The notes under the pieces were generated by a model, which ran no database searches, was not told where the DNA came from, and was given only the letters and a program-made list of their open reading frames with translations. The position numbers and the translations under genes were made by a program. 64,000 nt of DNA, from positions 2,046,001-2,110,000 of the forward strand of contig NZ_CP166730.1 in assembly GCF_041320665.1 (NCBI RefSeq), given 5' to 3'. Positions within the stretch are counted from its first letter, which is position 1; the number at the start of each line of letters is the position of its first letter. This DNA is from Comamonas sp. GB3 AK4-5. Lineage in GTDB: Bacteria; Pseudomonadota; Gammaproteobacteria; Burkholderiales; Burkholderiaceae_C. Below are positions 1 through 64,000 of this stretch, in pieces.

Positions 1-168
1 GCAGTGGGCAACGAGGCCAGCTTTGTGGTGCTGCGCGCGCCCAATGCGGCAGCGGCCGTGGCGGCAGCGCCTTGCGAGCGTGCCATCGTGCGGCGCGGCC
101 GCTTCTGGAGCGGGCGTGTCGGGGGAGATGCGAATCCGCTGGCATTCAAGCCCGAAGCCGAAGCTTGA
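1..168 (+). CDS. C-terminal end of a probable amidohydrolase (partial)
   Basis: The window opens inside a forward reading frame that ends in TGA at 166-168. The 55 visible residues include a run like SFVVL followed by a charged ERAIVRRGRF segment. This resembles the last beta-sandwich strands of cytosine deaminase-type amidohydrolases, where a 'D/SFVVL...VIRRGRVV' pattern is common. No metal-binding residues fall in this part, so the assignment rests only on that tail. The gene starts before the window, and the product could be another family with a similar ending. Confidence 0.4.
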   Translation, partial: AVGNEASFVVLRAPNAAAAVAAAPCERAIVRRGRFWSGRVGGDANPLAFKPEAEA

Positions 169-286
169 TGCACAGCGGTCTGGAGCAGGGGCAGCAGGCG
201 TGATGCCCAGACAACTGGTGGCTTCCAGCTCGGTTTGCAGCGCTTGACTGTGCCCAGGCTATGTGGGCAGAGCCTACCGGTGTGGC

Positions 287-1128
287 TTAGCCCGTTTGCT
301 CTAGCAACCACTGGCGCAACTGCGCCAGCGCGGGCCAGGCGGGGCGGGCCTTGGGGCTGGTGAACCAGTAGGCTCCCGCCGGCACGGTGGCGGCAAAGGG
401 CTGGACCAGGCGGCCGGCGCGCAGCAAATGGGCGAACATGGCCGGTGGCAGCAGGGCCACGCCCGCACCCAGGGCAGCGGCCTCGGCCAGGGCGATGGAG
501 CTGTCGAACATGGTGCCGCTGGCACGCAGCGGGGGCAGGCCGGCGCTGTGGCACCACTGCTCCCATTCCCCGGTGCGAAACGAGCGCAGCAACTGCTGGC
601 CGCGCAGATCGGCCGGCTGGCGCAGACGCTCGGCAATGGCCGGGGCGCACAGCGGCGTCAGCGGGGCCTGCACCAGCAGATCGGCCTGCAGCCCGGGCCA
701 GGCGCCATCGCCAAAGCGGATGGCCGCATCCAGCCCCTCGGCGTTCAGGTCTACGCGGTTGTTGTGGGTCTGCAGCCGCAAATCGATCTGCGGGTGCTGG
801 GCTTCAAAGGCAGGCAGCCCACGGCAAAAGTGCCCACCACCCCCAGGGTCAGCACCTCGCGCGGGTGTTCATCGCGCAGCTGGGTGAAGGCGCGCTCCAG
901 CCGGCCCAGGCTGTCCTGCACCACGGGCCACAGGCTCTGGCCCTCGTCGGTCAGCGCCAGGCCGCGGGGCAGGCGCTTGAAAAGCGGGTGACCCAGCCAG
1001 TCTTCCAGGCGGCGGATATGCTGGCTCACGGCGGCCTGGGTTACATGCAGCTCCTGGGCCGCATGGGTGAGGTTGAGGTGGCGCGCTGCCGCATCAAACA
1101 TGCGCAGGGCATTCAGTGGCAGTTGCAT
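287..1128 (-). pseudogene. LysR-family regulator of AmpR type, broken by a small deletion
   Basis: Read on the minus strand, an intact N-terminal half (start 1128) carries the winged helix-turn-helix of LysR regulators with the AmpR-like signature LTHAAQELHVTQAAVSQHIR. The frame then breaks near 812-822. The remainder, including the AmpR-like effector domain (RLQTHNNRVDL, AIRFGDGAW), continues in a different frame to a TAA at 287-289. Compared with the usual family wording GTFAVGWLLPRLPAFEAQHP, the stretch WLLPRL is missing and the join reads GTFAVGC then PAFEAQHP, consistent with loss of about 16 bp. The gene faces the beta-lactamase gene with 117 bp between starts, the classic ampR/bla arrangement. 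A sequencing error is less likely than a real deletion because several codons are gone. If real, regulation of the lactamase should be altered. Confidence 0.8.
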
Positions 1129-1245
1129 GGTGGCTATAAGTTTTACTTGGGTTTGACCGCAGAATTTATCGCTGCTCGACAGTTAGAGTGGCGTTTATGC
1201 TTGGGTTTATTGTGCAAGAGTCATAGCTGAAAGTGGGGAGGTAGC

Positions 1246-2205
1246 ATGCAGCGACGTATATTTTTGGCAGGAACAGCCCTGGGGTTGAGCGCTTTGGGCG
1301 CCTGCACCACCACCAAGAAAAACTATCAAGATGAAGCGGCAGCCGGTATACCCCGGGATGCCGACCAGGCATTGCAGGCCGCAGCCCGCCAGGTAGAGGC
1401 GCAGACCGGTGGCCGTCTGGGCCTGGCCGTGCTGGACACGGGCAGCGGTCGCCAGCTGAGCTGGCGCGGTGGCGAACGCTTTGCGCTGTGCAGCACCTTC
1501 AAAACATTGCTGGCGGCCCAGGTGCTGCAGCGCGCCGAGCAGGGCAAGGAAGTGTTGCACCGCCGCGTGCTCTACCGCCGTGACGAGCTGGTGAGCTATT
1601 CCCCCGTGACCGAGGAATGGGCCGACACCCTGGAGGGACTGAGCGTGCAATCGCTGCTGCGCGCCAGCGTGGTGCTCAGCGACAACACCGCTGCCAATCT
1701 GCTGCTGCGCAGCGTGGGAGGGCCCGAGGCCTTGACCGAGTGGCTGCGCGGGCTGGGCGACACCGAAACCCGGCTGGACCGCTGGGAGCCCGAGCTCAAC
1801 AGCGCCAAGCCCGGCGATGTGCGCGACACCACCACGCCCGATGCCATGACCCGCACCCTGCGCCGCCTGCTGGTGGACGAGAGCGTGCTGCAGGCGCCCA
1901 GCAGCACGCAACTGACGCGCTGGCTGGTGCAAAGCCGCACCGGCGACCAGCGCGTGCGCGCCGGTTTTCCGGTGGACTGGGTGGCGGGGGGCAAGACCGG
2001 CTCGGGCGAACGCGGCACCAGCAATGACACGCTGATTGTCTGGCCCGGCCCGCGCAAGCCGCCCATGCTGGTGGCCTGCTATCTCACCGACAGCCGCCAG
2101 AGCGCGGCGCTGCGCGATGCCCAACTGGCCCGCCTGGGTGCGGCCCTGGTGCAATGGCAGCAAGCCGGGCCTGCGCCGGCAGGCGCCACGGCCACGCTGC
2201 CTTAG
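1246..2205 (+). CDS. class A beta-lactamase
   Basis: A periplasmic serine beta-lactamase that hydrolyses beta-lactam antibiotics. The 319-aa product has all class A motifs: STFK at residues 83-86 (nucleophile Ser83), SDN at 145-147, EPELN with the general base Glu181, and KTG at 250-252. The N-terminus (MQRRIFLAGTALGLSALGAC) has twin arginines and ends in a lipobox-like LGAC with Cys20, so the enzyme may be a lipoprotein. The residue after KTGS is Gly rather than Cys, so the extra disulfide of KPC-type carbapenemases is absent. GGGGAGG lies just before the ATG. The divergent LysR gene is its expected regulator but is broken. The stop TAG overlaps the target duplication and first base of the mobile element that follows. 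Confidence 0.93.
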   Translation: MQRRIFLAGTALGLSALGACTTTKKNYQDEAAAGIPRDADQALQAAARQVEAQTGGRLGLAVLDTGSGRQLSWRGGERFALCSTFKTLLAAQVLQRAEQGKEVLHRRVLYRRDELVSYSPVTEEWADTLEGLSVQSLLRASVVLSDNTAANLLLRSVGGPEALTEWLRGLGDTETRLDRWEPELNSAKPGDVRDTTTPDAMTRTLRRLLVDESVLQAPSSTQLTRWLVQSRTGDQRVRAGFPVDWVAGGKTGSGERGTSNDTLIVWPGPRKPPMLVACYLTDSRQSAALRDAQLARLGAALVQWQQAGPAPAGATATLP

Positions 2206-2470
2206 AGCGTGTTCACGATCTCCTCGCGACGCGCCAGTGTCTTTGCGGGATGGGATACAAGGCGCGATACCGCAGCAATAGCCGCGCTATTGCGAGGATT
2301 CGCAACACCGTAGACCGCCCGCAAAGCCACTGGCCCGAAGGGTTGGAGCGAAATCGGGCGATTTCTTCGCGCTGGGGCTGGCTTGCACCCCGGTGCAAGC
2401 TGCGCCCCATCGGCTCGAACTCATCCCGATTGCGCTTCAACGCGCCTGCGTAGAGATCGTGAACACGCTC
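2205..2470. mobile_element. 266-bp non-autonomous IS5-like element (MITE), copy 1
   Basis: The element has perfect 18-bp terminal inverted repeats, GAGCGTGTTCACGATCTC at the left and its reverse complement at the right end. It is flanked by TTA direct repeats (2202-2204 and 2471-2473). A second copy, about 90% alike and in opposite orientation, lies at 11699-11967; an internally deleted copy lies at 8712-8766. The ends match 14 of 18 positions of the left end of the IS5-family element at 63228, which suggests mobilisation by that kind of transposase. On the minus strand it holds a 75-codon frame (2440 to 2213, TTG start) that stays open in the other long copy. Confidence 0.85.
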
Positions 2471-2640
2471 TTATATGCCGGGCTGAATACTGCTCTGCCT
2501 GCCTGGGCGCGTGCCGAGCGCGTGACCTGGGCAGGGCGGCAGAGCAGGGTAAGCGATAGGGCTGCGCTGTTGCGGCCGGGCAGACGGAGGCGGCGAATCG
2601 ACCCCGGTGGTTGAGGTGCATCAAAGGTGGGTCACCTCAA

Positions 2641-2669
2641 TTGTCACAAAACGTAATTAATGCCCTAAA
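2641..2669 (+). promoter_or_regulatory. putative sigma-70 promoter of receptor cassette 1
   Basis: TTGTCA (2641-2646) and CCTAAA (2664-2669) are separated by 17 bp. The same layout recurs before the second cassette (5785-5813, TTGTCA and CATAAA), and the intervening CAAAACGTAAT is identical. Conservation in a region where the sequence just upstream differs supports a functional promoter. A start near 2676 would leave a leader of about 35 nt. Confidence 0.55.
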
Positions 2670-2711
2670 AAGCATTTCCTTCGTTTTGCTTGCTGCCTGC
2701 TGCCCACCACC

Positions 2712-3860
2712 ATGCGACGTATTCGCCAGAGCGATCTGGTCCTGAATGAGCCCTTGCCTTGGCCGCTGTTTGATGAAAACGGCAACTTGCTGCTGCGCGA
2801 AGGCTATGTGCTGAGCATTCCGCGCCACATCAATGCCTTGCTGGAGCGTGGCGCTTTCGCACCCGATTTGCCGGCTAATGATGCGGACCAGCCCACGCTG
2901 GCCTTGCCCGAATGCCATGCCCGGCCGCAGGCGGGCGACCCGGTGTTCGAGCGTGCCGACACCCTGGCCATGACGCTCAAGCGCCTGCATGCCCATTTGC
3001 AAAGCGGCTCTTTGAAGGCAGAGCTGCGCCCGGTGGTGCTGGGCCTGGCCCACGGCATTGTCGATGCCTGTAACGAAGACGCCGATGCGCTGCTGGCAGC
3101 CCTGCACCTGAGCCGCCAGCACCCTTATCTGGTCATCCAGCAACTGCTGGGCGCGACCTTGGTGGAGATGGCTGCGCGCGAGCTGCCGCTGGACGAGCCC
3201 ACGCGCCTGTCGCTGGCCTGTGCGGCGCTCACCCGTGATCTGTCCCTGTTGCCGCTGCAGGCCCAGCTGGACAAGCAGGACGGCGCACTGACCACTCCGC
3301 AAATCGAGCAGGTGCGCAGCCATCCCGAGCGCTCCGCCTCGCTGCTGCTGGAGATGGGGGTGACGGATACGCTGTGGCTGGAACTGGTGCGCCAGCACCA
3401 CGAGCGCATCGATGGCTCGGGCTACCCCCATGCCTTGCACGGCGATGCCATCCTGCCCGGTGCCAGGCTGCTGGCGATTGCCGACTCCTACGCCGCCATG
3501 GTCACGCCGCGCCCCAACCGCCCGGGGCAGTTCCCGCGCGAGGCCTTGAAGTCCTTGTTCCAGGACCGCGCCCGGCTGTATGACGACCCGCTGCTGCAGC
3601 TGTCCATCAAGACGCTGACCATGTACCCGCCCGGCATGCTGGCGCGCCTGGCCAATGGTGAGTTTGCAGTGGTGCGCTCACGGAACCGGCACAACGACTC
3701 GCTGGATCTGTGGAGCCTGTACGACAGCAGCGGCATGCCCATTCTGCAGCCGCAGCGTCGCGACTCGAACGACCCCGCGCACGACATCACCGGCACGCTG
3801 CGGGTGGAGGAGTGCCGCAGCGCCGCCCTGGTGCTCAAACGTCTGTGGATGCAATCCTAG
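2712..3860 (+). CDS. degenerate HD-GYP domain protein, copy 1
   Basis: A 382-aa cytoplasmic protein whose middle part aligns with HD-GYP domains, the hydrolases that normally degrade cyclic di-GMP. The GYP signature is intact (HHERIDGSGYP, residues 229-239), as are the upstream His204 (SHPE) and downstream Asp258 (AIADSY). The HDIGK motif is replaced by RDLSL around residue 175, and the first histidine ligand position reads IQQ. Two metal-ligand histidines are therefore missing, so I infer weak or no phosphodiesterase activity and perhaps a nucleotide-binding role. An N-terminal segment (1-110) and a C-terminal segment (290-382) flank the domain and match nothing I recognise. No Shine-Dalgarno sequence is visible before the ATG. 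The receptor gene follows 15 bp downstream, presumably in the same operon. Confidence 0.75.
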   Translation: MRRIRQSDLVLNEPLPWPLFDENGNLLLREGYVLSIPRHINALLERGAFAPDLPANDADQPTLALPECHARPQAGDPVFERADTLAMTLKRLHAHLQSGSLKAELRPVVLGLAHGIVDACNEDADALLAALHLSRQHPYLVIQQLLGATLVEMAARELPLDEPTRLSLACAALTRDLSLLPLQAQLDKQDGALTTPQIEQVRSHPERSASLLLEMGVTDTLWLELVRQHHERIDGSGYPHALHGDAILPGARLLAIADSYAAMVTPRPNRPGQFPREALKSLFQDRARLYDDPLLQLSIKTLTMYPPGMLARLANGEFAVVRSRNRHNDSLDLWSLYDSSGMPILQPQRRDSNDPAHDITGTLRVEECRSAALVLKRLWMQS

Positions 3861-3875
3861 AGAAAGCCCTTGTCC

Positions 3876-5573
3876 ATGAAGCAGAACCTGCCTGTGACCA
3901 TCCGGCAAACCGAAATCCCGCCGGGGGCAAACCTGGTCTCCAAGACCGACCTCAAGGGCCTCATCACCTACGCCAACGAGGCCTTTGTCGAGGTCAGCGG
4001 CTACACGCTGGAGGAGCTGCTGCACCGCAGCCACAACATCGTGCGCCACCCCGATATGCCGCCCGCTGCCTTTGCCGAGATGTGGGCCACGCTGCAGCGC
4101 GGCCATCCCTGGCGCGGCATGGTCAAGAACCGCTGCAAGGACGGTGGCTACTACTGGGTGGATGCCTGTGTCGTGCCCATCACGCGGCATGACCAGGTGA
4201 CGGGCTATATGTCGGTGCGCAGGCACGCTGCGCCCGAGGCCATTGCCTCTGCCGAAGCCCTGTATGCCCGCATGGCCGCAGGCCACAAACCGCGCCGTCT
4301 GCAACTGCCGCGCTGGCTGGGCATACGCAGCGGCATGCGGGCCGGCAGCCTGTTTGTGGCAGCGCTGATGCTGGCCGGCGGCGTGCTGGGCATAGGCGGG
4401 CTGACGCTGGCGGACCGCGCTTTCTCGCGCCTGTACCACGGCCAACTGGAGCCGGTGGCGGCCATTGGCGCCATCGAAGCGCGGCTGAGCGAGAGCCACA
4501 CCACCATGCTGGAAATACGCCTGGCACGGCGTGACCAGGCCATTGCCGGCGACCCGAGCACGGCGCTGGAGGTGCAGGTGGCCAGGCTGCGTGCCAACCG
4601 TGACGAAATCCATCGCCTGCTGGACCAGCTCAAGGGCACGACGGAGGAAGTCACGCTGCAAAAACTGCGGCTGACCGAGGCATTGACGCATTACACCGAC
4701 GACGGTCTGCGCTGGGTGGAGCAGGCGGCCGCGCGCGACAATCTGGCCCAGGTGGACCGCCTGGTGGCCTTGCGCGTGCTGCCGCTGGAGCAAGACGCCA
4801 TGGCCGCCGCCGTGGACCTGCGCCAGGCCTTGCTGGGCGCGGCCCAGGGCGAGTACGGCGACACGCTGGAGCGCAATGCCCGCATTCGCTACTTTGCGGC
4901 GGCAGGCATTTTGTTTGGCCTGCTGGTGGTGGCCCTGGTGGGGCATATGTTCATTCGCGGCATTGTCGATCCGCTCAATGCCTCCATACGCCGGCTCAAC
5001 CGCATCGCCCAGGGCGATCTGCAGGGCGAGATCGATCTGTCCGGTACGGGCGAGAGCGGTCAGCTCAACCATGCGGCCGCCGTCATGCAGCTGCACCTGA
5101 AGGTCATGATCGACGAAATCGCCCTGGCGGCGCGGCGCATTCACCGTCACTGCGCCACGCTGAACACCGCCTTGTACGAGGTGACCGAGCATTCCGAAGA
5201 GCAGCATGAACGCGTCTACGCCGCCATCACGGCGCTGGACGCGGCCATGGCCGAAACCAGCGATCTGGGTGTGCGGGCCGAGCGTTTGCTGCATCTGGCC
5301 AGCCAGCAGGAATCGCCTGGCACAGGCCAGGCGCTGGTGCAGGATGCGCGCGAGCTGGCCACCGCCACCCGCTTGGCCGCCTTTGGCGCGGAGGAAGTGG
5401 CGCGCAGCATGCACCAGGTGGCCGATTTGATTGTGGAAAACCGGGGCGAGGCCCAGCGTGCCTGGCTGGCCTCGGAAGCGCTCAAGCACACGGCGGGCGA
5501 GCTCAAGCTGCTGGTGGACTATTTCGAGCCGCCCGCGCCCGCGCCTGAGGCAGAGCCCATGGCATTGGCTTGA
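3876..5573 (+). CDS. Aer-like PAS/HAMP membrane receptor with atypical output, copy 1
   Basis: A 565-aa membrane protein. Residues 20-115 form a PAS domain of the Aer/redox-sensor kind (ANEAFVEVSGY, RHPDMP, RCKDGGYYWVDA). A membrane segment at about 157-178 precedes an extracytoplasmic helical region (about 180-335) and a second membrane segment (about 340-360). A HAMP-like region (364-410, DPLNASIRR, GDLQGEI) and a helical C-terminal part follow. The highly conserved chemoreceptor hairpin tip that binds CheW and CheA (QTNLLALNAAVEAARAGE in ordinary receptors) is absent; the C-terminal part is short and ends in a Pro-rich tail. It looks like a chemoreceptor whose signalling hairpin has collapsed. 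ATG 3876 is preferred over the in-frame TTG at 3870. Its partner is probably the HD-GYP-like protein encoded just upstream. Confidence 0.75.
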   Translation: MKQNLPVTIRQTEIPPGANLVSKTDLKGLITYANEAFVEVSGYTLEELLHRSHNIVRHPDMPPAAFAEMWATLQRGHPWRGMVKNRCKDGGYYWVDACVVPITRHDQVTGYMSVRRHAAPEAIASAEALYARMAAGHKPRRLQLPRWLGIRSGMRAGSLFVAALMLAGGVLGIGGLTLADRAFSRLYHGQLEPVAAIGAIEARLSESHTTMLEIRLARRDQAIAGDPSTALEVQVARLRANRDEIHRLLDQLKGTTEEVTLQKLRLTEALTHYTDDGLRWVEQAAARDNLAQVDRLVALRVLPLEQDAMAAAVDLRQALLGAAQGEYGDTLERNARIRYFAAAGILFGLLVVALVGHMFIRGIVDPLNASIRRLNRIAQGDLQGEIDLSGTGESGQLNHAAAVMQLHLKVMIDEIALAARRIHRHCATLNTALYEVTEHSEEQHERVYAAITALDAAMAETSDLGVRAERLLHLASQQESPGTGQALVQDARELATATRLAAFGAEEVARSMHQVADLIVENRGEAQRAWLASEALKHTAGELKLLVDYFEPPAPAPEAEPMALA

Positions 5574-5672
5574 ATGCTCAGGCCCCTGGGGATGGCGGTC
5601 ACGGCCGCCATCACCGTAGCAACAGCGATGGAGGTTGCGCCAGTTGCTGCGGCGCTTTCCTGGCCGCTTTGC

Positions 5673-5692
5673 AGGCCTGCGGAGGCCTTTTT
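5673..5692 (+). terminator. putative intrinsic terminator after receptor 1
   Basis: AGGCCT (5673-5678) and AGGCCT (5683-5688) are self-complementary arms around a GCGG loop, followed by TTTTT. It lies 100 bp downstream of the first receptor gene and before the promoter of the second cassette, so the two units are probably transcribed separately. Confidence 0.5.
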
Positions 5693-5784
5693 GGGTGGCT
5701 AGCAATTAGCGAGAGGAATAGCTAGAGGACAAATGCCTGTCAACTGATGAGTGGTCGATATACATCAAAAACACACATCGGCAA

Positions 5785-5813
5785 TTGTCACAAAACGTAA
5801 TGCATGTCATAAA
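5785..5813 (+). promoter_or_regulatory. putative sigma-70 promoter of receptor cassette 2
   Basis: TTGTCA (5785-5790), a 17-bp spacer and CATAAA (5808-5813). Element by element this matches the promoter at 2641-2669, and the -10 box is slightly closer to consensus. The expected start near 5820 leaves a leader of about 38 nt that, as in copy 1, lacks an obvious ribosome-binding site. Confidence 0.55.
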
Positions 5814-5857
5814 AAAAGCATTCTTTTCGTTTTGCTTGCTGACTGCAGCCCATCATC

Positions 5858-7006
5858 ATGCGACGTATTTGTCAGAGCGATTTGGTCCTGAATGCGCCTT
5901 TGCCATGGTCGCTGTTTGACGAAAACGGCAACCTGCTGCTGCGCGAAGGCTATGTGCTGAGCATTCCGCGCCACATCAATGCCTTGCTGGAGCGCGGTGC
6001 GTTTGCCCTCGAGCTGCCGGCCCAGGATGCGGACCCCTCCACGCTGACCCTCCCTGAATGCCATGTTCTGCCGCAGGCCGGTGACTCGGTGTTCGAGCGT
6101 GCAGACAGCCTGGCCATGACGCTCAAGCGCCTGCATGCCCATTTGCAGGCCGGCTCGTTGAAGATGGAGCTGCGCTTGGTGGTGCAAGGCCTGGCCCACG
6201 GCATTGTGGAGGCCTGTAACGAAGACGCCGACGCGCTGCTGGCGGCCCTGCACCTGACGCGCCAGCACCCCTATCTGGTCATACAGCAGCTGCTGGGCGC
6301 CACGCTGGTGGACATGGTGGCACGCGAGCTGCCGCTGGATGAGCCCACGCGCTTGTCGCTGCTCTGTGCGGCGCTGACCCGCGATCTGTCTTTGCTGCCG
6401 CTGCAGCCGGTGCTGGACAAGCAGGACGGGCCGCTGACCTACCCGCAGCTGGAGCAGATGCGCAGCCACCCCGAGCGTGCGGTGCAGCTGCTGTTGGAGA
6501 TGGGCATCACCGACATGCTGTGGCTGGATCTGGTGCAGCAACACCACGAGCGCATGGATGGCTCGGGCTACCCCCATGCACTGCGCGGTGCAGCCATCCT
6601 GCCCGGTGCCCGGCTGCTGGCGATTGCCGACTCCTACGCGGCCATGGTGACGCCACGCTCCAACCGCGTGGAACAGTCTCCGCACGAGGCCTTGAAGACC
6701 CTGTTCCAAGACAACACCCAGCGCTATGACGACCCGTTGCTGCAGCAGTTCCTCAAGACGCTGACCATGTACCCGCCGGGCATGTTGGTGAAGCTGGCCA
6801 ATGGCGAGTCTGCGGTGGTGCGCTCGCGCTACGGACTGAACGATGCGCTGGACCTGTGGTGTCTGTATGACAGCAGCAGCATGCCGGTGCTGCGCCCGCA
6901 GTGGCGCGATGCGAATGACCCCGCGCATGAGATCGCCGGCACGCTGCGGGTGGAGGAATGCCGCAGCGCCGCTCTGGTGCTCAAACGCCTGTGGATGCAA
7001 TCCTAG
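5858..7006 (+). CDS. degenerate HD-GYP domain protein, copy 2
   Basis: This 382-aa paralogue of the protein at 2712-3860 has the same length and the same defects. HHERMDGSGYP keeps the GYP signature and the SHPE histidine and AIADSY aspartate remain, while the HD motif again reads RDLSL and the first histidine position reads IQQ. Because the lost ligands were already lost in both copies, the degeneration predates the duplication, and the fold has since been kept open. That argues for a non-catalytic but selected function, such as binding cyclic di-GMP or a protein partner. Differences from copy 1 are concentrated in the linker around residues 50-80 and near the C-terminal third. It is followed 15 bp later by receptor copy 2. 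Confidence 0.75.
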   Translation: MRRICQSDLVLNAPLPWSLFDENGNLLLREGYVLSIPRHINALLERGAFALELPAQDADPSTLTLPECHVLPQAGDSVFERADSLAMTLKRLHAHLQAGSLKMELRLVVQGLAHGIVEACNEDADALLAALHLTRQHPYLVIQQLLGATLVDMVARELPLDEPTRLSLLCAALTRDLSLLPLQPVLDKQDGPLTYPQLEQMRSHPERAVQLLLEMGITDMLWLDLVQQHHERMDGSGYPHALRGAAILPGARLLAIADSYAAMVTPRSNRVEQSPHEALKTLFQDNTQRYDDPLLQQFLKTLTMYPPGMLVKLANGESAVVRSRYGLNDALDLWCLYDSSSMPVLRPQWRDANDPAHEIAGTLRVEECRSAALVLKRLWMQS

Positions 7007-7021
7007 AGAAAGTCTGTGCCC

Positions 7022-8701
7022 ATGAAAGAAAACCTGCCTGCGACATCCCGAAAAGCCGAAGTCCCGCCAGGGGTGAAGCTGATCTCCAAGACCGACCTCC
7101 AGGGCGTGATCACCTCGGCCAACGAGGCTTTGTGCGAGGTCAGCGGTTATTCGCTGGACGAGCTGCTGCACACCCAGCACAGCAAGCTGCGCCACCCCGA
7201 CATGCCGGAGGCCATCTTTGCCCAGATGTGGGCCACGCTGCAACGCGGCCACCTGTGGCGCGGCATGCTCAAAAACCGTTGCAAGGACGGCGGCTACTAC
7301 TGGGTGGACGCCAGTGTGGCGCCCATCAGGCGGCATGACCGGGTGATGGGCTATATGTCGGTGTGCAAGCGCGCCTCGGCCGATGCGGTGGCCGCTGCCG
7401 AGGCTTTGCATGCCCGGCTGGCCGCGGGCTACAAGCCGCGCCGTCTGCATCTGCCGCGCTGGCTGGGTGTGCGCGGAGGCATGCGGGCCGGCAGCCTGTT
7501 TGTGGCGGTGCTGATGCTGGCCGGTGGCGCCCTGGGGATGGGGGGCTTGACGCTGGCAGACCGTGCTTTCTCGCGTCTGTACCACGGCCAGCTGGAGCCG
7601 GTGGCCGCCATCGGGGCCATCGAAGTGGGGCTGCATGAGAGTCGGGCCACCATGCTGGAAATTCGCCTGGCGCGCAACGGGGGGGTACAGCCCGCGGCCA
7701 ATGGCAGACCCTCGGAGCTGGAAGCCCAGATTGCCAAGCTGCGCAGCAACCGCGATGACATCCTCCAGTTGCTGGACCAGCTCAAGGACACGACAGAAGA
7801 AGTCGCCCAGCAAAAAGCATGGCTGGTCCAGGCTTTGACCTACTACACCAACGATGGGCTGCTGCGGGTGGAGCTGGCAGCCGCACACGACGATTCAGCC
7901 CAGGTGGACCAGTTGGTGGCCCAGCGCGTGCTGCCGCTGGAGCAGCAGGCCATGGCGGCGGCCGTGGACCTGCGCTATGCGCTGCTGAATGCGGCCAAGG
8001 CGGAATACCAGGATACGTTGGAGCGCAATGCCCGCATCCGTTACTTTGCGGCGGCCGGCATTGCACTAGGCCTGCTGGTGCTGGCATTGGTGGGGCATTT
8101 GTTCATCCGCAGCATTGTGGACCCGCTCAATGCCTCCATACGCCGGTTCAACCGCATCGCCCAGGGCGATCTGCAGGGCGAGATGGATTTGTCGGACTCT
8201 GGCGAGAGCGGTCAGCTCAACCATGCGGCCGCCATCATGCAGCTGCATCTGAAGGTGATGCTCGATGAGATCGCCGTGGCGGCGCGGCGCATTCACCGCC
8301 ACTGCGCCACGCTGAATGCCACCTTGTACGGGGTGACCGAGCATTCGGAAGAGCAGCATGAGCGCGTGTATGGCGCCATCAGGGCGCTGGATGCCTTTAC
8401 GGTCGAAACCAGCGATCTGAGTGCGCGGGCAGAGCGTTTGCTGCAACTGGCCAGCCAGCAGGAGTCACCAGGTGCGGGCGAGTCGCTGGTGCAGGACGCA
8501 CGCGAGCTGGCCACCGCGACCCGGCTGGCCGCCTTCGGCACCGAGGAGGTGGCGCGCAGCATGCACCAGGTGGCCGAGTTGATCGTGGAAAACCGGGGGG
8601 AGGCCCAGCGCGCCTGGCTGGCATCGGAAGCGCTCAAGCAGACGGCGGGCGAACTCAAGCTGCTGCTGGACTACTTCGAGCTGCCCGCGCCTGCGCCGTA
8701 A
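7022..8701 (+). CDS. Aer-like PAS/HAMP membrane receptor with atypical output, copy 2
   Basis: A 559-aa paralogue of the product of 3876-5573 with the same architecture: PAS (about 20-115), membrane helix, extracytoplasmic helical region, second helix, HAMP-like segment and short helical C-terminus ending YFELPAPAP. It also lacks the CheW/CheA-binding tip. PAS residues differ in the cofactor-pocket region (TSANEALCEVSGYSLDELLHTQHSKLRHPDMPE by position against the TYANEAF... of copy 1), and the extracytoplasmic part differs more than the membrane-proximal part. I infer that the copies could sense different signals while sharing output. ATG 7022 is chosen because it matches the start of copy 1. 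The gene ends 10 bp before a small mobile element. Confidence 0.75.
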   Translation: MKENLPATSRKAEVPPGVKLISKTDLQGVITSANEALCEVSGYSLDELLHTQHSKLRHPDMPEAIFAQMWATLQRGHLWRGMLKNRCKDGGYYWVDASVAPIRRHDRVMGYMSVCKRASADAVAAAEALHARLAAGYKPRRLHLPRWLGVRGGMRAGSLFVAVLMLAGGALGMGGLTLADRAFSRLYHGQLEPVAAIGAIEVGLHESRATMLEIRLARNGGVQPAANGRPSELEAQIAKLRSNRDDILQLLDQLKDTTEEVAQQKAWLVQALTYYTNDGLLRVELAAAHDDSAQVDQLVAQRVLPLEQQAMAAAVDLRYALLNAAKAEYQDTLERNARIRYFAAAGIALGLLVLALVGHLFIRSIVDPLNASIRRFNRIAQGDLQGEMDLSDSGESGQLNHAAAIMQLHLKVMLDEIAVAARRIHRHCATLNATLYGVTEHSEEQHERVYGAIRALDAFTVETSDLSARAERLLQLASQQESPGAGESLVQDARELATATRLAAFGTEEVARSMHQVAELIVENRGEAQRAWLASEALKQTAGELKLLLDYFELPAPAP

Positions 8702-8711
8702 AAAGCGCCTA

Positions 8712-8766
8712 GAGCGTGTTGGCGATCTCTACACTGGCGCGCCGCGAGGAGATCGTGAACACGTTC
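8712..8766. mobile_element. 55-bp internally deleted derivative of the IS5-like element
   Basis: It consists of little more than the two ends of the 266-bp element: GAGCGTGTTGGCGATCTC at the left and GAGATCGTGAACACGTTC at the right, with some 19 bp between. The flanks are CTA on the left and TTA (8767-8769) on the right; the latter is also the stop codon of argA read on the minus strand. The ends carry more substitutions than copy 1. Confidence 0.7.
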
Positions 8767-10113
8767 TTAAAGCTGCTTGACCAGCACCTGGCTCTTGCGG
8801 CTCCAGTTGTACTTGGCCTTGCGCGCCTCGGGCAGCCAGTCCGGATCCACGGGCTGGAAGCCGCGCTTGATGAACCAGTGCATGGTGCGCGTGGTCAGCA
8901 CAAACATGCTGGTGCAGCCCAGTGCGCGGGCGCGCTGCTCGATGCGCTTGAGCAGCTTCTCACCGTCGCCCGTGCCCTGGCTTTTGGGCGAGACGGTGAC
9001 GGCCGCCATCTCGGCGGTCTTGGATTCCAGATAGGGGTGAAGGGCTGCGCAGCCGAAGATCACGCCGTCATGCTCGATCACGGTGTAGCTGGCAATGTCG
9101 CGCTCGATTTCGGTGCGGTCACGCTTGACCAGGGTGCCATCGCGCTCGAAGGGTTCGATCAGCTGGATGATGCCGCCCACATCGTCGATGGTGGCCTCGC
9201 GCAGCTCTTCCAGCTTCTCGTCGATGACCATGGTGCCTATGCCGTCGTGCACATAGATTTCCAGCAGCAGCGCCCCGTCCACGGCAAAAGGCAGGATGTG
9301 GCTGCGCTCCACGCCATGCTCGCAGGCGCGCACACAATGCTGCAGGTAAAAGCCGGCGTCGGCCGGGCTTTGCGCCGGAGGCAGCTGGGCCAGCAGGCGG
9401 CGGGCGCTGTCCACCGGCAACTCGGTGTTGATGGGGTTGTCCTCGCCCTCGGGCTCCAGAGGCTGGGTGCGTATGCCGGCCACCTCGGTCATGAAGAGCA
9501 GCTTGTCGGCCTTGAGCTCGGTGGCCACGCGCGTGGCGACTTCCTCCATGCCCAGGTTGAAGGCCTCGCCCGTGGGTGAAAAGCCAAAGGGCGAGATCAG
9601 CACCATGGCCTGGGAGTCCAGTGCCCGGCGAATGCCTTCCACATCGACCTTGCGCACCAGGCCGGAGTGCATAAAGTCCACCCCGTCCACGATGCCCACC
9701 GGGCGTGCGGTGAGGAAGTTGCCTGAAATGACCCGCACGCGCGCACCGGCCATGGGGGTGTTGGGCAGGCCCTGGCTGAAGGCGGCCTCGATCTCATAGC
9801 GCAGCTGGCCGGCGGCCTCCTGGGCGCAGTCCAGGGCGATGGAGTCGGTCACGCGCACACCGTTGTAGTAGCGCGGCTCCTGGCCCTTGAGGCGCAGCTG
9901 CTCGTTCACCTGGGGTCGAAAGCCATGCACCAGCACAATCTTCACGCCCATGGCCTGGATCAGCGCCAGGTCTTGCACGATGCCCTGCAGCTTGCCGGCG
10001 GCAATGGCTTCGCCGGTCAGGCCCACCACGAACGTCTGGTGTCGGAATTTGTGGATATAGGGGGCCACAGACCGGAACCAGGGGACAAAGGTGAAATTGA
10101 AAACCGTGGACAT
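8767..10113 (-). CDS. argA: N-acetylglutamate synthase (amino-acid N-acetyltransferase)
   Basis: Catalyses the first step of arginine biosynthesis, acetyl-CoA plus glutamate to N-acetylglutamate, in the cytoplasm. The 448-aa product has an N-terminal amino-acid-kinase-like domain (VLVHGFRPQVNEQL, LISPFGFSPTGEAFNL, residues about 20-280) and a C-terminal GNAT acetyltransferase domain (AAVTVSPKSQGTGDGEKLLKRIE by position about 370-395). This is the standard ArgA architecture and length. The reading frame stays open upstream of 10113, but MSTVFNF is the usual beginning of betaproteobacterial ArgA, so that ATG is chosen. The gene stands alone. Its TAA coincides with the TTA target repeat of the 55-bp mobile element, so an element inserted right at the stop codon. 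Confidence 0.93.
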   Translation of the reverse strand: MSTVFNFTFVPWFRSVAPYIHKFRHQTFVVGLTGEAIAAGKLQGIVQDLALIQAMGVKIVLVHGFRPQVNEQLRLKGQEPRYYNGVRVTDSIALDCAQEAAGQLRYEIEAAFSQGLPNTPMAGARVRVISGNFLTARPVGIVDGVDFMHSGLVRKVDVEGIRRALDSQAMVLISPFGFSPTGEAFNLGMEEVATRVATELKADKLLFMTEVAGIRTQPLEPEGEDNPINTELPVDSARRLLAQLPPAQSPADAGFYLQHCVRACEHGVERSHILPFAVDGALLLEIYVHDGIGTMVIDEKLEELREATIDDVGGIIQLIEPFERDGTLVKRDRTEIERDIASYTVIEHDGVIFGCAALHPYLESKTAEMAAVTVSPKSQGTGDGEKLLKRIEQRARALGCTSMFVLTTRTMHWFIKRGFQPVDPDWLPEARKAKYNWSRKSQVLVKQL

Positions 10114-10421
10114 GTGGGTGCAGACAGTGGGGGCGAGAGAGTCCAGTCCGCCGGCCAGGCATGCTGCCTTGCCGACCTCAGAGGGGCAAAAGGCCCGCCA
10201 CTTTGGAAGAAGGGCGAGCCAGGTCAGCCGCGAGTGTAGCGGCGCACCAGGGCGTGCTGCAGAAGTTTTTGCAGTTGTGCCTGCACGCAAGCGATGCTGT
10301 CGCGCAGGCCGCACGCGGGCTGCGGTGCTCGAAATCCCATGAAATCAGCCTGAAGCGCATGCTGCAAGCACTGAGAGCGCTTTCTTTTTGAGAGCGTTTG
10401 GCACAGGCGCTGCGGCCGGCA

Positions 10422-11651
10422 TCAGGCCGGCAGAGAGCTGCCCGGGCGGGCTCCACGCCCTTGCACCGCCAGCAACACCAACACCAGGGCTATCAGCGGC
10501 AGCATGCCTGCATTGATCTTGGCCCAGCCCACGCTGTGCATCAGCTGGCCGGAGCCGAACGAGGCCATGGCCACGGTGCCGAACACCAAAAAATCATTCA
10601 GCGCCTGCACCTTGGCGCGTTCGCTGGGGCGGTAGCACTCGGTCAGCAACGAGGTGGCGCCGATGAAGCCAAAGTTCCAGCCCAGGCCCAGCAGCACCAG
10701 CGAGCCCCAGAAATGGGTTAACGAAAGCCCGGCCAGGGCCAGCAGTCCGGAGACTGCAATCAGCACCAGACCCAGGGCGGTGATGCGGCGCTTGCCAAAG
10801 CGGGCAATCAGCCGGCCGGTGAAAAAGCTGGGCGCAAACATGGCCAGCACATGCCACTGAATGCCCAGTGCCGCCTCGCCCACGCTGTGGCCGCAGCCCA
10901 CCATGGCCATGGGCGCGGCCGTCATCAGAAACGACATCAGGCCGTAGCTGACCACGCCGGCCGCGGCGGCCACCACAAACTGGGGCGAGCGCGCAATCTC
11001 TGCCAGCGGCCGTGCGTCCGTGGCCACGGCCTTGGGCGCTGGTGGCGGCAGGCGCAGGCCGGCCAGCAGCGGCAGGGCCAGCAAGGCCAGCAGGGCCTGG
11101 CTGTAGAAGCTGCCGGCAAAAGGCGTCATGGGCAGGGCGTCACGCGTCCAGATCACTACCTGCGGGCCAATGATGGCGGCAATCAGCCCGCCCACCATCA
11201 CCCGTGAAATCGCCTGGGCCTGGCGCGAAGGCTCACCCACCGCATCGGTGGCGGCAAAGCGGTAGCTCTGCACGCAGGCGCCGTAGAAACCCGCCAATGC
11301 CGTGCCCAGGCAAAACAGCATGAAGTTGGACTGGGCAATGCCCTGGGCTGCCACCAGGCCCGAAAGCAGGCCCATGACGGCCCCCAGTACATAGGCTGTG
11401 CGCCGCCCTTGGCGGTGCATCAACCAGGCGGCAGGCAGCGTGGACAGGGCCAGCCCCAGTTGGTAGAGGCTGACCGGCAGCGTGGCCGCAGACGGGTTGC
11501 TGGACAGCTGCTGGCCCACGAGCCCGCCCAGGGAAATGATGATGGGGGGCGAGGCACCACCCAGGGACTGGGCCGCCACCAACAAGCCCAGGTTGCGCCG
11601 GGAAGAAGGGGCTGAGGCGTGCGTGGTGGGCGTAGGCGAAGAGGCAGTCAT
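10422..11651 (-). CDS. major facilitator superfamily transporter
   Basis: A 409-aa inner-membrane protein with about twelve hydrophobic segments. The family signature between helices 2 and 3 appears as WLMHRQGRR, and a second basic loop (RLIARFGKRR) falls at the matching place in the C-terminal half. The substrate cannot be told; the sequence resembles the YnfM/drug-efflux side of the superfamily only in general terms. The frame is open further upstream, but those codons run through low-complexity sequence into a mobile element, so ATG 11651 (MTASSPTP) is preferred. The closest upstream neighbour is the 269-bp element at 11699, which separates it from its original promoter region or supplies new sequence there. 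Confidence 0.8.
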   Translation of the reverse strand: MTASSPTPTTHASAPSSRRNLGLLVAAQSLGGASPPIIISLGGLVGQQLSSNPSAATLPVSLYQLGLALSTLPAAWLMHRQGRRTAYVLGAVMGLLSGLVAAQGIAQSNFMLFCLGTALAGFYGACVQSYRFAATDAVGEPSRQAQAISRVMVGGLIAAIIGPQVVIWTRDALPMTPFAGSFYSQALLALLALPLLAGLRLPPPAPKAVATDARPLAEIARSPQFVVAAAAGVVSYGLMSFLMTAAPMAMVGCGHSVGEAALGIQWHVLAMFAPSFFTGRLIARFGKRRITALGLVLIAVSGLLALAGLSLTHFWGSLVLLGLGWNFGFIGATSLLTECYRPSERAKVQALNDFLVFGTVAMASFGSGQLMHSVGWAKINAGMLPLIALVLVLLAVQGRGARPGSSLPA

Positions 11652-11698
11652 GGCAGAGCGGGCGGGCGCGGGTGAAGGTAGGCAGCGATGTTGGCTAA

Positions 11699-11967
11699 GA
11701 GTGTGTTTGCGATCTCTACGCAGGCGCGTTGGAGCGCAATCGGGATGCGTTCGAGCCGGTGGGGCGCAGCTTGCACTCATGTGCAAGCAAGCCACAGCGC
11801 GAAGAAATCGCCCGATTTCGCTCCAACCCTGTGGGCCAGTGGCTTTGCGGACGGTCTACGGCGTTGCGAATCCTCGCAATAGCACGGCTATTGCTGCGGT
11901 GTCGCGCCTTGTATCCCATCCCGAAAAGACACTGGCGCGCCGCGAGGAGATCGTCGCAAACACGCTC
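11699..11967. mobile_element. 269-bp non-autonomous IS5-like element, copy 2 (inverted)
   Basis: About 90% alike, end to end, to the reverse complement of the element at 2205-2470. Its left end reads GAGTGTGTTTGCGATCTC and its right end reads GAGATCGTCGCAAACACGCTC, so changes in one end are mirrored in the other apart from a short insertion. It is flanked by TAA (11696-11698) and TGA (11968-11970), both of the TNA type but not identical. The internal frame (TTG at 11729, forward) is open and encodes a peptide close to that of copy 1. It lies 47 bp upstream of the MFS gene start. Confidence 0.8.
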
Positions 11968-12265
11968 TGAACACTATGAGGGCTGTATGAAGACCTGTCT
12001 GTCACCTGCAGGCGGGCCGATGGCCCGGCGCACTGCTTTTGCGCCAGATCAGGGTCTGCAAGCGGGCACAGCCTAGCATGGGCCCATTTTGAGAAGTGTG
12101 TGGGTGTTCACGCGCGAAGCATCACGCAGGCCAACCACCACGGGGCGCGGGAGCCTGGGCTTTCGCATGGGCTGCAGCGTGCCGGAGGGGATTGCGCTGC
12201 GCGAGGGCCGCACATGGCAGTGCACAGGCCCTTTGACATAGGTTCTTGCTGGGAGGGTTGTGCAT

Positions 12266-12514
12266 ATGGATGGGGCCATTGTCTACCTGCTGATTGCCGT
12301 GCTGGCGGCATTCACGCTGTCGTTTTTGCTGGTCTTTCACCTGCCCGATGGCCGCTGGGTGGATGGCATAGGCCTGTTCTTCGGTGGCCTGGGCAGCGTG
12401 GGCCTGTTCTATCTGTTCGTGCTCATCAACGACGGCCCGCGCGACACCCAGCCCCCGCGCCCGGTGCGGGCCGCAGTGACCTGGGCGGCGGGGGAGGGCG
12501 CTGCGAAGCGTTGA
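12266..12514 (+). CDS. small membrane protein of unknown function
   Basis: An 82-aa product with two hydrophobic stretches (IVYLLIAVLAAFTLSFLLVF and a second near LFFGGLGSVGLFYLFVLI) joined by a short charged turn (HLPDGRWVDG), and a Pro/Arg-rich cytoplasmic tail. GGGAGGG at 12251-12257 is 8 nt from ATG 12266, which makes this start better than the in-frame GTG at 12260. I do not recognise the family. It converges with the metallophosphoesterase gene, leaving 33 bp between stops. Confidence 0.6.
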   Translation: MDGAIVYLLIAVLAAFTLSFLLVFHLPDGRWVDGIGLFFGGLGSVGLFYLFVLINDGPRDTQPPRPVRAAVTWAAGEGAAKR

Positions 12515-12547
12515 TGCCGCGTGGCAGGGAGGGGGCGAAAACCGCGT

Positions 12548-13756
12548 CTACGACGGGCTGCGCAACACCAGCAGATCGATGCTGGAAGGCACACCCAGGC
12601 GCAGCGCAAAGCCGGCCCACAGGCCTGCGCCGCTGCTGACAAAGAGCGTCATGGGGCCCAGGTCGTAGCGCCCGCGCACAAAGCCGTCGTTGAAGGGAGC
12701 CACCAGCCAACGGTCCAGGCCCACGATATGGCCGCCATGGGTGTGGCCGGAAATCTGCAGGTCCACACCATGCTGGGCATTGCTGCGTGCCAGCTTGGGC
12801 TGGTGGGCCAGCAACAGGTGAAAGTCAGCCCCCTGGGCCTGCTGCGCCACGGCTTCGATATCGGGCGGTAGGCCTTCGGGCACCAGCGGGTCGCTGTTCT
12901 GGGGCGAAAGGCGGCCATAGGCCGGATCGCCCACGCCCGAGATCGCCACGCGCTGGCCCCGGATGTCCACCACGCGCGACTGGTTCTCCAGATAGTGCAG
13001 CGGCGACTGGCGCAGCACCCTGGCCCAGGCGTCATAGCCGCCGTAGTACTCGTGGTTGCCGGGCGCGGCCCATACGCCATGGGGCGCTTGCAACTGGCGC
13101 AGCGGGGCCAGGTGTACGGCCTGGGTGGGTGCGTCCCCATCCACGAGGTCGCCGGGCAGCACAATCAGGTCGGGTTGCGCGGCCAGGGTGCGTTCCACCA
13201 GGGCCTGCACATAGGCCGCGTTGTTCACCGGGCTGGCGTGCATATCGGCCAGCACGGCCACGCGCAGGCCATCCAGGGCCGCAGGCAGCTGCGGCAGGCT
13301 CAGGGTCTGCTCGCGCAGCTGGGGCACTTTCAGGCCCTGCAGCGTGCCATATCCCGCCACCAGCAGGCCCAGTGCAGCCGCTGCCACCGAGGGCCAGGTT
13401 TTGCGCCAGTGTCGGGCATGGCGGCCGGCCAGCAACCAGACCAGATCGCGCAACACGGCCAGCAGCCAGGCCAGCAGCAAGGAGGCCAGCAACCAGCCGC
13501 TGACCACCTGCAGGGGCGCAATGACGTCATAGGACAAGGTGGTATTGCGCACGATCCACAGCATCAATGCCGTGGAAAGGCCTAGCAGCGTGGTGGTGCC
13601 AAGCGCTCCGTAAAAAACACGGCCATGCACGGCCCGCAGCGGATACCACAGCCACAGGGCCAACAAGGGAACGGCCACAGCGGCCCAAAAGACGATCACG
13701 GTGAGGAAATGTGGCTGAAGTGGAAGGAAATGCTGCAGAGCGCAGCGGCGGCACAA
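12548..13756 (-). CDS. membrane-anchored metallophosphoesterase (YkuE/YaeI-like)
   Basis: The product is about 402 aa. The N-terminal 145 residues contain four hydrophobic helices; the rest is a calcineurin-like phosphoesterase with all metal-binding motifs: ADMHAS (DxH), GDLVDGD, GNHEYYGG and HTHGGH. Such proteins of the YkuE/YaeI group act on phospholipid-type or pyrophosphate substrates at the membrane, but the substrate here is unknown. The start is uncertain: the longest frame begins with TTG at 13756, and a GTG at about 13705 just before the first helix (VIVFWAAVAVPLL) is an alternative. No strong ribosome-binding site decides between them. No partner gene is adjacent. Confidence 0.8.
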   Translation of the reverse strand: MCRRCALQHFLPLQPHFLTVIVFWAAVAVPLLALWLWYPLRAVHGRVFYGALGTTTLLGLSTALMLWIVRNTTLSYDVIAPLQVVSGWLLASLLLAWLLAVLRDLVWLLAGRHARHWRKTWPSVAAAALGLLVAGYGTLQGLKVPQLREQTLSLPQLPAALDGLRVAVLADMHASPVNNAAYVQALVERTLAAQPDLIVLPGDLVDGDAPTQAVHLAPLRQLQAPHGVWAAPGNHEYYGGYDAWARVLRQSPLHYLENQSRVVDIRGQRVAISGVGDPAYGRLSPQNSDPLVPEGLPPDIEAVAQQAQGADFHLLLAHQPKLARSNAQHGVDLQISGHTHGGHIVGLDRWLVAPFNDGFVRGRYDLGPMTLFVSSGAGLWAGFALRLGVPSSIDLLVLRSPS

Positions 13757-13836
13757 ACTGGGGTTGGGGTGCAGAGCGGGGCAGAAAGTTCCCTGCGCGG
13801 CAGATGCCGAGTCTGACCGACCCTGAGCAAATCTGA

Positions 13837-14001
13837 CTATGGCAGGTCGGGGCGGCGGTCATTGTCTGTGCTGTCTGCAGTGCCAGTGCGCATGCAGCGG
13901 TCCACCCATTCTTCCACGCACTCGCGTGGCACCACCATGTCCCTGAGCAAGGCGGACATCAAGAGCACGGTCAGCAGCACCAGCAGGCGTTTGAAGGCCA
14001 C
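13837..14001 (-). CDS. 54-aa single-span membrane peptide
   Basis: On the minus strand a GTG at 14001 preceded by AAGGAG with 6-nt spacing opens a 54-codon frame ending in TAG (13837-13839). The product begins VAFKRLLVLLTVLLMSALL, a basic residue pair followed by one hydrophobic helix. It continues with a short acidic segment holding two cysteines (RECVEEWVDRC) and a polar tail. The good ribosome-binding site and the signal-anchor-like start support a real gene. I do not recognise the family. Confidence 0.6.
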   Translation of the reverse strand: MAFKRLLVLLTVLLMSALLRDMVVPRECVEEWVDRCMRTGTADSTDNDRRPDLP

Positions 14002-14289
14002 AAAAACTCCTTGGGGAGATGGAGAGGGGGATGTGGCCAGTTTTCAAGCAGGCGGTGAATACCGTGTGAAGCGCATGTAAATCTGCGCCAAAGTTTTGTA
14101 GGTTGCGCTACCAATCGTGCTTGCCGGAACGCCGCTTCAGAGGGGGGCTTATGCCGCTAGCGGGGCGATGTGCATGCCGCCATACCGTCTGTCCCAGAGG
14201 CTTAAGCCAGGCCTAAGCCGGTCGCCAACAATGGACTGACCGCATCCCCTGATGCGCATTGCGATGGACTATCCAGAAAGGAGCACACC

Positions 14290-14706
14290 ATGCAAAACAG
14301 GCAAGAGCAGGGAGCCCGCACCGTAGCGGCCATACGTTTGGGCGACATATTGCGCAGAGGGCGTACATGGTGGGCCGTGGGTGCGGTGGCGGGCGCTGCC
14401 GCGCTGTCGGGTTGTGCCGTGGTGCCCGCTTCGCCGGTGTACGGGCCGGGCTATTACCAGGGCGAGTACATCGCCGGTGCCGGCGCACCGCCCGCTCCCT
14501 ATGTGGAGACCATTCCCCTGGCCCCCTTTGTGGGCGCCATCTGGATCGGGGGCTTCTGGGACTGGGAGGGGGGACGCCATGTCTGGCGACCTGGTCACTA
14601 CGATCGCCCGCGTCCCGGCTTCAGCTACCGCCAGCCGGGCTGGCATGCCGGCCCTGATGGCCGCTGGATGTTGCACCGGGGCGGCTGGGAGCGCGGTCGC
14701 CGCTGA
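14290..14706 (+). CDS. YXWGXW-repeat lipoprotein
   Basis: A 138-aa envelope protein. After an Arg-rich beginning and a hydrophobic helix, ALSGC forms a lipobox with the modified cysteine near residue 42, so the mature protein should be a lipoprotein. The C-terminal half carries the aromatic repeat typical of this family: IWIGGFWDWEGGRHVWRPGHY followed, by position, by variants ending in GRWMLHRGGWERGRR. Members are common in Burkholderiales and their function is unknown. AGAAAGGAG lies 7 nt before the ATG. No operon partner is evident. Confidence 0.75.
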   Translation: MQNRQEQGARTVAAIRLGDILRRGRTWWAVGAVAGAAALSGCAVVPASPVYGPGYYQGEYIAGAGAPPAPYVETIPLAPFVGAIWIGGFWDWEGGRHVWRPGHYDRPRPGFSYRQPGWHAGPDGRWMLHRGGWERGRR

Positions 14707-14922
14707 TGGCCGATGAGAAAGGCTGCAGGGCCAGATTGCCGCAAGGCCCTGCAGCCCCTATACTTTGCGCCTTTCTCCAACCCTCACCGCTACTGAGGTG
14801 CACCATGCCCCGCCGCACAGTTCTCTGCTGAACGACATTGCCACACGCTGACCTGGTCATTGCCCGGTCATTTCTTGCGTGTGCGCTGCGGTGCGTGGCT
14901 TTCCTTTTTGCCTGATTCACGC

Positions 14923-14960
14923 CGCTCCCAATGCCTGGGAGCGTTGGCATTGCACTTGTG
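14923..14960 (+). promoter_or_regulatory. hairpin and sigma-54-like element upstream of the RNA-repair operon
   Basis: CGCTCCCA (14923-14930) and TGGGAGCG (14936-14943) form a perfect 8-bp stem. Directly after it TGGCATTGCACTTGT (14945-14959) resembles the sigma-54 -24/-12 pattern TGGCAC-N5-TTGC, with one departure in the last base of the -12 box. It lies 256 bp before the RNA ligase start. Several bacterial RNA-repair operons are sigma-54 controlled, but no sigma-54 activator gene is adjacent here. The 509 bp from 14707 to 15215 show nothing else I can support. Confidence 0.25.
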
Positions 14961-15215
14961 TTTGTGCTTTTGCTGAATCCGGCCTGCTTGTGTAGCCATC
15001 TTCTTTCAGGCCTTTTGCGTTGTCCCCTCTTTGGCGGACCAGGCCTTTGCTGCGTCGTGGCGCAGTCGCTCTCAGCTTTTCACACGTCCTGCGGCCTCGC
15101 TGCGGGTCGTTTCCTTTTTCAAGATCTGCGCGCACCAAAGCGCGAGCCAGGCCTGCCGCAGCGCAGGCCGCCGGCTCCTGCCGTGCCGGCGCAGGTCGCG
15201 TTTGGAAAGCTCGAT

Positions 15216-16043
15216 ATGAGCCATTTATTCAATCTGGACATTCTCAAATACCCGCGCACCCTGCATTTGCGCGGCTCGCGCCTGCAAGCGGGCGATCAGG
15301 ACGACGCCATCGCCTATGAGCGGCTTGAAGGCCGTCATATCGTGGTCGAGGAAAAGCTGGACGGCGCCAATGCCGCGCTGAGCTTTGGCGCCGACGCCGG
15401 CTTGCTGCTGCAGTCGCGCGGCCACTATCTGCAGCCGGGCTCGGGCGGGCGCGAGCGCCAGTTCAATGCCTTCAAGCAATGGGGCGCAGCGCATGAAGCG
15501 CGTTTTCTCGAACGGCTGGAAGACCGCTATGTGATGTATGGCGAATGGCTGTACGCCAAGCATTCGCTGTACTACGACGCGCTGCCGCACTGGTTTTGCG
15601 AGTTCGACATCTGGGACCGACTCCACAGTTGCTTTCTGGACACGCCGCGCCGCCATGCTTTGCTGGCTGATCTGCCCGTGGTCTCGGTGCCCGTGCTCTA
15701 CAGCGGCCCAGCGCCGCGGCGCTTCAAGGACTTGCTGGCTCTGCTGGCGCCGTCCTTGGCGCGCAGCGCGGGCTGGCGCCAGGTATTCGAGCAGCAGGTG
15801 CTGCGCCAGCTGCTGGACCTTGCCTTGTGCTGGCAGCAAACCGATGGATCCGACCTGGCCGAAGGCCTTTATCTCAAGGTGGAAGAGGACGGCACAACCG
15901 TGGAGCGCTACAAGTTTGTACGGCCCGATTTTGTGCAGACGATTCTGGACTCGGGCTCGCACCACAGCGAGCGGCCCATTGTGGCCAATGGCTTGCGGGC
16001 TGGGGTGGACATTTTTGCGCCCGAGATCAGCAAGCGCTGGTGA
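15216..16043 (+). CDS. ATP-dependent RNA ligase (Rnl2-like fold)
   Basis: A 275-aa covalent nucleotidyltransferase that should join 3'-OH and 5'-phosphate RNA ends through a lysyl-AMP intermediate. The nucleotidyltransferase motifs are visible in order: KLDGAN at 47-52 (Lys47 adenylated), YGEW at 108-111 (motif III), EGLYLKV at 216-222 (motif IV) and RYKFVRP at 231-237 (motif V). There is no long C-terminal domain, so this is a minimal ligase. ATG 15216 is chosen because homology-like sequence begins there; GGAAAG lies 9 nt upstream, and the frame is open further upstream without a better site. The end-healing enzyme follows 29 bp downstream, which makes RNA rather than DNA repair the likely job. 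Confidence 0.82.
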   Translation: MSHLFNLDILKYPRTLHLRGSRLQAGDQDDAIAYERLEGRHIVVEEKLDGANAALSFGADAGLLLQSRGHYLQPGSGGRERQFNAFKQWGAAHEARFLERLEDRYVMYGEWLYAKHSLYYDALPHWFCEFDIWDRLHSCFLDTPRRHALLADLPVVSVPVLYSGPAPRRFKDLLALLAPSLARSAGWRQVFEQQVLRQLLDLALCWQQTDGSDLAEGLYLKVEEDGTTVERYKFVRPDFVQTILDSGSHHSERPIVANGLRAGVDIFAPEISKRW

Positions 16044-16072
16044 ACCCTCAAAAACAGAACAAGGAGGTTCCC

Positions 16073-17224
16073 ATGTGGAACTGGAAACAGATTCAAGCCC
16101 TGGTGCCCCAGCCAGAAGCAGCAGGATGGGGAGCGGTGGACTTTGCCGCCTGCCTGGCCACATTTCCCCTGCTGGAGCAGGCTAAGACCACGCCCCAGGA
16201 CCCGATCTACCACGCCGAAGGCGATGTGTGGACCCATACGCAAATGGTGGTCCAAGCCTTGCTGGACGATGCGGCCTATGCCGAGCTTGCGCCCGCCGAG
16301 CGCGAGACCGTGTTCCTGGCCGCGCTGCTGCACGATGTGGCCAAGTGCCGCACCACGGTGGTGGGGGAAGACGGGCGCATCAGCCAGCCCGGCCATTCAC
16401 GCAAGGGGGCGCTGGATGCCCGCCTCCTGCTGTGGGAGGCTGGAGCCCCCGTGCTGCAGCGCGAGGCCATATGCCGGCTGATTGCCGTGCACCAGGTGCC
16501 GTTTTTTGCGTTTGGCATGTCCCGCAGCGGCCAGTCGCCGGAGTTCATCCTGCGCGAGCTGTCCTGGCAGGTGGATTTGCACCTGCTGTGCATGCTGGCC
16601 CGGGCCGATATCCTGGGCCGCATCTGCCCCGATGTGGAGGGCGTGCTGCTCAATATCGCGCTGCTGCGCGAGCTGGCGCTGGAAGAAGACTGTCTGCGCT
16701 CGCCGCGCCGCTTTGCCTCGGCCGAGACGGCGCTGCGCTATTTCCGTGGCGCCCAGCTGCATCCCGACTACGCCCTGCATGAAGCGCCGGGCTCCGACGT
16801 CATCGTCATGTGCGGCCTGCCGGCCAGTGGCAAAAACACCTGGGTGGCCGAGCACCATGCCGACAGGCCCGTGGTCTCTTTCGACGATGCGCGCGCTGAA
16901 CTGGGCCTGCGCCATGGCCAGAACGACGGCGCGGCCGCCCACCGGGCGGTGGACAAGGCCAAGGCCTTGCTGCGCAGCCATGCGCCCTTTGTGTGGAATG
17001 CCACGCATTTGTCGCGGCAAATGCGAGGCAAGACCCTGGACCTGTGCCTGGCCTATGGCGCACGCGTGCAGCTCGTCCATCTGGAAGCCAGCAAGAGCGA
17101 GCTTTTGGCGCGCAACCGCGCACGCGACACCACGCTGAGCAACGCCGCGCTGCTGGCCATGCTGGGGCGCTGGGAGGTGCCTTTGCCTACCGAAGCCCAT
17201 GGGCTGTCGCTGCTGACCGCTTGA
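16073..17224 (+). CDS. HD-Pnk: HD phosphoesterase fused to polynucleotide kinase
   Basis: A 383-aa bifunctional RNA end-healing enzyme. Residues 1-190 form an HD phosphohydrolase (His47, His55, HDVAK at 87-91, His108), expected to remove 2',3'-cyclic or 3' phosphates. Residues 240-383 form a P-loop kinase (GLPASGKN at 248-255, Asp271 in SFDDAR, then WNATHLSRQMR) expected to phosphorylate 5'-OH ends. This domain order is that of the bacterial HD-Pnk family described from Runella slithyformis. AAGGAGG ends 5 nt before ATG 16073, a strong site. Together with the ligase gene just upstream it provides healing and sealing of cleaved RNA. Confidence 0.85.
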   Translation: MWNWKQIQALVPQPEAAGWGAVDFAACLATFPLLEQAKTTPQDPIYHAEGDVWTHTQMVVQALLDDAAYAELAPAERETVFLAALLHDVAKCRTTVVGEDGRISQPGHSRKGALDARLLLWEAGAPVLQREAICRLIAVHQVPFFAFGMSRSGQSPEFILRELSWQVDLHLLCMLARADILGRICPDVEGVLLNIALLRELALEEDCLRSPRRFASAETALRYFRGAQLHPDYALHEAPGSDVIVMCGLPASGKNTWVAEHHADRPVVSFDDARAELGLRHGQNDGAAAHRAVDKAKALLRSHAPFVWNATHLSRQMRGKTLDLCLAYGARVQLVHLEASKSELLARNRARDTTLSNAALLAMLGRWEVPLPTEAHGLSLLTA

Positions 17225-17297
17225 AAAAGTTTGACAAAGCACTGGCGCCGAAACCCATAGACTCGCCGCGCCCGTTGGATGAATTGAAAGGTGATTT

Positions 17298-17450
17298 GTG
17301 AAAAAAATACTGGCTCTGGCCGCTGCGGCCTTTGTTTTGAGTGGCTGTGCTGTCTACCATGATCGCCACGGCGACCGCTATGACGATGGCTATAAAAAGC
17401 CCCATCCCCATGGTTGCCCTCCGGGGCAGGCCAAGAAGGGCAACTGCTGA
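17298..17450 (+). CDS. 50-aa lipoprotein
   Basis: A GTG at 17298 with GAAAGGTGA upstream opens a 50-codon frame ending in TGA (17448-17450). The product starts VKKILALAAAAFVLSGCAVY, a textbook lipoprotein signal with LSGC as lipobox. The mature part of about 33 residues is rich in His, Asp, Tyr and Lys and has two further cysteines (HGCPPGQAKKGNC). A terminator follows 20 bp later, so it forms a transcription unit of its own or the last gene after HD-Pnk. Small proteins of this look occur in Burkholderiales without known function. Confidence 0.65.
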   Translation: MKKILALAAAAFVLSGCAVYHDRHGDRYDDGYKKPHPHGCPPGQAKKGNC

Positions 17451-17470
17451 CGCAGCGGCCATGACGCAAA

Positions 17471-17500
17471 AAGAAACCCGCCAAGGCGGGTTTCTTTTTT
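17471..17500. terminator. bidirectional intrinsic terminator
   Basis: GAAACCCGCC (17473-17482) and GGCGGGTTTC (17485-17494) form a 10-bp stem, extended by flanking A:T pairs, with a T run to 17500 for the forward strand and A residues upstream for the minus strand. It separates the 50-aa lipoprotein gene from the converging AAA+/M41 protease gene. Confidence 0.85.
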
Positions 17501-17515
17501 GAGCGCAGCAGAGCT

Positions 17516-19465
17516 TCAGGCTTGGCCGGCACGGAACGCCGCCAGGCGCTCGGCAAAGGGCTCCAGCACCAGGCTGTCGTCGGGCTGCTCGCTGGGCATG
17601 CGCAGCGCCATGCCAAAGCCGGCCATGAGCGTACCCATCTCCTGCGGCGTGATGGAGCCTCGGGCCATGAGGGCATCTACCGTGGCGCCAAAGGCGGGGT
17701 GCTGCTGCTCCAGCAGCGCACGGGTGCGCTGGTATTGGGCTTGCAGCAGCTCCTCTATGGCTTGGTTGCTGGGGGCCACATCGGTGTTGAGGTGGTCTTC
17801 GGTTTCCGAAGTCACATCGGTGCGGCTGATGCGTGTGCCAAAGCCGTGGTAGCGGATATGGCGCGCCGCCAGGGCCGTGGCCTGCTTGTAGTCGCTTTCC
17901 GAGCCCGCGGTGCAGGCCATCTTGCCAAACACCAGATCCTCGGCCACGCGGCCGGCCAGGCTCACGCACATCATGTCCAGCGCGTTCTGGCGTGTGGTGG
18001 CCTTGAGACTGGCAAAGCTGTTGTAGCCGCCCTCGAAGGAGGCGATGTTGATCTTGATCTCCTGGGGTGCCTGGCCGAACAGCAGGGCATAGACCAGGCC
18101 GTGGCCGGCCTCGTGCACCGCAAGCAGGGCGCGGAAGTCGGCATTGGCGCGCTGCTTGAGGCGGTCCAGGTCCAGCGTGACCGCAAAGCGCTCGCTGGTC
18201 TGGATGTCACTGTCTTGCAGCAGGCCGCTGGCCAGCAGATGGCGGCGGTCCGCAGCCAGGCTGATGTGCACGGGGCGCTGCAGATCCAGGCCTTGCTCCA
18301 GCGCCCACAGCGTGGTCTTGACCAGGGTGCTGCTCAGAATGGCATGCACGGCAGAGAACAGCGGCCGCGTGCCCTGGGCCGGGAAGACCGAGTTGGCATA
18401 CAGCGCATCCAGCACATCGGCACCCAGCTCCAGCTGCACATCGGTCTGGGCCTTGATGTCATGCACATAGCCGGCGCACAGCTCGTGGATCAGGCGCTCG
18501 TAGGTGGCGCGGCTCAGCGAGGGGTAGATCACATGGTTGTTGCCAAGGCGTGCGATCTGCTCGGGCTTGAAGCGCTCGGACAGGGCCTTTTTCACGTCGA
18601 TGACGGACAGGCGCTGGGTCAGGCGGTGGAAGATGTCGGCATCGGTGTCGCAGTCCTCCACGCGCTGGGCCGTCTCGCGGTACATCTCGTCGAGGTTGCC
18701 GCAGACAAAGACCAGCAGACGGCTGTAGTCGGTCTCCCAGTGCTGCTGGGCCTCGCGAAACTGCACGAACAGCTGGTGCACGCGCTCCGAAGGCCATTGC
18801 ATGATTTCGGTCAGCGGCTCGTGCAGCTTGAAGCTGCGCTTGAGCTCCTGGGCATCCCAGGCGTCGAGGCGGAAGCGATAGGCCTTGTCGGGCTTTTCTT
18901 CATCGTCGCGCTCGGCGTCGTACTGCTGGCCGGCCAGCTTGCGCTCTATGTCCACCAGCGCGCCCAGGGGCGGGGGCAGGCGGCCGTCGGACAGCAGCAT
19001 CCACACGTCCTGGTAACGCTCGGCCTTGGCATCCTCGCCCTTGTTGTCCTTGGTGCGGTAGCGCTGGAACTCGTCCAGCACCAGGATGCCGGGCGCGCCC
19101 TCGTCAATGCCCGAGTCTTCGAGCATGGAGGCAATGGAGGAGCCGCGATAGCTGCCCGCGCCATTGCTGAAGCCATCCATTTGCACTTCCACAAAGCGGT
19201 CGTAAAAACCCAGCAGCTGGGCCAGGCGGCGCGTGAGCTGGGTCTTGCCCGTGCCGGTGAGGCCCCAGAGGCAGACGATGACGGGGCGGGTAATGCACTG
19301 GGGCAGCACATACCAGGCACGCACGCTGTCGATGACGCGGTCTATGACCTCGTCGATGCCGAACAGCTCGGTCTTGAGCTGGGCCGCAATCTCGGCCAGG
19401 TGTTGCTGGCGCTGGGCCAGCAGGGGCTGCAGTTCGCCTGCAGCAATGGTCTTCTTCATATCCAT
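17516..19465 (-). CDS. soluble AAA+ ATPase fused to an M41 (FtsH-type) metallopeptidase
   Basis: A 649-aa probable ATP-dependent protease. The N-terminal module is AAA+ with Walker A GLTGTGKT (68-75), Walker B ILVLDE (127-132), a sensor-like CGN (255-257) and an insertion rich in acidic residues (175-195). The C-terminal module is peptidase family M41: zinc motif HEAGH (451-455) and the third-ligand region GSESDYKQATALA with Asp525. Unlike FtsH there is no membrane helix at the N-terminus, and the ATPase resembles Clp/HslU-type sequences more than FtsH (GATGTGKT-like loop, FERFKPE-type region near 297-302). It should therefore be cytosolic. A 74-aa protein gene lies 11 bp upstream, and further upstream lies a promoter with a leader peptide and terminator-like hairpin. 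ATG 19465 or the in-frame ATG 19459 could be the start. Confidence 0.8.
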   Translation of the reverse strand: MDMKKTIAAGELQPLLAQRQQHLAEIAAQLKTELFGIDEVIDRVIDSVRAWYVLPQCITRPVIVCLWGLTGTGKTQLTRRLAQLLGFYDRFVEVQMDGFSNGAGSYRGSSIASMLEDSGIDEGAPGILVLDEFQRYRTKDNKGEDAKAERYQDVWMLLSDGRLPPPLGALVDIERKLAGQQYDAERDDEEKPDKAYRFRLDAWDAQELKRSFKLHEPLTEIMQWPSERVHQLFVQFREAQQHWETDYSRLLVFVCGNLDEMYRETAQRVEDCDTDADIFHRLTQRLSVIDVKKALSERFKPEQIARLGNNHVIYPSLSRATYERLIHELCAGYVHDIKAQTDVQLELGADVLDALYANSVFPAQGTRPLFSAVHAILSSTLVKTTLWALEQGLDLQRPVHISLAADRRHLLASGLLQDSDIQTSERFAVTLDLDRLKQRANADFRALLAVHEAGHGLVYALLFGQAPQEIKINIASFEGGYNSFASLKATTRQNALDMMCVSLAGRVAEDLVFGKMACTAGSESDYKQATALAARHIRYHGFGTRISRTDVTSETEDHLNTDVAPSNQAIEELLQAQYQRTRALLEQQHPAFGATVDALMARGSITPQEMGTLMAGFGMALRMPSEQPDDSLVLEPFAERLAAFRAGQA

Positions 19466-19476
19466 GGTGTTTGTTC

Positions 19477-19701
19477 TTATTCGTGGTGAAACTGCCGCAG
19501 GCTGCGCTGCAGCTGCATGCGGTCGGCACGGCGCTGGGCGCCTTGGCTGTGGAGGTGGCGGCCAGCGCCGCCGCTGCTGGCGCGGGCGGCCAAGGCCCGT
19601 GCCACGGGGTTGCGTGGGGCTGCACTGGCCTCAAGAGAGACTGTCAGCGAAGTCCCGGGCCGGCCCGCTTGGGCAGGCCTTGAGGTGGGGGATGCACGCA
19701 T
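19477..19701 (-). CDS. 74-aa basic protein of unknown function, co-transcribed with the protease
   Basis: The frame starts with ATG at 19701, with AGGA 8-9 nt upstream, and stops 11 bp before the AAA+/M41 gene, so the two should share a transcript. The product is strongly basic, low in hydrophobic residues and without a signal peptide; its middle reads RNPVARALAARASSGGAGRH and its end AQRRADRMQLQRSL. I do not recognise the family. Position suggests a small partner, adaptor or substrate of the protease, which is inference only. The frame is also open upstream (TTG 19854), but that part crosses the leader hairpins and is unlikely to be coding. Confidence 0.5.
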   Translation of the reverse strand: MRASPTSRPAQAGRPGTSLTVSLEASAAPRNPVARALAARASSGGAGRHLHSQGAQRRADRMQLQRSLRQFHHE

Positions 19702-19710
19702 GTGCGAATT

Positions 19711-19748
19711 CCTGAAAACAAAAAGCCCCGGCTCATGGGCCAGGGCTT
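19711..19748 (-). terminator. terminator-like hairpin inside the protease leader
   Basis: On the minus strand AAGCCC-T-GGC and GCC-G-GGGCTT (arms at plus 19739-19748 and 19723-19732) form a 9-bp stem with one mismatch and a 6-nt loop, followed by TTTTTGTTTT. It lies about 170 nt downstream of the predicted transcription start and ends some 10 nt before the ATG of the 74-aa gene. Transcription must therefore read through it to reach the protease, as in attenuated operons. Confidence 0.65.
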
Positions 19749-19769
19749 GTGTGCGCATTGCTTGCGCCG

Positions 19770-19828
19770 CAGCCTTGGCTGAACCTTGATGTGGTGCGAC
19801 ACGGTTCAGCCGGGGCGGGAAACCGTGT
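19770..19828 (-). promoter_or_regulatory. mutually exclusive hairpins between leader peptide and terminator
   Basis: Stem A pairs 19821-19828 with 19799-19806 (8 bp, ACACGGTT/AACCGTGT). Stem B pairs 19803-19811 with 19777-19785 (9 bp, GGCTGAACC/GGTTCAGCC). A and B share bases and cannot coexist. Stem C (CAGCC 19770-19774 with GGCTG 19777-19781) competes with B. Arm A begins one base after the leader-peptide stop codon, so a ribosome waiting there would cover it and favour B. How this is relayed to the terminator at 19711-19748 is not clear from pairing alone. Confidence 0.5.
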
Positions 19829-19858
19829 TCAGTGGGTGAGGGGGTGAAGGTCAAACAT
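19829..19858 (-). CDS. nine-residue leader peptide MFDLHPLTH
   Basis: An ATG (19858) 8 nt after a strong AGGAG (19867-19871) opens a frame of nine codons ending in TGA. The strong ribosome-binding site on such a short frame, its position right after a promoter and its stop abutting the first arm of competing hairpins suggest a regulatory leader peptide. It shows no run of one amino acid, so the signal is not obviously the level of a charged tRNA. Confidence 0.5.
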   Translation of the reverse strand: MFDLHPLTH

Positions 19859-19880
19859 GGGGGAAGCTCCTGGGTGAAGA

Positions 19881-19904
19881 CGCGGCAAGGTCGCTAGTTG
19901 CCGC
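19881..19904 (-). promoter_or_regulatory. 5' leader hairpin
   Basis: CGCGGCAA and TTGCCGCG are perfect 8-bp arms around an 8-nt loop, in the untranslated part just upstream of the leader-peptide ribosome-binding site. It may protect the transcript 5' end or modulate ribosome access. Confidence 0.45.
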
Positions 19905-19924
19905 GCGGTGAAGCGAAGCTGGGG

Positions 19925-19952
19925 ATTATGAAGTCGTGTTCGCAAATGGCAA
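19925..19952 (-). promoter_or_regulatory. putative sigma-70 promoter of the protease operon
   Basis: On the minus strand TTGCCA (plus 19947-19952) and CATAAT (plus 19925-19930) are 16 bp apart, each one base off consensus. The predicted start near 19918 gives a leader of about 60 nt before the nine-residue peptide. hrpA starts about 70 bp away in the other direction. Confidence 0.55.
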
Positions 19953-20021
19953 TCCGTATGCGGGTGCTTGTTGTGCATGCCCAACGTCAACCGTCTCCTA
20001 GCCCCGATAATCCAGCCCCTT

Positions 20022-23000
20022 ATGTCTTTGAAGATCACCTTCCCCGAGTCGCTTCCCGTATCCAGCCGCCGTGACGAGATCATGGAGGCCATGGACCGCC
20101 ACCAGGTCATCATCGTCTGTGGCGAAACCGGCTCGGGCAAGACCACGCAGCTGCCCAAGATCGCGCTGGCGCTGGGCAGGGGCAAGATCAATGCGGTGCC
20201 CGATGAAAAAGGCCAGGTGCGCGGCCATTTGATCGGCCACACCCAGCCGCGCCGGATTGCCGCGTCTTCCGTGGCCAAGCGCATTGCCGAGGAGCTGAAC
20301 ACGCCCCTGGGCGAGGTGGTGGGCTACAGGGTGCGCTTTCAGGACACGCTGCAAAAAAACGCCTCGGTCAAGCTGATGACGGATGGCATCTTGCTGGCCG
20401 AGACCCAGACCGATCCGCTGCTCAAGGCCTACGACACCCTGATCATCGATGAGGCCCACGAGCGCAGCCTGAACATCGATTTCTTGCTGGGCTATCTCAA
20501 GCAGCTCCTGCCCAAGCGCCCCGATCTGAAGGTGGTGGTGACCTCGGCCACCATCGATGCCGAGCGTTTTGCCAAGCATTTCGAATCCAAGGACGGGCCT
20601 GCGCCCGTGATCATGGTCTCGGGCCGCACCTACCCGGTGGAGATGCGCTACCGCCCCTTAGAGGGCGAAAAAGACAAGGACTTGAACGACGCCATTGCCG
20701 ATGGCGTGGACGAGCTGTGGCAGGGCGGCAGAGGTGGCGACATCCTGATCTTTCTGCCCGGCGAGCGCGAGATCCGCGAGGCCGCAGACCATGTGCGCAA
20801 GCATTTGCAGAACTCGCCCACATTGCGCAGCGCCGAGGTGTTGCCGCTGTTCTCGCGCCTGTCCCAGGCCGAGCAGGACCGCATTTTTGACGGCCATACC
20901 GGCCGCCGCATTGTGCTGGCCACCAACGTGGCCGAAACCTCGCTCACGGTGCCTGGCATTCGCTACGTGATCGATGCAGGCACGGCGCGTGTCAAGCGCT
21001 ATTCTTTCCGTAGCAAGGTGGAGCAGTTGCTGGTGGAGCCCATCTCCCAGGCCGCTGCCAACCAGCGCGCCGGCCGCTGTGGCCGCGTGGCCAACGGCAT
21101 TTGCATACGCCTGTATGACGAGGCCGACTTCAACGGCCGCGACCGCTTTACCGACCCCGAAATTCTGCGCAGCTCGCTGGCCGGCGTGATTTTGCGCATG
21201 AAGTCCCTGGGCCTGGGCGATGTGGTGCATTTCCCCTTTCTGGAAGCGCCCTCGGGCCGCGCCATTGCCGACGGCTACCAGCTGCTGGCCGAACTGGGGG
21301 CGGTGGACGAGCGTGGCGAGCTGCTGGCCATGGGCAAGGAGCTGTCGCGCCTGCCGCTGGACCCGCGCGTGGGCCGCATGATCGTCGAAGCGAAAAGCCG
21401 TGGCGCGCTGGCCGAGGTGTTGATCATTGCCTCGGCGCTGTCGGTGCAGGATGTGCGTGACCGGCCCATGGAGGCCCAGCAGCAGGCCGACCAGGCGCAT
21501 GCCAAGTTTGACGACGAGAAAAGCGAATTCAGCGGCTATCTGCGGCTGTGGAAATGGCTGTCGGACGCGCGCGGCGGCAAGGTGGTGGCCAAGAGCCGGG
21601 CCGAGATGGCCGCGCAAAGCAAGCCGGCGGCCAAGCCCAGCACCCGCAGCCAGGCGTTCTTGCCGGTGAGCCAGCGTGCCAGCGGCGCCCAGGTGGAAGG
21701 TACGGTGGAGGAGCGCCTGGCGCTGTTCAACCCTGCCGAGCCGCAGCAAGAGGCCGCCACGCACAAGGTCAGCAACCGGCAGTGGGAGCAGTTGCTGCGC
21801 CAGAACTTCATCAACATCCGCCGCGTGCGCGAGTGGCGTGATATTCACTCCCAGCTGCTCACCGTGGTCAAGGAGCAGAAATGGCAGATCAACAGCGAGG
21901 CCGCAGGCTATGAGGCCATGCACCTGTCCATGCTCTCCGGTCTGCTGGGCAATATCGGCTACAAGGGCGAGGAAAGCGAAGCCTATCTGGGCGCCCATGG
22001 CATCAAGTTCCACCCCCACCCCGGCGCGCACCTGAGCAAAAAACCGGGCCGCTGGATTGTGGCGGCAGAGCAGGTCGAGACCTCGCGCCTGTACGGCCGT
22101 GGCATTGCCGCCATCGAGCCGCAGTGGCTGGAAGAGGTGGGCGCCCATCTCTTGAAAAAGCAACTGCTGGACCCGCACTGGAGCAAAAAACAGGCCGATG
22201 TGGTGGCGCTGGAGCGGGCCACGCTGTATGGCCTGGTGGTCTACAACGGCCGGCGCGTGAGCTATGGCCGCGTGGACCCGCATGCGGCGCGCAACACCTT
22301 TATCCGCCAGGCCCTGGTGGAGGGCGAGTGGGAAACCAAATGGCATTTCCTGCCCGCCAACCTCAAGCTGATGCGCAAGGTCGAAGAGCTGGAGCACAAA
22401 AGCCGCCGTCAGGACGTGCTGGTAGACGACGAGCTGATCTTCGCCTTCTACGACCAGCAACTGCCGCGCGATGTGTACAGCGGCGCTACCTTTGACCAGT
22501 GGTTCCGCCTGCACAGCAAGGACAAGCCCGAGCTGCTGCGCCTGTCCAAGGACGAGCTGATGCGCCACGAGGCCGCCGGCATCACCACCGACAACTTCCC
22601 CAAGTTGCTCAAGCTCGGCGGTGTGGACTGCACGGCCAGCTATCTGCACAGCCCCGGCGATGCACGCGACGGCGTCACCGTTACCGTGCCGCTGTTTGTG
22701 CTCAATCAGGTCAGCGAGGAGCGTGCCGAGTGGCTGGTGCCGGGCATGCTCAAGGACAAGATCCAGGCCCTGCTCAAAAGCCTGCCACAGCGCCCGCGCA
22801 GCCGCTTTGTGCCACTGCCCGAAAGCGCGGCCCGCCTGGCCGCGCTGTTCACCCAGCCCGAGCGCTGGGCCCAGCAGGGCAGCGGCCTGATCGATGCCTT
22901 GCTGAAACAGGTGCGCGACGAAACCTCGCTGGATGTGAAGCGCGCCGACTTCAAGCTGGACATGCTCAGCCCGCATCTGTTCATGAACTTCCGCATCACG

Positions 23001-24098
23001 GACGAGCATGGTCGCCAGCTGGACCAGGGCCGCAACCTGGGCGCGCTCAAGTCCAAACTGGGCAGTCAGGCGCGCGGCGCCTTCCAGGAGCTTGCTTCCT
23101 TAAAGGTAGCAGCCGTAGCATCTGTGCAGCCTGATGTGGCCATAGATGAAGCGCAAACCGGCGCCCAGAAAGCACAGGCTGCTGCAAAAACAGAAGCAGT
23201 TGCAGGCAAGGCCGGACAACCCAAACAAGCCGCAGCAGCCCAGCCGCATGACGCCCGCTACAAGGAATGGAGTTTTGGCGAGCTGCCCGAGCTGATGGAA
23301 ATCCGCCAGGGCAACCAGACTTTGCTGGGCTTCCCGGCGCTGATCGATCACGGCGACTGCGTGGGCATCGCCGTGTTTGACGAGCCCGAGATGGCCGCGG
23401 CCAAGCACCGCGTGGGCCTGCGCCGCCTGTTTGCGCTGCAAATCCGCGACGCGCTGAAATACCTGGAAAAAAACATCCCCGATCTGCAGAAGATGGCCGT
23501 GGCCTATATGCCGCTGGGCACGCAGGAGGAGCTGCGCGCCCAGATCATCGACGTGGCCATAGACCGTGCCTTTTTGCAGGAGCCTTTGCCAGCCAATGCC
23601 AACGACTTCAAGCAGCGTGTGCAGGACGGGCGCGGGCGCCTGACCCTGATCGCCAACGAGGTGGCGCGCATGGCCGGTGTGATTCTGGTGGAGTACGCGG
23701 CTGCCGCGCGCAAGATCAAGGACACCAAGAATGCGCCTGATGCCACCAAGGACGCTGGCGAGCAGCTGAACAAGCTGATGCCCAAGAACTTTATCGCCGT
23801 GGCGCCTTGGACGCAGCTAGGCCATTACGCGCGCTACCTGAAGGCCATCACCACACGCCTGGACAAATACCGCGCCGACCCCGCGCGCGACGCCCTCAAG
23901 CTCAAGGAGCTGCAGCCGCTGGAGCAGCGCTACTGGCGCCTGGTGGCCGAGCGCAAGGGCCAGGTCGATGCCCGCATGCAGGAATACCGCTGGATGCTGG
24001 AGGAGCTGCGCGTGAGCTTTTTCGCCCAGGAGCTGCGCACGCCGTATCCGGTCAGCAGCAAGCGCCTAGACAAGGTCTGGCAGCAGCTGCAGCACTGA
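20022..24098 (+). CDS. hrpA: ATP-dependent RNA helicase HrpA
   Basis: A 1358-aa DEAH-box helicase. The N-terminal helicase core has Walker A GETGSGKTT (about 33-41), DEAH (about 145), SAT and the RAGRCGR motif VI. The long C-terminal region includes the HA2/OB-fold region and the DUF3418 extension seen in bacterial HrpA, and the length fits the family. HrpA acts in the cytoplasm; in Escherichia coli it helps resolve stalled ribosomes. The frame is open upstream of 20022, but MSLKITFPESLPVSSRRDEI is the usual kind of start. A segment around codons 1025-1075 is rich in Ala, Lys and Gln (AAAKTEAVAGKAGQPKQAAA) and looks like a lineage-specific linker. The gene is divergent from the protease operon and converges on a LysR gene. 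Confidence 0.92.
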   Translation: MSLKITFPESLPVSSRRDEIMEAMDRHQVIIVCGETGSGKTTQLPKIALALGRGKINAVPDEKGQVRGHLIGHTQPRRIAASSVAKRIAEELNTPLGEVVGYRVRFQDTLQKNASVKLMTDGILLAETQTDPLLKAYDTLIIDEAHERSLNIDFLLGYLKQLLPKRPDLKVVVTSATIDAERFAKHFESKDGPAPVIMVSGRTYPVEMRYRPLEGEKDKDLNDAIADGVDELWQGGRGGDILIFLPGEREIREAADHVRKHLQNSPTLRSAEVLPLFSRLSQAEQDRIFDGHTGRRIVLATNVAETSLTVPGIRYVIDAGTARVKRYSFRSKVEQLLVEPISQAAANQRAGRCGRVANGICIRLYDEADFNGRDRFTDPEILRSSLAGVILRMKSLGLGDVVHFPFLEAPSGRAIADGYQLLAELGAVDERGELLAMGKELSRLPLDPRVGRMIVEAKSRGALAEVLIIASALSVQDVRDRPMEAQQQADQAHAKFDDEKSEFSGYLRLWKWLSDARGGKVVAKSRAEMAAQSKPAAKPSTRSQAFLPVSQRASGAQVEGTVEERLALFNPAEPQQEAATHKVSNRQWEQLLRQNFINIRRVREWRDIHSQLLTVVKEQKWQINSEAAGYEAMHLSMLSGLLGNIGYKGEESEAYLGAHGIKFHPHPGAHLSKKPGRWIVAAEQVETSRLYGRGIAAIEPQWLEEVGAHLLKKQLLDPHWSKKQADVVALERATLYGLVVYNGRRVSYGRVDPHAARNTFIRQALVEGEWETKWHFLPANLKLMRKVEELEHKSRRQDVLVDDELIFAFYDQQLPRDVYSGATFDQWFRLHSKDKPELLRLSKDELMRHEAAGITTDNFPKLLKLGGVDCTASYLHSPGDARDGVTVTVPLFVLNQVSEERAEWLVPGMLKDKIQALLKSLPQRPRSRFVPLPESAARLAALFTQPERWAQQGSGLIDALLKQVRDETSLDVKRADFKLDMLSPHLFMNFRITDEHGRQLDQGRNLGALKSKLGSQARGAFQELASLKVAAVASVQPDVAIDEAQTGAQKAQAAAKTEAVAGKAGQPKQAAAAQPHDARYKEWSFGELPELMEIRQGNQTLLGFPALIDHGDCVGIAVFDEPEMAAAKHRVGLRRLFALQIRDALKYLEKNIPDLQKMAVAYMPLGTQEELRAQIIDVAIDRAFLQEPLPANANDFKQRVQDGRGRLTLIANEVARMAGVILVEYAAAARKIKDTKNAPDATKDAGEQLNKLMPKNFIAVAPWTQLGHYARYLKAITTRLDKYRADPARDALKLKELQPLEQRYWRLVAERKGQVDARMQEYRWMLEELRVSFFAQELRTPYPVSSKRLDKVWQQLQH

Positions 24099-24119
24099 TG
24101 CCGCGCTGGCCTTGCTGCT

Positions 24120-25010
24120 TCAGCGTGCCTGGCGCTGGCGCTCGGCCAGCACGTGCCGCGCGCTCTCGACCAGCTTGTGGATGAGGGCCAGCCTTGCGGA
24201 AGAGCGCAGCCACATGACGCCAAACCTACGGGTCTGGATGGCATCGGGCAGTGGAATGCGCACCACGTCTTGCCCATCCGGCAGGTTCAATGCGGTGTCG
24301 GGCACCAGGGCCACGCCCAGCCCGCGGTCGACCATCATGGCAATGGCCGCGAGCGAGCTCAGCTCGAAGCGCTCCTGGGGGGCGACGCCAATGTCCTGCA
24401 GATAACGCTCCACCATCTTGCCGCCACCCAGAGTGCGGTCATAACGCACCAGGGGCTGGGTGCGCAGCAATTGGTGCGGGTCTCGCCTGGCCATGCTTTT
24501 GGGGGCCAGCAAGATCAGCTTTTCCTCCCGCAGCTGCGACCAGTCGCAAGTCTTGGCCAGCGGAAAGTTGGGGTAGAGGCAGACCGCAGCATCGATATCG
24601 CCGGTTTGCATCTCCTCATACAACTGGTGGGTGGTGGCCGAGCGCAGATAGACCTTGACGTCCGGGCATGCCACGACGAACTTGGCGAGGATGTCGGGTA
24701 GCAGGCTGTGCAGGGCCGTATTGATCGTGCCAATGACCAGCTCGCCCGTGTTGGCATCCTGATTGACCAGGGTGTGGGTGTTCGAGAGTTCACGCAGCAG
24801 CGCGGGGACGCTGTCCTTGAGCCGGTGGCCCGCCGGAGTGGGCACCACGGTGCGCCCTGCGCGCGTCAGCAGCGGGGTGCCAAATTCTTTTTCCAGATTG
24901 CGCATCTGCTGTGCCACGGCGGCCGCCGTGAGGTGCATGCGGCGTGCGGCCTCCGCCATGGAGCCGGTCTCTGCGACCAGAAGAAAGCTGTTCAGGTAGC
25001 TGGTTTCCAT
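24120..25010 (-). CDS. LysR-family regulator of the CitE-Bug-CaiB cluster
   Basis: A 296-aa transcription factor. The N-terminal helix-turn-helix (FLLVAETGSMAEAARRMHLT, by position 10-29) and a periplasmic-binding-like effector domain (about 90-290, VIGTINTALHSLLP, LGVALVPDTAL) fit the family and its usual length. It is transcribed away from the CitE-Bug-CaiB genes, with 89 bp between starts, the standard arrangement for a LysR regulator of the adjacent operon. The inducer is probably the organic acid or CoA ester processed by those enzymes, which is inference. Confidence 0.85.
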   Translation of the reverse strand: METSYLNSFLLVAETGSMAEAARRMHLTAAAVAQQMRNLEKEFGTPLLTRAGRTVVPTPAGHRLKDSVPALLRELSNTHTLVNQDANTGELVIGTINTALHSLLPDILAKFVVACPDVKVYLRSATTHQLYEEMQTGDIDAAVCLYPNFPLAKTCDWSQLREEKLILLAPKSMARRDPHQLLRTQPLVRYDRTLGGGKMVERYLQDIGVAPQERFELSSLAAIAMMVDRGLGVALVPDTALNLPDGQDVVRIPLPDAIQTRRFGVMWLRSSARLALIHKLVESARHVLAERQRQAR

Positions 25011-25099
25011 CAGAGGGTGCGTAAAAAGAAAGTTTTTCTATCTTCTGAACGCATGGTACAGCGCTTTATTTCAGGGGGATCCCTTCAGACAATCGCTGC

Positions 25100-25987
25100 A
25101 TGAGAAGCAAATTGTTTGTTCCAGGCTCCCGGCCTGAGCTGTTTCCCAAGGCCTTGCGCAGCGATGCGGACAGCCTGTCCTATGACCTGGAGGATGCCGT
25201 GGCGGAGCCGCGCAAGGCAGAGGCGCGGGCCTTGCTGAGCGCCTTTTTGCAAAGCGATGCGGCGCGTGCCCATGACAAGACCATCATCGTGCGGGTCAAC
25301 GCCATGGACACCCCGCATTTCGCAGCGGACGTGGCCGCCGTCGTGCAGCAGGGTGTGCAACTCATCAACTTGCCCAAGCCTGAAAGTGCGCAGCATGTCA
25401 GAGACGCAGCCGAGCAAATCGCTGTCGCAGCGCAAGCCAATGGGCTGGATGCGGCGCCTGGTTTGCTGCTCAACATTGAAACCCCGAAAGCATTGCGCAC
25501 TGCGGCGGAGCTGGCAGGCGCGCACCCCAGCGTGGTGGGCCTGCAGGTGGGGCTGGGCGATCTTTTCGAGCCTTACGGCATTCACCGGCGGGAGCGTGCG
25601 GCCATTGAGCAAGTGCTTTTTGCCGTGCGCATGGCAGCGGCAGAGGCCCATGTGCTGGCCTACGACGGCGCGTTTTCCAACATCAGCGACACCGAAGGCT
25701 TTCGTGCCGAGGCGCAACTGGCCCACAGGTTGGGATTTCAGGGCAAGACCTGCATCCATCCCAGCCAGGTCGCCTTGGCCAATGCCGTCTTTCAGCCGAC
25801 TGCCGCAGAAATTGAAGAGGCGCTCAAGGTGGTGGCGGCTTCGCACGAAGCACAGCACAGCGCAGTGGGTGCCTATGTGGTGGACGGAAAGATGATCGAC
25901 AAGCCTTTTGTGCTGCGTGCGCAAGCCATCGTGGCGCGCGCCCGGGAGCAGGGCTTGATTCCGCCCTCGCCATCGCGGGCGGCGTAG
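25100..25987 (+). CDS. CitE-like CoA-ester lyase (HpcH/HpaI aldolase family)
   Basis: A 295-aa TIM-barrel lyase. Family features are RSKLFVPGSRP at the start, YDLEDAVAEPRK (acidic Mg-binding stretch at about 28-39), RVNAMDTPHF, LINIETPKAL-type strand (LLLNIETPKA) and GLGDLFEPYG followed by GKTCIHPSQ near the end. Such enzymes split or form malyl-, citramalyl- or related CoA thioesters. It is the first gene of a cluster with a Bug receptor and a CaiB-type CoA-transferase: the transferase would activate an acid and this lyase would cleave it. The exact substrate cannot be read from the sequence. Confidence 0.85.
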   Translation: MRSKLFVPGSRPELFPKALRSDADSLSYDLEDAVAEPRKAEARALLSAFLQSDAARAHDKTIIVRVNAMDTPHFAADVAAVVQQGVQLINLPKPESAQHVRDAAEQIAVAAQANGLDAAPGLLLNIETPKALRTAAELAGAHPSVVGLQVGLGDLFEPYGIHRRERAAIEQVLFAVRMAAAEAHVLAYDGAFSNISDTEGFRAEAQLAHRLGFQGKTCIHPSQVALANAVFQPTAAEIEEALKVVAASHEAQHSAVGAYVVDGKMIDKPFVLRAQAIVARAREQGLIPPSPSRAA

Positions 25988-26056
25988 GTGCACAAGGCGA
26001 TGCACTGCGCGCTGTGCGATGGACCGCTTTGATTCATATAACGACAGGAGACATAG

Positions 26057-27049
26057 ATGAAACCGACAACTTCCCTGGTTCGCCGCACGGTGGCCGCTTC
26101 AGCGTGCATGCTGGCTTTCGGCATGGCTTTTCCCGCATTGGCCAGTGGTGCGCCTTATCCCAGCAAGGCCATCACCCTGGTCGTGCCTTACCCGCCCGGA
26201 GGCTCCAATGACGTGTTTGCACGCCTGGTGGCCAAGGAAATGGGCGAGATGCTCAAGCAGGCCATCATTGTGGAAAACCGTCCGGGTGCCAGCGGCAACA
26301 CGGGCACGGCTTCCGTGGCCAAGGCGCCGGCAGATGGCTACACCATCGTGGCGGTGTCTTCCAGCATGACGACCAATGCGGCGGTGCAACCGAAGATGCC
26401 GTTTGACCCGGTCAAGAGCCTGGCGCCCATTGCGATGCTGGCCAAGGGACCGATGGTGGTGGCGGTGAACAACGAATTCCCTGCCAGCACGCCCGAAGAG
26501 CTGATCAAGGCTGTGAAGGCCAACCCCGGCAAGTTCAATTACGCCACCTCTGGCACCGGCAGCGTCAACCACATTGCGACGGAGTATTTGCGCGCCATGG
26601 CGCCTGGCTTTGACATCACCCACATCCCCTACAAAGGCCAAGGCCTGGCGGTGACCGATGTGGTGGGCAACCAGGTGCAGATGCTGATGTCCAGCGGACC
26701 ATCGATCCTGCCAATGATTCGCAACGGAAAGCTCAAGGCGGTGGGCATCACCAGCTTGAAGCCCAGTCCGATTGCACCGGACCTCAAGCCTATGGCCTCG
26801 GCCGTGCCGGGCTTTGAATTTGAGTTGTGGTGGGGCCTGCTGGCCCCGGCAGGAACCCCTGCCGACATCGTCAACCAGCTCAATGCCACCGTGAACAAGG
26901 CGCTGGCCAAGCCCGCGCTGAAAGATCACTTCCTGCGTGAAGGTGCACTGGTGACACCGATGGCGCCGGCCCAGTTTGGCGAGGTGATCAGCAGCGATGT
27001 GGCGCGCTGGAAGCAATTGGCCAAGACAAACAATATCGTTGCAGATTGA
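26057..27049 (+). CDS. Bug-family tripartite tricarboxylate transporter receptor
   Basis: A 330-aa periplasmic solute receptor with a cleavable signal peptide (MKPTTSLVRRTVAASACMLA, cleavage near ALASGAPY). Typical Bug motifs are visible: YPSKAITLVVPYPPGGSNDV after the signal, NRPGASGNTGTASVAKAPADGYT by position 74-96, and AIAMLAKGP-like core segments. These proteins bind carboxylates and in many Comamonadaceae occur without a TctA/TctB membrane partner, as here. Placed between the lyase and the CoA-transferase genes, it probably captures the acid that the cluster degrades. GACAGGAGA lies 7 nt before the ATG. Confidence 0.9.
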   Translation: MKPTTSLVRRTVAASACMLAFGMAFPALASGAPYPSKAITLVVPYPPGGSNDVFARLVAKEMGEMLKQAIIVENRPGASGNTGTASVAKAPADGYTIVAVSSSMTTNAAVQPKMPFDPVKSLAPIAMLAKGPMVVAVNNEFPASTPEELIKAVKANPGKFNYATSGTGSVNHIATEYLRAMAPGFDITHIPYKGQGLAVTDVVGNQVQMLMSSGPSILPMIRNGKLKAVGITSLKPSPIAPDLKPMASAVPGFEFELWWGLLAPAGTPADIVNQLNATVNKALAKPALKDHFLREGALVTPMAPAQFGEVISSDVARWKQLAKTNNIVAD

Positions 27050-27064
27050 TGGAGTGAGTGACGG

Positions 27065-28216
27065 ATGAGTTTCGCCCTTATTGAACGTGAAGGTCCCAAG
27101 GGTCCGTTGAGTGGGATTCGTGTCCTGGACCTGAGTGCCTACATCGCTGGCCCCTACGGGTGCTCGCTGCTGGCAGATCAGGGGGCGGAGGTCATCAAGA
27201 TCGAGCCCCCAGCTGGCGATAACCTGCGCCAATACCCTTCCACGCTGGAGGCCGAGAGCCGGGCTTTTCTCGGGGTCAATCGCAGCAAATGGGGCATGGT
27301 GCTGGATTTGAAGCAGGCGCCGGACCATGCGGTGCTCTTGAAGCTGGTGCGGGATGCGGATGTGCTGGTGCACAACTTTCGCCCCGGCGTGCCGGAGCGC
27401 CTGGGGATTGCTTTCGCGCAGCTCAGCGCCATCAACCCGCGTTTGGTGTATTGCAGCGTGACGGGCTATGGCAGCAAAGGACCGCTGAAGAACAAGGCAG
27501 GCTACGACCAGGTGCTACAAACTTTGAGTGGCATGTGCGCCATGCAGGGCAAGGCCGATGGGCCGCCCGAAATCCTTTACGGCTCGGTGGTCGACTACTA
27601 CGCCTCGGCACTGGTGGCCAGTGGCGTGGCATCGGCCTTGTACGAGCGCGAGAAGAGTGGGCTGGGCCAGCATGTGGGGGTTTCGCTGCTGGGCGCCGCA
27701 CTCACCATGCAGTCTGCCCGCCTGGTCTGGGCGAGCGGCGAACCTCGGGAAGTGGGACGGGACATGCGCTCGGGTGGCATTACCGGCATCCATCCCACCA
27801 GGGAGGGCTTTATCTACATCTCCGCCAACACCCAGCATTTCTGGGCGGCACTGTGCGCGAAGACGGGCATGCATGACCTGGCGCGGGACGCGCAATACGA
27901 CACGGTGCGCAAGCGCGCCCAGCACAAGGCGCTGCTGGTGGAGCGATTGCGCAGCGCCTTGCAGGCGCAGACGGCGCTGGAGTGGGAGGGCATCTTCGGC
28001 GAGGAGGTGCCCTGTGCCGCAGCGCGCACGGTGGAAGATATGTTCGATGACCCCCAGGTGCAGGCGGAAGGGCTGATTGCCGAGTTCTCGCACCCCGTTG
28101 TTGGCCGCTACCGTGGTTTCACCCGCCCTGTGGATTTTCACCGCACCCCCGGACCCACACCGTTTGCTGCGCCGGCACTGGGGCAGCATACCGTGCTGCT
28201 CAAGGGCCAAGGCTGA
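27065..28216 (+). CDS. CaiB/BaiF family III CoA-transferase
   Basis: A 383-aa cytoplasmic enzyme that moves CoA between carboxylic acids. It begins with the family signature GPLSGIRVLDLSAYIAGPYG, by position 13-32, followed by GAEVIKIEPPAGD. The catalytic aspartate is expected in YGSVVDYYASALVA (Asp near 180), and the GYGSKGPLKNKAGYDQ segment is characteristic. The gene starts 15 bp after the Bug gene and should be co-transcribed. It would activate the imported acid for the CitE-like lyase two genes upstream. About 170 bp follow before panD. Confidence 0.88.
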   Translation: MSFALIEREGPKGPLSGIRVLDLSAYIAGPYGCSLLADQGAEVIKIEPPAGDNLRQYPSTLEAESRAFLGVNRSKWGMVLDLKQAPDHAVLLKLVRDADVLVHNFRPGVPERLGIAFAQLSAINPRLVYCSVTGYGSKGPLKNKAGYDQVLQTLSGMCAMQGKADGPPEILYGSVVDYYASALVASGVASALYEREKSGLGQHVGVSLLGAALTMQSARLVWASGEPREVGRDMRSGGITGIHPTREGFIYISANTQHFWAALCAKTGMHDLARDAQYDTVRKRAQHKALLVERLRSALQAQTALEWEGIFGEEVPCAAARTVEDMFDDPQVQAEGLIAEFSHPVVGRYRGFTRPVDFHRTPGPTPFAAPALGQHTVLLKGQG

Positions 28217-28384
28217 CGACCGCGGTGTGGCGAGGCAGGCACTGCCTTGCTGTGCCGTCTGAATCTTCTGCATGGCCTGCGCTGTCACATGGCCGCAGCC
28301 CGCCTGGGTGTTTGGTTTGAGGGGGCTGGTGGTGCGCCATGCACAATGCGCGGCGCATTACCGCCACCCCAAGAGGAGACACCC

Positions 28385-28765
28385 ATGTTCCGCACACTTT
28401 TGAAGTCCAAGATTCACCGCGTCAAGACCACGCACTGCGAGCTGCACTACGAAGGCTCCTGCGCCATCGACGAGGATTTGCTGGACGCCGCCAATATTGC
28501 CGAGAACGAGCAGATTCATATCTGGAACATCGACAACGGCGAGCGCTTTGTCACCTATGCCATCAAGGGCCAGCGCGGCAGCGGCATGATTTCGGTGAAT
28601 GGCTCGGCAGCGCGCCGTGCCGCTGTGGGGGATTTGCTCATCATTGCCGCCTTTGCCCAGGTGCATGAAAGCGATGTGGCAGACCACCAGCCCCAGCTGG
28701 TGTTTGTGGATGATCACAATCGCCAGACGGAGCTGCGCCACAAGGTGGCTACGCAGACGCTGTAG
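28385..28765 (+). CDS. panD: aspartate 1-decarboxylase proenzyme
   Basis: Makes beta-alanine from aspartate for pantothenate and CoA synthesis. The 126-aa product has the full family pattern: [15 protein letters not shown] near the start, the self-cleavage site EGSCAID with the Gly-Ser bond that yields the pyruvoyl group, and the [12 protein letters not shown] and [20 protein letters not shown] segments. AGAGGAG precedes the ATG. Its 3' end overlaps the 3' end of the converging MFS gene by 17 bp. Confidence 0.95.
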
Positions 28766-29996
28766 GCCGCAGCAAGGCCCGGCTGGACAAGGCCAGGCCC
28801 AGGGCCAGCAGGGCCGCCAGCACCAGCAGCCAGAGGGCGCCGTTGGCTTGCATGGCAGTCAGTCCCATCAACCATGCGGTGCCGAAAAATGCCAGGCTGG
28901 AGCCCAGGTGCATCAAGCTGGTTTGCAGCATGGAAAAGCTGGTGCGTCGCTCAGGGCTGGGATGGGCCGCGCTGGTGGCAGCCGCTGCGACCAGGGCCGT
29001 ATAGGTGCTGGCCATGAAGCACACCATGAACAGCCCGCTGGCCATGGCGCCCAGCGGGCCCATCACGCCGCTGGCGCAGGCCAGCAAATTGGCTGCCAGA
29101 GCCGCCAGCCCCCAGCGGAACACGCGCGGCCCGCCAAAGCGGGAGACGGCCTTGCCCGCCAACCTGGAGGCCAACAAGCCGGCTACGCCACCCAACAAAA
29201 ACCACAGCGGCAATTGGGCGCTGCCACCGGTCAGACCCATCAAGATGGGCGCCAGCATGGGAATCACCAGCAGGGCCGGAAATTGCGACAAGGCATTGAG
29301 CCCGGCGTGGCGCAGCGTGCCGCCGCGCAGGCCGGACAGCATCTGCCCGAGCGAGGCCGCACGGGCTGGTGGGCGTGTAGCGGGCAGCTTCCAGGCCGCA
29401 GTGCACAGGCACAGCAGACAGCAAGCGCCGATCAGGCGAAACGACCAGCGCCAATCCGCAGCCTGTGCCAGCCACAACACCAGCGGCGTGCCGGCAATGC
29501 TGACGGCGGAAAACGCCACCACCGTGAGCGCCAGCAGGGCCGGCCGTTCTTTTTCGCTGGCATGCACCAGCAAAATGGCCGAGGCGCTGCCCATGGTGAT
29601 GCCACCGGTGAGCCCGGCCACGGTGCGCCAGAACAGCAAACTGCCAAAGCCTTCGGCCATGGAGGTGGCCAGCGTGGTCAGGCTCAGCACCGACAGGGCC
29701 GCCAGCAGCAGCCGCTTGGGCTGTACGCGGTCTGCCAGACCATAGGCTAGCAGGCCGGAGACGATGGCTGCGATGGTGTAGGCGCCGGCGGCATAGCCGG
29801 CCCAGCCCACGGGAACGCCCAGGTCGCCCGCCATCCAGGGGAACAAGGGGCTGACGGCCATGTACTCCAGCGCATTGGTGAACTGGATGGCGGCCACCAC
29901 CCAGGCAATGCTGCGTGCGCTGCCGGTCATGGAGGGCGTGGTGGGTGACTCTGGTGCAGAGGCCGATGAAAAAGAAGAAGGACTGCGATCTTGCAT
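28749..29996 (-). CDS. major facilitator superfamily exporter
   Basis: A 415-aa inner-membrane protein with twelve hydrophobic segments. A motif A-like loop ([13 protein letters not shown]) follows helix 2, and [20 protein letters not shown] by position 120-139 resembles motif B/C regions of DHA1 drug or arabinose-type exporters. A Ser/Pro-rich 22-residue N-terminal tail precedes MTGSARS, which could be the real start. It is divergent from a LysR gene, with 89 bp between starts, suggesting that the regulator controls it. The substrate is unknown. Confidence 0.8.
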
Positions 29997-30085
29997 GGCA
30001 GGTGCTTGGTAGCCGGAAAGTGCCGCAGTCTAGGTGCCAAGCGCTGTCTAAAATAGGTCGTTTTTGATAACGATTGAATATCAAA

Positions 30086-31009
30086 ATGAGTCAGAAAAAA
30101 GAGCGGCTGAATCTGAATGCCTTGCGTGTGTTTGTGGCCGTGGCGTCCCGACAGAGCTTTGCTGCGGCCGGGCGGATGCTGGAACTGCCCACGTCCAATG
30201 TCAGCCGCCATGTCAGCACGCTGGAGCAGAGCCTGGGCCTCAAATTGCTGGACCGGCGCGGCCGCAGCCTGCGCTTGACCGAGGCGGGCCAGGCCTTGTG
30301 CGAGCGTTTTGCGCCGCTGCTGCTGGATGTGGAGGGCTTTGTGGACACACTCAAACCCGCCGGCGCTGCACTGCAAGGCAGCTTGCGCATCAGCCTGCCC
30401 AGCGAAGCCGGTCCCTATCTGCTGGGGCCGGCCCTGGCCGACTTTGTGCACCAGAACCCCGAGCTGGAGCTGCGCTGCATCACCACGCTTGCAGGTGTGG
30501 AAGGGGGCTTGGAGGACATGGACCTGGCTGTGGTGGTGGGGCGCGGTGACCTGCCCGACACCAGTTGGGTGGCCCAGCCCCTGGCCGAGCTGGAGAGCGT
30601 GGTGGTGGCCGCGCCGGCCTTGCTGCAGCGCTATGGCACGCCCACCCATGTCAGGGAGCTGGAACAACTGCCCTGCATCACCACGGTCGATGTGCTGGGC
30701 GGCGCACCCTGGCGCTTTGTGCAGGGCAGGGGGCGCATCTGGCAGCAGCCGGTGATGGCGCGGGTGAGGCTGGACAGCGGCGCCCTGGCATTCATGGCCG
30801 CGCGGCGTGGCACGGGCTTTGCCATTTTGGCCCGCCAGGCCTGCGAGCAGGCCATAGCGGCAGGGGAGCTGGTCGTCATTTCTCTGGACAAGCAGCCCGC
30901 ACCGCTGCGTTTGCTGGCCATCTACCCCCAGCGCAAATACCTGCCGCAAAAGGTCAAGGCGCTGATTGCGCACTTCCGCCAGGCCTTGGGCGCGCAGGGC
31001 AGCGCTTGA
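30086..31009 (+). CDS. LysR-family regulator divergent from the MFS exporter
   Basis: A 307-aa transcription factor with the N-terminal helix-turn-helix (FVAVASRQSFAAAGRMLELP, by position) and an effector domain that ends YPQRKYLPQKVKALI, as is usual in the CrgA/DsdC-like subgroup of LysR proteins acting on adjacent transporters. ATG 30086 is preferred over the in-frame TTG at 30074. The 89-bp region shared with the MFS gene contains AT-rich sequence (ATTGAATATCAAA) suitable for promoters and a T-N11-A site. Target and inducer are unknown. Confidence 0.85.
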   Translation: MSQKKERLNLNALRVFVAVASRQSFAAAGRMLELPTSNVSRHVSTLEQSLGLKLLDRRGRSLRLTEAGQALCERFAPLLLDVEGFVDTLKPAGAALQGSLRISLPSEAGPYLLGPALADFVHQNPELELRCITTLAGVEGGLEDMDLAVVVGRGDLPDTSWVAQPLAELESVVVAAPALLQRYGTPTHVRELEQLPCITTVDVLGGAPWRFVQGRGRIWQQPVMARVRLDSGALAFMAARRGTGFAILARQACEQAIAAGELVVISLDKQPAPLRLLAIYPQRKYLPQKVKALIAHFRQALGAQGSA

Positions 31010-31151
31010 GTACAAGAGGGCCAGGTAGCGCATGTGAACTTGACTTGAAGCAAACCGTAGCACAGCCCCGGGGCAGTCCGGCTGTTACAGTTTGCGGCAT
31101 GCAGGGCAGCCCAGGTAGGCGCTGCCGGCGTAGCCAGCGGGTTGAACACAG

Positions 31152-32582
31152 ATGCAAATCACGTTTCATGGGGCCGCGCAAGCGGTGACGGGCTCTTGCT
31201 TCCGGGTGGAAGTAGGAGATGGCAGTTTTCTGATCGATTGCGGCATGGCCCAGGGCGGGCAGCTGGCGCAGGCGCACAACCAGAGCGCCTTTGCCTTCGA
31301 CCCGCGCGAGATCGATTTTGTGTTGCTCACCCATGCGCACATAGACCACAGCGGCCTGCTGCCCAAGCTGGCAGCCCAGGGCTTTCGCGGGCCTATTTAC
31401 TGCACACCGGCCACGGCCGATCTGCTGGAGGTGCTGCTCAAGGACAGCGCCCATATCCAGAGCATGGAGGCCGAACGCCACTGGCGCCGTGCCCGCAAGG
31501 GGCGCCAGAACGGCGGCAAGCATGCAGGCCACGGCCAGCATGAGGAGGACGAAGTCGCGCCGCTGTACACCCAGCAGGACGTGGCGCGGGCGCTGTCCCT
31601 GGTGGAGGCCAAGCCTTATGAGCAGCTGTTTTCCCCGCACCCGGCCGTGCAGGTCAAGCTGCGCGATGCCGGCCATATTCTGGGCTCGGCCATTGTCGAA
31701 GCCTGGCTGACCGAAGAGGGCCGCACGCGCAAGCTGGTGGCCAGCGGCGACCTGGGCCAGCCCGGCCGGCCCATTCTGCGCGACCCGGCCATCATTGATG
31801 AGGCCGATGTGCTGCTGATCGAATCCACCTACGGCGATCGCCTGCACAAGGACAGCGGCGCCACGCTGGAAGAGCTGGTGGAGGTGATCAGCCGCACCGC
31901 GCCGCGCGGCAATGTGGTGATCCCTGCCTTTGCCGTGGGCCGCACCCAGGAGCTGCTCTACCACTTTGCCCAGCTGGCGCGCCAGGGCCGCTTGCCGCCG
32001 GTGGAGATTTTTGTGGACTCGCCCATGGCGGTGACGGCCACGGCCATCACGCTGCGGCATTTCGCCAGCTTTGATGCCGAAACCCGCCAGCTGATGGGCA
32101 GCCCCGAGCACTTGGCCCAGTGGCGCCAGTTGCACTTCATCAGCGATGTGGAGGAGTCCATACGCCTGAACCGCATCAAGGCTGGCGCCGTCATCATCTC
32201 GGCCAGTGGCATGTGCGATGCCGGCCGCGTGCTGCACCACCTGCACAACAACCTGGAGCGTCAAGACTGCGCGGTGTTGATTTGCGGCTACCAGGCCGCA
32301 GGCTCGCTGGGCCGCCGCCTGGTGGATGGAGAAAAGCGCCTGCGCTTGTTTGGAGACGACATCGAGGTGCGCGCCTCGGTGCACACCCTGGGCGGTTTTT
32401 CGGCCCACGCCGACCAGAAAGCCCTGCTGGACTGGGCAGGGGCATTCCAGCGCCCACCAGCCCAGACCTTTGTGGTGCATGGCGAAGCCCATGCGGCCCA
32501 GGCATTGGCAGGCCAGCTGCGGGCGCTGCCGAACTGGGGCCAGGTACAGGTGCCGGAAGAGGGCAGCAGCTGGCAGCTGTAG
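31152..32582 (+). CDS. MBL-fold/beta-CASP RNA-processing nuclease
   Basis: A 476-aa metallo-beta-lactamase-fold hydrolase of the CPSF-73-like group. The zinc motif HAHIDH is at about 66-71; further ligands appear in the DAGHILGSA and ASGDLGQPGRPI segments. The beta-CASP part has motif A (IESTYGDRLH), motif B-like VHTLGGFSAHAD and a C-terminal VVHGEA histidine. Bacterial members cut RNA. A short His-rich insertion (GGKHAGHGQHEEDE, about 120-133) is unusual and may bind metal. It stands alone downstream of a LysR gene in the same direction. Confidence 0.88.
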   Translation: MQITFHGAAQAVTGSCFRVEVGDGSFLIDCGMAQGGQLAQAHNQSAFAFDPREIDFVLLTHAHIDHSGLLPKLAAQGFRGPIYCTPATADLLEVLLKDSAHIQSMEAERHWRRARKGRQNGGKHAGHGQHEEDEVAPLYTQQDVARALSLVEAKPYEQLFSPHPAVQVKLRDAGHILGSAIVEAWLTEEGRTRKLVASGDLGQPGRPILRDPAIIDEADVLLIESTYGDRLHKDSGATLEELVEVISRTAPRGNVVIPAFAVGRTQELLYHFAQLARQGRLPPVEIFVDSPMAVTATAITLRHFASFDAETRQLMGSPEHLAQWRQLHFISDVEESIRLNRIKAGAVIISASGMCDAGRVLHHLHNNLERQDCAVLICGYQAAGSLGRRLVDGEKRLRLFGDDIEVRASVHTLGGFSAHADQKALLDWAGAFQRPPAQTFVVHGEAHAAQALAGQLRALPNWGQVQVPEEGSSWQL

Positions 32583-32807
32583 CGGAGTCAGGGGTTGTAC
32601 TGGCCAGCTGCGATGCTCCTGAAAATGGAGCGATCATGGCTTTGGGGTATTGCCTTCTCGGCCTGTTTTCCTGAATTTTTGGGGCGAATGCCTGCCTGGA
32701 AGTTCCGGGCAGGCATGGTGTGTCGCGGCCCTGCGGGGTCGCACAAGCGACCCGGTGTAGGGGACGCTACGGATGCCCGGAAGAGGGCAGAGGTCTAGCG
32801 TAGGGGG

Positions 32808-34550
32808 ATGTCTTCACTCTCTGCCTCCTCCACCCCAACCTCCACCACTGCCATGCGCCCACACCATGCTTTTTGGCCCCGCCGCCTGCCCCATGCCCTG
32901 ACCGTGCCGGTCACCTCGCTGTGGGACAACCTGGACACCAGCGCGCGCCGTTACCCGGACAAGGTCGGGCTGGTGTTCATGGGCCGCCGTATCAACTACC
33001 GCGAAATGGCCGACACGACCGAGCGCCTGGCCGCCCACCTGCATGCCCAGGGCGTGCGCAAGGGCGACCGCGTGATCTTGCTGATGCAAAACCTGCCGCA
33101 GCTGGTGATGGCGCATTTCGCCATTTTGCGGGCCAATGCCGTGGTGGTGCCGGTCAACCCCATGAACCTGGCCCAGGAGCTGTCGCACTACATCACCGAT
33201 GCCGGCGTGAAGCTGGCCATCACCACGGCCGATCTGGCCCCCGAGCTGGCCAAGGCCAGCAATGCCCTGGGCGCGGACCAGCGCCTGTCGCACATGGTGG
33301 TCAGCCAGTTGCACGACTACCTGCCCGCCGGTGCCGATTGCGAAGCCATGCCAGAGGCCTGGGAGGCCTGGCTCAAGCCCGAACGCCCGCTGCCCCAGCT
33401 GGAAGGCGGCAGCGTCAGCCAGTGGAAGGACGCGGCCAGCACCACGGCCGCAGCGCCCGCGCTGGAAGTGGGCAGCGATGATTTGAGCGTGCTGCCTTAC
33501 ACCAGCGGCACCACCGGCCTGCCCAAGGGCTGTATGCATACCCACCGCTCCATCATGCACAACGCCGTGGCGGGAGCGGCCTGGGGCAGCGGCACCTGCG
33601 AAATGGTGACTCTGGCCGTGGTGCCCATGTTCCACATCACGGGCATGGTGTCCATGATGCACACCTGCATCTACCAGGGCGCTTGCATGGTGCTGCTGCC
33701 GCGCTGGGACCGCGAGGTGGCCGGGCGCTTGATTTCGCAGTACCGCGTCACGCACTGGACGAACATCCCCACCATGGTCATTGACCTGATGGGCAGCCCC
33801 AACTACCGCAACTTTGACCTGAGCAGCCTGGTCTACATCGGCGGCGGCGGTGCGGCCATGCCCCAGGCCGTGGCCCAGCGGCTGAAAGATGAGTTCGGCC
33901 TGTCCTTCCAGGAGGGCTATGGCCTGACCGAGACCGCAGCGCCCACGCACAACAATCCTTCCGATCACCCCAAGCAGCAATGCCTGGGCATTCCGTTCAT
34001 GAGCACGGAGTCCTTTGTGGCCAATCCCGACACGCTGGAGGAGATGCCCGTGGGCGAGTCCGGTGAGATCCTGGTGCACGGCCCCCAGGTGTTCCAGGGC
34101 TACTGGAAGAACCCGCAGGCCACGCAGGCCGCGTTTGTGGACATCGGCGGCAAGAAGTTCTTTCGCACCGGCGACCTGGGGCGCATGGATGAGGAAGGCT
34201 TTTTCTTCCTCACCGACCGCCTCAAACGCATGATCAACGCCAGCGGCTTCAAGGTCTGGCCGGCCGAGGTGGAGGCGCTGATGTTCAGCCACCCCGCCAT
34301 CCAGGAGGCCTGCGTCATCGCCGCCAAGGATGCCTACCGGGGCGAGACCGTGAAGGCCGTGGTGGTGCTGCGCCAGTCCTTCAAGGGCCAGGTCAGCGAG
34401 GCCGACATCATCCAGTGGTGCCGCGAGCACATGGCCGTCTACAAGGTGCCGCGCCTGGTGCAGCTGGTGGATGCACTGCCCAAGAGCGGCAGCGGCAAGG
34501 TGATGTGGCGGCTGCTGCAGGAGTCGGAGACCGCAGCGCCTGGCGCATAG
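32808..34550 (+). CDS. long-chain fatty acid CoA ligase (AMP-binding family)
   Basis: A 580-aa adenylate-forming enzyme. The phosphate-binding loop YTSGTTGLPKG is at about 229-239; GYGLTETAAP, TGDLGRMDEEGFFFLTDRLKRMI (by position about 463-485) and the catalytic lysine region LPKSGSGKVMWR complete the family pattern. It should activate a carboxylic acid, probably a fatty or aromatic acid, to its CoA thioester. The first 15 residues are Ser/Thr-rich and a later ATG (MRPHHAF) could be the true start. No pathway genes adjoin, so the substrate is open. Confidence 0.88.
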   Translation: MSSLSASSTPTSTTAMRPHHAFWPRRLPHALTVPVTSLWDNLDTSARRYPDKVGLVFMGRRINYREMADTTERLAAHLHAQGVRKGDRVILLMQNLPQLVMAHFAILRANAVVVPVNPMNLAQELSHYITDAGVKLAITTADLAPELAKASNALGADQRLSHMVVSQLHDYLPAGADCEAMPEAWEAWLKPERPLPQLEGGSVSQWKDAASTTAAAPALEVGSDDLSVLPYTSGTTGLPKGCMHTHRSIMHNAVAGAAWGSGTCEMVTLAVVPMFHITGMVSMMHTCIYQGACMVLLPRWDREVAGRLISQYRVTHWTNIPTMVIDLMGSPNYRNFDLSSLVYIGGGGAAMPQAVAQRLKDEFGLSFQEGYGLTETAAPTHNNPSDHPKQQCLGIPFMSTESFVANPDTLEEMPVGESGEILVHGPQVFQGYWKNPQATQAAFVDIGGKKFFRTGDLGRMDEEGFFFLTDRLKRMINASGFKVWPAEVEALMFSHPAIQEACVIAAKDAYRGETVKAVVVLRQSFKGQVSEADIIQWCREHMAVYKVPRLVQLVDALPKSGSGKVMWRLLQESETAAPGA

Positions 34551-34653
34551 CCCTGCGCTGCACGCGACAGCCCGACAGCCTGGCTTGAAGTGTTTCAGGC
34601 CTGGCTGGCTGTCAGCGTAAGCAAAGCATGCTCTGCATTGAAGAGCAGGGCAG

Positions 34654-35163
34654 TTACGGTGCGGTGGCGGGTGGGGTCTGCAGCAGCTGCCGCAGCGCTT
34701 CTGCATCCACATCGCGGGCCGCGCCAAAGCCGGCCACATGGCGGGCGGACAGGGGCTGCAGGCACACCAGGCGAAAGTCGCCCAGCTCCATCATGAAAGC
34801 CACATCGGCAAAGCGTGCCAGATAGGCCGTGCGGGCCGCCAGCCACTCGGGGCTGTCCCGCTCCGGGGTGTGTGCACGGACCTGCAGGCTGACGCGCTCC
34901 AGGGCATGCACGGCGCCGTCTTCGGGCTCGGCTGCGGCCACCATCAGACTGGCCAAAGGCTGGGCCTGCAACTGCCGGGTGTGGGCCGCCAGGCCCGACA
35001 GATGCAGCACCAGCAGGCCGCTGTGCGCATCGATGGCATAGGGCACCAGGGACACAAAGGGCTCCGGCCCTGCAGCCGTGCTGGCCAGGCTGCCCAGGGC
35101 CGCCGTGCGGCGGTGGTGCAGCAGCTGTCGCAGGCTGTGGGAGAGACGGGGTTCATGTGCCAT
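34654..35163 (-). CDS. HugZ-like pyridoxamine-phosphate-oxidase-fold protein
   Basis: A 169-aa split-barrel flavin- or heme-binding protein. LRQLLHHRRTAALGSLA at the start, SLVPYAIDAHSGLLVLHLS in the middle (by position) and the ending DFRLVCLQPLSARHVAGFGAA are typical of the HugZ/pyridoxamine oxidase-like group used in heme utilisation. The C-terminal DUF2470 extension of full-length HugZ is missing, so this is the short form. It is divergent from the 2OG dioxygenase gene with 167 bp between. A direct role in heme breakdown is possible but not shown. Confidence 0.75.
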   Translation of the reverse strand: MAHEPRLSHSLRQLLHHRRTAALGSLASTAAGPEPFVSLVPYAIDAHSGLLVLHLSGLAAHTRQLQAQPLASLMVAAAEPEDGAVHALERVSLQVRAHTPERDSPEWLAARTAYLARFADVAFMMELGDFRLVCLQPLSARHVAGFGAARDVDAEALRQLLQTPPATAP

Positions 35164-35330
35164 GGCGCAAAGGATGCTGATGGAAAAAACGCATTGTAGG
35201 AGGCCGCCTGGGCCGTGCTGCGGCGCTGTTGGTGCATGGCCACTGCGCAGCGAGCCATGCCGAAAAAGCACAGCCACTGCGGCGGCGGCAGCTGCTGAAG
35301 CTGCTGCAGCGGCGTTAAGCTCGGGGCACC

Positions 35331-36107
35331 ATGTCCCAACTGAGCTTCGCCCCTCCCTATCACTCGCCCGCCCATGTCGAGGCACAGATCCGCGACCACG
35401 GTTTTGCCGTGCTCCAGCCTTCGGATGTGGCGCTGTGGCTGGGCACCACATTGGGCGAGCTGCACCAGATGGATGCCGACTGGCCCGGGCTGCCGGCCGA
35501 TGCCTTTTTGCGCGATGGCGGTCGCTACCGCTACCGCCGCCACTCCTGCTTTGTGGTGGAGCAGGGCGTGGTGCAGCAAGTGCCGCACCGTGCGCACTGG
35601 CAGCCGGTGGAGTACAACGCCTTGCACGGCGGCATGCAGCGCCTGTTCGCCCCCATGCAGGAGGCCACGGTGGCCCTGCCGGTGTGGCAGCAACTGGTAG
35701 AGCAGTTGGCGGTGTTGTCCAGTGCCCTGTTTGACCCGGCGGGGCCGGTGCCCGGCCCCTGCTATGTGGAGGCGCACCAGTTTCGCATCGACACCGCCAA
35801 CGGCATTGGAAGGCCCACCCCCGAAGGCGCGCACCGCGACGGTGTGGATCTGGTGGCCGTGTTCCTGGTCAACCGCGCGCAGATCAAGGGCGGCGAGACG
35901 CGGGTGTTCGAGGCCAATGGCCCGGCAGGCCAGCGCTTCACGCTGACCGAGCCCTGGTCGCTGATGCTGCTGGATGACGCCCGCATGATCCACGAATCGA
36001 CCCCCATACAACCGCTGCAGGATGGTGGCGTGCGCGACACCCTGGTGGTGACCTGCCGCCGTGGCGCATTTCAAGGTGACAATGCACCGCAATCCCTGCA
36101 AGATTGA
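35331..36107 (+). CDS. 2-oxoglutarate/Fe(II) dioxygenase family protein (PF10014-like)
   Basis: A 258-aa soluble protein of the 2OG-Fe dioxygenase group that includes amino-acid hydroxylases such as isoleucine dioxygenase. The iron-binding HxD appears as AHRDGVDL, the distal histidine as MIHESTPIQP, and the 2OG-binding arginine as DTLVVTCRR near the end. The segment YRYRRHSCF in the N-terminal half is also typical. The hydroxylation substrate is probably a small molecule but cannot be named. GGGGCACC precedes the ATG, a weak ribosome-binding site. Confidence 0.78.
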   Translation: MSQLSFAPPYHSPAHVEAQIRDHGFAVLQPSDVALWLGTTLGELHQMDADWPGLPADAFLRDGGRYRYRRHSCFVVEQGVVQQVPHRAHWQPVEYNALHGGMQRLFAPMQEATVALPVWQQLVEQLAVLSSALFDPAGPVPGPCYVEAHQFRIDTANGIGRPTPEGAHRDGVDLVAVFLVNRAQIKGGETRVFEANGPAGQRFTLTEPWSLMLLDDARMIHESTPIQPLQDGGVRDTLVVTCRRGAFQGDNAPQSLQD

Positions 36108-36221
36108 CCAAGGTCAAGCGGCGATCCGGCCTGCCGCTGCAGACTGATAAGCAAGGGTTGTTGACGGCACTGCCAGCAGCCCACCCCTCTTCTCAACAGG
36201 AAAAGCCAGGAGTTTTCTTCC

Positions 36222-36659
36222 ATGTTCAAGCACATTCTCGTTCCCGTAGACGGTTCCGAAACCTCGATGCTGTCGGTGGCCAAGGCGGCCGGTCTGGCCA
36301 AGGCCTTTGGCAGCGAAGTGACGGCGGTCTACGTGCTGGACCCCTATCCCTTCACCGGCGTGGGCGCAGATTTCGCCTATGGCCAGGCCCAGTACCTGAG
36401 CGCCGCCACGGCCGAAGCCAATACCGCGCTGGAAGCCGTGAAGAAGCTGATGACCGAAGCCGGCGTGGAAGTCAAAACCATGGTGGGCGAGGGCCATGCC
36501 ATCCACGAAGGCATTGTGCGCGTGGGTGACTCCGTGGGCGCTGACCTGATCGTCATGGGCTCGCACGGCCGCCGTGGTCTGGAAAAGCTGGTGCTGGGCA
36601 GCGTGGCCCAGCGCGTGCTGAGCGCAGCCCGCATCCCGGTGCTGGTGGTGCGCCAGTAA
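36222..36659 (+). CDS. universal stress protein (UspA family)
   Basis: A 145-aa cytoplasmic Usp with the usual start FKHILVPVDGSETSMLSV by position and the ATP-binding pattern GSHGRRGLEKLVLGSVAQRVL near residues 112-132 (G-2x-G-9x-GS), so it is likely a nucleotide-binding member. AGCCAGGAG precedes the ATG. It is a single-gene unit closed by the terminator at 36685-36708. Confidence 0.92.
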   Translation: MFKHILVPVDGSETSMLSVAKAAGLAKAFGSEVTAVYVLDPYPFTGVGADFAYGQAQYLSAATAEANTALEAVKKLMTEAGVEVKTMVGEGHAIHEGIVRVGDSVGADLIVMGSHGRRGLEKLVLGSVAQRVLSAARIPVLVVRQ

Positions 36660-36684
36660 GGCGCAGAGACCTTCAGCAAAAACA

Positions 36685-36708
36685 AAGGCAGCCCAGGCTG
36701 CCTTTTTT
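36685..36708 (+). terminator. intrinsic terminator of the usp gene
   Basis: AAGGCAGC and GCTGCCTT form an 8-bp stem with a CCAG loop, followed by six T residues. Confidence 0.85.
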
Positions 36709-36819
36709 GATGCTGCGGCAGGTCTGCATCGTGTTTTTTTCTACGCGCCATCAAAAATCCCCGGACAATGTTTGCCACGCTGCTGTGGGCGGCGCTGGAT
36801 ATAAAACGAGGAGCGAACA

Positions 36820-37938
36820 ATGGTGGACAGGGTTGGATGCGTGGTCATAGGCGCCGGCGTTGTAGGGCTGGCCGTGGCCAGGGCGCTGGCGCTTGCGGGG
36901 CGGGAAGTGTTGGTGCTGGAGCAGTCGGAGGCCATAGGCACGGGCACCAGCTCGCGCAACAGCGAGGTGATTCACGCCGGCATCTACTATCCCCAGGGCT
37001 CGCTCAAGGCGCGGCTGTGCGTGGAGGGCAAGCAGATGCTGTATACCTATTGCGATGCGCGTGGCGTGCCCTATAAGCGTTGCGGCAAGCTGATCGTGGC
37101 CACCTCGGCCGAGCAGGTGCCGCAGCTGGAAACCATACGCCACAAGGCCATGGCCAATGGCGTGACCGATCTGGTGCCACTGTCGCGCGCGGAGGCCAGG
37201 GCCATGGAGCCGGCACTGGAATGCGAGGCCGCGCTGCACTCGCCCAGCACCGGCATTGTGGACAGCCACGCGCTGATGCTGGCGCTGCAGGGCGATCTGG
37301 AAAACGCCGGCGGCATGGTGGTCTGCCACGCCGAGGTGGATCAGGCCGCACTGCAGGCCGATGGCAGCTGGCAGATTTCCACGCGAGACGGGACGGTGCT
37401 GCAGACACCGCTGCTGGTGAATGCCGCTGGCTACTGGGCGCCGGTGCTGGCCCAGCGCTTTGAAGGGCTGGCGGCAAAGCATATCCCCACGGCGCATTAC
37501 GCCAAGGGCAACTACTTTGTACTCAGCGGCCGTGCGCCGTTCTCGCAGCTGATCTACCCCATCCCCGAGGCCGCAGGCCTGGGCGTGCACCTGACGCTGG
37601 ACCTGGGTGGCCAGGCCAAGTTCGGCCCGGACGTGGAGTGGGTGGACGACCCGCAGCAGCTGCAGGTGGACCCGCGCCGGGGCGACGGCTTTTATGCCGA
37701 AGTGCGCCGCTACTGGCCGGCGTTGCCCGATGATTCCCTGGTGGCCGGCTATGCGGGCATACGCCCCAAGATCTCCGGCCCACACGAAGCGGCGGCCGAC
37801 TTCTGCATTCAGGGGCCGCAGACCCATGGCGCTGCAGGCCTGGTCAATCTGTTCGGCATTGAGTCGCCGGGCCTGACCAGCTGCCTGGCCGTGGCCGAGC
37901 AGGTGGTGCAGACGGTGGAGGCCGCTGCAGTTGCTTGA
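36820..37938 (+). CDS. FAD-dependent oxidoreductase, L-2-hydroxyglutarate dehydrogenase-like
   Basis: A 372-aa DAO-family flavoprotein. It has the Rossmann dinucleotide motif [16 protein letters not shown] (9-24), the family's [16 protein letters not shown] segment (by position 44-59) and a C-terminal [15 protein letters not shown] flavin-contact region. These match LhgO/L2HGDH-type dehydrogenases, which oxidise L-2-hydroxyglutarate and pass electrons to the quinone pool. Another 2-hydroxy or amino acid is possible. It is monocistronic, between usp and the DUF883 trio. Confidence 0.85.
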
Positions 37939-38081
37939 GAATTGCTTGAGGGGGTGCCTGTGCCTTGGTCTGCACTCGCTGGTCAAGCCGCTGGCATTCG
38001 TTAAGATGGACTGGTCTTTTTGAGAATTTCGGCGGCCTTGGCCGCTGCAATCTGCTTCATTCCACAAGAAAGGTGCTAACC

Positions 38082-38393
38082 ATGTCGTTTTCTGTCTCCG
38101 ATACCGTTTCCAACGCCCAGGCTGACCTGGAGAAGCTGGTGGGCGACCTGCGCGGTCTGCTGGCCAGCAAGGATCTGGACGCTGTGCCCGATATCCATGT
38201 GCTGCGCCAGCGCCTGGACGACGGCATCAGCAATGCCCGTGACTCCGCCGTGCGCGCAGCCCAGGACGCAGCCCGCCAGGCCAAGGAGGCCGCCATCGCT
38301 GCCGACCGCTACGCCCATGACGAACCCTGGCGCGTAGCCGGTGCCGCCCTGGCCGTGGGCGCGCTGGTGGGCTTTTTGCTGGCCCGTCGTTAA
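38082..38393 (+). CDS. DUF883 (ElaB/YqjD-like) ribosome-associated membrane-anchor protein
   Basis: A 103-aa protein, mostly amphipathic helix rich in Ala, Asp and Arg, with a single C-terminal membrane segment (VAGAALAVGALVGFLLARR) ending in arginines. ElaB/YqjD proteins of this shape are tail-anchored and bind ribosomes in stationary phase in E. coli. The YqjE-like and YqjK-like genes follow downstream in the same direction, the usual trio, with a hairpin-rich spacer of 196 bp between. Confidence 0.85.
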   Translation: MSFSVSDTVSNAQADLEKLVGDLRGLLASKDLDAVPDIHVLRQRLDDGISNARDSAVRAAQDAARQAKEAAIAADRYAHDEPWRVAGAALAVGALVGFLLARR

Positions 38394-38400
38394 AGCGCTG

Positions 38401-38575
38401 CGGTGGCCAAGCCACCGCTACCCACAAGCCGCCAGCCTTGCGTGTTGCCGCATTCCGCGTACGGCATGAGGCTGGCGCTTTCCCAAGTCAGGGACAGCGA
38501 GCAAGGGCCGCCCGTAGCGAAGCTGTCGTTCCCCTTTAAGGGGGCGATGCGCAGCAGCTCAAGGGGTGGCCAGAA
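38401..38575. repeat. hairpin-rich intergenic repeat-like sequence
   Basis: GCCAGCCT (38431-38438) and AGGCTGGC (38469-38476) are perfect inverted arms. The following stretch, with CCCCTTTAAGGGG and GCGATGCGCAGCAGC, resembles extragenic sequences found in many places in Comamonadaceae genomes. The last part keeps the ribosome-binding site of the next gene. Repeat status is inferred from memory of related genomes and not proved within this window. Confidence 0.35.
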
Positions 38576-38589
38576 AGGAAGCACAAGCC

Positions 38590-38985
38590 GTGAATTGGTT
38601 ATCCGCACTGGGATTGGATGCACTGCTGGCCCGTTATCGGGCCGCTGTCGTTGAGGTGGCCACTGCCGCAGAAGACCGGGTGGATCTGGCCAAGCTGGAG
38701 TGGAAGCTGCAGCGCAACCGCATGCAGGTCATTTTGGTGCTGGCCATTGCACTGGGCGGGCTGACCGTGGTGGCACTGGGCCTGCTGTCGTTGGCCGTGC
38801 TGATCCATTTCTGGGACAGCCCCGACCGCAGCACCGTGGCCTGGGTGATTGCCGCTGTGTGGGTGGCCGCCTGGATGGGTGTGCTGTGGGCGCTGTTGTC
38901 GGCGCTGCGCAAAATGCGTGCGCCCTTTGTGCAGACCCGGGCCGAGCTGGCCCGCGATTGGCAATCCCTCAAGGAGAAGCTGTGA
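38590..38985 (+). CDS. YqjE/phage-holin-like membrane protein
   Basis: A 131-aa protein with an amphipathic beginning (VNWLSALGLDALLARYR), two membrane helices (about 50-75 and 83-105) and a basic C-terminal helix. GTG 38590 is chosen because AAAGGAAG lies 8 nt upstream; the longer in-frame start at 38566 lies before that site. The gene's TGA overlaps the next gene's GTG by three bases, so translation is coupled. The family accompanies DUF883 proteins and its function is unknown. Confidence 0.8.
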   Translation: MNWLSALGLDALLARYRAAVVEVATAAEDRVDLAKLEWKLQRNRMQVILVLAIALGGLTVVALGLLSLAVLIHFWDSPDRSTVAWVIAAVWVAAWMGVLWALLSALRKMRAPFVQTRAELARDWQSLKEKL

Positions 38986-39347
38986 GCGAAACCCCTATCC
39001 AGTCTGCCGCTTCGTCTGTGGCCCCAGGCTCCGCTCTGGCAGCGTTGGAAAAAGAAGCGCGCTGGGCCCATGCCACCGTGCAGGAGCAGGCCGTGCTGCG
39101 CCGCATTGCGCAGCAGCGCGATCGCCTGGCCGCTCGCAAGGCAGCCAAGCAGCAGGCACGCACTTTGCAAGCCCAGACCCAGGCCATTCCTGCCGATGCC
39201 CCCTTTGTGGAGCGCGCGCTGGCTTTTGCCCGCTTGCACCCGCTGGCCTCCGTGGGCCTGGTGGGCGTGGCCCTGTGGGTGGGGCCGCGCAAGCTGATGC
39301 GTGTGGGCATGGCCGTGTTGCCGCTGCTGTCCAAGCTGCGCCGCTGA
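38982..39347 (+). CDS. YqjK-like protein, third gene of the DUF883 trio
   Basis: A 121-aa protein starting at a GTG that overlaps the stop of the upstream gene (GTGA). The N-terminal two thirds are a charged helix (AVLRRIAQQRDRLAARKAAKQQA) and the end holds one hydrophobic segment (LASVGLVGVALWVGPRKLMR). Position and layout match the YqjK-like component that usually follows YqjE. A strong bidirectional terminator closes the unit. Confidence 0.75.
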   Translation: MSETPIQSAASSVAPGSALAALEKEARWAHATVQEQAVLRRIAQQRDRLAARKAAKQQARTLQAQTQAIPADAPFVERALAFARLHPLASVGLVGVALWVGPRKLMRVGMAVLPLLSKLRR

Positions 39348-39410
39348 AAACGTTCAGCTTTTCGCTGTTTTTGCCGTTACAGGCAGATGTAGAAAGCAGT
39401 TGTAGCTATC

Positions 39411-39452
39411 AAAAACAAAGCCCGTGGCAGTTTTGCCATGGGCTTTGTTTTT
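39411..39452. terminator. bidirectional terminator between the DUF883 trio and the AraC gene
   Basis: AAAACAAAGCCC-G-TGGC (to 39428) pairs with GCCA-T-GGGCTTTGTTTT (39435-39451) around an AGTTTT loop. A and T tracts on both sides serve the two converging genes. Confidence 0.85.
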
Positions 39453-39462
39453 GGGAATGTCG

Positions 39463-40398
39463 CTATATCCAGAGCCGGTAGGGCCAGAACGACTCGTCCT
39501 GCTCGTATCTGCGTGCGAACTCGGCGGGAGAAAATCCCGTGATCCTGTGCACGGCCCGGCTCATATGCGCCTGGTCGGAAAAGCCGCCTTGCAGCGCCAG
39601 GTCGGCATAGTCCAGGGTCAGGCCTTGCTGCTGGCGGCGCACACCTTCCTCAAACAAGGCTTCGGTGCGCACAATGGCCTGCCATTCGCGCACCGAGCGC
39701 CCGCTGAACAGCTTGATGCGCCGCTCCACCTGGCGTGGTCCCAGCTGGGCGCGCCATGCGCGCGCCTTGAGCCCCAGGCGCATCAGCCAATGTCGGCCCG
39801 ATGCGGCCAGCGATGGCGGTGCCTCTGCGTCGCAACTTCGAACCTCGCGCCAGCGCGGCGCCAGATGCTGCTCCAGCACGGCCATGAGTGTCCGGCCGTC
39901 CTGCGCCGCGAGCAGGGCCTCGCACAAGGGCTGCCACGCGGGGCCCAGTGCCTGTGCTGCGGGCACAAAGCAGTCCTGTGTGGCCTGCAGATCCAGACCG
40001 AACAGCTGCTGCGCCGCATCGGGAGAAAAACAGGCCATGCCGCCATAGCCTGCATCCGGCATCCAGCCCACCGTGGGCCGGGTCTGGCTGCCCGAAAGCA
40101 TGACGGGGCTTTCATATTCCTGCCACAGGCTGCGGCCGTCGGCGGTCTGCACCACCATGCCATTGCGGCCTTGCTGCGTCCAGGACAGGCAGACCATGGG
40201 CGTGGCGGGGAAATGCGAAAGCCTTTGCGCGTCGCTGAGTCCCAGCCCCCGGGTGTCTCTGCACACCAGGGCCTGCAAGCCGCCTTGCAAGCTGGGTGGT
40301 GGCAGATACAGCTGCGCATGCGGCGCGCACCCTTGCCAGCGGGGTGCTCTGGCCTGCGCGGGTGGGCAGGTGGGCAAGGAAAGAGAGGCGGCGTGCAT
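39463..40398 (-). CDS. AraC-family transcriptional regulator
   Basis: A 311-aa regulator with the two helix-turn-helix units at its C-terminus: RQVERRIKLFSGRSVREWQAI and DYADLALQGGFSDQAHMSRA (both by position within 225-285), ending FSPAEFARRYEQDE. The N-terminal half is a sensory region without a recognised fold signature and holds several cysteines. It is divergent from the P450 gene, with about 100 bp between starts, and is therefore its likely regulator. Confidence 0.88.
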   Translation of the reverse strand: MHAASLSLPTCPPAQARAPRWQGCAPHAQLYLPPPSLQGGLQALVCRDTRGLGLSDAQRLSHFPATPMVCLSWTQQGRNGMVVQTADGRSLWQEYESPVMLSGSQTRPTVGWMPDAGYGGMACFSPDAAQQLFGLDLQATQDCFVPAAQALGPAWQPLCEALLAAQDGRTLMAVLEQHLAPRWREVRSCDAEAPPSLAASGRHWLMRLGLKARAWRAQLGPRQVERRIKLFSGRSVREWQAIVRTEALFEEGVRRQQQGLTLDYADLALQGGFSDQAHMSRAVHRITGFSPAEFARRYEQDESFWPYRLWI

Positions 40399-40495
40399 GA
40401 ACCCAGTGTAGAGCGACCTCTGTGTACGGGCGCGCTACAACCCGGATGACGTTTTCGTTCAAGACCCGAAGCGGCGGCAAGACCAGCATGGGGCC

Positions 40496-41920
40496 ATGAA
40501 CCACCGCACCACACCTTCCGATAGCGCAGGCCAGACCTGTCCTTTTGCTGCACGCCAGCCCGCTACGCGCGTCGACGCCGCGTCATCTCCCTGGCCGCCG
40601 GGCCCGCCCTCGGGGCTGGCGGGCTGGGGTCTGCTCAGGCAGATGGCGGGCGATATGTTGGGGACCTTGTCCGCATGGCAGCGGCGTTATGGCGATGTCT
40701 TTCATGTGCGCACCTGGCCCGAGCACCAGGTCATGATCACGGACCCGGCCCTGGTGCGCGAGCTGCTCGTGGGCCAGAACCAGGCACTGATCCGCTGGGA
40801 GCATGGTCTTCGGGTGCTTTCTCAGCTGCACGGGCGCAGCGTGCTGATCAGCGAGGGAGAAGCCTGGCGCAGCAAACGCCAGGCCCTGGTGCCCTTGTTT
40901 GCCCCCAAGGCCATGCAGGCCCGGGTGCCGGAGTTGGCCATGACGATAGCCAGCGCTCTGGATACCTGGCCCAGCCAAGCCGAGGACTGGCCCGTCGAGG
41001 AGGCGATCACCGCTTTGACCATGGACATCATCATGCGTCTGGTCTTTTCCCTGCCCATAGGCGAGCATGGGGCGCAGGCCCAGCACAGTCTGCGTGTGTT
41101 GAGCCATGCGGCCGATCGCGAGTTTTACTGGCGCTGGCACTGGCCCGACTTCATGCCCTGGAAAAAGGCCAAGCGCGAGACCAAGGCCTGGCTGCATGGC
41201 TTTATCGACCGCCAGGTCCAGGCGCGCCTACAAATGAAGGAGGGGCCCGAGGACTTGCTGGGCCGCTTGCTTGCATTGCACCGCGAACAGCCCCAGACCT
41301 GGAGCCTGCAGGCCGTGCGCGATGAATGCATGACCGCGTTTTTGGCCGGCCATGAAACGGTGGCCAGCACGCTGACCTGGTGGGCCTGGTGCATGGCGGC
41401 CCATCCCGAAGCGCAGCAGGCTGCGGCCCAGGAGGTTGCGCAGCAGTTGCAGGGCCGCCAGCCCACGGCCCAGGACCTGGCCGGCCTGCACCAGCTCAAC
41501 CTGGGTTTGCAAGAGACCATGCGGCTCTACCCCGCGGCCCCCTTGCTTCTGAGCCGGCGCAGCACCCAGCCCATTGCGCTGGGGCCCTGGCGCTTTCCCG
41601 CGCGCACCATGTTCATGTTGCCGCTGGGGCTGATGCAGCGCGATGCACGCTGGTTTCCCGAACCCGATGCCTTCAGGCCCGAACGCTTTGAAGCGCCCAT
41701 GGAGCGCGGCAGCTTTATGCCATTTGGTGCCGGGCCGCGTGTGTGCCTGGGCCAGCATCTGGCCAGCACGGAGATGGTGGTGATTGCCGCCATGCTGCTG
41801 CAGCGCTTTGTATTGCAGCCTCTGCCCGGGGCCCAGCCGCCCCAGCCCAGGCTGCACATCACGCTGCGGCCGGCCACACCGCTGCGGCTCAGGCTGCGGC
41901 GGCGTGGAGTACAGAACTAA
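40496..41920 (+). CDS. cytochrome P450
   Basis: A 474-aa soluble monooxygenase. The I-helix oxygen-binding motif AGHET, the K-helix ExxR (ETMR), the PERF-type segment (FRPERFE) and the heme-ligand loop FGAGPRVCLG are all present. Sequence character is closer to the CYP102/CYP4-like class than to camphor-type bacterial enzymes (long N-terminal part with PPGPP-like PWPPGPPSGLAGWG). No ferredoxin or reductase gene is adjacent, so redox partners must be encoded elsewhere. Divergent control by the AraC protein is likely. The substrate is unknown, possibly a hydrophobic acid. Confidence 0.9.
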   Translation: MNHRTTPSDSAGQTCPFAARQPATRVDAASSPWPPGPPSGLAGWGLLRQMAGDMLGTLSAWQRRYGDVFHVRTWPEHQVMITDPALVRELLVGQNQALIRWEHGLRVLSQLHGRSVLISEGEAWRSKRQALVPLFAPKAMQARVPELAMTIASALDTWPSQAEDWPVEEAITALTMDIIMRLVFSLPIGEHGAQAQHSLRVLSHAADREFYWRWHWPDFMPWKKAKRETKAWLHGFIDRQVQARLQMKEGPEDLLGRLLALHREQPQTWSLQAVRDECMTAFLAGHETVASTLTWWAWCMAAHPEAQQAAAQEVAQQLQGRQPTAQDLAGLHQLNLGLQETMRLYPAAPLLLSRRSTQPIALGPWRFPARTMFMLPLGLMQRDARWFPEPDAFRPERFEAPMERGSFMPFGAGPRVCLGQHLASTEMVVIAAMLLQRFVLQPLPGAQPPQPRLHITLRPATPLRLRLRRRGVQN

Positions 41921-41923
41921 AGG

Positions 41924-44035
41924 CTAACGACTGCGCGCATTGACCACGGCATCGGCCACATTGCTCGGCGCTTCGCTGTAGCGCTTGAACTCCATGCTGT
42001 AGGTAGCGCGGCCCTGGCTCATGGAGCGCAGCTGGGTGGCATAGCCAAACATCTCGGACAGTGGCACCTCGGCCTTGATGCTCTTGCCGCCGCCGGCGAT
42101 GTCGTCCATGCCTTGCACCATGCCGCGGCGTGAGGACAGATCGCCCATCACCGAGCCGGCATAGTCTTCGGGCGTTTCCACCTCCACCGCCATCATGGGC
42201 TCCAGGAGCACCGGGCTGGCCTGCTTCATGCCGTCCTTGAAGCCGAAGATGGCTGCCATCTTGAAGGCTTGCTCGGACGAGTCCACGTCGTGGTAGGAGC
42301 CAAAGGTCAGGCGCACGCGCACATCCACCACCGGATAGCCCGCCAGCACGCCGGAGGTGATGGCCTCGAGCACGCCTTTTTCCACGGCCGGGATGTACTC
42401 GCGCGGCACAACGCCGCCCTTGATCTCGTCGGCGAACTCAAAGCCCTTGCCGGCCTCGAGCGGCTCCAGCGTGAACACCACATGACCGTACTGGCCCTTG
42501 CCACCGGACTGGCGCACAAACTTGCCGTCCACATCGCTGACACGCTTGCGTATGGTCTCGCGGTAGGCCACCTGGGGCTTGCCCACATTGGCCTCCACAT
42601 TGAACTCGCGCTTCATGCGGTCGACGATGATTTCCAGGTGCAGCTCACCCATGCCGGCGATGATGGTCTGGCCGGACTCCGGGTCGCTGCGCACGCGCAG
42701 CGAGGGGTCTTCCGCTGCCAGGCGCGACAGGGCCAGGCCCATTCTTTCCTGGTCGGTCTTGGCCCTGGGCTCTATGGCCTGGGCAATCACCGGCTCGGGA
42801 AAGCTCATCTTCTCCAGCACGATGGGGGCGCTGGGGTCGCACAGCGTCTCGCCCGTGGTCACGTCCTTCAGGCCCACGCAGGCGGCAATATCGCCGGCGC
42901 GGATCTCGTCGATTTCCAGGCGCTCGTTGGCATGCATTTGCACGATGCGGCCGATGCGCTCCTTCTTGCCGCGAATGGGGTTGTAGACCACATCACCCTT
43001 GGACAGCACGCCCGAATACACGCGCACAAAGGTGAGCTGGCCCACGAATGGGTCGGTCATCAGCTTGAAGGCCAGGGCGGCGAATTTTTCACTGTCGTCG
43101 GCATGGCGCACCAGGGTGGCGCTGTCGTCACTGTCCTCGCTGTGGCCCAGCACGGGCGGCACATCCAGCGGCGAGGGCATGAGCTCCACCACGGCGTCCA
43201 GCAGGCGCTGCACCCCCTTGTTCTTGAAGGCCGAGCCGCACAGCATGGGCTGGATCTCGGTGGCAATGGTGCGCAGGCGCAGGCCGGCAATGATGTCGGC
43301 CTCGGGCAGATCACCATCGTTCAGGTAGCGGTCGGTCAGCTCCTCACTGGCCTCGGCCGCGGCCTCGACCATTTTCAGGCGCCATTCGGCAGCCAAAGCC
43401 TGCAGCTCGGCCGGGATCTCGCGGTACTCGAACTTCATGCCCTGGCTGGCGTCGTCCCAGTAGATGGCCCGCATCTTGACCAAATCGACCACGCCGGCAA
43501 ACCCTGCCTCGGCGCCGATGGGGATCACGATGGGCACGGGGTGGGCCTTGAGCCGGTCCACCATCATCTGGCGCACGCGGAAGAAGTCCGCTCCGGTGCG
43601 GTCCATTTTGTTGACAAAGGCCAGGCGCGGCACCTTGTACTTATTGGCCTGGCGCCACACGGTTTCGGACTGGGGCTGCACGCCACCGACCGAGTCATAA
43701 ACCATGACGGCGCCGTCGAGCACGCGCATGGAGCGCTCCACCTCGATGGTGAAGTCCACGTGGCCGGGGGTGTCGATGATGTTGATGCGGTGGGCCGGGA
43801 AGTTGCGCTCCATGCCCGACCAGAAAGCCGTGGTGGCCGCCGAGGTGATGGTGATGCCGCGCTCTTGCTCCTGGGCCATCCAGTCCATGGTGGCGGCACC
43901 GTCATGCACCTCGCCCAGCTTGTGGCTCACCCCGGTGTAGAACAGGATGCGCTCGGTCGTGGTGGTCTTGCCGGCGTCGATGTGCGCGGAGATGCCGATG
44001 TTGCGATAGCGTTCTATGGGAGTGTGGCGGGCCAT
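41924..44035 (-). CDS. fusA: elongation factor G outside the str operon
   Basis: A 703-aa translational GTPase that moves tRNA and mRNA on the ribosome. It has G1 AHIDAGKTT, the switch region [15 protein letters not shown]3 DTPGH and G4 NKMDR, and full-length domains II-V ([19 protein letters not shown]). AAGGAGG lies just before ATG 44035. No rpsL, rpsG or tuf gene is next to it, so this is likely the second EF-G copy known in many betaproteobacteria rather than the str-operon gene. A palindrome about 105 bp upstream (44140-44157) may control it. Its 3' end lies 3 bp from the P450 gene. Confidence 0.92.
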
Positions 44036-44139
44036 GGTGACCTCCTTGGGTGTAGCCGCGAAAGTGATTCTGCGCTGGAAAAATGACAAGCGCTGCACCT
44101 GTAGCGCCGGCGCGGAATCGGAAGCAGTAAATATTAAAT

Positions 44140-44157
44140 GTACGAAGACATTCGTAC
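44140..44157. promoter_or_regulatory. perfect 7-bp palindrome GTACGAA-GACA-TTCGTAC
   Basis: An 18-bp inverted repeat in an AT-rich stretch between fusA (minus) and the ArsR-type gene (plus). Its form, two 7-bp arms with a 4-bp spacer, fits a dimeric repressor site such as those of TetR-family proteins. No TetR gene is adjacent. The 446 bp from 44036 to 44481 otherwise hold the fusA ribosome-binding site, a short unlikely frame after 44197 and a repeat at 44335-44396. Confidence 0.5.
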
Positions 44158-44334
44158 TGTTAGCATGGGTATTGCCTGCCGGCGCACAATAAAGACTTGG
44201 CGTGTAGTGATTGCGACAAGCTGGCAGCTCCCAGTGATTCAGAGCGAAGTGTTCTTGTGTCCATGGCCTTAAAACAGGCGCGTACCAAGACCAGGGCAGC
44301 GCGTAGGGGCCTAAGCCGGCCGCCCCGCAGCGCT

Positions 44335-44396
44335 GCTGCCGTCCACCTCCCGCGCAGCGAGAGAGGGGGAAGGCGCCAAAGGCGACTCAGGGGGAG
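44335..44396. repeat. intergenic inverted-repeat-like sequence
   Basis: Contains CCTCCCGCGCAGCGAGAGAG and a GGCGCCAAAGGCG-type stem next to CTCAGGGGGAG. Sequences of this composition recur between genes of Comamonadaceae. No second copy was found in the window, so the repeat assignment relies on general knowledge. Confidence 0.3.
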
Positions 44397-44481
44397 TTAG
44401 AACTTATGGCACATTACGCGGCTTTGCTTGTTACATGTCCGGGGCTGTTGCAACAGCCCCGGCACTGGACCGAACGGAGCC

Positions 44482-44820
44482 ATGATTCCCAACCACCCTG
44501 AACGCGCGCAGATTCGCCTGGAGAACTTGCTCACCGCCCTGGGCAACCCCTTGCGCCTGGCCATCGTGCGCCAGCTGGCGCAGCTGGCCGAGGGCGAGGA
44601 ACGCAGCTGCGGCTCGCTGCTGCGTGACCAGAGCAAGTCCACCATGACCCACCACTGGCGCGTGCTACGCAGCAGTGGCGTGATCTGGCAGCGGCCCGCC
44701 GGCCGCGAGAATCTGCTGTCCCTGCGCCGCGATGATTTGGAGGCGCGTTTTCCGGGTCTGCTCGATGCCTTGTTGAGCGCGATGGAGAGCGATGCGCTGA
44801 CCCAGCAAACCACGGCCTAG
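44482..44820 (+). CDS. ArsR-type winged-helix regulator
   Basis: A 112-aa DNA-binding protein. LTALGNPLRLAIVRQLAQ is the family's opening helix, SKSTMTHHWRVLRSSGVI the recognition helix region and PAGRENLLSLRRDDLEARFPGL the wing and dimer helix (by position). No metal-binding cysteine pair (ELCVCDL type) is seen, so it probably senses a non-metal signal or acts constitutively. ACGGAG precedes ATG 44482. No clear target operon is adjacent; the palindrome 325 bp upstream is too far for simple autoregulation. Confidence 0.8.
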   Translation: MIPNHPERAQIRLENLLTALGNPLRLAIVRQLAQLAEGEERSCGSLLRDQSKSTMTHHWRVLRSSGVIWQRPAGRENLLSLRRDDLEARFPGLLDALLSAMESDALTQQTTA

Positions 44821-44880
44821 GAAGCTTGATTTTTCAATCAAAAAGCGCTGTAAGGCTTATGCGGACTGCGTAAGAAGCTA

Positions 44881-44917
44881 TCAAAACAAAAGCCCGCTTG
44901 AAAACCAGAGCGGGCTT
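44881..44917 (-). terminator. intrinsic terminator downstream of pyrD
   Basis: On the minus strand AAGCCCGCT and AGCGGGCTT (plus 44909-44917 and 44890-44898) form a 9-bp stem, with TTTTGTTTTG after it. It lies about 180 bp beyond the pyrD stop and could also end the forward ArsR unit less efficiently. Confidence 0.7.
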
Positions 44918-44975
44918 GGAGGGCGGCCGGAGCGGGCGTCAGAAGTCCGGAGGGCGCTCGGATTTTCTCCACAAC

Positions 44976-45066
44976 GCCCAGACGGCGCTTCAGGCGCGGC
45001 GTCTCGCCCGCAGACAGTACGAGATACGGCAAGGGTGAGCAACAAAGCATGAAGCGCCGTCTGGGC
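44976..45066. repeat. 91-bp element with perfect 17-bp inverted ends
   Basis: GCCCAGACGGCGCTTCA (44976-44992) is repeated exactly as its reverse complement at 45050-45066. The interior contains CGCAGACAGTACGAGATACGGCAAGG, by position 45010-45034, and a similar CGCAGGCAGTAC...GGTACGGCAAGG string is inside the 104-bp element at 63121. It looks like a small hairpin-forming repeat of the genome. It lies between the pyrD stop and its terminator. Confidence 0.7.
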
Positions 45067-45095
45067 GCCCCAAAACGATTCACCTATAAAAACTT

Positions 45096-46142
45096 CTATC
45101 GCATATCGCGCAGGGCGCGGGCGGATTGGAGGATGAGCTCAGGGCCGGCATAGATCAAGCCGCTATAGATCTGCACCACATCAGCCCCGGCCTGAATCTT
45201 GGCCACCGCATCTTCGGCGCGCATGATGCCGCCCACGCCGATGATGGGAAAGTCCTTGCCCAGGGCTGCGCGCAGCAGGCGGATCACGCGGTTGCTGGCT
45301 TCAAAGGCGGGCGCGCCGCTGAGGCCGCCGGTTTCCTCGGCATGGGCCATGCCTTTCACGGCTTCGCGGCTGATGGTGGTGTTGGTGGCAATCACGCCAT
45401 CCATGCCGTGGCGGCGCAGCGTGGCGGCAATCACATCCACCTGGGTATCGTCCAGGTCGGGCGCAATCTTCACAAAAATCGGCACGCGGCGGCCTTGCAG
45501 GGCGGCCAATTCCTCGCGGCGATCGGCAATGGCGGCGAGCAGCGCGTCCAGCGCCTCATCGCTTTGCAGGGCGCGCAGATTCTTGGTGTTGGGCGAGCTG
45601 ATGTTCACCGTCACATAGTCGGCGTGGGGGTAGACGCCTTCCAGGCAAGTCAGATAGTCGCGGGTAGCGTCTTCAATGGCCGTGGCGGCGTTCTTGCCGA
45701 TGTTCAGGCCCAGCAGCATGGGCTTGCCCTGCTGGCGAGCTGTGGACTTTTTGACGTTGGCGATAAAGGCGTCCAGCCCGTCGTTGTTAAAGCCAAGGCG
45801 GTTGACCAGAGCCTTGGCCTCGGGAATGCGGAACATGCGGGGCTTGGGGTTGCCCGGCTGGCCTTTGGGGGTGACGGTGCCCACCTCCACAAAGCCAAAG
45901 CCCATGGCGGCTAGACCGTCGATCACGCGGGCGTTCTTGTCCAGACCGGCAGCCATGCCCACGCGGTTGGGAAAGTGCAGGCCGGCCAGCGTGACGGGGT
46001 CGTTCACCAGTTCATTGGACCAGGCACATTGCAGCGGCGTGTTCTGGCCCCGGGCCAAAGCGTTCATGGTGAAGTCGTGGGCGGCTTCGGGATCCATGCT
46101 GAACAGAAAGGGGCGGAGCAGGGCGTAGGGAATAAGGGACAT
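45096..46142 (-). CDS. pyrD: dihydroorotate dehydrogenase, quinone-dependent
   Basis: Oxidises dihydroorotate to orotate in pyrimidine synthesis at the inner membrane, passing electrons to quinone. The 348-aa product has the class 2 features: N-terminal amphipathic region ([20 protein letters not shown]), [14 protein letters not shown], the catalytic serine segment TVNISSPNT, and FMN-contact [11 protein letters not shown] (by position). The start MSLIPY at 46142 is chosen by family likeness; upstream codons run into the divergent rpiA leader. rpiA starts 34 bp away on the other strand. Confidence 0.95.
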
Positions 46143-46176
46143 GGAGATAATTCGAGGATTTGCTGGATTTTCCCCC

Positions 46177-46875
46177 ATGACGACCTCTGCTGCACCCCTC
46201 ACCCAAGATGAACTCAAAACCCTGGTCGGCCAGGCAGCCGTGGCCTATGTGACGCCGGGTGACATCGTGGGGGTGGGCACGGGCTCTACGGTCAACAAAT
46301 TCATCGATGCCCTGGCCCCCATCAAGGACCAGATCAAGGGCGCGGTCTCCAGCTCCGTGGCCAGCACCGAGCGCCTGAAGGCACTGGGCATCCCCGTGTT
46401 CGACGCGAATGAGGTGGACAGCCTGGCGGTCTACATCGACGGCGCCGATGAAATCGACGGCCAGGGCCATATGGTCAAGGGCGGTGGCGCCGCACTGACG
46501 CGCGAAAAAATCGTTGCTGCCATGGCCCAGCGCTTTGTCTGCATTGTCGATGCCTCCAAGCTGGTGAAGGCCCTGGGTGCCTTCCCGCTGCCGGTGGAAG
46601 TGATTCCCATGGCCACGCAGCAAATCGTGCGCCGCTTTGCCGCCATGGGCGGCCAGGCCACGCTGCGCCTCAAGGACGGCCAGCCCCTGGTGACCGACAA
46701 CGGCCAGCATATCCTGGACGTGCGTGGCCTCTCGGTGACCGACCCGCTGGCTTTTGAGTCCGAAGTCAACCAGTGGCCCGGCGTGGTCACCGTGGGCGTG
46801 TTTGCCCACCAGAAGGCCCACATCTGCCTGATGGGAACGGCAGAGGGCGTGAAGAATATTGCCTACACGCTCTGA
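46177..46875 (+). CDS. rpiA: ribose-5-phosphate isomerase A
   Basis: Interconverts ribose 5-phosphate and ribulose 5-phosphate in the pentose phosphate pathway. The 232-aa protein shows [13 protein letters not shown], the YIDGADEID catalytic segment, [13 protein letters not shown] and the [16 protein letters not shown] run (by position). MTTSAAPL at 46177 is the probable start; an earlier in-frame ATG at 46141 would overlap the pyrD start region. The neighbouring pyrD makes sense because both feed nucleotide synthesis. Confidence 0.94.
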
Positions 46876-47001
46876 ACAACCTTCTTCAAAGCCAAGCGCT
46901 GCGAAGCGAAGGCTCCCAGGGCTTGTCTGTTCTGGCCATGGCCTTGGCCAGGGTTGGCAGCATGTGCATGCCGTAGGGCCTTGATTGGAGGCGCGATGGG
47001 T

Positions 47002-48036
47002 TTAGCGCTGCCAATCGCTCCAGCTCGGTAGCCGTTCCTGCCCCACCACCTCCACCGACTGGGCCAACAAAATGGCCCGCGCCGTGGCCACTGCTACGGC
47101 CTCGGCGGCCAGGGTGAAGAGGGTCATCAGGCCCAAGGTCTTGCCGGCCTGGCCCGTGCCCAGGGCGAACAGCGTGTCGCCGTCGCTCATGGTGTGTACC
47201 GGGTTGATGGCGCGCGCCAGACCGTCGTGGGCCACGGTGGCCAGGCGCTGGGCCTGGGGCTTGGTGATTTGGGCGTCGGTGGCCACCACGCCGATGGTGG
47301 TGTTGCTGCCGGCCAGAATGGGCCGGGGCTCTTCACCGCGCAAGAGCGCATCGCGGCTGCACAGCAGCTGCTGTCCATCGGCCGTGCGTGCGCCAGCCAG
47401 CAACTGGCCGGTGTAGGGGTGGTAGACATCGCCCAGGGCATTGCAGGCCACCAGGGCGCCCACGGTGACGCCATCCACGGTGAAGCTGGCCGTGCCAATG
47501 CCGCCCTTCATGGCCCGGGCGGCGCCAAAAATTTTGCCCACCACGGCCCCTGCGCCGGCGCCTACGCTGCCCTCCAACGGGCGTTCGCGGCTGGCGGCCT
47601 GGCAGGCTTTGTAGCCGGCAGCGGCATCGGGCCGGATGCGCATATCGCCCAGCATCACATCAAACAGCACGGCGGCGGGTACCAGCGGGATGCGGCCCAC
47701 GCCAATGTCCAGGCCGGCGCCTTGCTCTTCCAGCCAGCGCACGCAGCCGGTGGCCGCGTCCAGCCCCCAGGCACTTCCGCCGGCCAGGGTGATGCCATGC
47801 ACCTGCTGCACCAGGTGGCTGGGGTCCAGCAAATCGGTCTCGCGCGTGCCGGGCGCGGCACCGCGCACATCGACACCACCCACGGCGCCTTGCGGGCACA
47901 GCACCACGGAGCAGCCGGTGGGGCGGCGCGCATCGCTGTGGTGGCCCACGGTGATGCCTTGCACGCGGGCGATATGGCCGTTGTGGGCCAGCAGGTCATG
48001 GACGGAGGCGGGAGCAGGCAGAGGGCTGGTGGTCAT
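47002..48036 (-). CDS. P1 family (DmpA/S58) aminopeptidase
   Basis: A 344-aa Ntn-like self-processing peptidase of the L-aminopeptidase/D-esterase group. Typical segments are ITVGHHSDARRPTGCSVVLC near the start, GGSAWGLDAATGCVRWLEEQG by position 86-106, KGGIGTAS before the expected processing region, and SDGDTLFALGTG. Members cleave N-terminal residues or beta-peptides. It has no signal peptide. It is divergent from a MetQ-like gene, with 158 bp between starts. Confidence 0.85.
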   Translation of the reverse strand: MTTSPLPAPASVHDLLAHNGHIARVQGITVGHHSDARRPTGCSVVLCPQGAVGGVDVRGAAPGTRETDLLDPSHLVQQVHGITLAGGSAWGLDAATGCVRWLEEQGAGLDIGVGRIPLVPAAVLFDVMLGDMRIRPDAAAGYKACQAASRERPLEGSVGAGAGAVVGKIFGAARAMKGGIGTASFTVDGVTVGALVACNALGDVYHPYTGQLLAGARTADGQQLLCSRDALLRGEEPRPILAGSNTTIGVVATDAQITKPQAQRLATVAHDGLARAINPVHTMSDGDTLFALGTGQAGKTLGLMTLFTLAAEAVAVATARAILLAQSVEVVGQERLPSWSDWQR

Positions 48037-48194
48037 GGGGCAGTGTGGTGCTTTATATGCTTTAAGTGATAAACAAATAGGCTTTGATTCTCTAGAGAGT
48101 ATCCGTGGTGGCCTGATACTTGGAGGTTACATATCGCCGCCAGTGTTTGCCCGCAGGCGCTCTCTTTCTCTCTGTCCTTCGCGAGTCCTTTGAT

Positions 48195-49028
48195 ATGAAC
48201 GCACGCATTTTCTCTCGCCGCCACGCCGTGCTGGCGGCTTCGGCCCTGGCCTTGTCGGCTGCCCTGGGCGCTGCCCCGGCCCTGGCGCAAAACGCCGCCA
48301 AGAAAAACCTGTTGATCGGTGCCACCGCGGGCTCCAACTACGACCTGCTGCAAAAAGGCATTGTTCCGCTGCTGCAGAAAAAGGGCTACCAGATCAAGCT
48401 GGTGGAGTTCAACGACTATGTCCAGCCCAATCTGGCCTTGTCTGACGGCTCGCTGGATGCCAACTTCTTCCAGCACCGCGCCTACTTTGACCAGTTCACC
48501 GCCGACCGCAAGCTGGCGCTGACCGCCATCGCCCAGGGCCCTGTGGCGCCTATGGGTGTCTACAGCAAAAAGCACAAAACCTTGGCCAATGTGAAGACCG
48601 GCGCCAAGGTGGCCCTGCCCAATGACCCCAGCAATCTGGCACGCGCGCTGCTGGTGTTGCAGCAAGCCGGCCTGGTGCAGATCAAGCCCGGCGTGAACCC
48701 GGCACGCATTTCCGAGCTGGACCTGGCGGCCAATCCGCACAAGCTCAAATTCCTGCCGCTGGAGGCTGCCCAGCTGCCGCGAGTGCTGGAAGACGCCGAT
48801 TACGTGGTGGTGAACGGCAACTTCGCCATCTCCTCCGGCTTGAAGTTGAGCGAAGCCGTGGCGCTGGAAAAAACCCCCGACCAGTACCTGAATGTGGTGG
48901 CGGTGAAGACCGGCAACGAAAACACCGAATGGGCCAAGGACCTGGCCGCTGCCTACCGCTCGCCCGAGTTCAAGGCCGTGGTGGACAGCCAGTTTGTGGG
49001 CTACGCCAAGCCGGCCACGCTGCGCTGA
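48195..49028 (+). CDS. MetQ/NlpA-family substrate-binding protein 1
   Basis: A 277-aa periplasmic protein with an N-terminal signal (RRHAVLAASALALS, cleavage near ALAQN) and no lipobox. Family motifs are VEFNDYVQPNLALSDGSLDANFFQH by position 82-106 and VVVNGNFAISSGL. MetQ proteins deliver methionine to the MetN-MetI ABC transporter, but no metN or metI is adjacent, so it either serves a transporter encoded elsewhere or binds another ligand. A closely related second gene lies beyond the porin. TTACATATCG at 48126-48135 upstream recurs in similar form before the second gene. A very strong terminator follows. Confidence 0.85.
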   Translation: MNARIFSRRHAVLAASALALSAALGAAPALAQNAAKKNLLIGATAGSNYDLLQKGIVPLLQKKGYQIKLVEFNDYVQPNLALSDGSLDANFFQHRAYFDQFTADRKLALTAIAQGPVAPMGVYSKKHKTLANVKTGAKVALPNDPSNLARALLVLQQAGLVQIKPGVNPARISELDLAANPHKLKFLPLEAAQLPRVLEDADYVVVNGNFAISSGLKLSEAVALEKTPDQYLNVVAVKTGNENTEWAKDLAAAYRSPEFKAVVDSQFVGYAKPATLR

Positions 49029-49045
49029 GCGGTCCCGCCTGGGTC

Positions 49046-49084
49046 AGCAACAAGGGCCGCATCTGCGGCCCTTGTTGCTTTTTT
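49046..49084 (+). terminator. strong intrinsic terminator after binding protein 1
   Basis: AGCAACAAGGGCCGC and GCGGCCCTTGTTGCT form a perfect 15-bp stem around ATCT, followed by a T run to 49084. Confidence 0.93.
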
Positions 49085-49192
49085 ACCGCAGATTGCGGCG
49101 TAAAACGAAAAAAACGGCCTGCTGTCCTCTGTTCAAAGCCGATTTCTTGTGCACACAGTTGAAAATCCGCCCCGTAGTCACAAGGAAACCCC

Positions 49193-50242
49193 ATGAAAAA
49201 AACATTCATCGCCTGCGGCGCCGCTTTGGCCTGCCTGAGCGCCGCCCACGCACAAAGCAATGTCCAGGTCACCGGTCTGGCAGATGCCTATGTCGGCTCC
49301 ATGAAGCTGGCGGGTCAGGAACGCACCAACCAGGTGGGTTCGGGCGGCATGACCACCTCCTGGTGGGGCGTGCAAGGCACGGAAGACCTGGGCAGCGGCC
49401 TGAAGGTCGGTTTCAACCTGGGCGCTTTCTTCCGCCTGGATGAAGGCACGCCCGGTCGCTTCAATGGCGACACCTTCTTTGCCCGCGACGCCAATGTCTG
49501 GCTGGGTGGCAATTTCGGTACGGTGCGCCTGGGCCGCTCTATGGCCCCCAACTTCCTGCCCACCATCTTGTTCAACCCCTTTGGCGACTCCTTCACCGTC
49601 TCGCCCCTGGTGCTGCATGGCAACACGCCCTGGCCTTCCTTCGCCCAGGACTACCGCACCACGGCCGCTGACACGGGCTGGAGCAACCAGATCACCTACA
49701 CCACGCCCAAGTTCGGCGGTCTGACGGCCAATGTGCACTACCAGTTCGGCGAGAAGGCCGAGGCCAACAGCAAGAAGAACGTGGCTGCCAACCTGCTGTA
49801 CCAGCAAGGTGCTCTGGGCCTGACCGCCTTCATCGAGCGTGCCCAGGTGAACAACCCCAGCCTGGCCCTGCTGCCCTACACCAAGCAGAACTGGATGCTG
49901 GGCGGCAGCTACGACCTGAGCGTGGCCAAGCTGTTTGCCACCTACGGCCAGTCCAAGAACCGCAACAGCGACACTTACGAAGGCAAGACCTTCTCCCTGG
50001 GCGTGGATGTGCCCGTGACCAAGGCTGGCTCCATCAAGGCCGCTTTTGCCCAGACCAAGGTGGAAGCCCGTGCCGTGAACGGCGGCCCGCTGGTGTTTGA
50101 CGGCAAGCGCTCGACCACCTCCATCGGCTACGACCACAATCTGTCCAAGCGCACCGATGTGTACGGCGTCGTCATGAATGACCGCGTCACCGGCCTGAAG
50201 TCGGGCACCAGCGTGATTGCTGGCATTCGCCACCGCTTCTAA
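49193..50242 (+). CDS. general porin (Gram-negative porin family 4)
   Basis: A 349-aa outer-membrane beta-barrel. It has a signal peptide (MKKTFIACGAALACLSAAHA), then QSNVQVTGLADAYVG as the first strand, a PEFGG-like acidic and aromatic loop region, alternating strands and the C-terminal SVIAGIRHRF with the terminal Phe required for barrel assembly. It would allow diffusion of small hydrophilic molecules. Position between two MetQ-like genes suggests a joint role in uptake, although each gene has its own terminator. AAGGAAACC precedes the ATG. Confidence 0.93.
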   Translation: MKKTFIACGAALACLSAAHAQSNVQVTGLADAYVGSMKLAGQERTNQVGSGGMTTSWWGVQGTEDLGSGLKVGFNLGAFFRLDEGTPGRFNGDTFFARDANVWLGGNFGTVRLGRSMAPNFLPTILFNPFGDSFTVSPLVLHGNTPWPSFAQDYRTTAADTGWSNQITYTTPKFGGLTANVHYQFGEKAEANSKKNVAANLLYQQGALGLTAFIERAQVNNPSLALLPYTKQNWMLGGSYDLSVAKLFATYGQSKNRNSDTYEGKTFSLGVDVPVTKAGSIKAAFAQTKVEARAVNGGPLVFDGKRSTTSIGYDHNLSKRTDVYGVVMNDRVTGLKSGTSVIAGIRHRF

Positions 50243-50285
50243 GCCGATCTCGGCGGGCTGCATGCCCGCTGTGCATCGCATACCC

Positions 50286-50309
50286 ACCCGGCCTTGGCCG
50301 GGTTTTTTT
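50286..50309 (+). terminator. intrinsic terminator after the porin gene
   Basis: ACCCGGCC and GGCCGGGT arms with a T run of seven (50303-50309). The rest of the 311-bp gap to the next gene is AT-richer and holds TTACATAT at about 50335 and GTAGATCTCTTGATCC, possible regulatory sequence of binding protein 2. Confidence 0.85.
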
Positions 50310-50553
50310 ATGCCTGCCACTGCCAGAGTGAGATGTTACATATTGATATGAAGATAAGGATTTGACTTTTTATTCGTTGGGGATTGAAGAGCCTCCCGGG
50401 ATACTGGCTGTCACAGTTCAACGCAGGCGTGGGTAGATCTCTTGATCCACCGTGAAAAACGGCATAGAGGCATATCCAGATTGCGTGAGCTGCTCACTTT
50501 TTAGCTAGCATCATTGCCGCAAGGCGCACCAGAGATTCCAGGAGATTCACCCT

Positions 50554-51384
50554 ATGTTCCCCCTGTCCACCACCCGCCGTTCCATTCTGGCCGCTGCCGT
50601 ACTGGCTGCCGCTTCCATGGGACTTTCTGCCCCTGCACTGGCCCAGGACGCCAGCAAAAAGCAGCTGGTGATCGGCGGCACGGCCGGCTCCAATATCGAC
50701 CAGCTGCAGTCCGGCATCGTTCCTTTGCTGCAAAAAAAGGGCTACAAGGTCAAGCTGGTGGAGTTCAACGACTATGTGCAGCCGAACCTGGCGCTGGCCG
50801 ATGGTTCGCTGGATGCCAACTTCTTCCAGCACGAGGTCTATTTCAACCAGTTCAAGACCGACCGCAAACTGGACCTGGTGGCGCTGACCCAGGGCCCCAT
50901 CGCTCCCATGGGCGTGTACTCCAAGCAGCGCAAAAGCCTGGCCGAGCTGAAAGAGGGCGACCGCGTGGCCCTGCCCAATGACGCCAGCAACCTGGCGCGC
51001 GGCATCTTGCTGCTGCAGCAGGCCGGCCTGGTCAAGCTCAAGGAGGGCGTGAACCCGCTGCGCGTGTCCGAGCTGGATCTGGCCTCCAACCCCAAGAAGA
51101 TCAAGCTGGTGCCGCTGGATGCCGCCCACCTGCCGCGCGCTCTGGATGATGCGCAGTTCGCCATCATCAATGGCAACTTCGCCATCTCCTCGGGCCTGAA
51201 GCTGACCGAGGCCGTGCTGCTGGAGAAGGTGCCTGACCACTATCTGAACATCGTGGCCGTGAAGACCAAGGACAAGGATGCGCAATGGGCCAAGGACCTG
51301 GCCGAGGCCTATCGCTCGGCCGAGTTCAAGGCCGTGGTGGACAGCAAGTTTGCCGGCTACGCCAAGCCCAAGTTCTTGCAGTAA
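50554..51384 (+). CDS. MetQ/NlpA-family substrate-binding protein 2
   Basis: A 276-aa periplasmic binding protein clearly paralogous to the product of 48195-49028: identical VEFNDYVQPNLAL, GSLDANFFQH, APMGVYSK and NGNFAISSGLKL segments, with different surface positions. The signal peptide (MFPLSTTRRSILAAAVLAAA) begins with a twin-arginine and ends near ALAQD; there is no lipobox. As with copy 1 there is no MetN or MetI neighbour. AGGAGAT lies 8 nt before the ATG. A terminator follows, so it is monocistronic. Two copies may bind different sulfur compounds or differ in expression. Confidence 0.85.
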   Translation: MFPLSTTRRSILAAAVLAAASMGLSAPALAQDASKKQLVIGGTAGSNIDQLQSGIVPLLQKKGYKVKLVEFNDYVQPNLALADGSLDANFFQHEVYFNQFKTDRKLDLVALTQGPIAPMGVYSKQRKSLAELKEGDRVALPNDASNLARGILLLQQAGLVKLKEGVNPLRVSELDLASNPKKIKLVPLDAAHLPRALDDAQFAIINGNFAISSGLKLTEAVLLEKVPDHYLNIVAVKTKDKDAQWAKDLAEAYRSAEFKAVVDSKFAGYAKPKFLQ

Positions 51385-51409
51385 ACACCTTTGAGCCGGG
51401 GGCTGTACC

Positions 51410-51437
51410 AAGGGGCTGCATTTGCAGCCCCTTTTTT
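51410..51437. terminator. intrinsic terminator after binding protein 2
   Basis: AAGGGGCTGCA (51410-51420) and TGCAGCCCCTT (51423-51433) with a T run to 51437. It may also serve the converging kinase gene. Confidence 0.88.
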
Positions 51438-51447
51438 GCAGCAGCGC

Positions 51448-52656
51448 TTAGCGCGCTGCGGCGTAGAGCTCGTCGCGCAGAATGTCCAGCGCGCGGCGCT
51501 CCAGCTGCATCAGGCCCCGGGCCTGGGTGGCCGGCAGGTCGCTCAGCAGCGTGGCGGCACCAAAGTCGCCGAGCAGGGCGCTGCCACTGATGGGGTCCCA
51601 CAAAATATTGTGGGCATACAGGTCGCCGTGCAGCACGCCGTGCAGGTGCAGATGGCGCACGGCAGCGGTGACTTGGGCCAGGATATGTTGGGCCATGGCG
51701 GGTGACAGCTGGAGCTCGGGCGCATAGACATCGCGTGTGCAGCTGCGCAGGCTGGGTGGGCCCGCCAGGGGCCGCATGGCGGCGGGCAGCAGTGGCAGGG
51801 CAATGGCCAGCTCGCCTTGAGGGGGCGGAACCACCGTGGCCAAAGGTGTCAGCAACTGGGGGTGCTGGCCGGCGGCCAGGCCTGCTGCCAGCTCGGACTC
51901 GGGAGCGCCATCGCTGGTGTGGGCCTGTTGAAAAACCTTGAGCGCCAGGGTCTGGCCATTGCTGTGGCGGGTGGCGCGGTAGACATGGCCGCTGGCCCCA
52001 CGGCCCAGCAGCTCGTGCATCTGCAAATCACTGCCGAGAATCGATGTTTTCGCAGTGCTGGAAAGCACCTGCTGCTCACTTTTTTGTGTGAATGGATTGC
52101 CCGCCAGCGCCAGCCAGGTCAGGCGCGGCAGCTGCAATATGGGCGGTGGTAGGGCCTGCAGGCGGTTGCCAGCCAGGCGCAGCAGCTCCAGCCGGCCGCA
52201 TTGGGCCAGGCTGTCGGGCAAGACCTGTAGCTGGTTGCAGGCCAGCATCAGCTTTTGCAGCCGGGGGCGCTCTCCCAGGGCAGGGGGCAGGCTGGTGATC
52301 TGGTTGTCGGTCAGGATCAGCCAGCGCAGGCGCGGTGGCAGGCTCTCGGGGGAAACGGAGTGGATGCAGCAGGCCTTGAAGCCCAGCATCTCCAGCTCGG
52401 GCAGCTGGCCCAGCATGGGCGGCAGGGCCGTGAAGCGGTTGTGCGAGGCAAACAGCACGCGCAGGCGGTGCAGGCGGGCAAAGTCATCGGGCAGGCTGGA
52501 CAGGCCGGTGCCGGACAGGTCCAGCACCTCCAGCGAATCGGCCAATTGGTATAGGGCGCGGGGGAATTCGGTCAGCGTGCCCACCAGCTTGATCTCGCGC
52601 GCGCCAGCCAGCACGCCTTGCTCCAGCTGGCGATGAAACTCAGAAACAGTCCACAT
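51448..52656 (-). CDS. leucine-rich-repeat protein with C-terminal protein kinase domain
   Basis: A 402-aa cytoplasmic protein combining two eukaryote-like modules. Residues 25-190 hold about seven leucine-rich repeats (LEVLDLSGTGLSSLP, LRWLILTDNQITSLP, LELLRLAGNRLQALP). Residues 210-400 form a compact kinase: glycine loop GRGASGHVYRA, ATP-binding lysine in LALKVF, catalytic loop HGDLYAHNIL with the conserved Asp, and DFGAA. The kinase is shorter than usual and its activation segment (LLSDLPATQARGL) is brief, so activity needs proof. ATG 52656 (MWTVSEFH) is preferred over an upstream start in low-complexity sequence. No membrane segment is present and no phosphatase gene adjoins. Confidence 0.82.
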   Translation of the reverse strand: MWTVSEFHRQLEQGVLAGAREIKLVGTLTEFPRALYQLADSLEVLDLSGTGLSSLPDDFARLHRLRVLFASHNRFTALPPMLGQLPELEMLGFKACCIHSVSPESLPPRLRWLILTDNQITSLPPALGERPRLQKLMLACNQLQVLPDSLAQCGRLELLRLAGNRLQALPPPILQLPRLTWLALAGNPFTQKSEQQVLSSTAKTSILGSDLQMHELLGRGASGHVYRATRHSNGQTLALKVFQQAHTSDGAPESELAAGLAAGQHPQLLTPLATVVPPPQGELAIALPLLPAAMRPLAGPPSLRSCTRDVYAPELQLSPAMAQHILAQVTAAVRHLHLHGVLHGDLYAHNILWDPISGSALLGDFGAATLLSDLPATQARGLMQLERRALDILRDELYAAAR

Positions 52657-52794
52657 AAGGGGCGAGAGTCTAAGCGGACTCCTCCCTGCCTCCGGCCAAA
52701 TTGGGCGAGAAACGCTGCCAGCCAAGGCCTTGTGTGGCCGCTGTTTGCGCCAGCGCAGCAGTGCTGCGGGTGCTTAACAGGCCATCACAGCGGA

Positions 52795-53145
52795 TCAGTT
52801 GGCGGGCTCAATGCGGGTGATGACCAGGGCACCACCTTGCTCCTCGGCATGAAAGCGCACGCGGGCGCCGGGCTGGAGTCCGGTCGCAGACTGCGGGTCT
52901 TGCAGGTTGAAGACCATGGTCATGGGGGGCATGTCCAGGTTGGCGATGGTCTCGTGGCGGATGGTGAGCTTGCCGCTGCGGGCGTCCACGCGGGTGATTT
53001 CGCCGGCGGTCATCACGGCGCCGGCAGCAGGTGCTGCGGCAGGCGCGCCATGGCCGGCATGGCCGTGCTCCTGGGCCAGGGCAGGTGCGGCCAGCACAGC
53101 GCTCAGGCCCAGGGCAGCGATAAAGGTTGTGAAGGAGTTGGGCAT
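52795..53145 (-). CDS. periplasmic copper-binding protein (CusF-like)
   Basis: A 116-aa exported protein with a signal peptide ending near APALAQ. A His-rich stretch (EHGHAGHGAP) is followed by a CusF-like domain: GEITRVDARSGKLTIRHETI and NLDMPPMTMVF, by position 71-104, which carries the Met and His ligands for Cu(I). It would shuttle copper in the periplasm to an efflux system. It is the last gene of the copper cluster in transcription order; 95 bp separate it from the DUF411 gene. Confidence 0.88.
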   Translation of the reverse strand: MPNSFTTFIAALGLSAVLAAPALAQEHGHAGHGAPAAAPAAGAVMTAGEITRVDARSGKLTIRHETIANLDMPPMTMVFNLQDPQSATGLQPGARVRFHAEEQGGALVITRIEPAN

Positions 53146-53240
53146 GAATGCTCCAGAAGGTGTGAGAGGGGGAAGGCTGTGCGATGCGTTCAGCCTATGC
53201 AACTGGCGCGGCCCCATCAGGGCTGCCGCGCAGGCGACTC

Positions 53241-53738
53241 TTAGCGGCGATAGCTGGTGAACACGCGGGTGCCGACATTGGCATTCATCAGATTCTTGGT
53301 GACCAGCAACACGTCATAGGGGTCTTTGCGGCCACCGTATTCGGGGCCGTCCATGCCGGGGCTGCCCACGGGCATGCCGGGCACGGTGATCCCCAAGGCC
53401 TTGGGTTTTTCCTGGAGCAGCTTGCGCACATCGGCGGCTGGCACATGGCCTTCGACCACATAGCCACCGACCAGGGCGGTGTGGCAGGAACCCAGGTTTT
53501 GCGGCAGGCCCAGCTTGGCGCGCACGGCGGTGTTGCCGGTGTTGTGCACGGTGATGGCAAAGCCGGCCTTTTCCATGATGTCTATCCAGTCCTGGCAGCA
53601 GCCGCAGTTCGGGTCTTTCCAGACTTCCATGGAGACTTTGGCGGACTGGGCCAGTGCGGGTAGACCGGCCAGCGCGGCCGCGGCCGCGATCAGTCCCAGC
53701 GCATGGCGGCGGTTGCTCGTGGCGGTGGTGGTGTGCAT
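53241..53738 (-). CDS. DUF411 metal-binding protein of the copper cluster
   Basis: A 165-aa periplasmic protein. After a signal peptide (RRHALGLIAAAAALAGLPALA) comes WKDPNCGCCQDW, the defining cysteine motif of DUF411, then GSCHTALVGGYVVEGHVP and PGMPVGSPGM (by position). Members occur in copper and arsenic resistance clusters and bind metal through these residues. The mode of action is not established. Confidence 0.88.
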   Translation of the reverse strand: MHTTTATSNRRHALGLIAAAAALAGLPALAQSAKVSMEVWKDPNCGCCQDWIDIMEKAGFAITVHNTGNTAVRAKLGLPQNLGSCHTALVGGYVVEGHVPAADVRKLLQEKPKALGITVPGMPVGSPGMDGPEYGGRKDPYDVLLVTKNLMNANVGTRVFTSYRR

Positions 53739-53839
53739 GGTGTTTTCCTTTTCAGAGAGTGGGTGCAGAGAGCAAAAACGGATTCAAGTGCTGCAGCAGG
53801 TCCAGCCGGTTGCTGGCGGCAGGGCCTGCTGCGGCGTGT

Positions 53840-54337
53840 TCAAGGCGTGACCGTGAAGCGGCCCGCCATACCGGCCTGGTAGTGGCCCGGAATCAGACAG
53901 GCAAAGTCAAAGCTGCCGGCACGGTTGAAGTTCCACACCAGATCCTCTTGCCGGCCTGGCGCCACATGGGCCATAAAGGGTTCGGCATGCTCCATGCCGG
54001 GGAATTTCAGCATCGTCTGGGCGTGTTCCTTCAGGCTGTCCTGGGTGCCCAGCACCACTTCGTGCATGAGCTGGCCCTGGTTGACCACGCGCAGGCGCAC
54101 GGTTTCGCCCTGCTTGACGCTGAAATGGCTGGGGGTGAAGCGCATGTCATCCGTCATGGCCAGGGTGATAGTGCGCAGCCCGGCTTTGGCATCGCCGGCA
54201 ATGCCCCAGGCTTTTTGCTCCTTGGCCACAGAGCCTGTGCTCTGGTGGGCAGCGTTGCCGTGGGCGAATGCAGCAGGAAATACGGCTGCAGCGCTTGCTG
54301 CAATTGCACAGATAGCTATTGATTTGGTAGTTTTCAT
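53840..54337 (-). CDS. cupredoxin-like periplasmic copper protein
   Basis: A 165-aa exported protein with signal peptide (MKTTKSIAICAIAASAAAVF). The mature part is a cupredoxin domain with the type 1 copper ligands suggested by MHEVVLG (His), ACLIPGHYQAGM (Cys, His, Met), and the PSHFSVKQGETVRLRVVNQG strand (by position). It lies 15 bp downstream of the multicopper oxidase gene and may exchange electrons or copper with that enzyme. Confidence 0.85.
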   Translation of the reverse strand: MKTTKSIAICAIAASAAAVFPAAFAHGNAAHQSTGSVAKEQKAWGIAGDAKAGLRTITLAMTDDMRFTPSHFSVKQGETVRLRVVNQGQLMHEVVLGTQDSLKEHAQTMLKFPGMEHAEPFMAHVAPGRQEDLVWNFNRAGSFDFACLIPGHYQAGMAGRFTVTP

Positions 54338-54352
54338 GGTGCGGGCTCTATT

Positions 54353-55741
54353 TCAGTGGTGCGCATGGTCAGCGGCATCTGTATGGGGTTTGCGCACGCT
54401 GGGTGCGCCGGGGGCCTTGCCGGGTGCGGTCTGGCGCGGGGCTTGGGATGCCAGCGGTGCACCTTGCCATTCATAGGCGGTCGTGCCCTTGGGGGGCTGG
54501 TACCAGCCCGGGTCGCGGTAGTCATGGGCGCCCAGGTTTTGGCGCACCTTGAAGCTGGTGAACATGCCGCCCATTTCGATGGCTCCGAAGGGGCCTTTGC
54601 CCGCCATCATGGGGAAGGTGTTCTCGGGCAGCGGCATTTGCATGGCGCCCATATCGCCCATGCCGCGCTCGCCCATCAGCATGTAGTCGGGCACGATTTT
54701 TTGGATCTTGCCCACCAGGCCGCTGTGGTCGATGCCAATCATGGTGGGCACGTCATGGCCCATGGCGCCCATGGTGTGGTGGCTTTTGTGGCAGTGGAAT
54801 GCCCAGTCACCGGGCTCGTCGGCGATGAGTTCCACCTGCCGCATCTGGCCCACGGCCACATCGGCCGTGACCTCGGGCCAGCGCGAGCCCTTAGGCGTGG
54901 GGCCGCCATCGGTGCCCGTGACCTCGAACTCATGGCCGTGGATGTGGATGGGGTGGTTGGTCATGGAGAGGTTGCCCACACGGATGCGCACGCGGTCGTT
55001 CTGGCGCGCCACCAGGGGCGTGATGGCGGGAAAGGCGCGGCTGTTGAAGGTCCAGATGTTGAAATCCGTCATCTCATTCACACGCGGCGTCATGGCACCC
55101 GGCTCCACGTCGTAGGCGCTGAGCAGAAAGGCGTAGTCGCGCTGGACATCGGCAATCAGCGGATGTTTGCCCTTGGGGTGGGTGATCCACAGCCCCATCA
55201 TGCCCATGGCCATCTGCACCATCTCGTCCGAATGCGGGTGGTACATAAAGGTGCCGGGGCGGCGCGCCTGGAATTCATAGACATAGGTTTTCCCGGGCGG
55301 GATATGCGGCTGGTTCAGCCCGCCCACACCGTCCATGCCATTGGGCAGACGCTGGCCATGCCAGTGGATGGTGGTGTTCTCGGGCAGGCGGTTGGTGACA
55401 AAGATGCGCACCCGGTCGCCCTCGACCACCTCGATGGTGGGCCCCGGTGACTGGCCGTTGTAGCCCCACATGTTGACGAAGAAGCCGGGGGCTACTTCGC
55501 GCACCACGGGCTCGGCCACCAGGTGGAACTCCTTGACGCCGGCGTTCATGCGCCAGGGTGTGGTCCAGCCATTGAGCGTGACCACGGGGTGGTAGGGCCG
55601 GCCATTGGGTGGTAGCAGCGGTGCAGCAGTGTCGGCACTGGCCTGGGAGATGGGCTCCGGCAGAGCGGCCATGGCGACGCGGCTGACGGAGGTGGCGGCC
55701 ACGGCAGCGGCCGCGCCGGTAAAGAAAGTACGGCGTTGCAT
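54353..55741 (-). CDS. multicopper oxidase (copper-resistance type)
   Basis: A 462-aa periplasmic oxidase exported by a twin-arginine-like signal (MQRRTFFTGAAAAVAATSVS). The four copper-binding motifs are present: HWHG, HPHSDEM, HPIHIHGHEF and HCHKSHHTMG with the Cys-His electron path. Met-rich segments near the end (MGDMGAMQMPLPENTFPMMA, by position) suggest a cuprous oxidase function, turning Cu(I) into less toxic Cu(II). It is encoded one base after the outer-membrane channel stop, so translation is coupled. Confidence 0.9.
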   Translation of the reverse strand: MQRRTFFTGAAAAVAATSVSRVAMAALPEPISQASADTAAPLLPPNGRPYHPVVTLNGWTTPWRMNAGVKEFHLVAEPVVREVAPGFFVNMWGYNGQSPGPTIEVVEGDRVRIFVTNRLPENTTIHWHGQRLPNGMDGVGGLNQPHIPPGKTYVYEFQARRPGTFMYHPHSDEMVQMAMGMMGLWITHPKGKHPLIADVQRDYAFLLSAYDVEPGAMTPRVNEMTDFNIWTFNSRAFPAITPLVARQNDRVRIRVGNLSMTNHPIHIHGHEFEVTGTDGGPTPKGSRWPEVTADVAVGQMRQVELIADEPGDWAFHCHKSHHTMGAMGHDVPTMIGIDHSGLVGKIQKIVPDYMLMGERGMGDMGAMQMPLPENTFPMMAGKGPFGAIEMGGMFTSFKVRQNLGAHDYRDPGWYQPPKGTTAYEWQGAPLASQAPRQTAPGKAPGAPSVRKPHTDAADHAHH

Positions 55742-55742
55742 T

Positions 55743-57185
55743 TCAATGGCCTTGTTCGGTGGTCGCGGGGGCGGCGGAGGTGGCGAGGGTGGGCGTGGCG
55801 CCGGGCGAGGTGCTGGTCAGTGCCAGCTGCAAATCCACCTCGGCCAGCCAGAAGTCGCGCTGCGCCTCGGTGGCCGTGGCCACGGCTTGTGCGGTGGCGC
55901 GGGCCTGGGCCAGCAACTGCCAGGTGCTGATGAACATGCCGTTGTAGCGGTAGACCGCCTCGTCCTGCATGAACTGGGCCAGGGGCAGGACCTCGCTGCG
56001 CTGCTGCTGCGCCAGGTCGTAGGCCGTGCGGTAGCGTTGCCAGTGGCTGCGGGCTTCGCTGCGCGCGCGCAAGGCGGTATCGCGCAGCTGGGCCGCGCTG
56101 CGCTGCAGATTGGCGCGTGCCGCGCCGCTGGCGGCACCGCCCCAGTCGAAAATCGGCAGGGGAATGTCCAGCTCCCAGCCGCGGGTGACGTCATCGTGGC
56201 GGGTGCCCCGCTCGGTGGCCGTGTTGCGGCTGTAGCTGGCACCGATGTCGCCAAAGATGGCGCCCACGCGGGCAAAACCATGGCGCTCGGCCGTGGTGTC
56301 CAGGTCGCGCCGCAGGGCGCGCAGGTCCAGGCGCTCGCGCAGGGCGGTGGCTTCGGCGTCCTCACCGCCGCGCAAGGCCTCGGCTTGGGGCAGGGGCGGT
56401 AATGCGGCGGGCAGGGCAAAGCCGGCCTGCGGGCCCCACAGGCCCATGAGCCTGGCGAGTTGCTCGCGCTCCAGTGCGGCATTCAGCCGGGTGCGGGCCA
56501 GGTGGGCCGCGGCTTCTTGCTGTACGCGCAGTTCCTGGGCCTGCTCCAGCTTGCTGAAATTGCCCACGCGCGCCATGCGCCGGGCCAGCTCGCCCCCGGC
56601 CGCAGCAGCCTCGTGCATGGTCTGGGCGGTTTGCAGGCTTTGCTGGGCGGCCACGGCACGCAGCCAGGCGCGGCGCGTGTCGGCCGCATGCAGCAGCACT
56701 TGCTGGGCGGCGGTGAGCGTGGCCTGTTCCATTTGCCAGCCTTGCCAGCGTGCACGCCAGGGCAGGGTGATGAGGCTGACCAGGCCAAAGCTGAGCTGGC
56801 GCTCGATCTCACGCTCATGGCCGTTGACGAAGCGGCCCAGTGTCAGCGTGGGATTGGGCAGGGTCAGCGCCTGCACGCGCTGGGCATCTTGCATGCCCAG
56901 TGCGGCCATTTGCGCTTCCAGTGCCGGGCTGTTGAGCAGGGCGATGCGCACGGCGTTGTCGGCATCCACCGGCTGCTGCAGCCAGGCGGCGATTTGCTGC
57001 TGTGCCTGGGCGCGGGCCGTGGGTGAGGGGTCGGCCAAGGTCGCTTGGCTGGGCAAACGGCCTTCGGTGTGCTCGCCCACCGCGCTGCGCAGGCCGTCCG
57101 GTGCGACGCTGGCGCAGCCGGCCAGTACCAGGGCGGCCAACAGCGGTGAGAGGCGGGTGGTGGTGCGGGTCAGGGTGGAGGCCAT
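55743..57185 (-). CDS. TolC-family outer-membrane efflux channel (CusC-like)
   Basis: A 480-aa outer-membrane lipoprotein. VLAGCAS gives the lipobox; long helical segments with the family repeats follow (ALLNSPALEAQMAAL, RARSEARSHWQRYRTAYDLA). Channels of this kind work with an RND pump and a periplasmic adaptor, but neither cusA- nor cusB-like gene is in the cluster, so partners must be elsewhere. The ATG overlaps the upstream gene's stop by one base (TGATG), showing an operon. Confidence 0.87.
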   Translation of the reverse strand: MASTLTRTTTRLSPLLAALVLAGCASVAPDGLRSAVGEHTEGRLPSQATLADPSPTARAQAQQQIAAWLQQPVDADNAVRIALLNSPALEAQMAALGMQDAQRVQALTLPNPTLTLGRFVNGHEREIERQLSFGLVSLITLPWRARWQGWQMEQATLTAAQQVLLHAADTRRAWLRAVAAQQSLQTAQTMHEAAAAGGELARRMARVGNFSKLEQAQELRVQQEAAAHLARTRLNAALEREQLARLMGLWGPQAGFALPAALPPLPQAEALRGGEDAEATALRERLDLRALRRDLDTTAERHGFARVGAIFGDIGASYSRNTATERGTRHDDVTRGWELDIPLPIFDWGGAASGAARANLQRSAAQLRDTALRARSEARSHWQRYRTAYDLAQQQRSEVLPLAQFMQDEAVYRYNGMFISTWQLLAQARATAQAVATATEAQRDFWLAEVDLQLALTSTSPGATPTLATSAAPATTEQGH

Positions 57186-57643
57186 CAGTGCGAGCCTCCA
57201 TGCGGGGCCGGGGCGGCCGTGGGCGCCGTGGGTGGCGCGCTGTTGGCGGGCTGGCCGGCGGGGCTATGGGGCGCGCCATGCGCCATGCCCATGGGGCATT
57301 GGGCGGGCATGGCATTGCGGGAGGCTGCATCCAGGGCGGGTTGTGCGGCGCTTGCATGCTGCACGGCTTCCCAGCGCAGCACATCGGCATGGCCGCGCGG
57401 AAAGGCGGCGACGGCGGCATGGGCGTCGGCCCAGGTGGTGCTGGCTTGTTCTACAGCGCCACTGGCTGGCAGGCTTTGGTGCTGCAAGGGCAGGCTGGGG
57501 GCTGCCGGATTCAGCCAGTTGGCTGCGGCGGCGCCGGATGCCGCAGGTGAATCTGCAGAAGGGGCGGTCTGGGCCCAGGCCCAAGGAGTGGCAGCGGCCC
57601 AGAGGGTGGCGCTGCACAGGGAGAGAGAGTGCGCGAGGCGCAT
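57185..57643 (-). CDS. exported protein of the copper cluster, unknown function
   Basis: A 152-aa protein with signal peptide (MRLAHSLSLCSATLWAAATPWAWA). The mature part is rich in Ala, Pro and His with a Met/Cys/His patch (AMPAQCPMGMAHGAPH), which suggests weak metal binding. Such proteins are often found before the outer-membrane channel gene in copper clusters of Comamonadaceae. It is translationally coupled to the channel gene. I do not recognise a named family. Confidence 0.65.
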   Translation of the reverse strand: MRLAHSLSLCSATLWAAATPWAWAQTAPSADSPAASGAAAANWLNPAAPSLPLQHQSLPASGAVEQASTTWADAHAAVAAFPRGHADVLRWEAVQHASAAQPALDAASRNAMPAQCPMGMAHGAPHSPAGQPANSAPPTAPTAAPAPHGGSH

Positions 57644-57737
57644 GCGGATATCTCCTGAAACATGACAAACACGGCGTCGGCCGGGCCGGCCTGCAAGAGC
57701 AACCGGTCGCGTGCGGACGCACTTCGGGCGTCAGGTC

Positions 57738-58190
57738 TCAGGAAATAGGCGGTTTGGATGCCTGCAGCGGCTGGGCGCTGGCAAAGCGCGCGGGTGCGCT
57801 CAGGGGTTGGGCGTGGGGCAGTTCTCCGGCCATGGCGGGCAGCAACATGGTGGGAGAGACGGCCGAGTGGCAGATCACACAGGCGGCGCAGGGCGCGCCA
57901 TGGTTGTGCTCGCCACAGGCAGGTGTTGCGGCGTCTGCCGCGGCGCAGATGTCGCCGTACGTCATGGGACGGGGGCTGTCTTCGGGGCTGTGGTGGTGCA
58001 GGGCCAGTAACTCGGAGGCAGCCACAGCGGCCTGTGCGTGGTGGCTGCCATGGTCTGCGCTGTGGGCCATGCTGGTGTGGGCCGTGGCCTTTGTTGCCAT
58101 GGTTGGCAAGCTGCCCATGGCCATGGCGTCGCCCGCCAGACCCCGCAGGGCCAGCAAACACACCAGGAAAAAGGTCAGCATGCGACGCAT
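57738..58190 (-). CDS. His/Cys-rich exported protein (DUF2946-like), first gene of the copper cluster
   Basis: A 150-aa protein beginning MRRMLTFFLVCLLALRGLAG, a signal peptide. The mature part has histidine clusters (ADHGSHHAQ, LALHHHSPED) and cysteines in ICAAA...ACGEHNHGAPCAACVICHSA, resembling DUF2946-type proteins of copper operons. Start 58190 is chosen for the signal peptide; the frame is open upstream. It is the promoter-proximal gene; the 94 bp to the next gene show no terminator. The 279 bp upstream (58191-58469) hold no recognisable operator. Confidence 0.65.
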   Translation of the reverse strand: MRRMLTFFLVCLLALRGLAGDAMAMGSLPTMATKATAHTSMAHSADHGSHHAQAAVAASELLALHHHSPEDSPRPMTYGDICAAADAATPACGEHNHGAPCAACVICHSAVSPTMLLPAMAGELPHAQPLSAPARFASAQPLQASKPPIS

Positions 58191-58469
58191 GTCTTGAATG
58201 ATACGTGCAGTGCGCAAAAGTTCCGCTGAGCGGGCCGCATCAGCCAACTTGGAAGACAAAAGCCCGCAACCGCTGCAGTGGAGCGCTTTGGCAGCTATGC
58301 AGAAAATAGCAAGTCAACGCATACCCTCGACCGGCAAGCTGTTGAAATGCAGAGGCCGTAGCCAAAGGGATGGCTGGTATATCGCACCAGTCTTGCCCCT
58401 GGTGCTCAAGACGGCACAGTGCAGGCGAGAGACCGCGCCCAAGGGCCACCGCGAAAGCGGCCCAGGGGC

Positions 58470-58670
58470 TTATTTGGTCAGAATCAGCTTGCCCAGCTTG
58501 GTGGCTTGCAGGCGGTAGGTGGAGCCGTTGTGTACGATGCTCACGGTCTTCTGGCCTTGCAGCAGATCGTCGCTGTGCAAGGTCGCCTGGGAAGCGGGCG
58601 AGGCGGCAACCATGGAAATGCCCATGGCAGCAGGGGTGGGCAGGGGGTGAGCAAGGGACAGAGTGGCCAT
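58470..58670 (-). CDS. hemP: hemin uptake protein HemP
   Basis: A 66-aa protein whose last 33 residues carry the HemP signature: DDLLQGQKTVSIVHNGSTYRL followed by a LGKLILTK ending (by position). The N-terminal 30 residues are variable; MGISMVA (codon 16) is a possible later start. HemP is a small positive factor for heme uptake in Burkholderiales. No hmu or hut heme-transport genes follow in this window, so this copy is an orphan. A Fur box lies 30 bp upstream. Confidence 0.85.
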   Translation of the reverse strand: MATLSLAHPLPTPAAMGISMVAASPASQATLHSDDLLQGQKTVSIVHNGSTYRLQATKLGKLILTK

Positions 58671-58700
58671 GGTGCGGTTCCGAAAGGGTGAAATTGCAGT

Positions 58701-58720
58701 AATGATAATAATTCTTATTC
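58701..58720 (-). promoter_or_regulatory. Fur box of hemP
   Basis: AATGATAATAATTCTTATTC is an AT-rich imperfect palindrome close to the Fur consensus GATAATGATAATCATTATC. It lies in the expected promoter position of hemP, so iron-dependent repression is likely. Confidence 0.75.
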
Positions 58721-58765
58721 ATAAATGCAATTGCCCTGCTTCCACTCCGGCCATGGGCTAGCAGC

Positions 58766-59425
58766 TCACACCACCTGGTAGCGGCCGGGGCGGTGGTTCA
58801 TGGTCAGGGCCAGATTGAGTGTGACGGCCGCCACAATGGACCACAGCACGTTCTCGGGCGACACGGTGACACAGGCCAGCAGCAAGATGACGCAGTCCAG
58901 CGCCATCTGCACCTTGCCGGCGCGCCAGCCGTAACGCTCTTGCAGATAGAGGGCGGCAATGCCTATGCCGCCCAGGCTGCCCCGGTGGCGAAAGAGCACC
59001 AGCATGCCCACGCCCATGAGCAGGCCGCCGGCAATGGCGGCATACAGCGGGTGCAACTCGCCCAGGTGCATCAGCCGGGGCTGCAAGGTGGTCAACAGCG
59101 ACAGCAGCAGCACGGCGGCAAAGGTTTTGAGGGTGAAGGTGCGGCCCATTTTCTGCCAGGCCAGCCAGTAAAACGGCAGGTTGAGCGCAAAGAACAGCGG
59201 GCCCAGCGGCAGGTCGGTGGCGTAGTGCAGCACAAAGGCCAGGCCCACCACGCCGCCGGTGAGCAACTGCGCGCCCGCGCACAGAGCAATGCCCACCGAA
59301 ATCAGCACGCAGCCGGTAAACAGGGCTGCAGCGTCTTCTACCAATGAGTGGGGAAGGTTGGCGGGAGCGGAAAGCGTAGGTGCCGCAGCCGGTGTGGCTG
59401 CAGAGACGGAAGAGGGCGCGTTCAT
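58766..59425 (-). CDS. YitT-family membrane protein
   Basis: A 219-aa inner-membrane protein with five or six helices and the family's GGVVGLAFVLHYATDLPLGPLFFALNLPF region (by position 55-83). The short charged signature FRHRGSLGGIGIAALYL resembles the GGTDILA-type loop of YitT proteins, which may be transporters of unknown substrate. MNAPSS at 59425 is chosen over an upstream start. It is a single gene; the 253 bp upstream contain no feature I can support except AT-rich promoter-like sequence. Confidence 0.8.
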   Translation of the reverse strand: MNAPSSVSAATPAAAPTLSAPANLPHSLVEDAAALFTGCVLISVGIALCAGAQLLTGGVVGLAFVLHYATDLPLGPLFFALNLPFYWLAWQKMGRTFTLKTFAAVLLLSLLTTLQPRLMHLGELHPLYAAIAGGLLMGVGMLVLFRHRGSLGGIGIAALYLQERYGWRAGKVQMALDCVILLLACVTVSPENVLWSIVAAVTLNLALTMNHRPGRYQVV

Positions 59426-59678
59426 GGTGAAAAAACGGTACAGGGCCAGAGCAGCAAGCCAAAGCGGGCTGGCCCGCACGACCACAAAAAACCCCCGGAC
59501 TGCGCGGCAGTGCGGAGGTGGGTGTGAGCGGTCTTGGTGGACAAGAATCCGGCGCTTGATCGATATTCGGTAATAGAAGTCGAAAGTCTATCGGGGTTTA
59601 TACGCAGAATTCATGCGAATTTATCCGTGTTGACGCAGGGTGTGCGGCGCTGCGGCGATAGGTCGCAGCGCGCGGGAA

Positions 59679-61778
59679 TCACCCTCGCCAGCGGCGCAGG
59701 CGCAGGCCGTTGGCCACCACCAGCAGGCTGACCCCCATGTCGGCCATCACGGCCATCCACATGGTGGCCATGCCGGCCATAGCCAGGCCAAAAAAGGCCG
59801 CCTTGATGCCCAGGGCCAGGGCAATGTTCTGCCACAGCACCGCATGGGCCTTGTGCGAGAGGCGAATGGTTTCGGGAATACGGCGCAGGTCGTCATTCAT
59901 CAGCACCACGTCGGCGGTTTCCATGGCCATGCCGGTGCTGTGGCGTCCACCCATGGCAAAGCCCAGGTCGGATTGGGCCAGGGCCGGCGCGTCATTGATG
60001 CCGTCACCGGTCATGCCGGTGGGGCCTACATCGCGCTGCAGCACGGCCAGGGCGTCGAGCTTGTCCTGGGGCAGCAAGCTGCCGCGCGCATCGCGTATGC
60101 CGGCCTCGGCGGCGATGGTGGACACAGTGGCCTGGTTGTCGCCGCTGAGCACCACGGGCGTCACGCCCAGGGCCAGCAACTGGGTCACGGCCTCGGCGGC
60201 CTGTGGGCGCAGCGGGTCGGCCACGGCAAACAGGGCGCGCACGGCTTGGCCATCGGCCAGCAGGGTCACGGTGCGGCCCTGGGCTTCTTGCTGCTCCAGC
60301 AAGGCCTCCAGTGCCGGATTGGACAGCTGCTGTTCGCGGGCCCAGCGCAGATTGGCCAGGGTCCAGCGCTGGCCGTCCAGCAAGGCTTGTACGCCCCGGC
60401 CAGGCAGGGCTTGCAGGTGTTGCACGGCGTCCGAGGCGGGGCCGGAGGGAAGGCCGGCCGCAATGGCGCGCGAGACCGGGTGGTCCGAGCCACTGGCCAG
60501 ACGCCAGGCTGTGCGGGCCAGGTCTTGAGGCTGCGAGGCAGTGGCGTCACCGGTCCAGGCCTGCCAATGCACGAGGCTGGGACTGCCACTGGTGAGGGTG
60601 CCGGTCTTGTCCAGGGCCACGGCGTGCAGCAGGCGGGCGGTCTCCAGCGAGCGGCCACCCTTCATCAAGATGCCGCGCTGTGCTGCGGCGGTGAGTGCGC
60701 TGACCACGGTGACGGGGGTGGACAGCACCAGGGCGCAGGGGCAGGCAATCACCAGCAGGGCCAGGGCCTGGTAGACCGCATCGTGCCAGGCCCAGCCCAG
60801 CAGCCAGGGTGCGAGCACGGCCAGCAGCACGGCCAGCACCAGCACGGCGGGGGTATAGACCTGGGCAAAGCGGTCCACAAAGCGCTGGGTGGGCGCGCGC
60901 GTGGCCTGGGCCTGCTCCACAGCGTGGACGATGCGCGCCAGCAGGCTGTCGGTGGCGGGGGCTGTGACCTCCATGGTCAGCATGCCGTGCTGGTTGACGC
61001 TGCCGGCGAACAGCGCGTCACCGGGCTCTTTATCTGCCAGGGCGCTTTCACCGGTGATGGGGGCCTGGTTGACGCTGCTTTCGCCTTGCGTCACGGTGCC
61101 ATCCAGTGGCACGCGGGCTCCGGGGGCAATGCGTACCAGTGCACCCAGGGCCACTTCGGCCACGGCGGTCTTGCGCACGTTGCCATCGGCAAGGATGACG
61201 TCGGCGGTTTCAGGCGCCAGTTGCAGCAGGCTGCGAATGGCCTGGCGGGCGCGTTCCATGGCCTGGTCTTCGATGCGTTCGGCCGCAGCGTACAAGGCCA
61301 TCACCATGGCGGCTTCCGGCCATTGGCCAATCAAAAAGGCACCGGTCACCGCCACGGCCATCAGCGCGTGGATGCCCAGCTTCAGCTTGGCCAGGTCTTT
61401 CAGTCCGGCCTTGTAGACGCCCAGGCCTGCCAGGCCAATGGCGACTACGGCCAGGGCCATGCCGGCATATTCCAGCCAGGGCAGCGTGGATTTGCCCCAG
61501 TGTGCGGCTTCGGCCAGAACTGCCAGCACCAGCGCGGCCGTGATGCGCGGCCAGCCGGGCAGCACGCCATGGTCGTGGCCGGCATGGGCGTCGGCGTCAG
61601 CGGTTTGTGGGCCATGGTCATGGTCATGGCCTGCGTGCTCACCATGGTCATGCTTGTCCGTTGCAGGGCGTGACGGAGATGGCGCGGCCATGCCTTGGGG
61701 TTGTGGGGGTGCGCAGCTACCGCCGCCGCAGCAACTGTGGGTGTAAGCCTCTTCGTGGCGTGGATGATTTTTGCTCAT
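59679..61778 (-). CDS. heavy-metal P1B-type ATPase (Zn/Cd/Pb exporter type)
   Basis: A 699-aa inner-membrane pump. The N-terminus lacks a ferredoxin-like metal domain and instead has a cysteine patch (SCCGGGSC, about 15-22) and a long His/Asp stretch (DKHDHGEHAGHDHDHG, about 41-56). The pump core has TGES (ITGESALADK), CPC in ACPCALV, the phosphorylation site DKTGT and GDGINDAPAL. CPC with a His-rich tail and a CadR/PbrR-like regulator next door point to zinc, cadmium or lead export. The start at 61778 lies almost at the predicted transcription start, so a leaderless message or a later start (codon 30, 61691) is possible. Confidence 0.88.
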   Translation of the reverse strand: MSKNHPRHEEAYTHSCCGGGSCAPPQPQGMAAPSPSRPATDKHDHGEHAGHDHDHGPQTADADAHAGHDHGVLPGWPRITAALVLAVLAEAAHWGKSTLPWLEYAGMALAVVAIGLAGLGVYKAGLKDLAKLKLGIHALMAVAVTGAFLIGQWPEAAMVMALYAAAERIEDQAMERARQAIRSLLQLAPETADVILADGNVRKTAVAEVALGALVRIAPGARVPLDGTVTQGESSVNQAPITGESALADKEPGDALFAGSVNQHGMLTMEVTAPATDSLLARIVHAVEQAQATRAPTQRFVDRFAQVYTPAVLVLAVLLAVLAPWLLGWAWHDAVYQALALLVIACPCALVLSTPVTVVSALTAAAQRGILMKGGRSLETARLLHAVALDKTGTLTSGSPSLVHWQAWTGDATASQPQDLARTAWRLASGSDHPVSRAIAAGLPSGPASDAVQHLQALPGRGVQALLDGQRWTLANLRWAREQQLSNPALEALLEQQEAQGRTVTLLADGQAVRALFAVADPLRPQAAEAVTQLLALGVTPVVLSGDNQATVSTIAAEAGIRDARGSLLPQDKLDALAVLQRDVGPTGMTGDGINDAPALAQSDLGFAMGGRHSTGMAMETADVVLMNDDLRRIPETIRLSHKAHAVLWQNIALALGIKAAFFGLAMAGMATMWMAVMADMGVSLLVVANGLRLRRWRG

Positions 61779-61784
61779 GCCATG

Positions 61785-61815
61785 ATTGGAAACCTGAAAC
61801 CCACTTCAAGGTCAA
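61785..61815 (-). promoter_or_regulatory. MerR-type operator-promoter of the metal ATPase
   Basis: On the minus strand -35 TTGACC (plus 61810-61815) and a -10-like TCCAAT (plus 61785-61790) are 19 bp apart, the long spacing typical of MerR-controlled promoters. Between them lies an interrupted palindrome (plus ACCTGAA at 61792-61798 and TTCAAGGT at 61805-61812). It is placed between the ATPase gene and the divergent merR-family gene. Confidence 0.7.
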
Positions 61816-61817
61816 GC

Positions 61818-62273
61818 ATGTCCCAATATCGCATTGGTGAGGCCGCACGAATGTCTGGCGTCACGGCTGCCAATATTCGTTACTACGAGCGCGAAGGCCT
61901 GGTGCAACCCAGCGGCCGCGCCGAGAACGACTACCGCTTCTACACCGATGCGGATTTGCACCGGCTGCGTTTTATCCGCATGTGCCGGGCCATGGACATG
62001 TCGCTGGCGGAGGTGCGGACTTTGCTGGTGCTGGATTTGAACAACAAGTCCGACTGCGCTGCTGCCAACCATACCGTGAACGGCCATTTGCAGCATGTGC
62101 GCGAGCGCCTGTATGAGCTGCAGATCTTGGAGCAGGAGCTGCTGGCGCTGCGTGACCGCTGTGATGGCAGTGACACCCGCTGTCACATCATCGAGGCCTT
62201 GCATGCCCAGGCCGATGTGCCCTTGGAAGACACACGCCTGCCTGCAGCAGGGGCCAGCAAGCGGCACGTGTGA
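61818..62273 (+). CDS. MerR-family metal-responsive regulator (CadR/PbrR-like)
   Basis: A 151-aa regulator with the MerR helix-turn-helix (YRIGEAARMSGVTAANIRYYE by position 4-24), a dimer helix and the metal-site pattern: a cysteine in KSDCAAANHTV, matching the first ligand of CadR/PbrR proteins, and a C-terminal DRCDGSDTRCHII loop with Cys and His. That places it with Pb/Cd/Zn sensors rather than Hg or Cu sensors. It would activate the divergent ATPase gene by twisting the 19-bp-spaced promoter. Confidence 0.88.
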   Translation: MSQYRIGEAARMSGVTAANIRYYEREGLVQPSGRAENDYRFYTDADLHRLRFIRMCRAMDMSLAEVRTLLVLDLNNKSDCAAANHTVNGHLQHVRERLYELQILEQELLALRDRCDGSDTRCHIIEALHAQADVPLEDTRLPAAGASKRHV

Positions 62274-62419
62274 TGCGTTTGCGTACGACAGGCGCCGCAG
62301 TGCGACACCGGGGTATGGGTACAGCCGCCATAGTGGTGACATGTTGCGGTGCACAATCAACGGTTCATGCACTGCACCTGCCGGGTGTGGTGGCCGTCGC
62401 GATTCAAGAGGAGGTGGGT

Positions 62420-63121
62420 GTGCAGCAATTGCCCGTGCAGTGGAGTGAAGTCAAGGCCTGGGTGTTCGATCTGGATGGCACCTTGCTGGACAGCAGGCCC
62501 GACATTCTGGCGGCCGCCAGCGCCACCTTGGTGGACTATGGCCATGCCGCTTTGCCCTTGGGCTACCAACTGCCCAATCTGCATGGCATGGCGGGTGAGT
62601 TGGTGCGCGATGTGTTTGTGGAGCGAGGCTATCCGGCGCCCACGGACCTGGTGCGTTTGCGTGCCGAATTTGAAGCCCATTACGCGGCCCAGAACCCCAG
62701 CCAGGCCCGCTTGTATGACGGCGTGCCCGAATGGCTGCATTGGGCGCGCAACCAAGGGGTGGCCCTGGGCGTGTGTACCAACAAGCTGGAGCGCCTGGCG
62801 CGCGATGGCATGCAGCAGCTGGACATTGCGGCCGGGTTTGGTGCCATCACCGGCTCGGACACCTATGGCGTGGGCAAGCCCTCACCCGAGCCGCTGCTGC
62901 GCACGCTGGAGGAGCTGGGCGTGGCGCCCGCCGATGCCGTCTTCTTTGGCGATACCCATGCCGATGCGGCTTGCGCCCAGGCTGCTGGCGTGCGCTTTGC
63001 CTGGCACAGCACCGGCTACGGCGATGCCCGGGTGCAGGCCTTGCCTCAGGTGTTACGCTATGGGCGCTATGCAGAGCTGCAGCGCCAGGTGGACGCAGCG
63101 CATGCTGCGGCCCCGGTTTAG
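62420..63121 (+). CDS. gph: phosphoglycolate phosphatase (HAD family)
   Basis: A 233-aa cytoplasmic HAD hydrolase that dephosphorylates 2-phosphoglycolate. Motif I is VFDLDGTLLDSR with the nucleophile Asp, motif II is CTNK, motif III the KPSPEPLL lysine and motif IV FFGDTHADA. GTG 62420 is selected because AGAGGAGG ends 5-6 nt before it; the frame is open upstream without a ribosome-binding site. The tag stop overlaps the TTA target repeat of the mobile element at 63121. The substrate assignment is by family likeness. Confidence 0.82.
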   Translation: MQQLPVQWSEVKAWVFDLDGTLLDSRPDILAAASATLVDYGHAALPLGYQLPNLHGMAGELVRDVFVERGYPAPTDLVRLRAEFEAHYAAQNPSQARLYDGVPEWLHWARNQGVALGVCTNKLERLARDGMQQLDIAAGFGAITGSDTYGVGKPSPEPLLRTLEELGVAPADAVFFGDTHADAACAQAAGVRFAWHSTGYGDARVQALPQVLRYGRYAELQRQVDAAHAAAPV

Positions 63122-63224
63122 AGCGGCGAACAAAACTCGGCAAATCGTAGATTTGCGCTTGAGACGAGTCGTGAAGCCGCAGGCAGTACCAAGGTGCCAA
63201 GGTACGGCAAGGCTGAACACGCTC
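63121..63224. mobile_element. 104-bp small mobile repeat flanked by TTA
   Basis: It is bounded by TTA at 63118-63120 and at 63225-63227. The right end GAACACGCTC equals the end of the 266-bp element, while the left end GAGCGGCGAAC is only partly similar. The interior carries a hairpin-rich string (GGCAGTACC and GGTACGGC) also found in part in the 91-bp repeat at 44976. It begins at the gph stop codon and abuts the IS at 63228. Confidence 0.6.
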
Positions 63225-63227
63225 TTA

Positions 63228-64000
63228 GAACGTGTTCAAAGTCTCGCCAGATGTGAGAAGCTCGCAGGATGAGAAAAGGCTACCCCAGCGATATCAAGCG
63301 CGAGCAGTTCGAAGTGATCCGGCCAATGCTGGAGAGTGCGCGCAAAAGGACGGCCCCACGCAAGGTGGAGCTTTACGAGGTGTTCTGCGCCGTGCTGTAT
63401 CTGCTGCGCACGGGCTGCCAGTGGCGAGCGCTGCCCAGCGACTTTCCCAAGTGGCGCACGGTGCATTCGTACTGGGCGATCTGGAGCGAGCCCCGCGAGG
63501 GTGGCAGCCTGCTGGAGCAGGCTTTAAAAAAATCAGGTTGGCGCGGCCCGCGAGAAACTGGGGCGCAACGCATGCAGCGCGTTCTTGATTGTGGACGCGC
63601 AGAGCGTGAAGAACACGGACACGGCGGGGCTGAAGGGCTATGACGCGGGCAAGAAGGTCTGTGGGATCAAGCGCCACATTGCGGTGGACACGCAGGGGCT
63701 GCCACATGCCATTGCGGTGACCACGGCCGAGGTAACGGACCGCAAAGGTGCCCTGCAGGCCCTGCAGCGCTGTAAGCGGACGTTGGGGCGAGTGCAAGGC
63801 GTGCTGTGCGACAGCGGCTACGTGGGCCAGCCCTTTGCGCAGGGCGTACAAGAGATTCTGGGCGAGCACGTGACGGTGCAAATCGCCAAGAGGAGCGAGA
63901 TGCACAGCTTTAAGGTCATGCCCAAGCGCTGGGTAGTGGAGCGCAGCTTCGCCTGGCTGGAGAAGAACAGAAGGTTATGGAAAAACTGCGAGCGTTGGCT
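63228..64000 (+). mobile_element. IS5-family insertion sequence (left part; right end beyond the window)
   Basis: Left end GAACGTGTTCAAAGTCTC preceded by TTA (63225-63227), followed after 41 bp by a transposase gene of the IS427/IS1031 type with a split frame. The end sequence is related to the ends of the small elements at 2205, 8712 and 11699. The right inverted repeat lies outside the window, so completeness is unknown. Confidence 0.85.
63269..64000 (+). CDS. IS5-family transposase, two frames joined at an A7 tract (partial)
   Basis: The first frame begins MRKGYPSDIKREQFEVIRPM and includes the helix-turn-helix-like TGCQWRALPSDFPKW. It leaves homology at seven A residues (63526-63532). The continuing DDE part is one frame over: FLIVDAQSVKNTD (first Asp), LCDSGYVGQPFA (second Asp) and WVVERSFAWLEKNRRL (catalytic Glu region) up to the window edge. 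Loss of one A in the tract, by slippage during transcription or translation, would join the frames as EQALKNQVGAAREKLGRN. This arrangement is known in IS427-type elements, so it need not be a defect. Confidence 0.85.

Follow-up and report, generated by a model that had tools for sequence, protein, structure and literature searches.

Two diverged copies of a degenerate HD-GYP and tip-less receptor gene pair in Comamonas, and the recurrence of the pair in betaproteobacteria

The tandem units

The stretch of DNA analysed, here termed the window, is 64 kb of the Comamonas sp. GB3 AK4-5 genome and contains a tandem repeat (Table 1). In each unit an HD-GYP gene is followed, after a gap of 15 nt, by the gene of a membrane receptor, and the window thus has two diverged copies of one module. 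The R1 start is taken at a conserved ATG (the ORF program placed it at a TTG, 3870), and that of R2 at 7022 (GTG at 7016 in the program). The earlier note had described tandem units, degenerate HD-GYP proteins, receptors without the tip and four open reading frames (HD1, R1, HD2 and R2), and all of these are confirmed. Terminator-like sites number seven in 2100–9000, versus 3.8 expected.

Table 1. Positions of the features of the two units within the window
Feature	Positions	Strand	Remarks
FNR/Anr-type box, TTGAGGTGCATCAA	2611..2624	+	9/10 match; centre ~94 nt before HD1 start
Tandem repeat unit 1	2638..5545	+	matches 5782-8697, 83.8% DNA identity
HD1, degenerate HD-GYP protein	2712..3860	+	382 aa; TRD for HD; from ORF, Pfam and alignment
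R1, tip-less Aer-type PAS-TM-4HB-TM-HAMP receptor	3876..5573	+	565 aa; shortened hairpin
Terminator-like hairpins (candidate)	5667..5688	+	two overlapping consensus matches, between units
FNR/Anr-type box, TCGATATACATCAA	5755..5768	+	9/10 match; centre ~96 nt before HD2 start
Tandem repeat unit 2	5782..8697	+	DNA match to unit 1
HD2, second degenerate HD-GYP protein	5858..7006	+	382 aa; TRD; 83% identity to HD1
R2, second tip-less receptor	7022..8701	+	559 aa; 78% identity to R1

A promoter had also been assigned to each unit. This is not borne out: a sigma-70 consensus scan finds none, with 0.9 expected, and an FNR-type box is present there instead. The two boxes are the only ones in the window at one mismatch or fewer (0.35 expected), and only 3 of 100 shuffles display two. 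The letters of TTGAGGTGCATCAA are identical before the orthologue G035a and those of TCGATATACATCAA before the orthologue G035b. The Comamonas genome itself encodes an Fnr.

Properties of the two proteins

HD1 and HD2 match the Pfam HD_5 family (1.9e-24 and 8.6e-23), and the predicted HD model has the HD-GYP fold. Its nearest folds are Bd1817, which is the closest by VIA Z (23.0), and DvhD with bound c-di-GMP. The HD motif reads TRD in both proteins, the metal-binding His being replaced by Arg (R175) with the Asp kept. The GK motif is also gone, its Lys having become Leu (L179). The HD Asp, H204, HHE, GYP and D258 are retained.

The receptor had been read as PAS-TM-HAMP. PAS, TM and a weak HAMP are indeed found, and a periplasmic 4HB/TarH domain is present as well; Pfam reports PAS_3, TarH/4HB and weak HAMP in R1 and R2, that of R1 being below cut-off. 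MCP tips form trimers and bind CheA/CheW. The Pfam scan shows no MCPsignal in R1 or R2 at E ≤ 1; in two tip-bearing relatives the domain is found, with 148 and 143 bits. The stretch from HLKVM to F, readable in 21 of 25 modules and in five tip-bearing relatives, is 139 aa in the window receptors versus 277 in all five relatives. The membrane-proximal hairpin is kept but is ∼138 residues shorter there than in these relatives. The predicted R1 model (pTM 0.52) has cytoplasmic helices at 392–477 and 484–550.

The PAS domain is of the Aer type. It matches E. coli Aer in sequence (31cj, 2.8e-46; 8dik, 6.1e-42), and its predicted fold superimposes on 8dik with a TM of 0.93 and an rmsd of 1.3. N34, H58, D60 and W79 are found in 25/25 modules and R57 in 23/25; these are residues that we take to be FAD-binding. 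E. coli Aer (PDB 8dik, 31cj) is a PAS-FAD energy-taxis receptor and resembles the window receptors in PAS sequence, fold and conserved residues, but it retains the MCP signalling domain, whereas the window receptors are tip-less and have a periplasmic 4HB domain. Closest in receptor sequence, with the same domain order, are tip-bearing PAS-4HB-HAMP MCPs (L123, L131 and others) from the same bacterial order. These differ in the 277-residue stretch with its tip and in having no module-family HD-GYP gene within short flanks. One tip-bearing relative, L132, is split over two frames, with the tip motif in the second.

Recurrence, phylogeny and selection

Intact modules number 25, in 23 betaproteobacterial genomes of several families, and a further module cut by a contig start (L086) is excluded. 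At most 4 to 26 first-pass candidates per genome were scored, depending on the search, and these counts are therefore lower bounds. The two genes are adjacent, on the same strand and with HD-GYP first in 25/25, and the distance from the HD-GYP stop to the receptor start is −4 to 178 nt. Two lone tip-less receptors (L152, L153) are the exceptions, both in genomes that also bear a pair; no module-family HD-GYP gene is found in ∼10.5 kb around them, so that a receptor may act alone or with a distant partner. With 25 adjacent modules versus two lone receptors, the homologues are not routinely apart, and the idea of a dedicated two-gene module holds. No fusion of the two proteins is found among 75 receptor homologues of limited length.

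In the genome search, which covered 399 genomes, 43 have a match at E ≤ 1e-15, and 21 weaker loci (L123–L143) are tip-bearing. As to occurrence outside the order, no other genome among 369 in a class sample matched at E ≤ 1e-25. Weaker partial matches at 22 of 39 loci (L092–L113) were set aside as ordinary MCP-like on domain ranges only. A match in G156 (L159; 4e-13, positions 2–188), which spans ∼300 residues, was also set aside. At two loci in two genomes (L148, L151) a third gene, encoding an HD-GYP protein with intact HDIGK, overlaps the receptor end; apart from it, 20 neighbours from 14 loci reveal no conserved third partner.

The absence of the tip, already noted for the window, extends to the family: PF00015 is absent at E ≤ 0.01 from 18/18 module receptors scanned and is annotated in 0/75 database homologues, two of which are the window's own receptors. 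TarH and 4HB are found in 18/18, HAMP in 7/18 and HAMP_2 in 9/18.

The loss of a key metal ligand from the HD-GYP protein is likewise seen in 25/25 paired copies. These were compared with 46 unpaired HD-GYP proteins, sampled from 25 and 20 high-scoring loci of two longer lists; unpaired here means no tip-less receptor within a flank of ∼1.5 or ∼5 kb, the flanks being shorter at contig ends for L033, L038, L179 and L182. Arg at the HD-site His is present in all 25 paired proteins and in 0/46 unpaired relatives, and the GK Lys is missing from every paired protein (Leu in 18, Gln in 7). HD-motif degeneracy was considered as the new property and rejected: 38/46 unpaired relatives also lack the His, and degeneracy by itself is therefore not the novelty. 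What is specific to the module is Arg at the HD His site together with a tip-less receptor partner. The sister group of unpaired HD-GYP proteins retains the His, and the change to Arg thus coincides with pairing.

FNR boxes of at least 9/10 precede 16/25 modules, versus 6/46 unpaired HD-GYP genes and 0/101 in-gene windows; in 9/25 modules the box is weak or missing.

In the HD-GYP tree, from which the short L185 is excluded, paired copies all lie on one side of a branch with support 99/89. Tip-less receptors are likewise on one side of a branch in the receptor tree (support 100/100, with an unsettled bootstrap, four poorly filled tip-bearing rows and T_L137 excluded). Pair distances of the two proteins correlate with r = 0.94, a value without species-tree control in which same-genus modules are non-independent. 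The dN/dS ratios are 0.24–0.32 (YN00 and NG86; NG86 alone for some pairs), which indicates purifying selection on both copies. None of the three outcomes that the earlier note had set against its own proposal is thus seen: the ratios are not near 1, the homologues are rarely apart, and the receptors do not score as MCP signalling domains. The earlier note had also envisaged a duplicated cassette with rewired outputs. Altered motif and missing tip are present in both units, but the rewiring predates the window duplication and is common to the whole family.

A proposed signalling module, its alternatives and known parallels

The adjacent pair recurs in many betaproteobacteria and hence probably forms an oxygen-linked signalling module that has not been described before; a literature search, which covered few subscription papers, found no description of an HD-GYP/tip-less receptor pair. 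We favour, with moderate confidence, the interpretation that each FNR-box-preceded operon encodes a dedicated two-protein oxygen/redox module, free of CheA and with a non-catalytic HD-GYP protein resembling DvhD and Bd1817. The interpretation given in the earlier note is, as a whole, partly supported. The operon would be under FNR control. The receptor PAS domain would read redox state or oxygen through FAD and the 4HB domain a periplasmic cue, and HAMP and the short hairpin would relay the state to an HD-GYP protein docked on the receptor; the signal may run to or from the HD-GYP protein. The latter could serve as a switch or adaptor without c-di-GMP hydrolysis, perhaps with a cyclic dinucleotide bound in the manner of DvhD, and would control, outside CheA chemotaxis, a c-di-GMP enzyme or another target. 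GGDEF is found in 18/18 module genomes tested, and gene content therefore does not set c-di-GMP aside. More tentative, and somewhat short of an even chance, is the broader proposal of a separate signalling class, in which a chemoreceptor that shed its tip and a catalytically dead HD-GYP protein form an oxygen-regulated, kinase-free sensor whose two genes spread together through the betaproteobacteria, one lineage gaining the third, HDIGK gene.

If the pair is a module, chemoreceptor architecture is detachable from CheA and re-usable with a non-catalytic protein of a c-di-GMP family, and oxygen or redox state could have a kinase-free route into c-di-GMP control. A group of HD-GYP proteins of betaproteobacteria in which the HD motif is broken would also gain a testable role.

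Signalling may instead run inside-out, although this appears unlikely: the degenerate HD-GYP protein would act as the receptor for c-di-GMP and drive the membrane protein, via HAMP to the periplasmic 4HB domain, in the manner proposed for DvhD and LapD. DvhD of Desulfovibrio vulgaris, which is among the two nearest folds, binds but does not hydrolyse c-di-GMP, and inside-out signalling has been proposed for it (PMC13090378). Of six DvhD contacts with c-di-GMP, mapped by hand through the alignment and the same source, only four are kept in HD1; R267 is kept in 20/25 paired proteins. However, HD1 has no Lys at the position of K582, which contacts a phosphate in DvhD. Among the 20 neighbour proteins scanned from 14 loci (16 with a family, four without any), none is named as an adhesin or a LapG-like protease, and both the PAS of Aer type and the FNR box suggest a cytoplasmic redox input. 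DvhD (PDB 9rbz, 9rc0) shares with the window proteins the HD-GYP fold, a replaced HD motif and a PAS membrane sensor, and the non-catalytic switch is proposed for the window HD-GYP protein by analogy. It differs as a single polypeptide with dCache and PAS, the module being two genes in 25/25, and as part of a Lap-like adhesin system. Its HD is SQ and its HH is MN, whereas the window proteins have RD and HH; because HH is kept in module HD-GYP proteins, DvhD is a looser parallel.

Rather more doubtful is a HD-GYP protein that is still enzymatic, with altered metal use or substrate, the receptor regulating a catalytic phosphodiesterase. All 25 paired proteins keep D176, H204, H229, H230, G235, G237, Y238, P239 and D258; as the metal ligands apart from the HD His are mostly kept, altered catalysis is possible. 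Against this are the Arg and the lost GK Lys in 25/25, the coincidence of the His change with pairing, and DvhD, which with SQ for HD and HH replaced showed no hydrolysis (PMC13090378).

We consider it improbable that the receptor still takes part in chemotaxis, mixing into ordinary arrays and tuning them, with the HD-GYP protein as a c-di-GMP-dependent brake. The PF02895 domain of CheA is present in 18/18 module genomes tested (of 23; the other five, known only as named loci, were left out), and coupling to chemotaxis is thus compatible with gene content; E. coli Aer, too, is an energy-taxis receptor. The trimer-forming, CheA/CheW-binding tip is, however, missing. The PF02895 count led to rejection of the idea that the tip was lost through loss of chemotaxis. 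That the two genes are unrelated remnants, side by side through chance or decay, would fit the loss of defining residues from both proteins but is contradicted by the adjacency of the pair in 25 modules from several families, by a dN/dS far under 1 and by the similar trees, and is very improbable indeed.

Other known systems resemble the favoured two-protein module in part. Bd1817 of Bdellovibrio (PDB 3tm8, 3tmd), the nearest fold, is also an unconventional HD-GYP protein, but its own departure is at the GYP Tyr, as the PDB entry title indicates; we know of no tip-less receptor partner for it. The PilZ-bearing Aer/Tlp1 of Azospirillum and CetA/CetB of Campylobacter are likewise redox receptors, either linked to c-di-GMP or encoded by two separate genes; unlike the module receptors, they have an MCP signalling domain and serve in taxis (PMC13401364, PMC2628428). 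NosR of Burkholderia pseudomallei is a response regulator with a degenerate HD-GYP domain, and other c-di-GMP enzymes are its proposed targets, but its input is phosphorylation by a histidine kinase (PMC12570481).

Of the 75 receptor homologues, 15 bear a name in their source. One is listed as hypothetical, and the others appear as aerotaxis receptor, PAS-domain protein or methyl-accepting chemotaxis protein, although the part by which a chemoreceptor is defined is missing from them.

Two tandem units in the window

The window lies within a single 5.05 Mb contig and carries two tandem units (see table). Each consists of a 382-codon HD-GYP gene, a stop and 15 nt, followed by a receptor gene with a conserved ATG. 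HD_5 scores well on both HD-GYP proteins, HD1 and HD2, and both have TRD in place of HD and are missing the Lys of GK. The receptors R1 and R2 display an Aer-type PAS, a TarH/4HB periplasmic domain, two TM segments (assigned by reading the sequence together with the helices in a predicted receptor model, pLDDT 81.8, pTM 0.52) and a weak HAMP. The domain search found no MCPsignal in R1 or R2 at E<=1, in agreement with an earlier note that described receptors without the CheA/CheW tip.

Coordinates of the features (window positions unless a locus or the genome is named)
Feature	Coordinates	Strand	Remark
LysR-type regulator and class A beta-lactamase-like gene	287-2205		just upstream of unit 1
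Dispersed repeat, first copy	2208-2237	-	30 bases
Tandem unit 1	2638-5545		83.8% identical to unit 2
HD1	2712-3860		degenerate HD-GYP
R1	3876-5573		tip-less receptor
Tandem unit 2	5782-8697		83.8% identical to unit 1
HD2	5858-7006		degenerate HD-GYP
R2	7022-8701		tip-less receptor
Dispersed repeat, second copy	8734-8763	+	30 bases
HD-GYP upstream of module, L079	2372-3931	+	HDVGM
HD-GYP just after module, L087	8823-10082	-	HDVGK
Perfect FNR-type palindrome, G000:C1	1260079-1260092		before L006

The same note suggested that selection preserved the duplicated copies. This is borne out by dN/dS values of 0.24-0.32, not near 1: 0.26 (NG86) and 0.24 (YN00) for HD1/HD2, and 0.315 (NG86) for R1/R2. 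By receptor part, the values are 0.51 (NG86) and 0.23 (YN00) for PAS, 0.31 (NG86) and 0.34 (YN00) for the periplasmic part, and 0.21 (NG86) from HAMP to the C-terminus. At the sequence level these values hint weakly at diverged sensing with a constrained output.

Copy 2 clusters with copy b of genome G035 at 100/100 in both gene trees, and the duplication is therefore older than the split from G035. Copy a of G035 follows LysR and beta-lactamase genes, as does unit 1; copy b is followed by argA, an MFS gene and a phosphoesterase, as is unit 2. The G035 copies are on different contigs, which reflects either a split of the array in that genome or a wrong join in the MAG. The LysR and beta-lactamase-like genes before copy a (L075) are relatives of those in the window. 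Two copies of the repeat CTGGCGCGYCGCGAGGAGATCGTGAACACG, in opposite orientations, lie on either side of the duplicated pair; genome-wide the repeat is found at 47 places with <=3 mismatches (reversed control, 0).

Pairing across genomes

In the genus, a receptor search of 53 genomes yields eight receptors in six genomes (E<=1e-60), all adjoining an HD-GYP gene, with HD-GYP identity as low as 36%. In the family (299 genomes), the tip-less C-terminus is matched full-length in five genomes (E<=2e-48), all paired; the next best match is partial (4e-14). In the order (399 genomes), nine genomes including the window's own are found at E<=2e-51, 9/9 paired, and two of these, G478 and G605, have an extra lone tip-less receptor each (1.4e-38 and 3.4e-38). 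The class sample gives no further genome among 369 at E<=1e-25. A scan of named genomes gives 39 loci, 17 of them full-length (E<=5e-22); 16 are paired and the remaining one (L086) is cut by the contig start. Carriers of these 17 include Paenacidovorax caeni, Comamonas avium, C. denitrificans, Aquaspirillum serpens and Noviherbaspirillum denitrificans; others are MAGs named Gallionellaceae, Sulfuricella, Laribacter, Rhodocyclaceae and Glaciimonas. The label 'Chitinophaga' on one full-length locus looks wrong, its counterpart G103 being filed in the window's own family. The two lone tip-less receptors (L152, L153) come from related genomes, each also with a full pair.

With duplicates between collections removed, there are 25 intact modules in 23 genomes, all 25 adjacent, on the same strand and with the HD-GYP gene first. 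Homologues are thus seldom apart, the two lone receptors being the exceptions; the earlier note would have taken routine separation as a refutation. In the reverse search of the order, wherever the HD-GYP scored above 340 bits the genome proved to be paired; 20 loci sampled from the lower scores (337 bits and down) show no such receptor in the flank available, mostly about 5 kb.

The main groups are common to both gene trees, and the pairwise distances of the two genes correlate at r=0.94 (largest of 2000 shuffles, 0.39), a value not corrected for kinship of species. In both trees the C. denitrificans module clusters with L089, G265 and Glaciimonas, not other Comamonas, and that of G576, filed in another family, falls among Comamonas and Paenacidovorax modules. 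These shared misplacements suggest, from sequence comparison, transfer of the module as a unit.

Loss of the usual output parts

The two proteins are retained together, each without the part that gives its family's usual output. At the metal-binding His of the HD motif, paired proteins have Arg in 25/25 cases (TRD 23, GRD 2); unpaired relatives have Arg in 0/46 (Met 28, His 8, Ala 8, Lys 2). A branch with support 99/89 separates the paired proteins from 45 unpaired rows, and the closest unpaired group in the tree retains His (THD). In the same order, TMN, SMN or VMN replaces the motif in 28/46 unpaired HD-GYPs (most of L021-L044, plus L187-L190). Other degenerate HD-GYPs (SAD, TAD, SMN) stand beside a second HD-GYP open reading frame, which shares their strand in L020 and L025 and lies on the opposite one in L030. 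HD-GYPs with HD retained neighbour the modules of L079 and L087, in the latter on the other strand from the module.

The tip-less receptors (25 paired, two lone) are likewise separated from 25 tip-bearing rows by a branch with 100/100 support, and both lone receptors nest among the paired ones. Among weaker order loci the tip motif is in the receptor open reading frame in 20/21, the remaining locus being split over two frames. From HLKVM to the C-terminal F there are 139 residues in R1 and R2 versus 277 in each of five measured tip-bearing relatives; therefore ∼138 residues are missing. Some lineages have a Pro- and acid-rich insert in this stretch.

Probable oxygen link and proposed working

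The receptor PAS matches that of Escherichia coli Aer by sequence (31cj, 2.8e-46; 8dik, 6.1e-42) and by predicted fold (8dik, TM 0.93, rmsd 1.3); the next match is the NifL FAD-PAS. Residues N34, H58, D60 and W79 are retained in all 25 modules. The FNR/Anr consensus is TTGAT-N4-ATCAA. Upstream of the HD genes, unit 1 has TTGAG-N4-ATCAA and unit 2 TCGAT-N4-ATCAA, each with one mismatch; these are the only sites at <=1 mismatch in the 64 kb (0.35 expected). A box of at least 9/10 within 250 nt is found in 16/25 modules (4 perfect), which are related, so the counts are not independent, in 6/46 unpaired HD-GYPs and in 0/101 in-gene windows. Four of those six belong to the THD sister group, and three of the four are near copies. 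Both G035 copies have a box identical to that of their window orthologue, and the genome of the window encodes an Fnr (240.5 bits, cut-off 228). It also has 16 perfect FNR-type palindromes, one of them ∼150 nt upstream of the PAS match in L006, a tip-bearing Aer-type receptor.

A literature search found no description of the HD-GYP/tip-less receptor pair, and the available portions of PMC13401364, PMC12805831, PMC8846402, PMC12570481 and PMC6299040 do not mention it. In Comamonas, only one HD-GYP gene is conserved and c-di-GMP genes are otherwise diversified, according to the portion available of PMC6299040.

FAD redox and a periplasmic cue would set the state of the HAMP and short hairpin, to be sensed by the HD-GYP protein, which would act on a c-di-GMP enzyme or other target. 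The main rival reverses the direction of the signal, from nucleotide to receptor, as in DvhD, the degenerate HD-GYP c-di-GMP receptor of Desulfovibrio vulgaris. Action on c-di-GMP turnover would be consistent with the modules of L148 and L151, in which a DUF3391 HD-GYP whose HDIGK is intact overlaps the tip-less receptor at its end. Downstream of this HD-GYP, L148 also encodes a PAS protein with MCPsignal.
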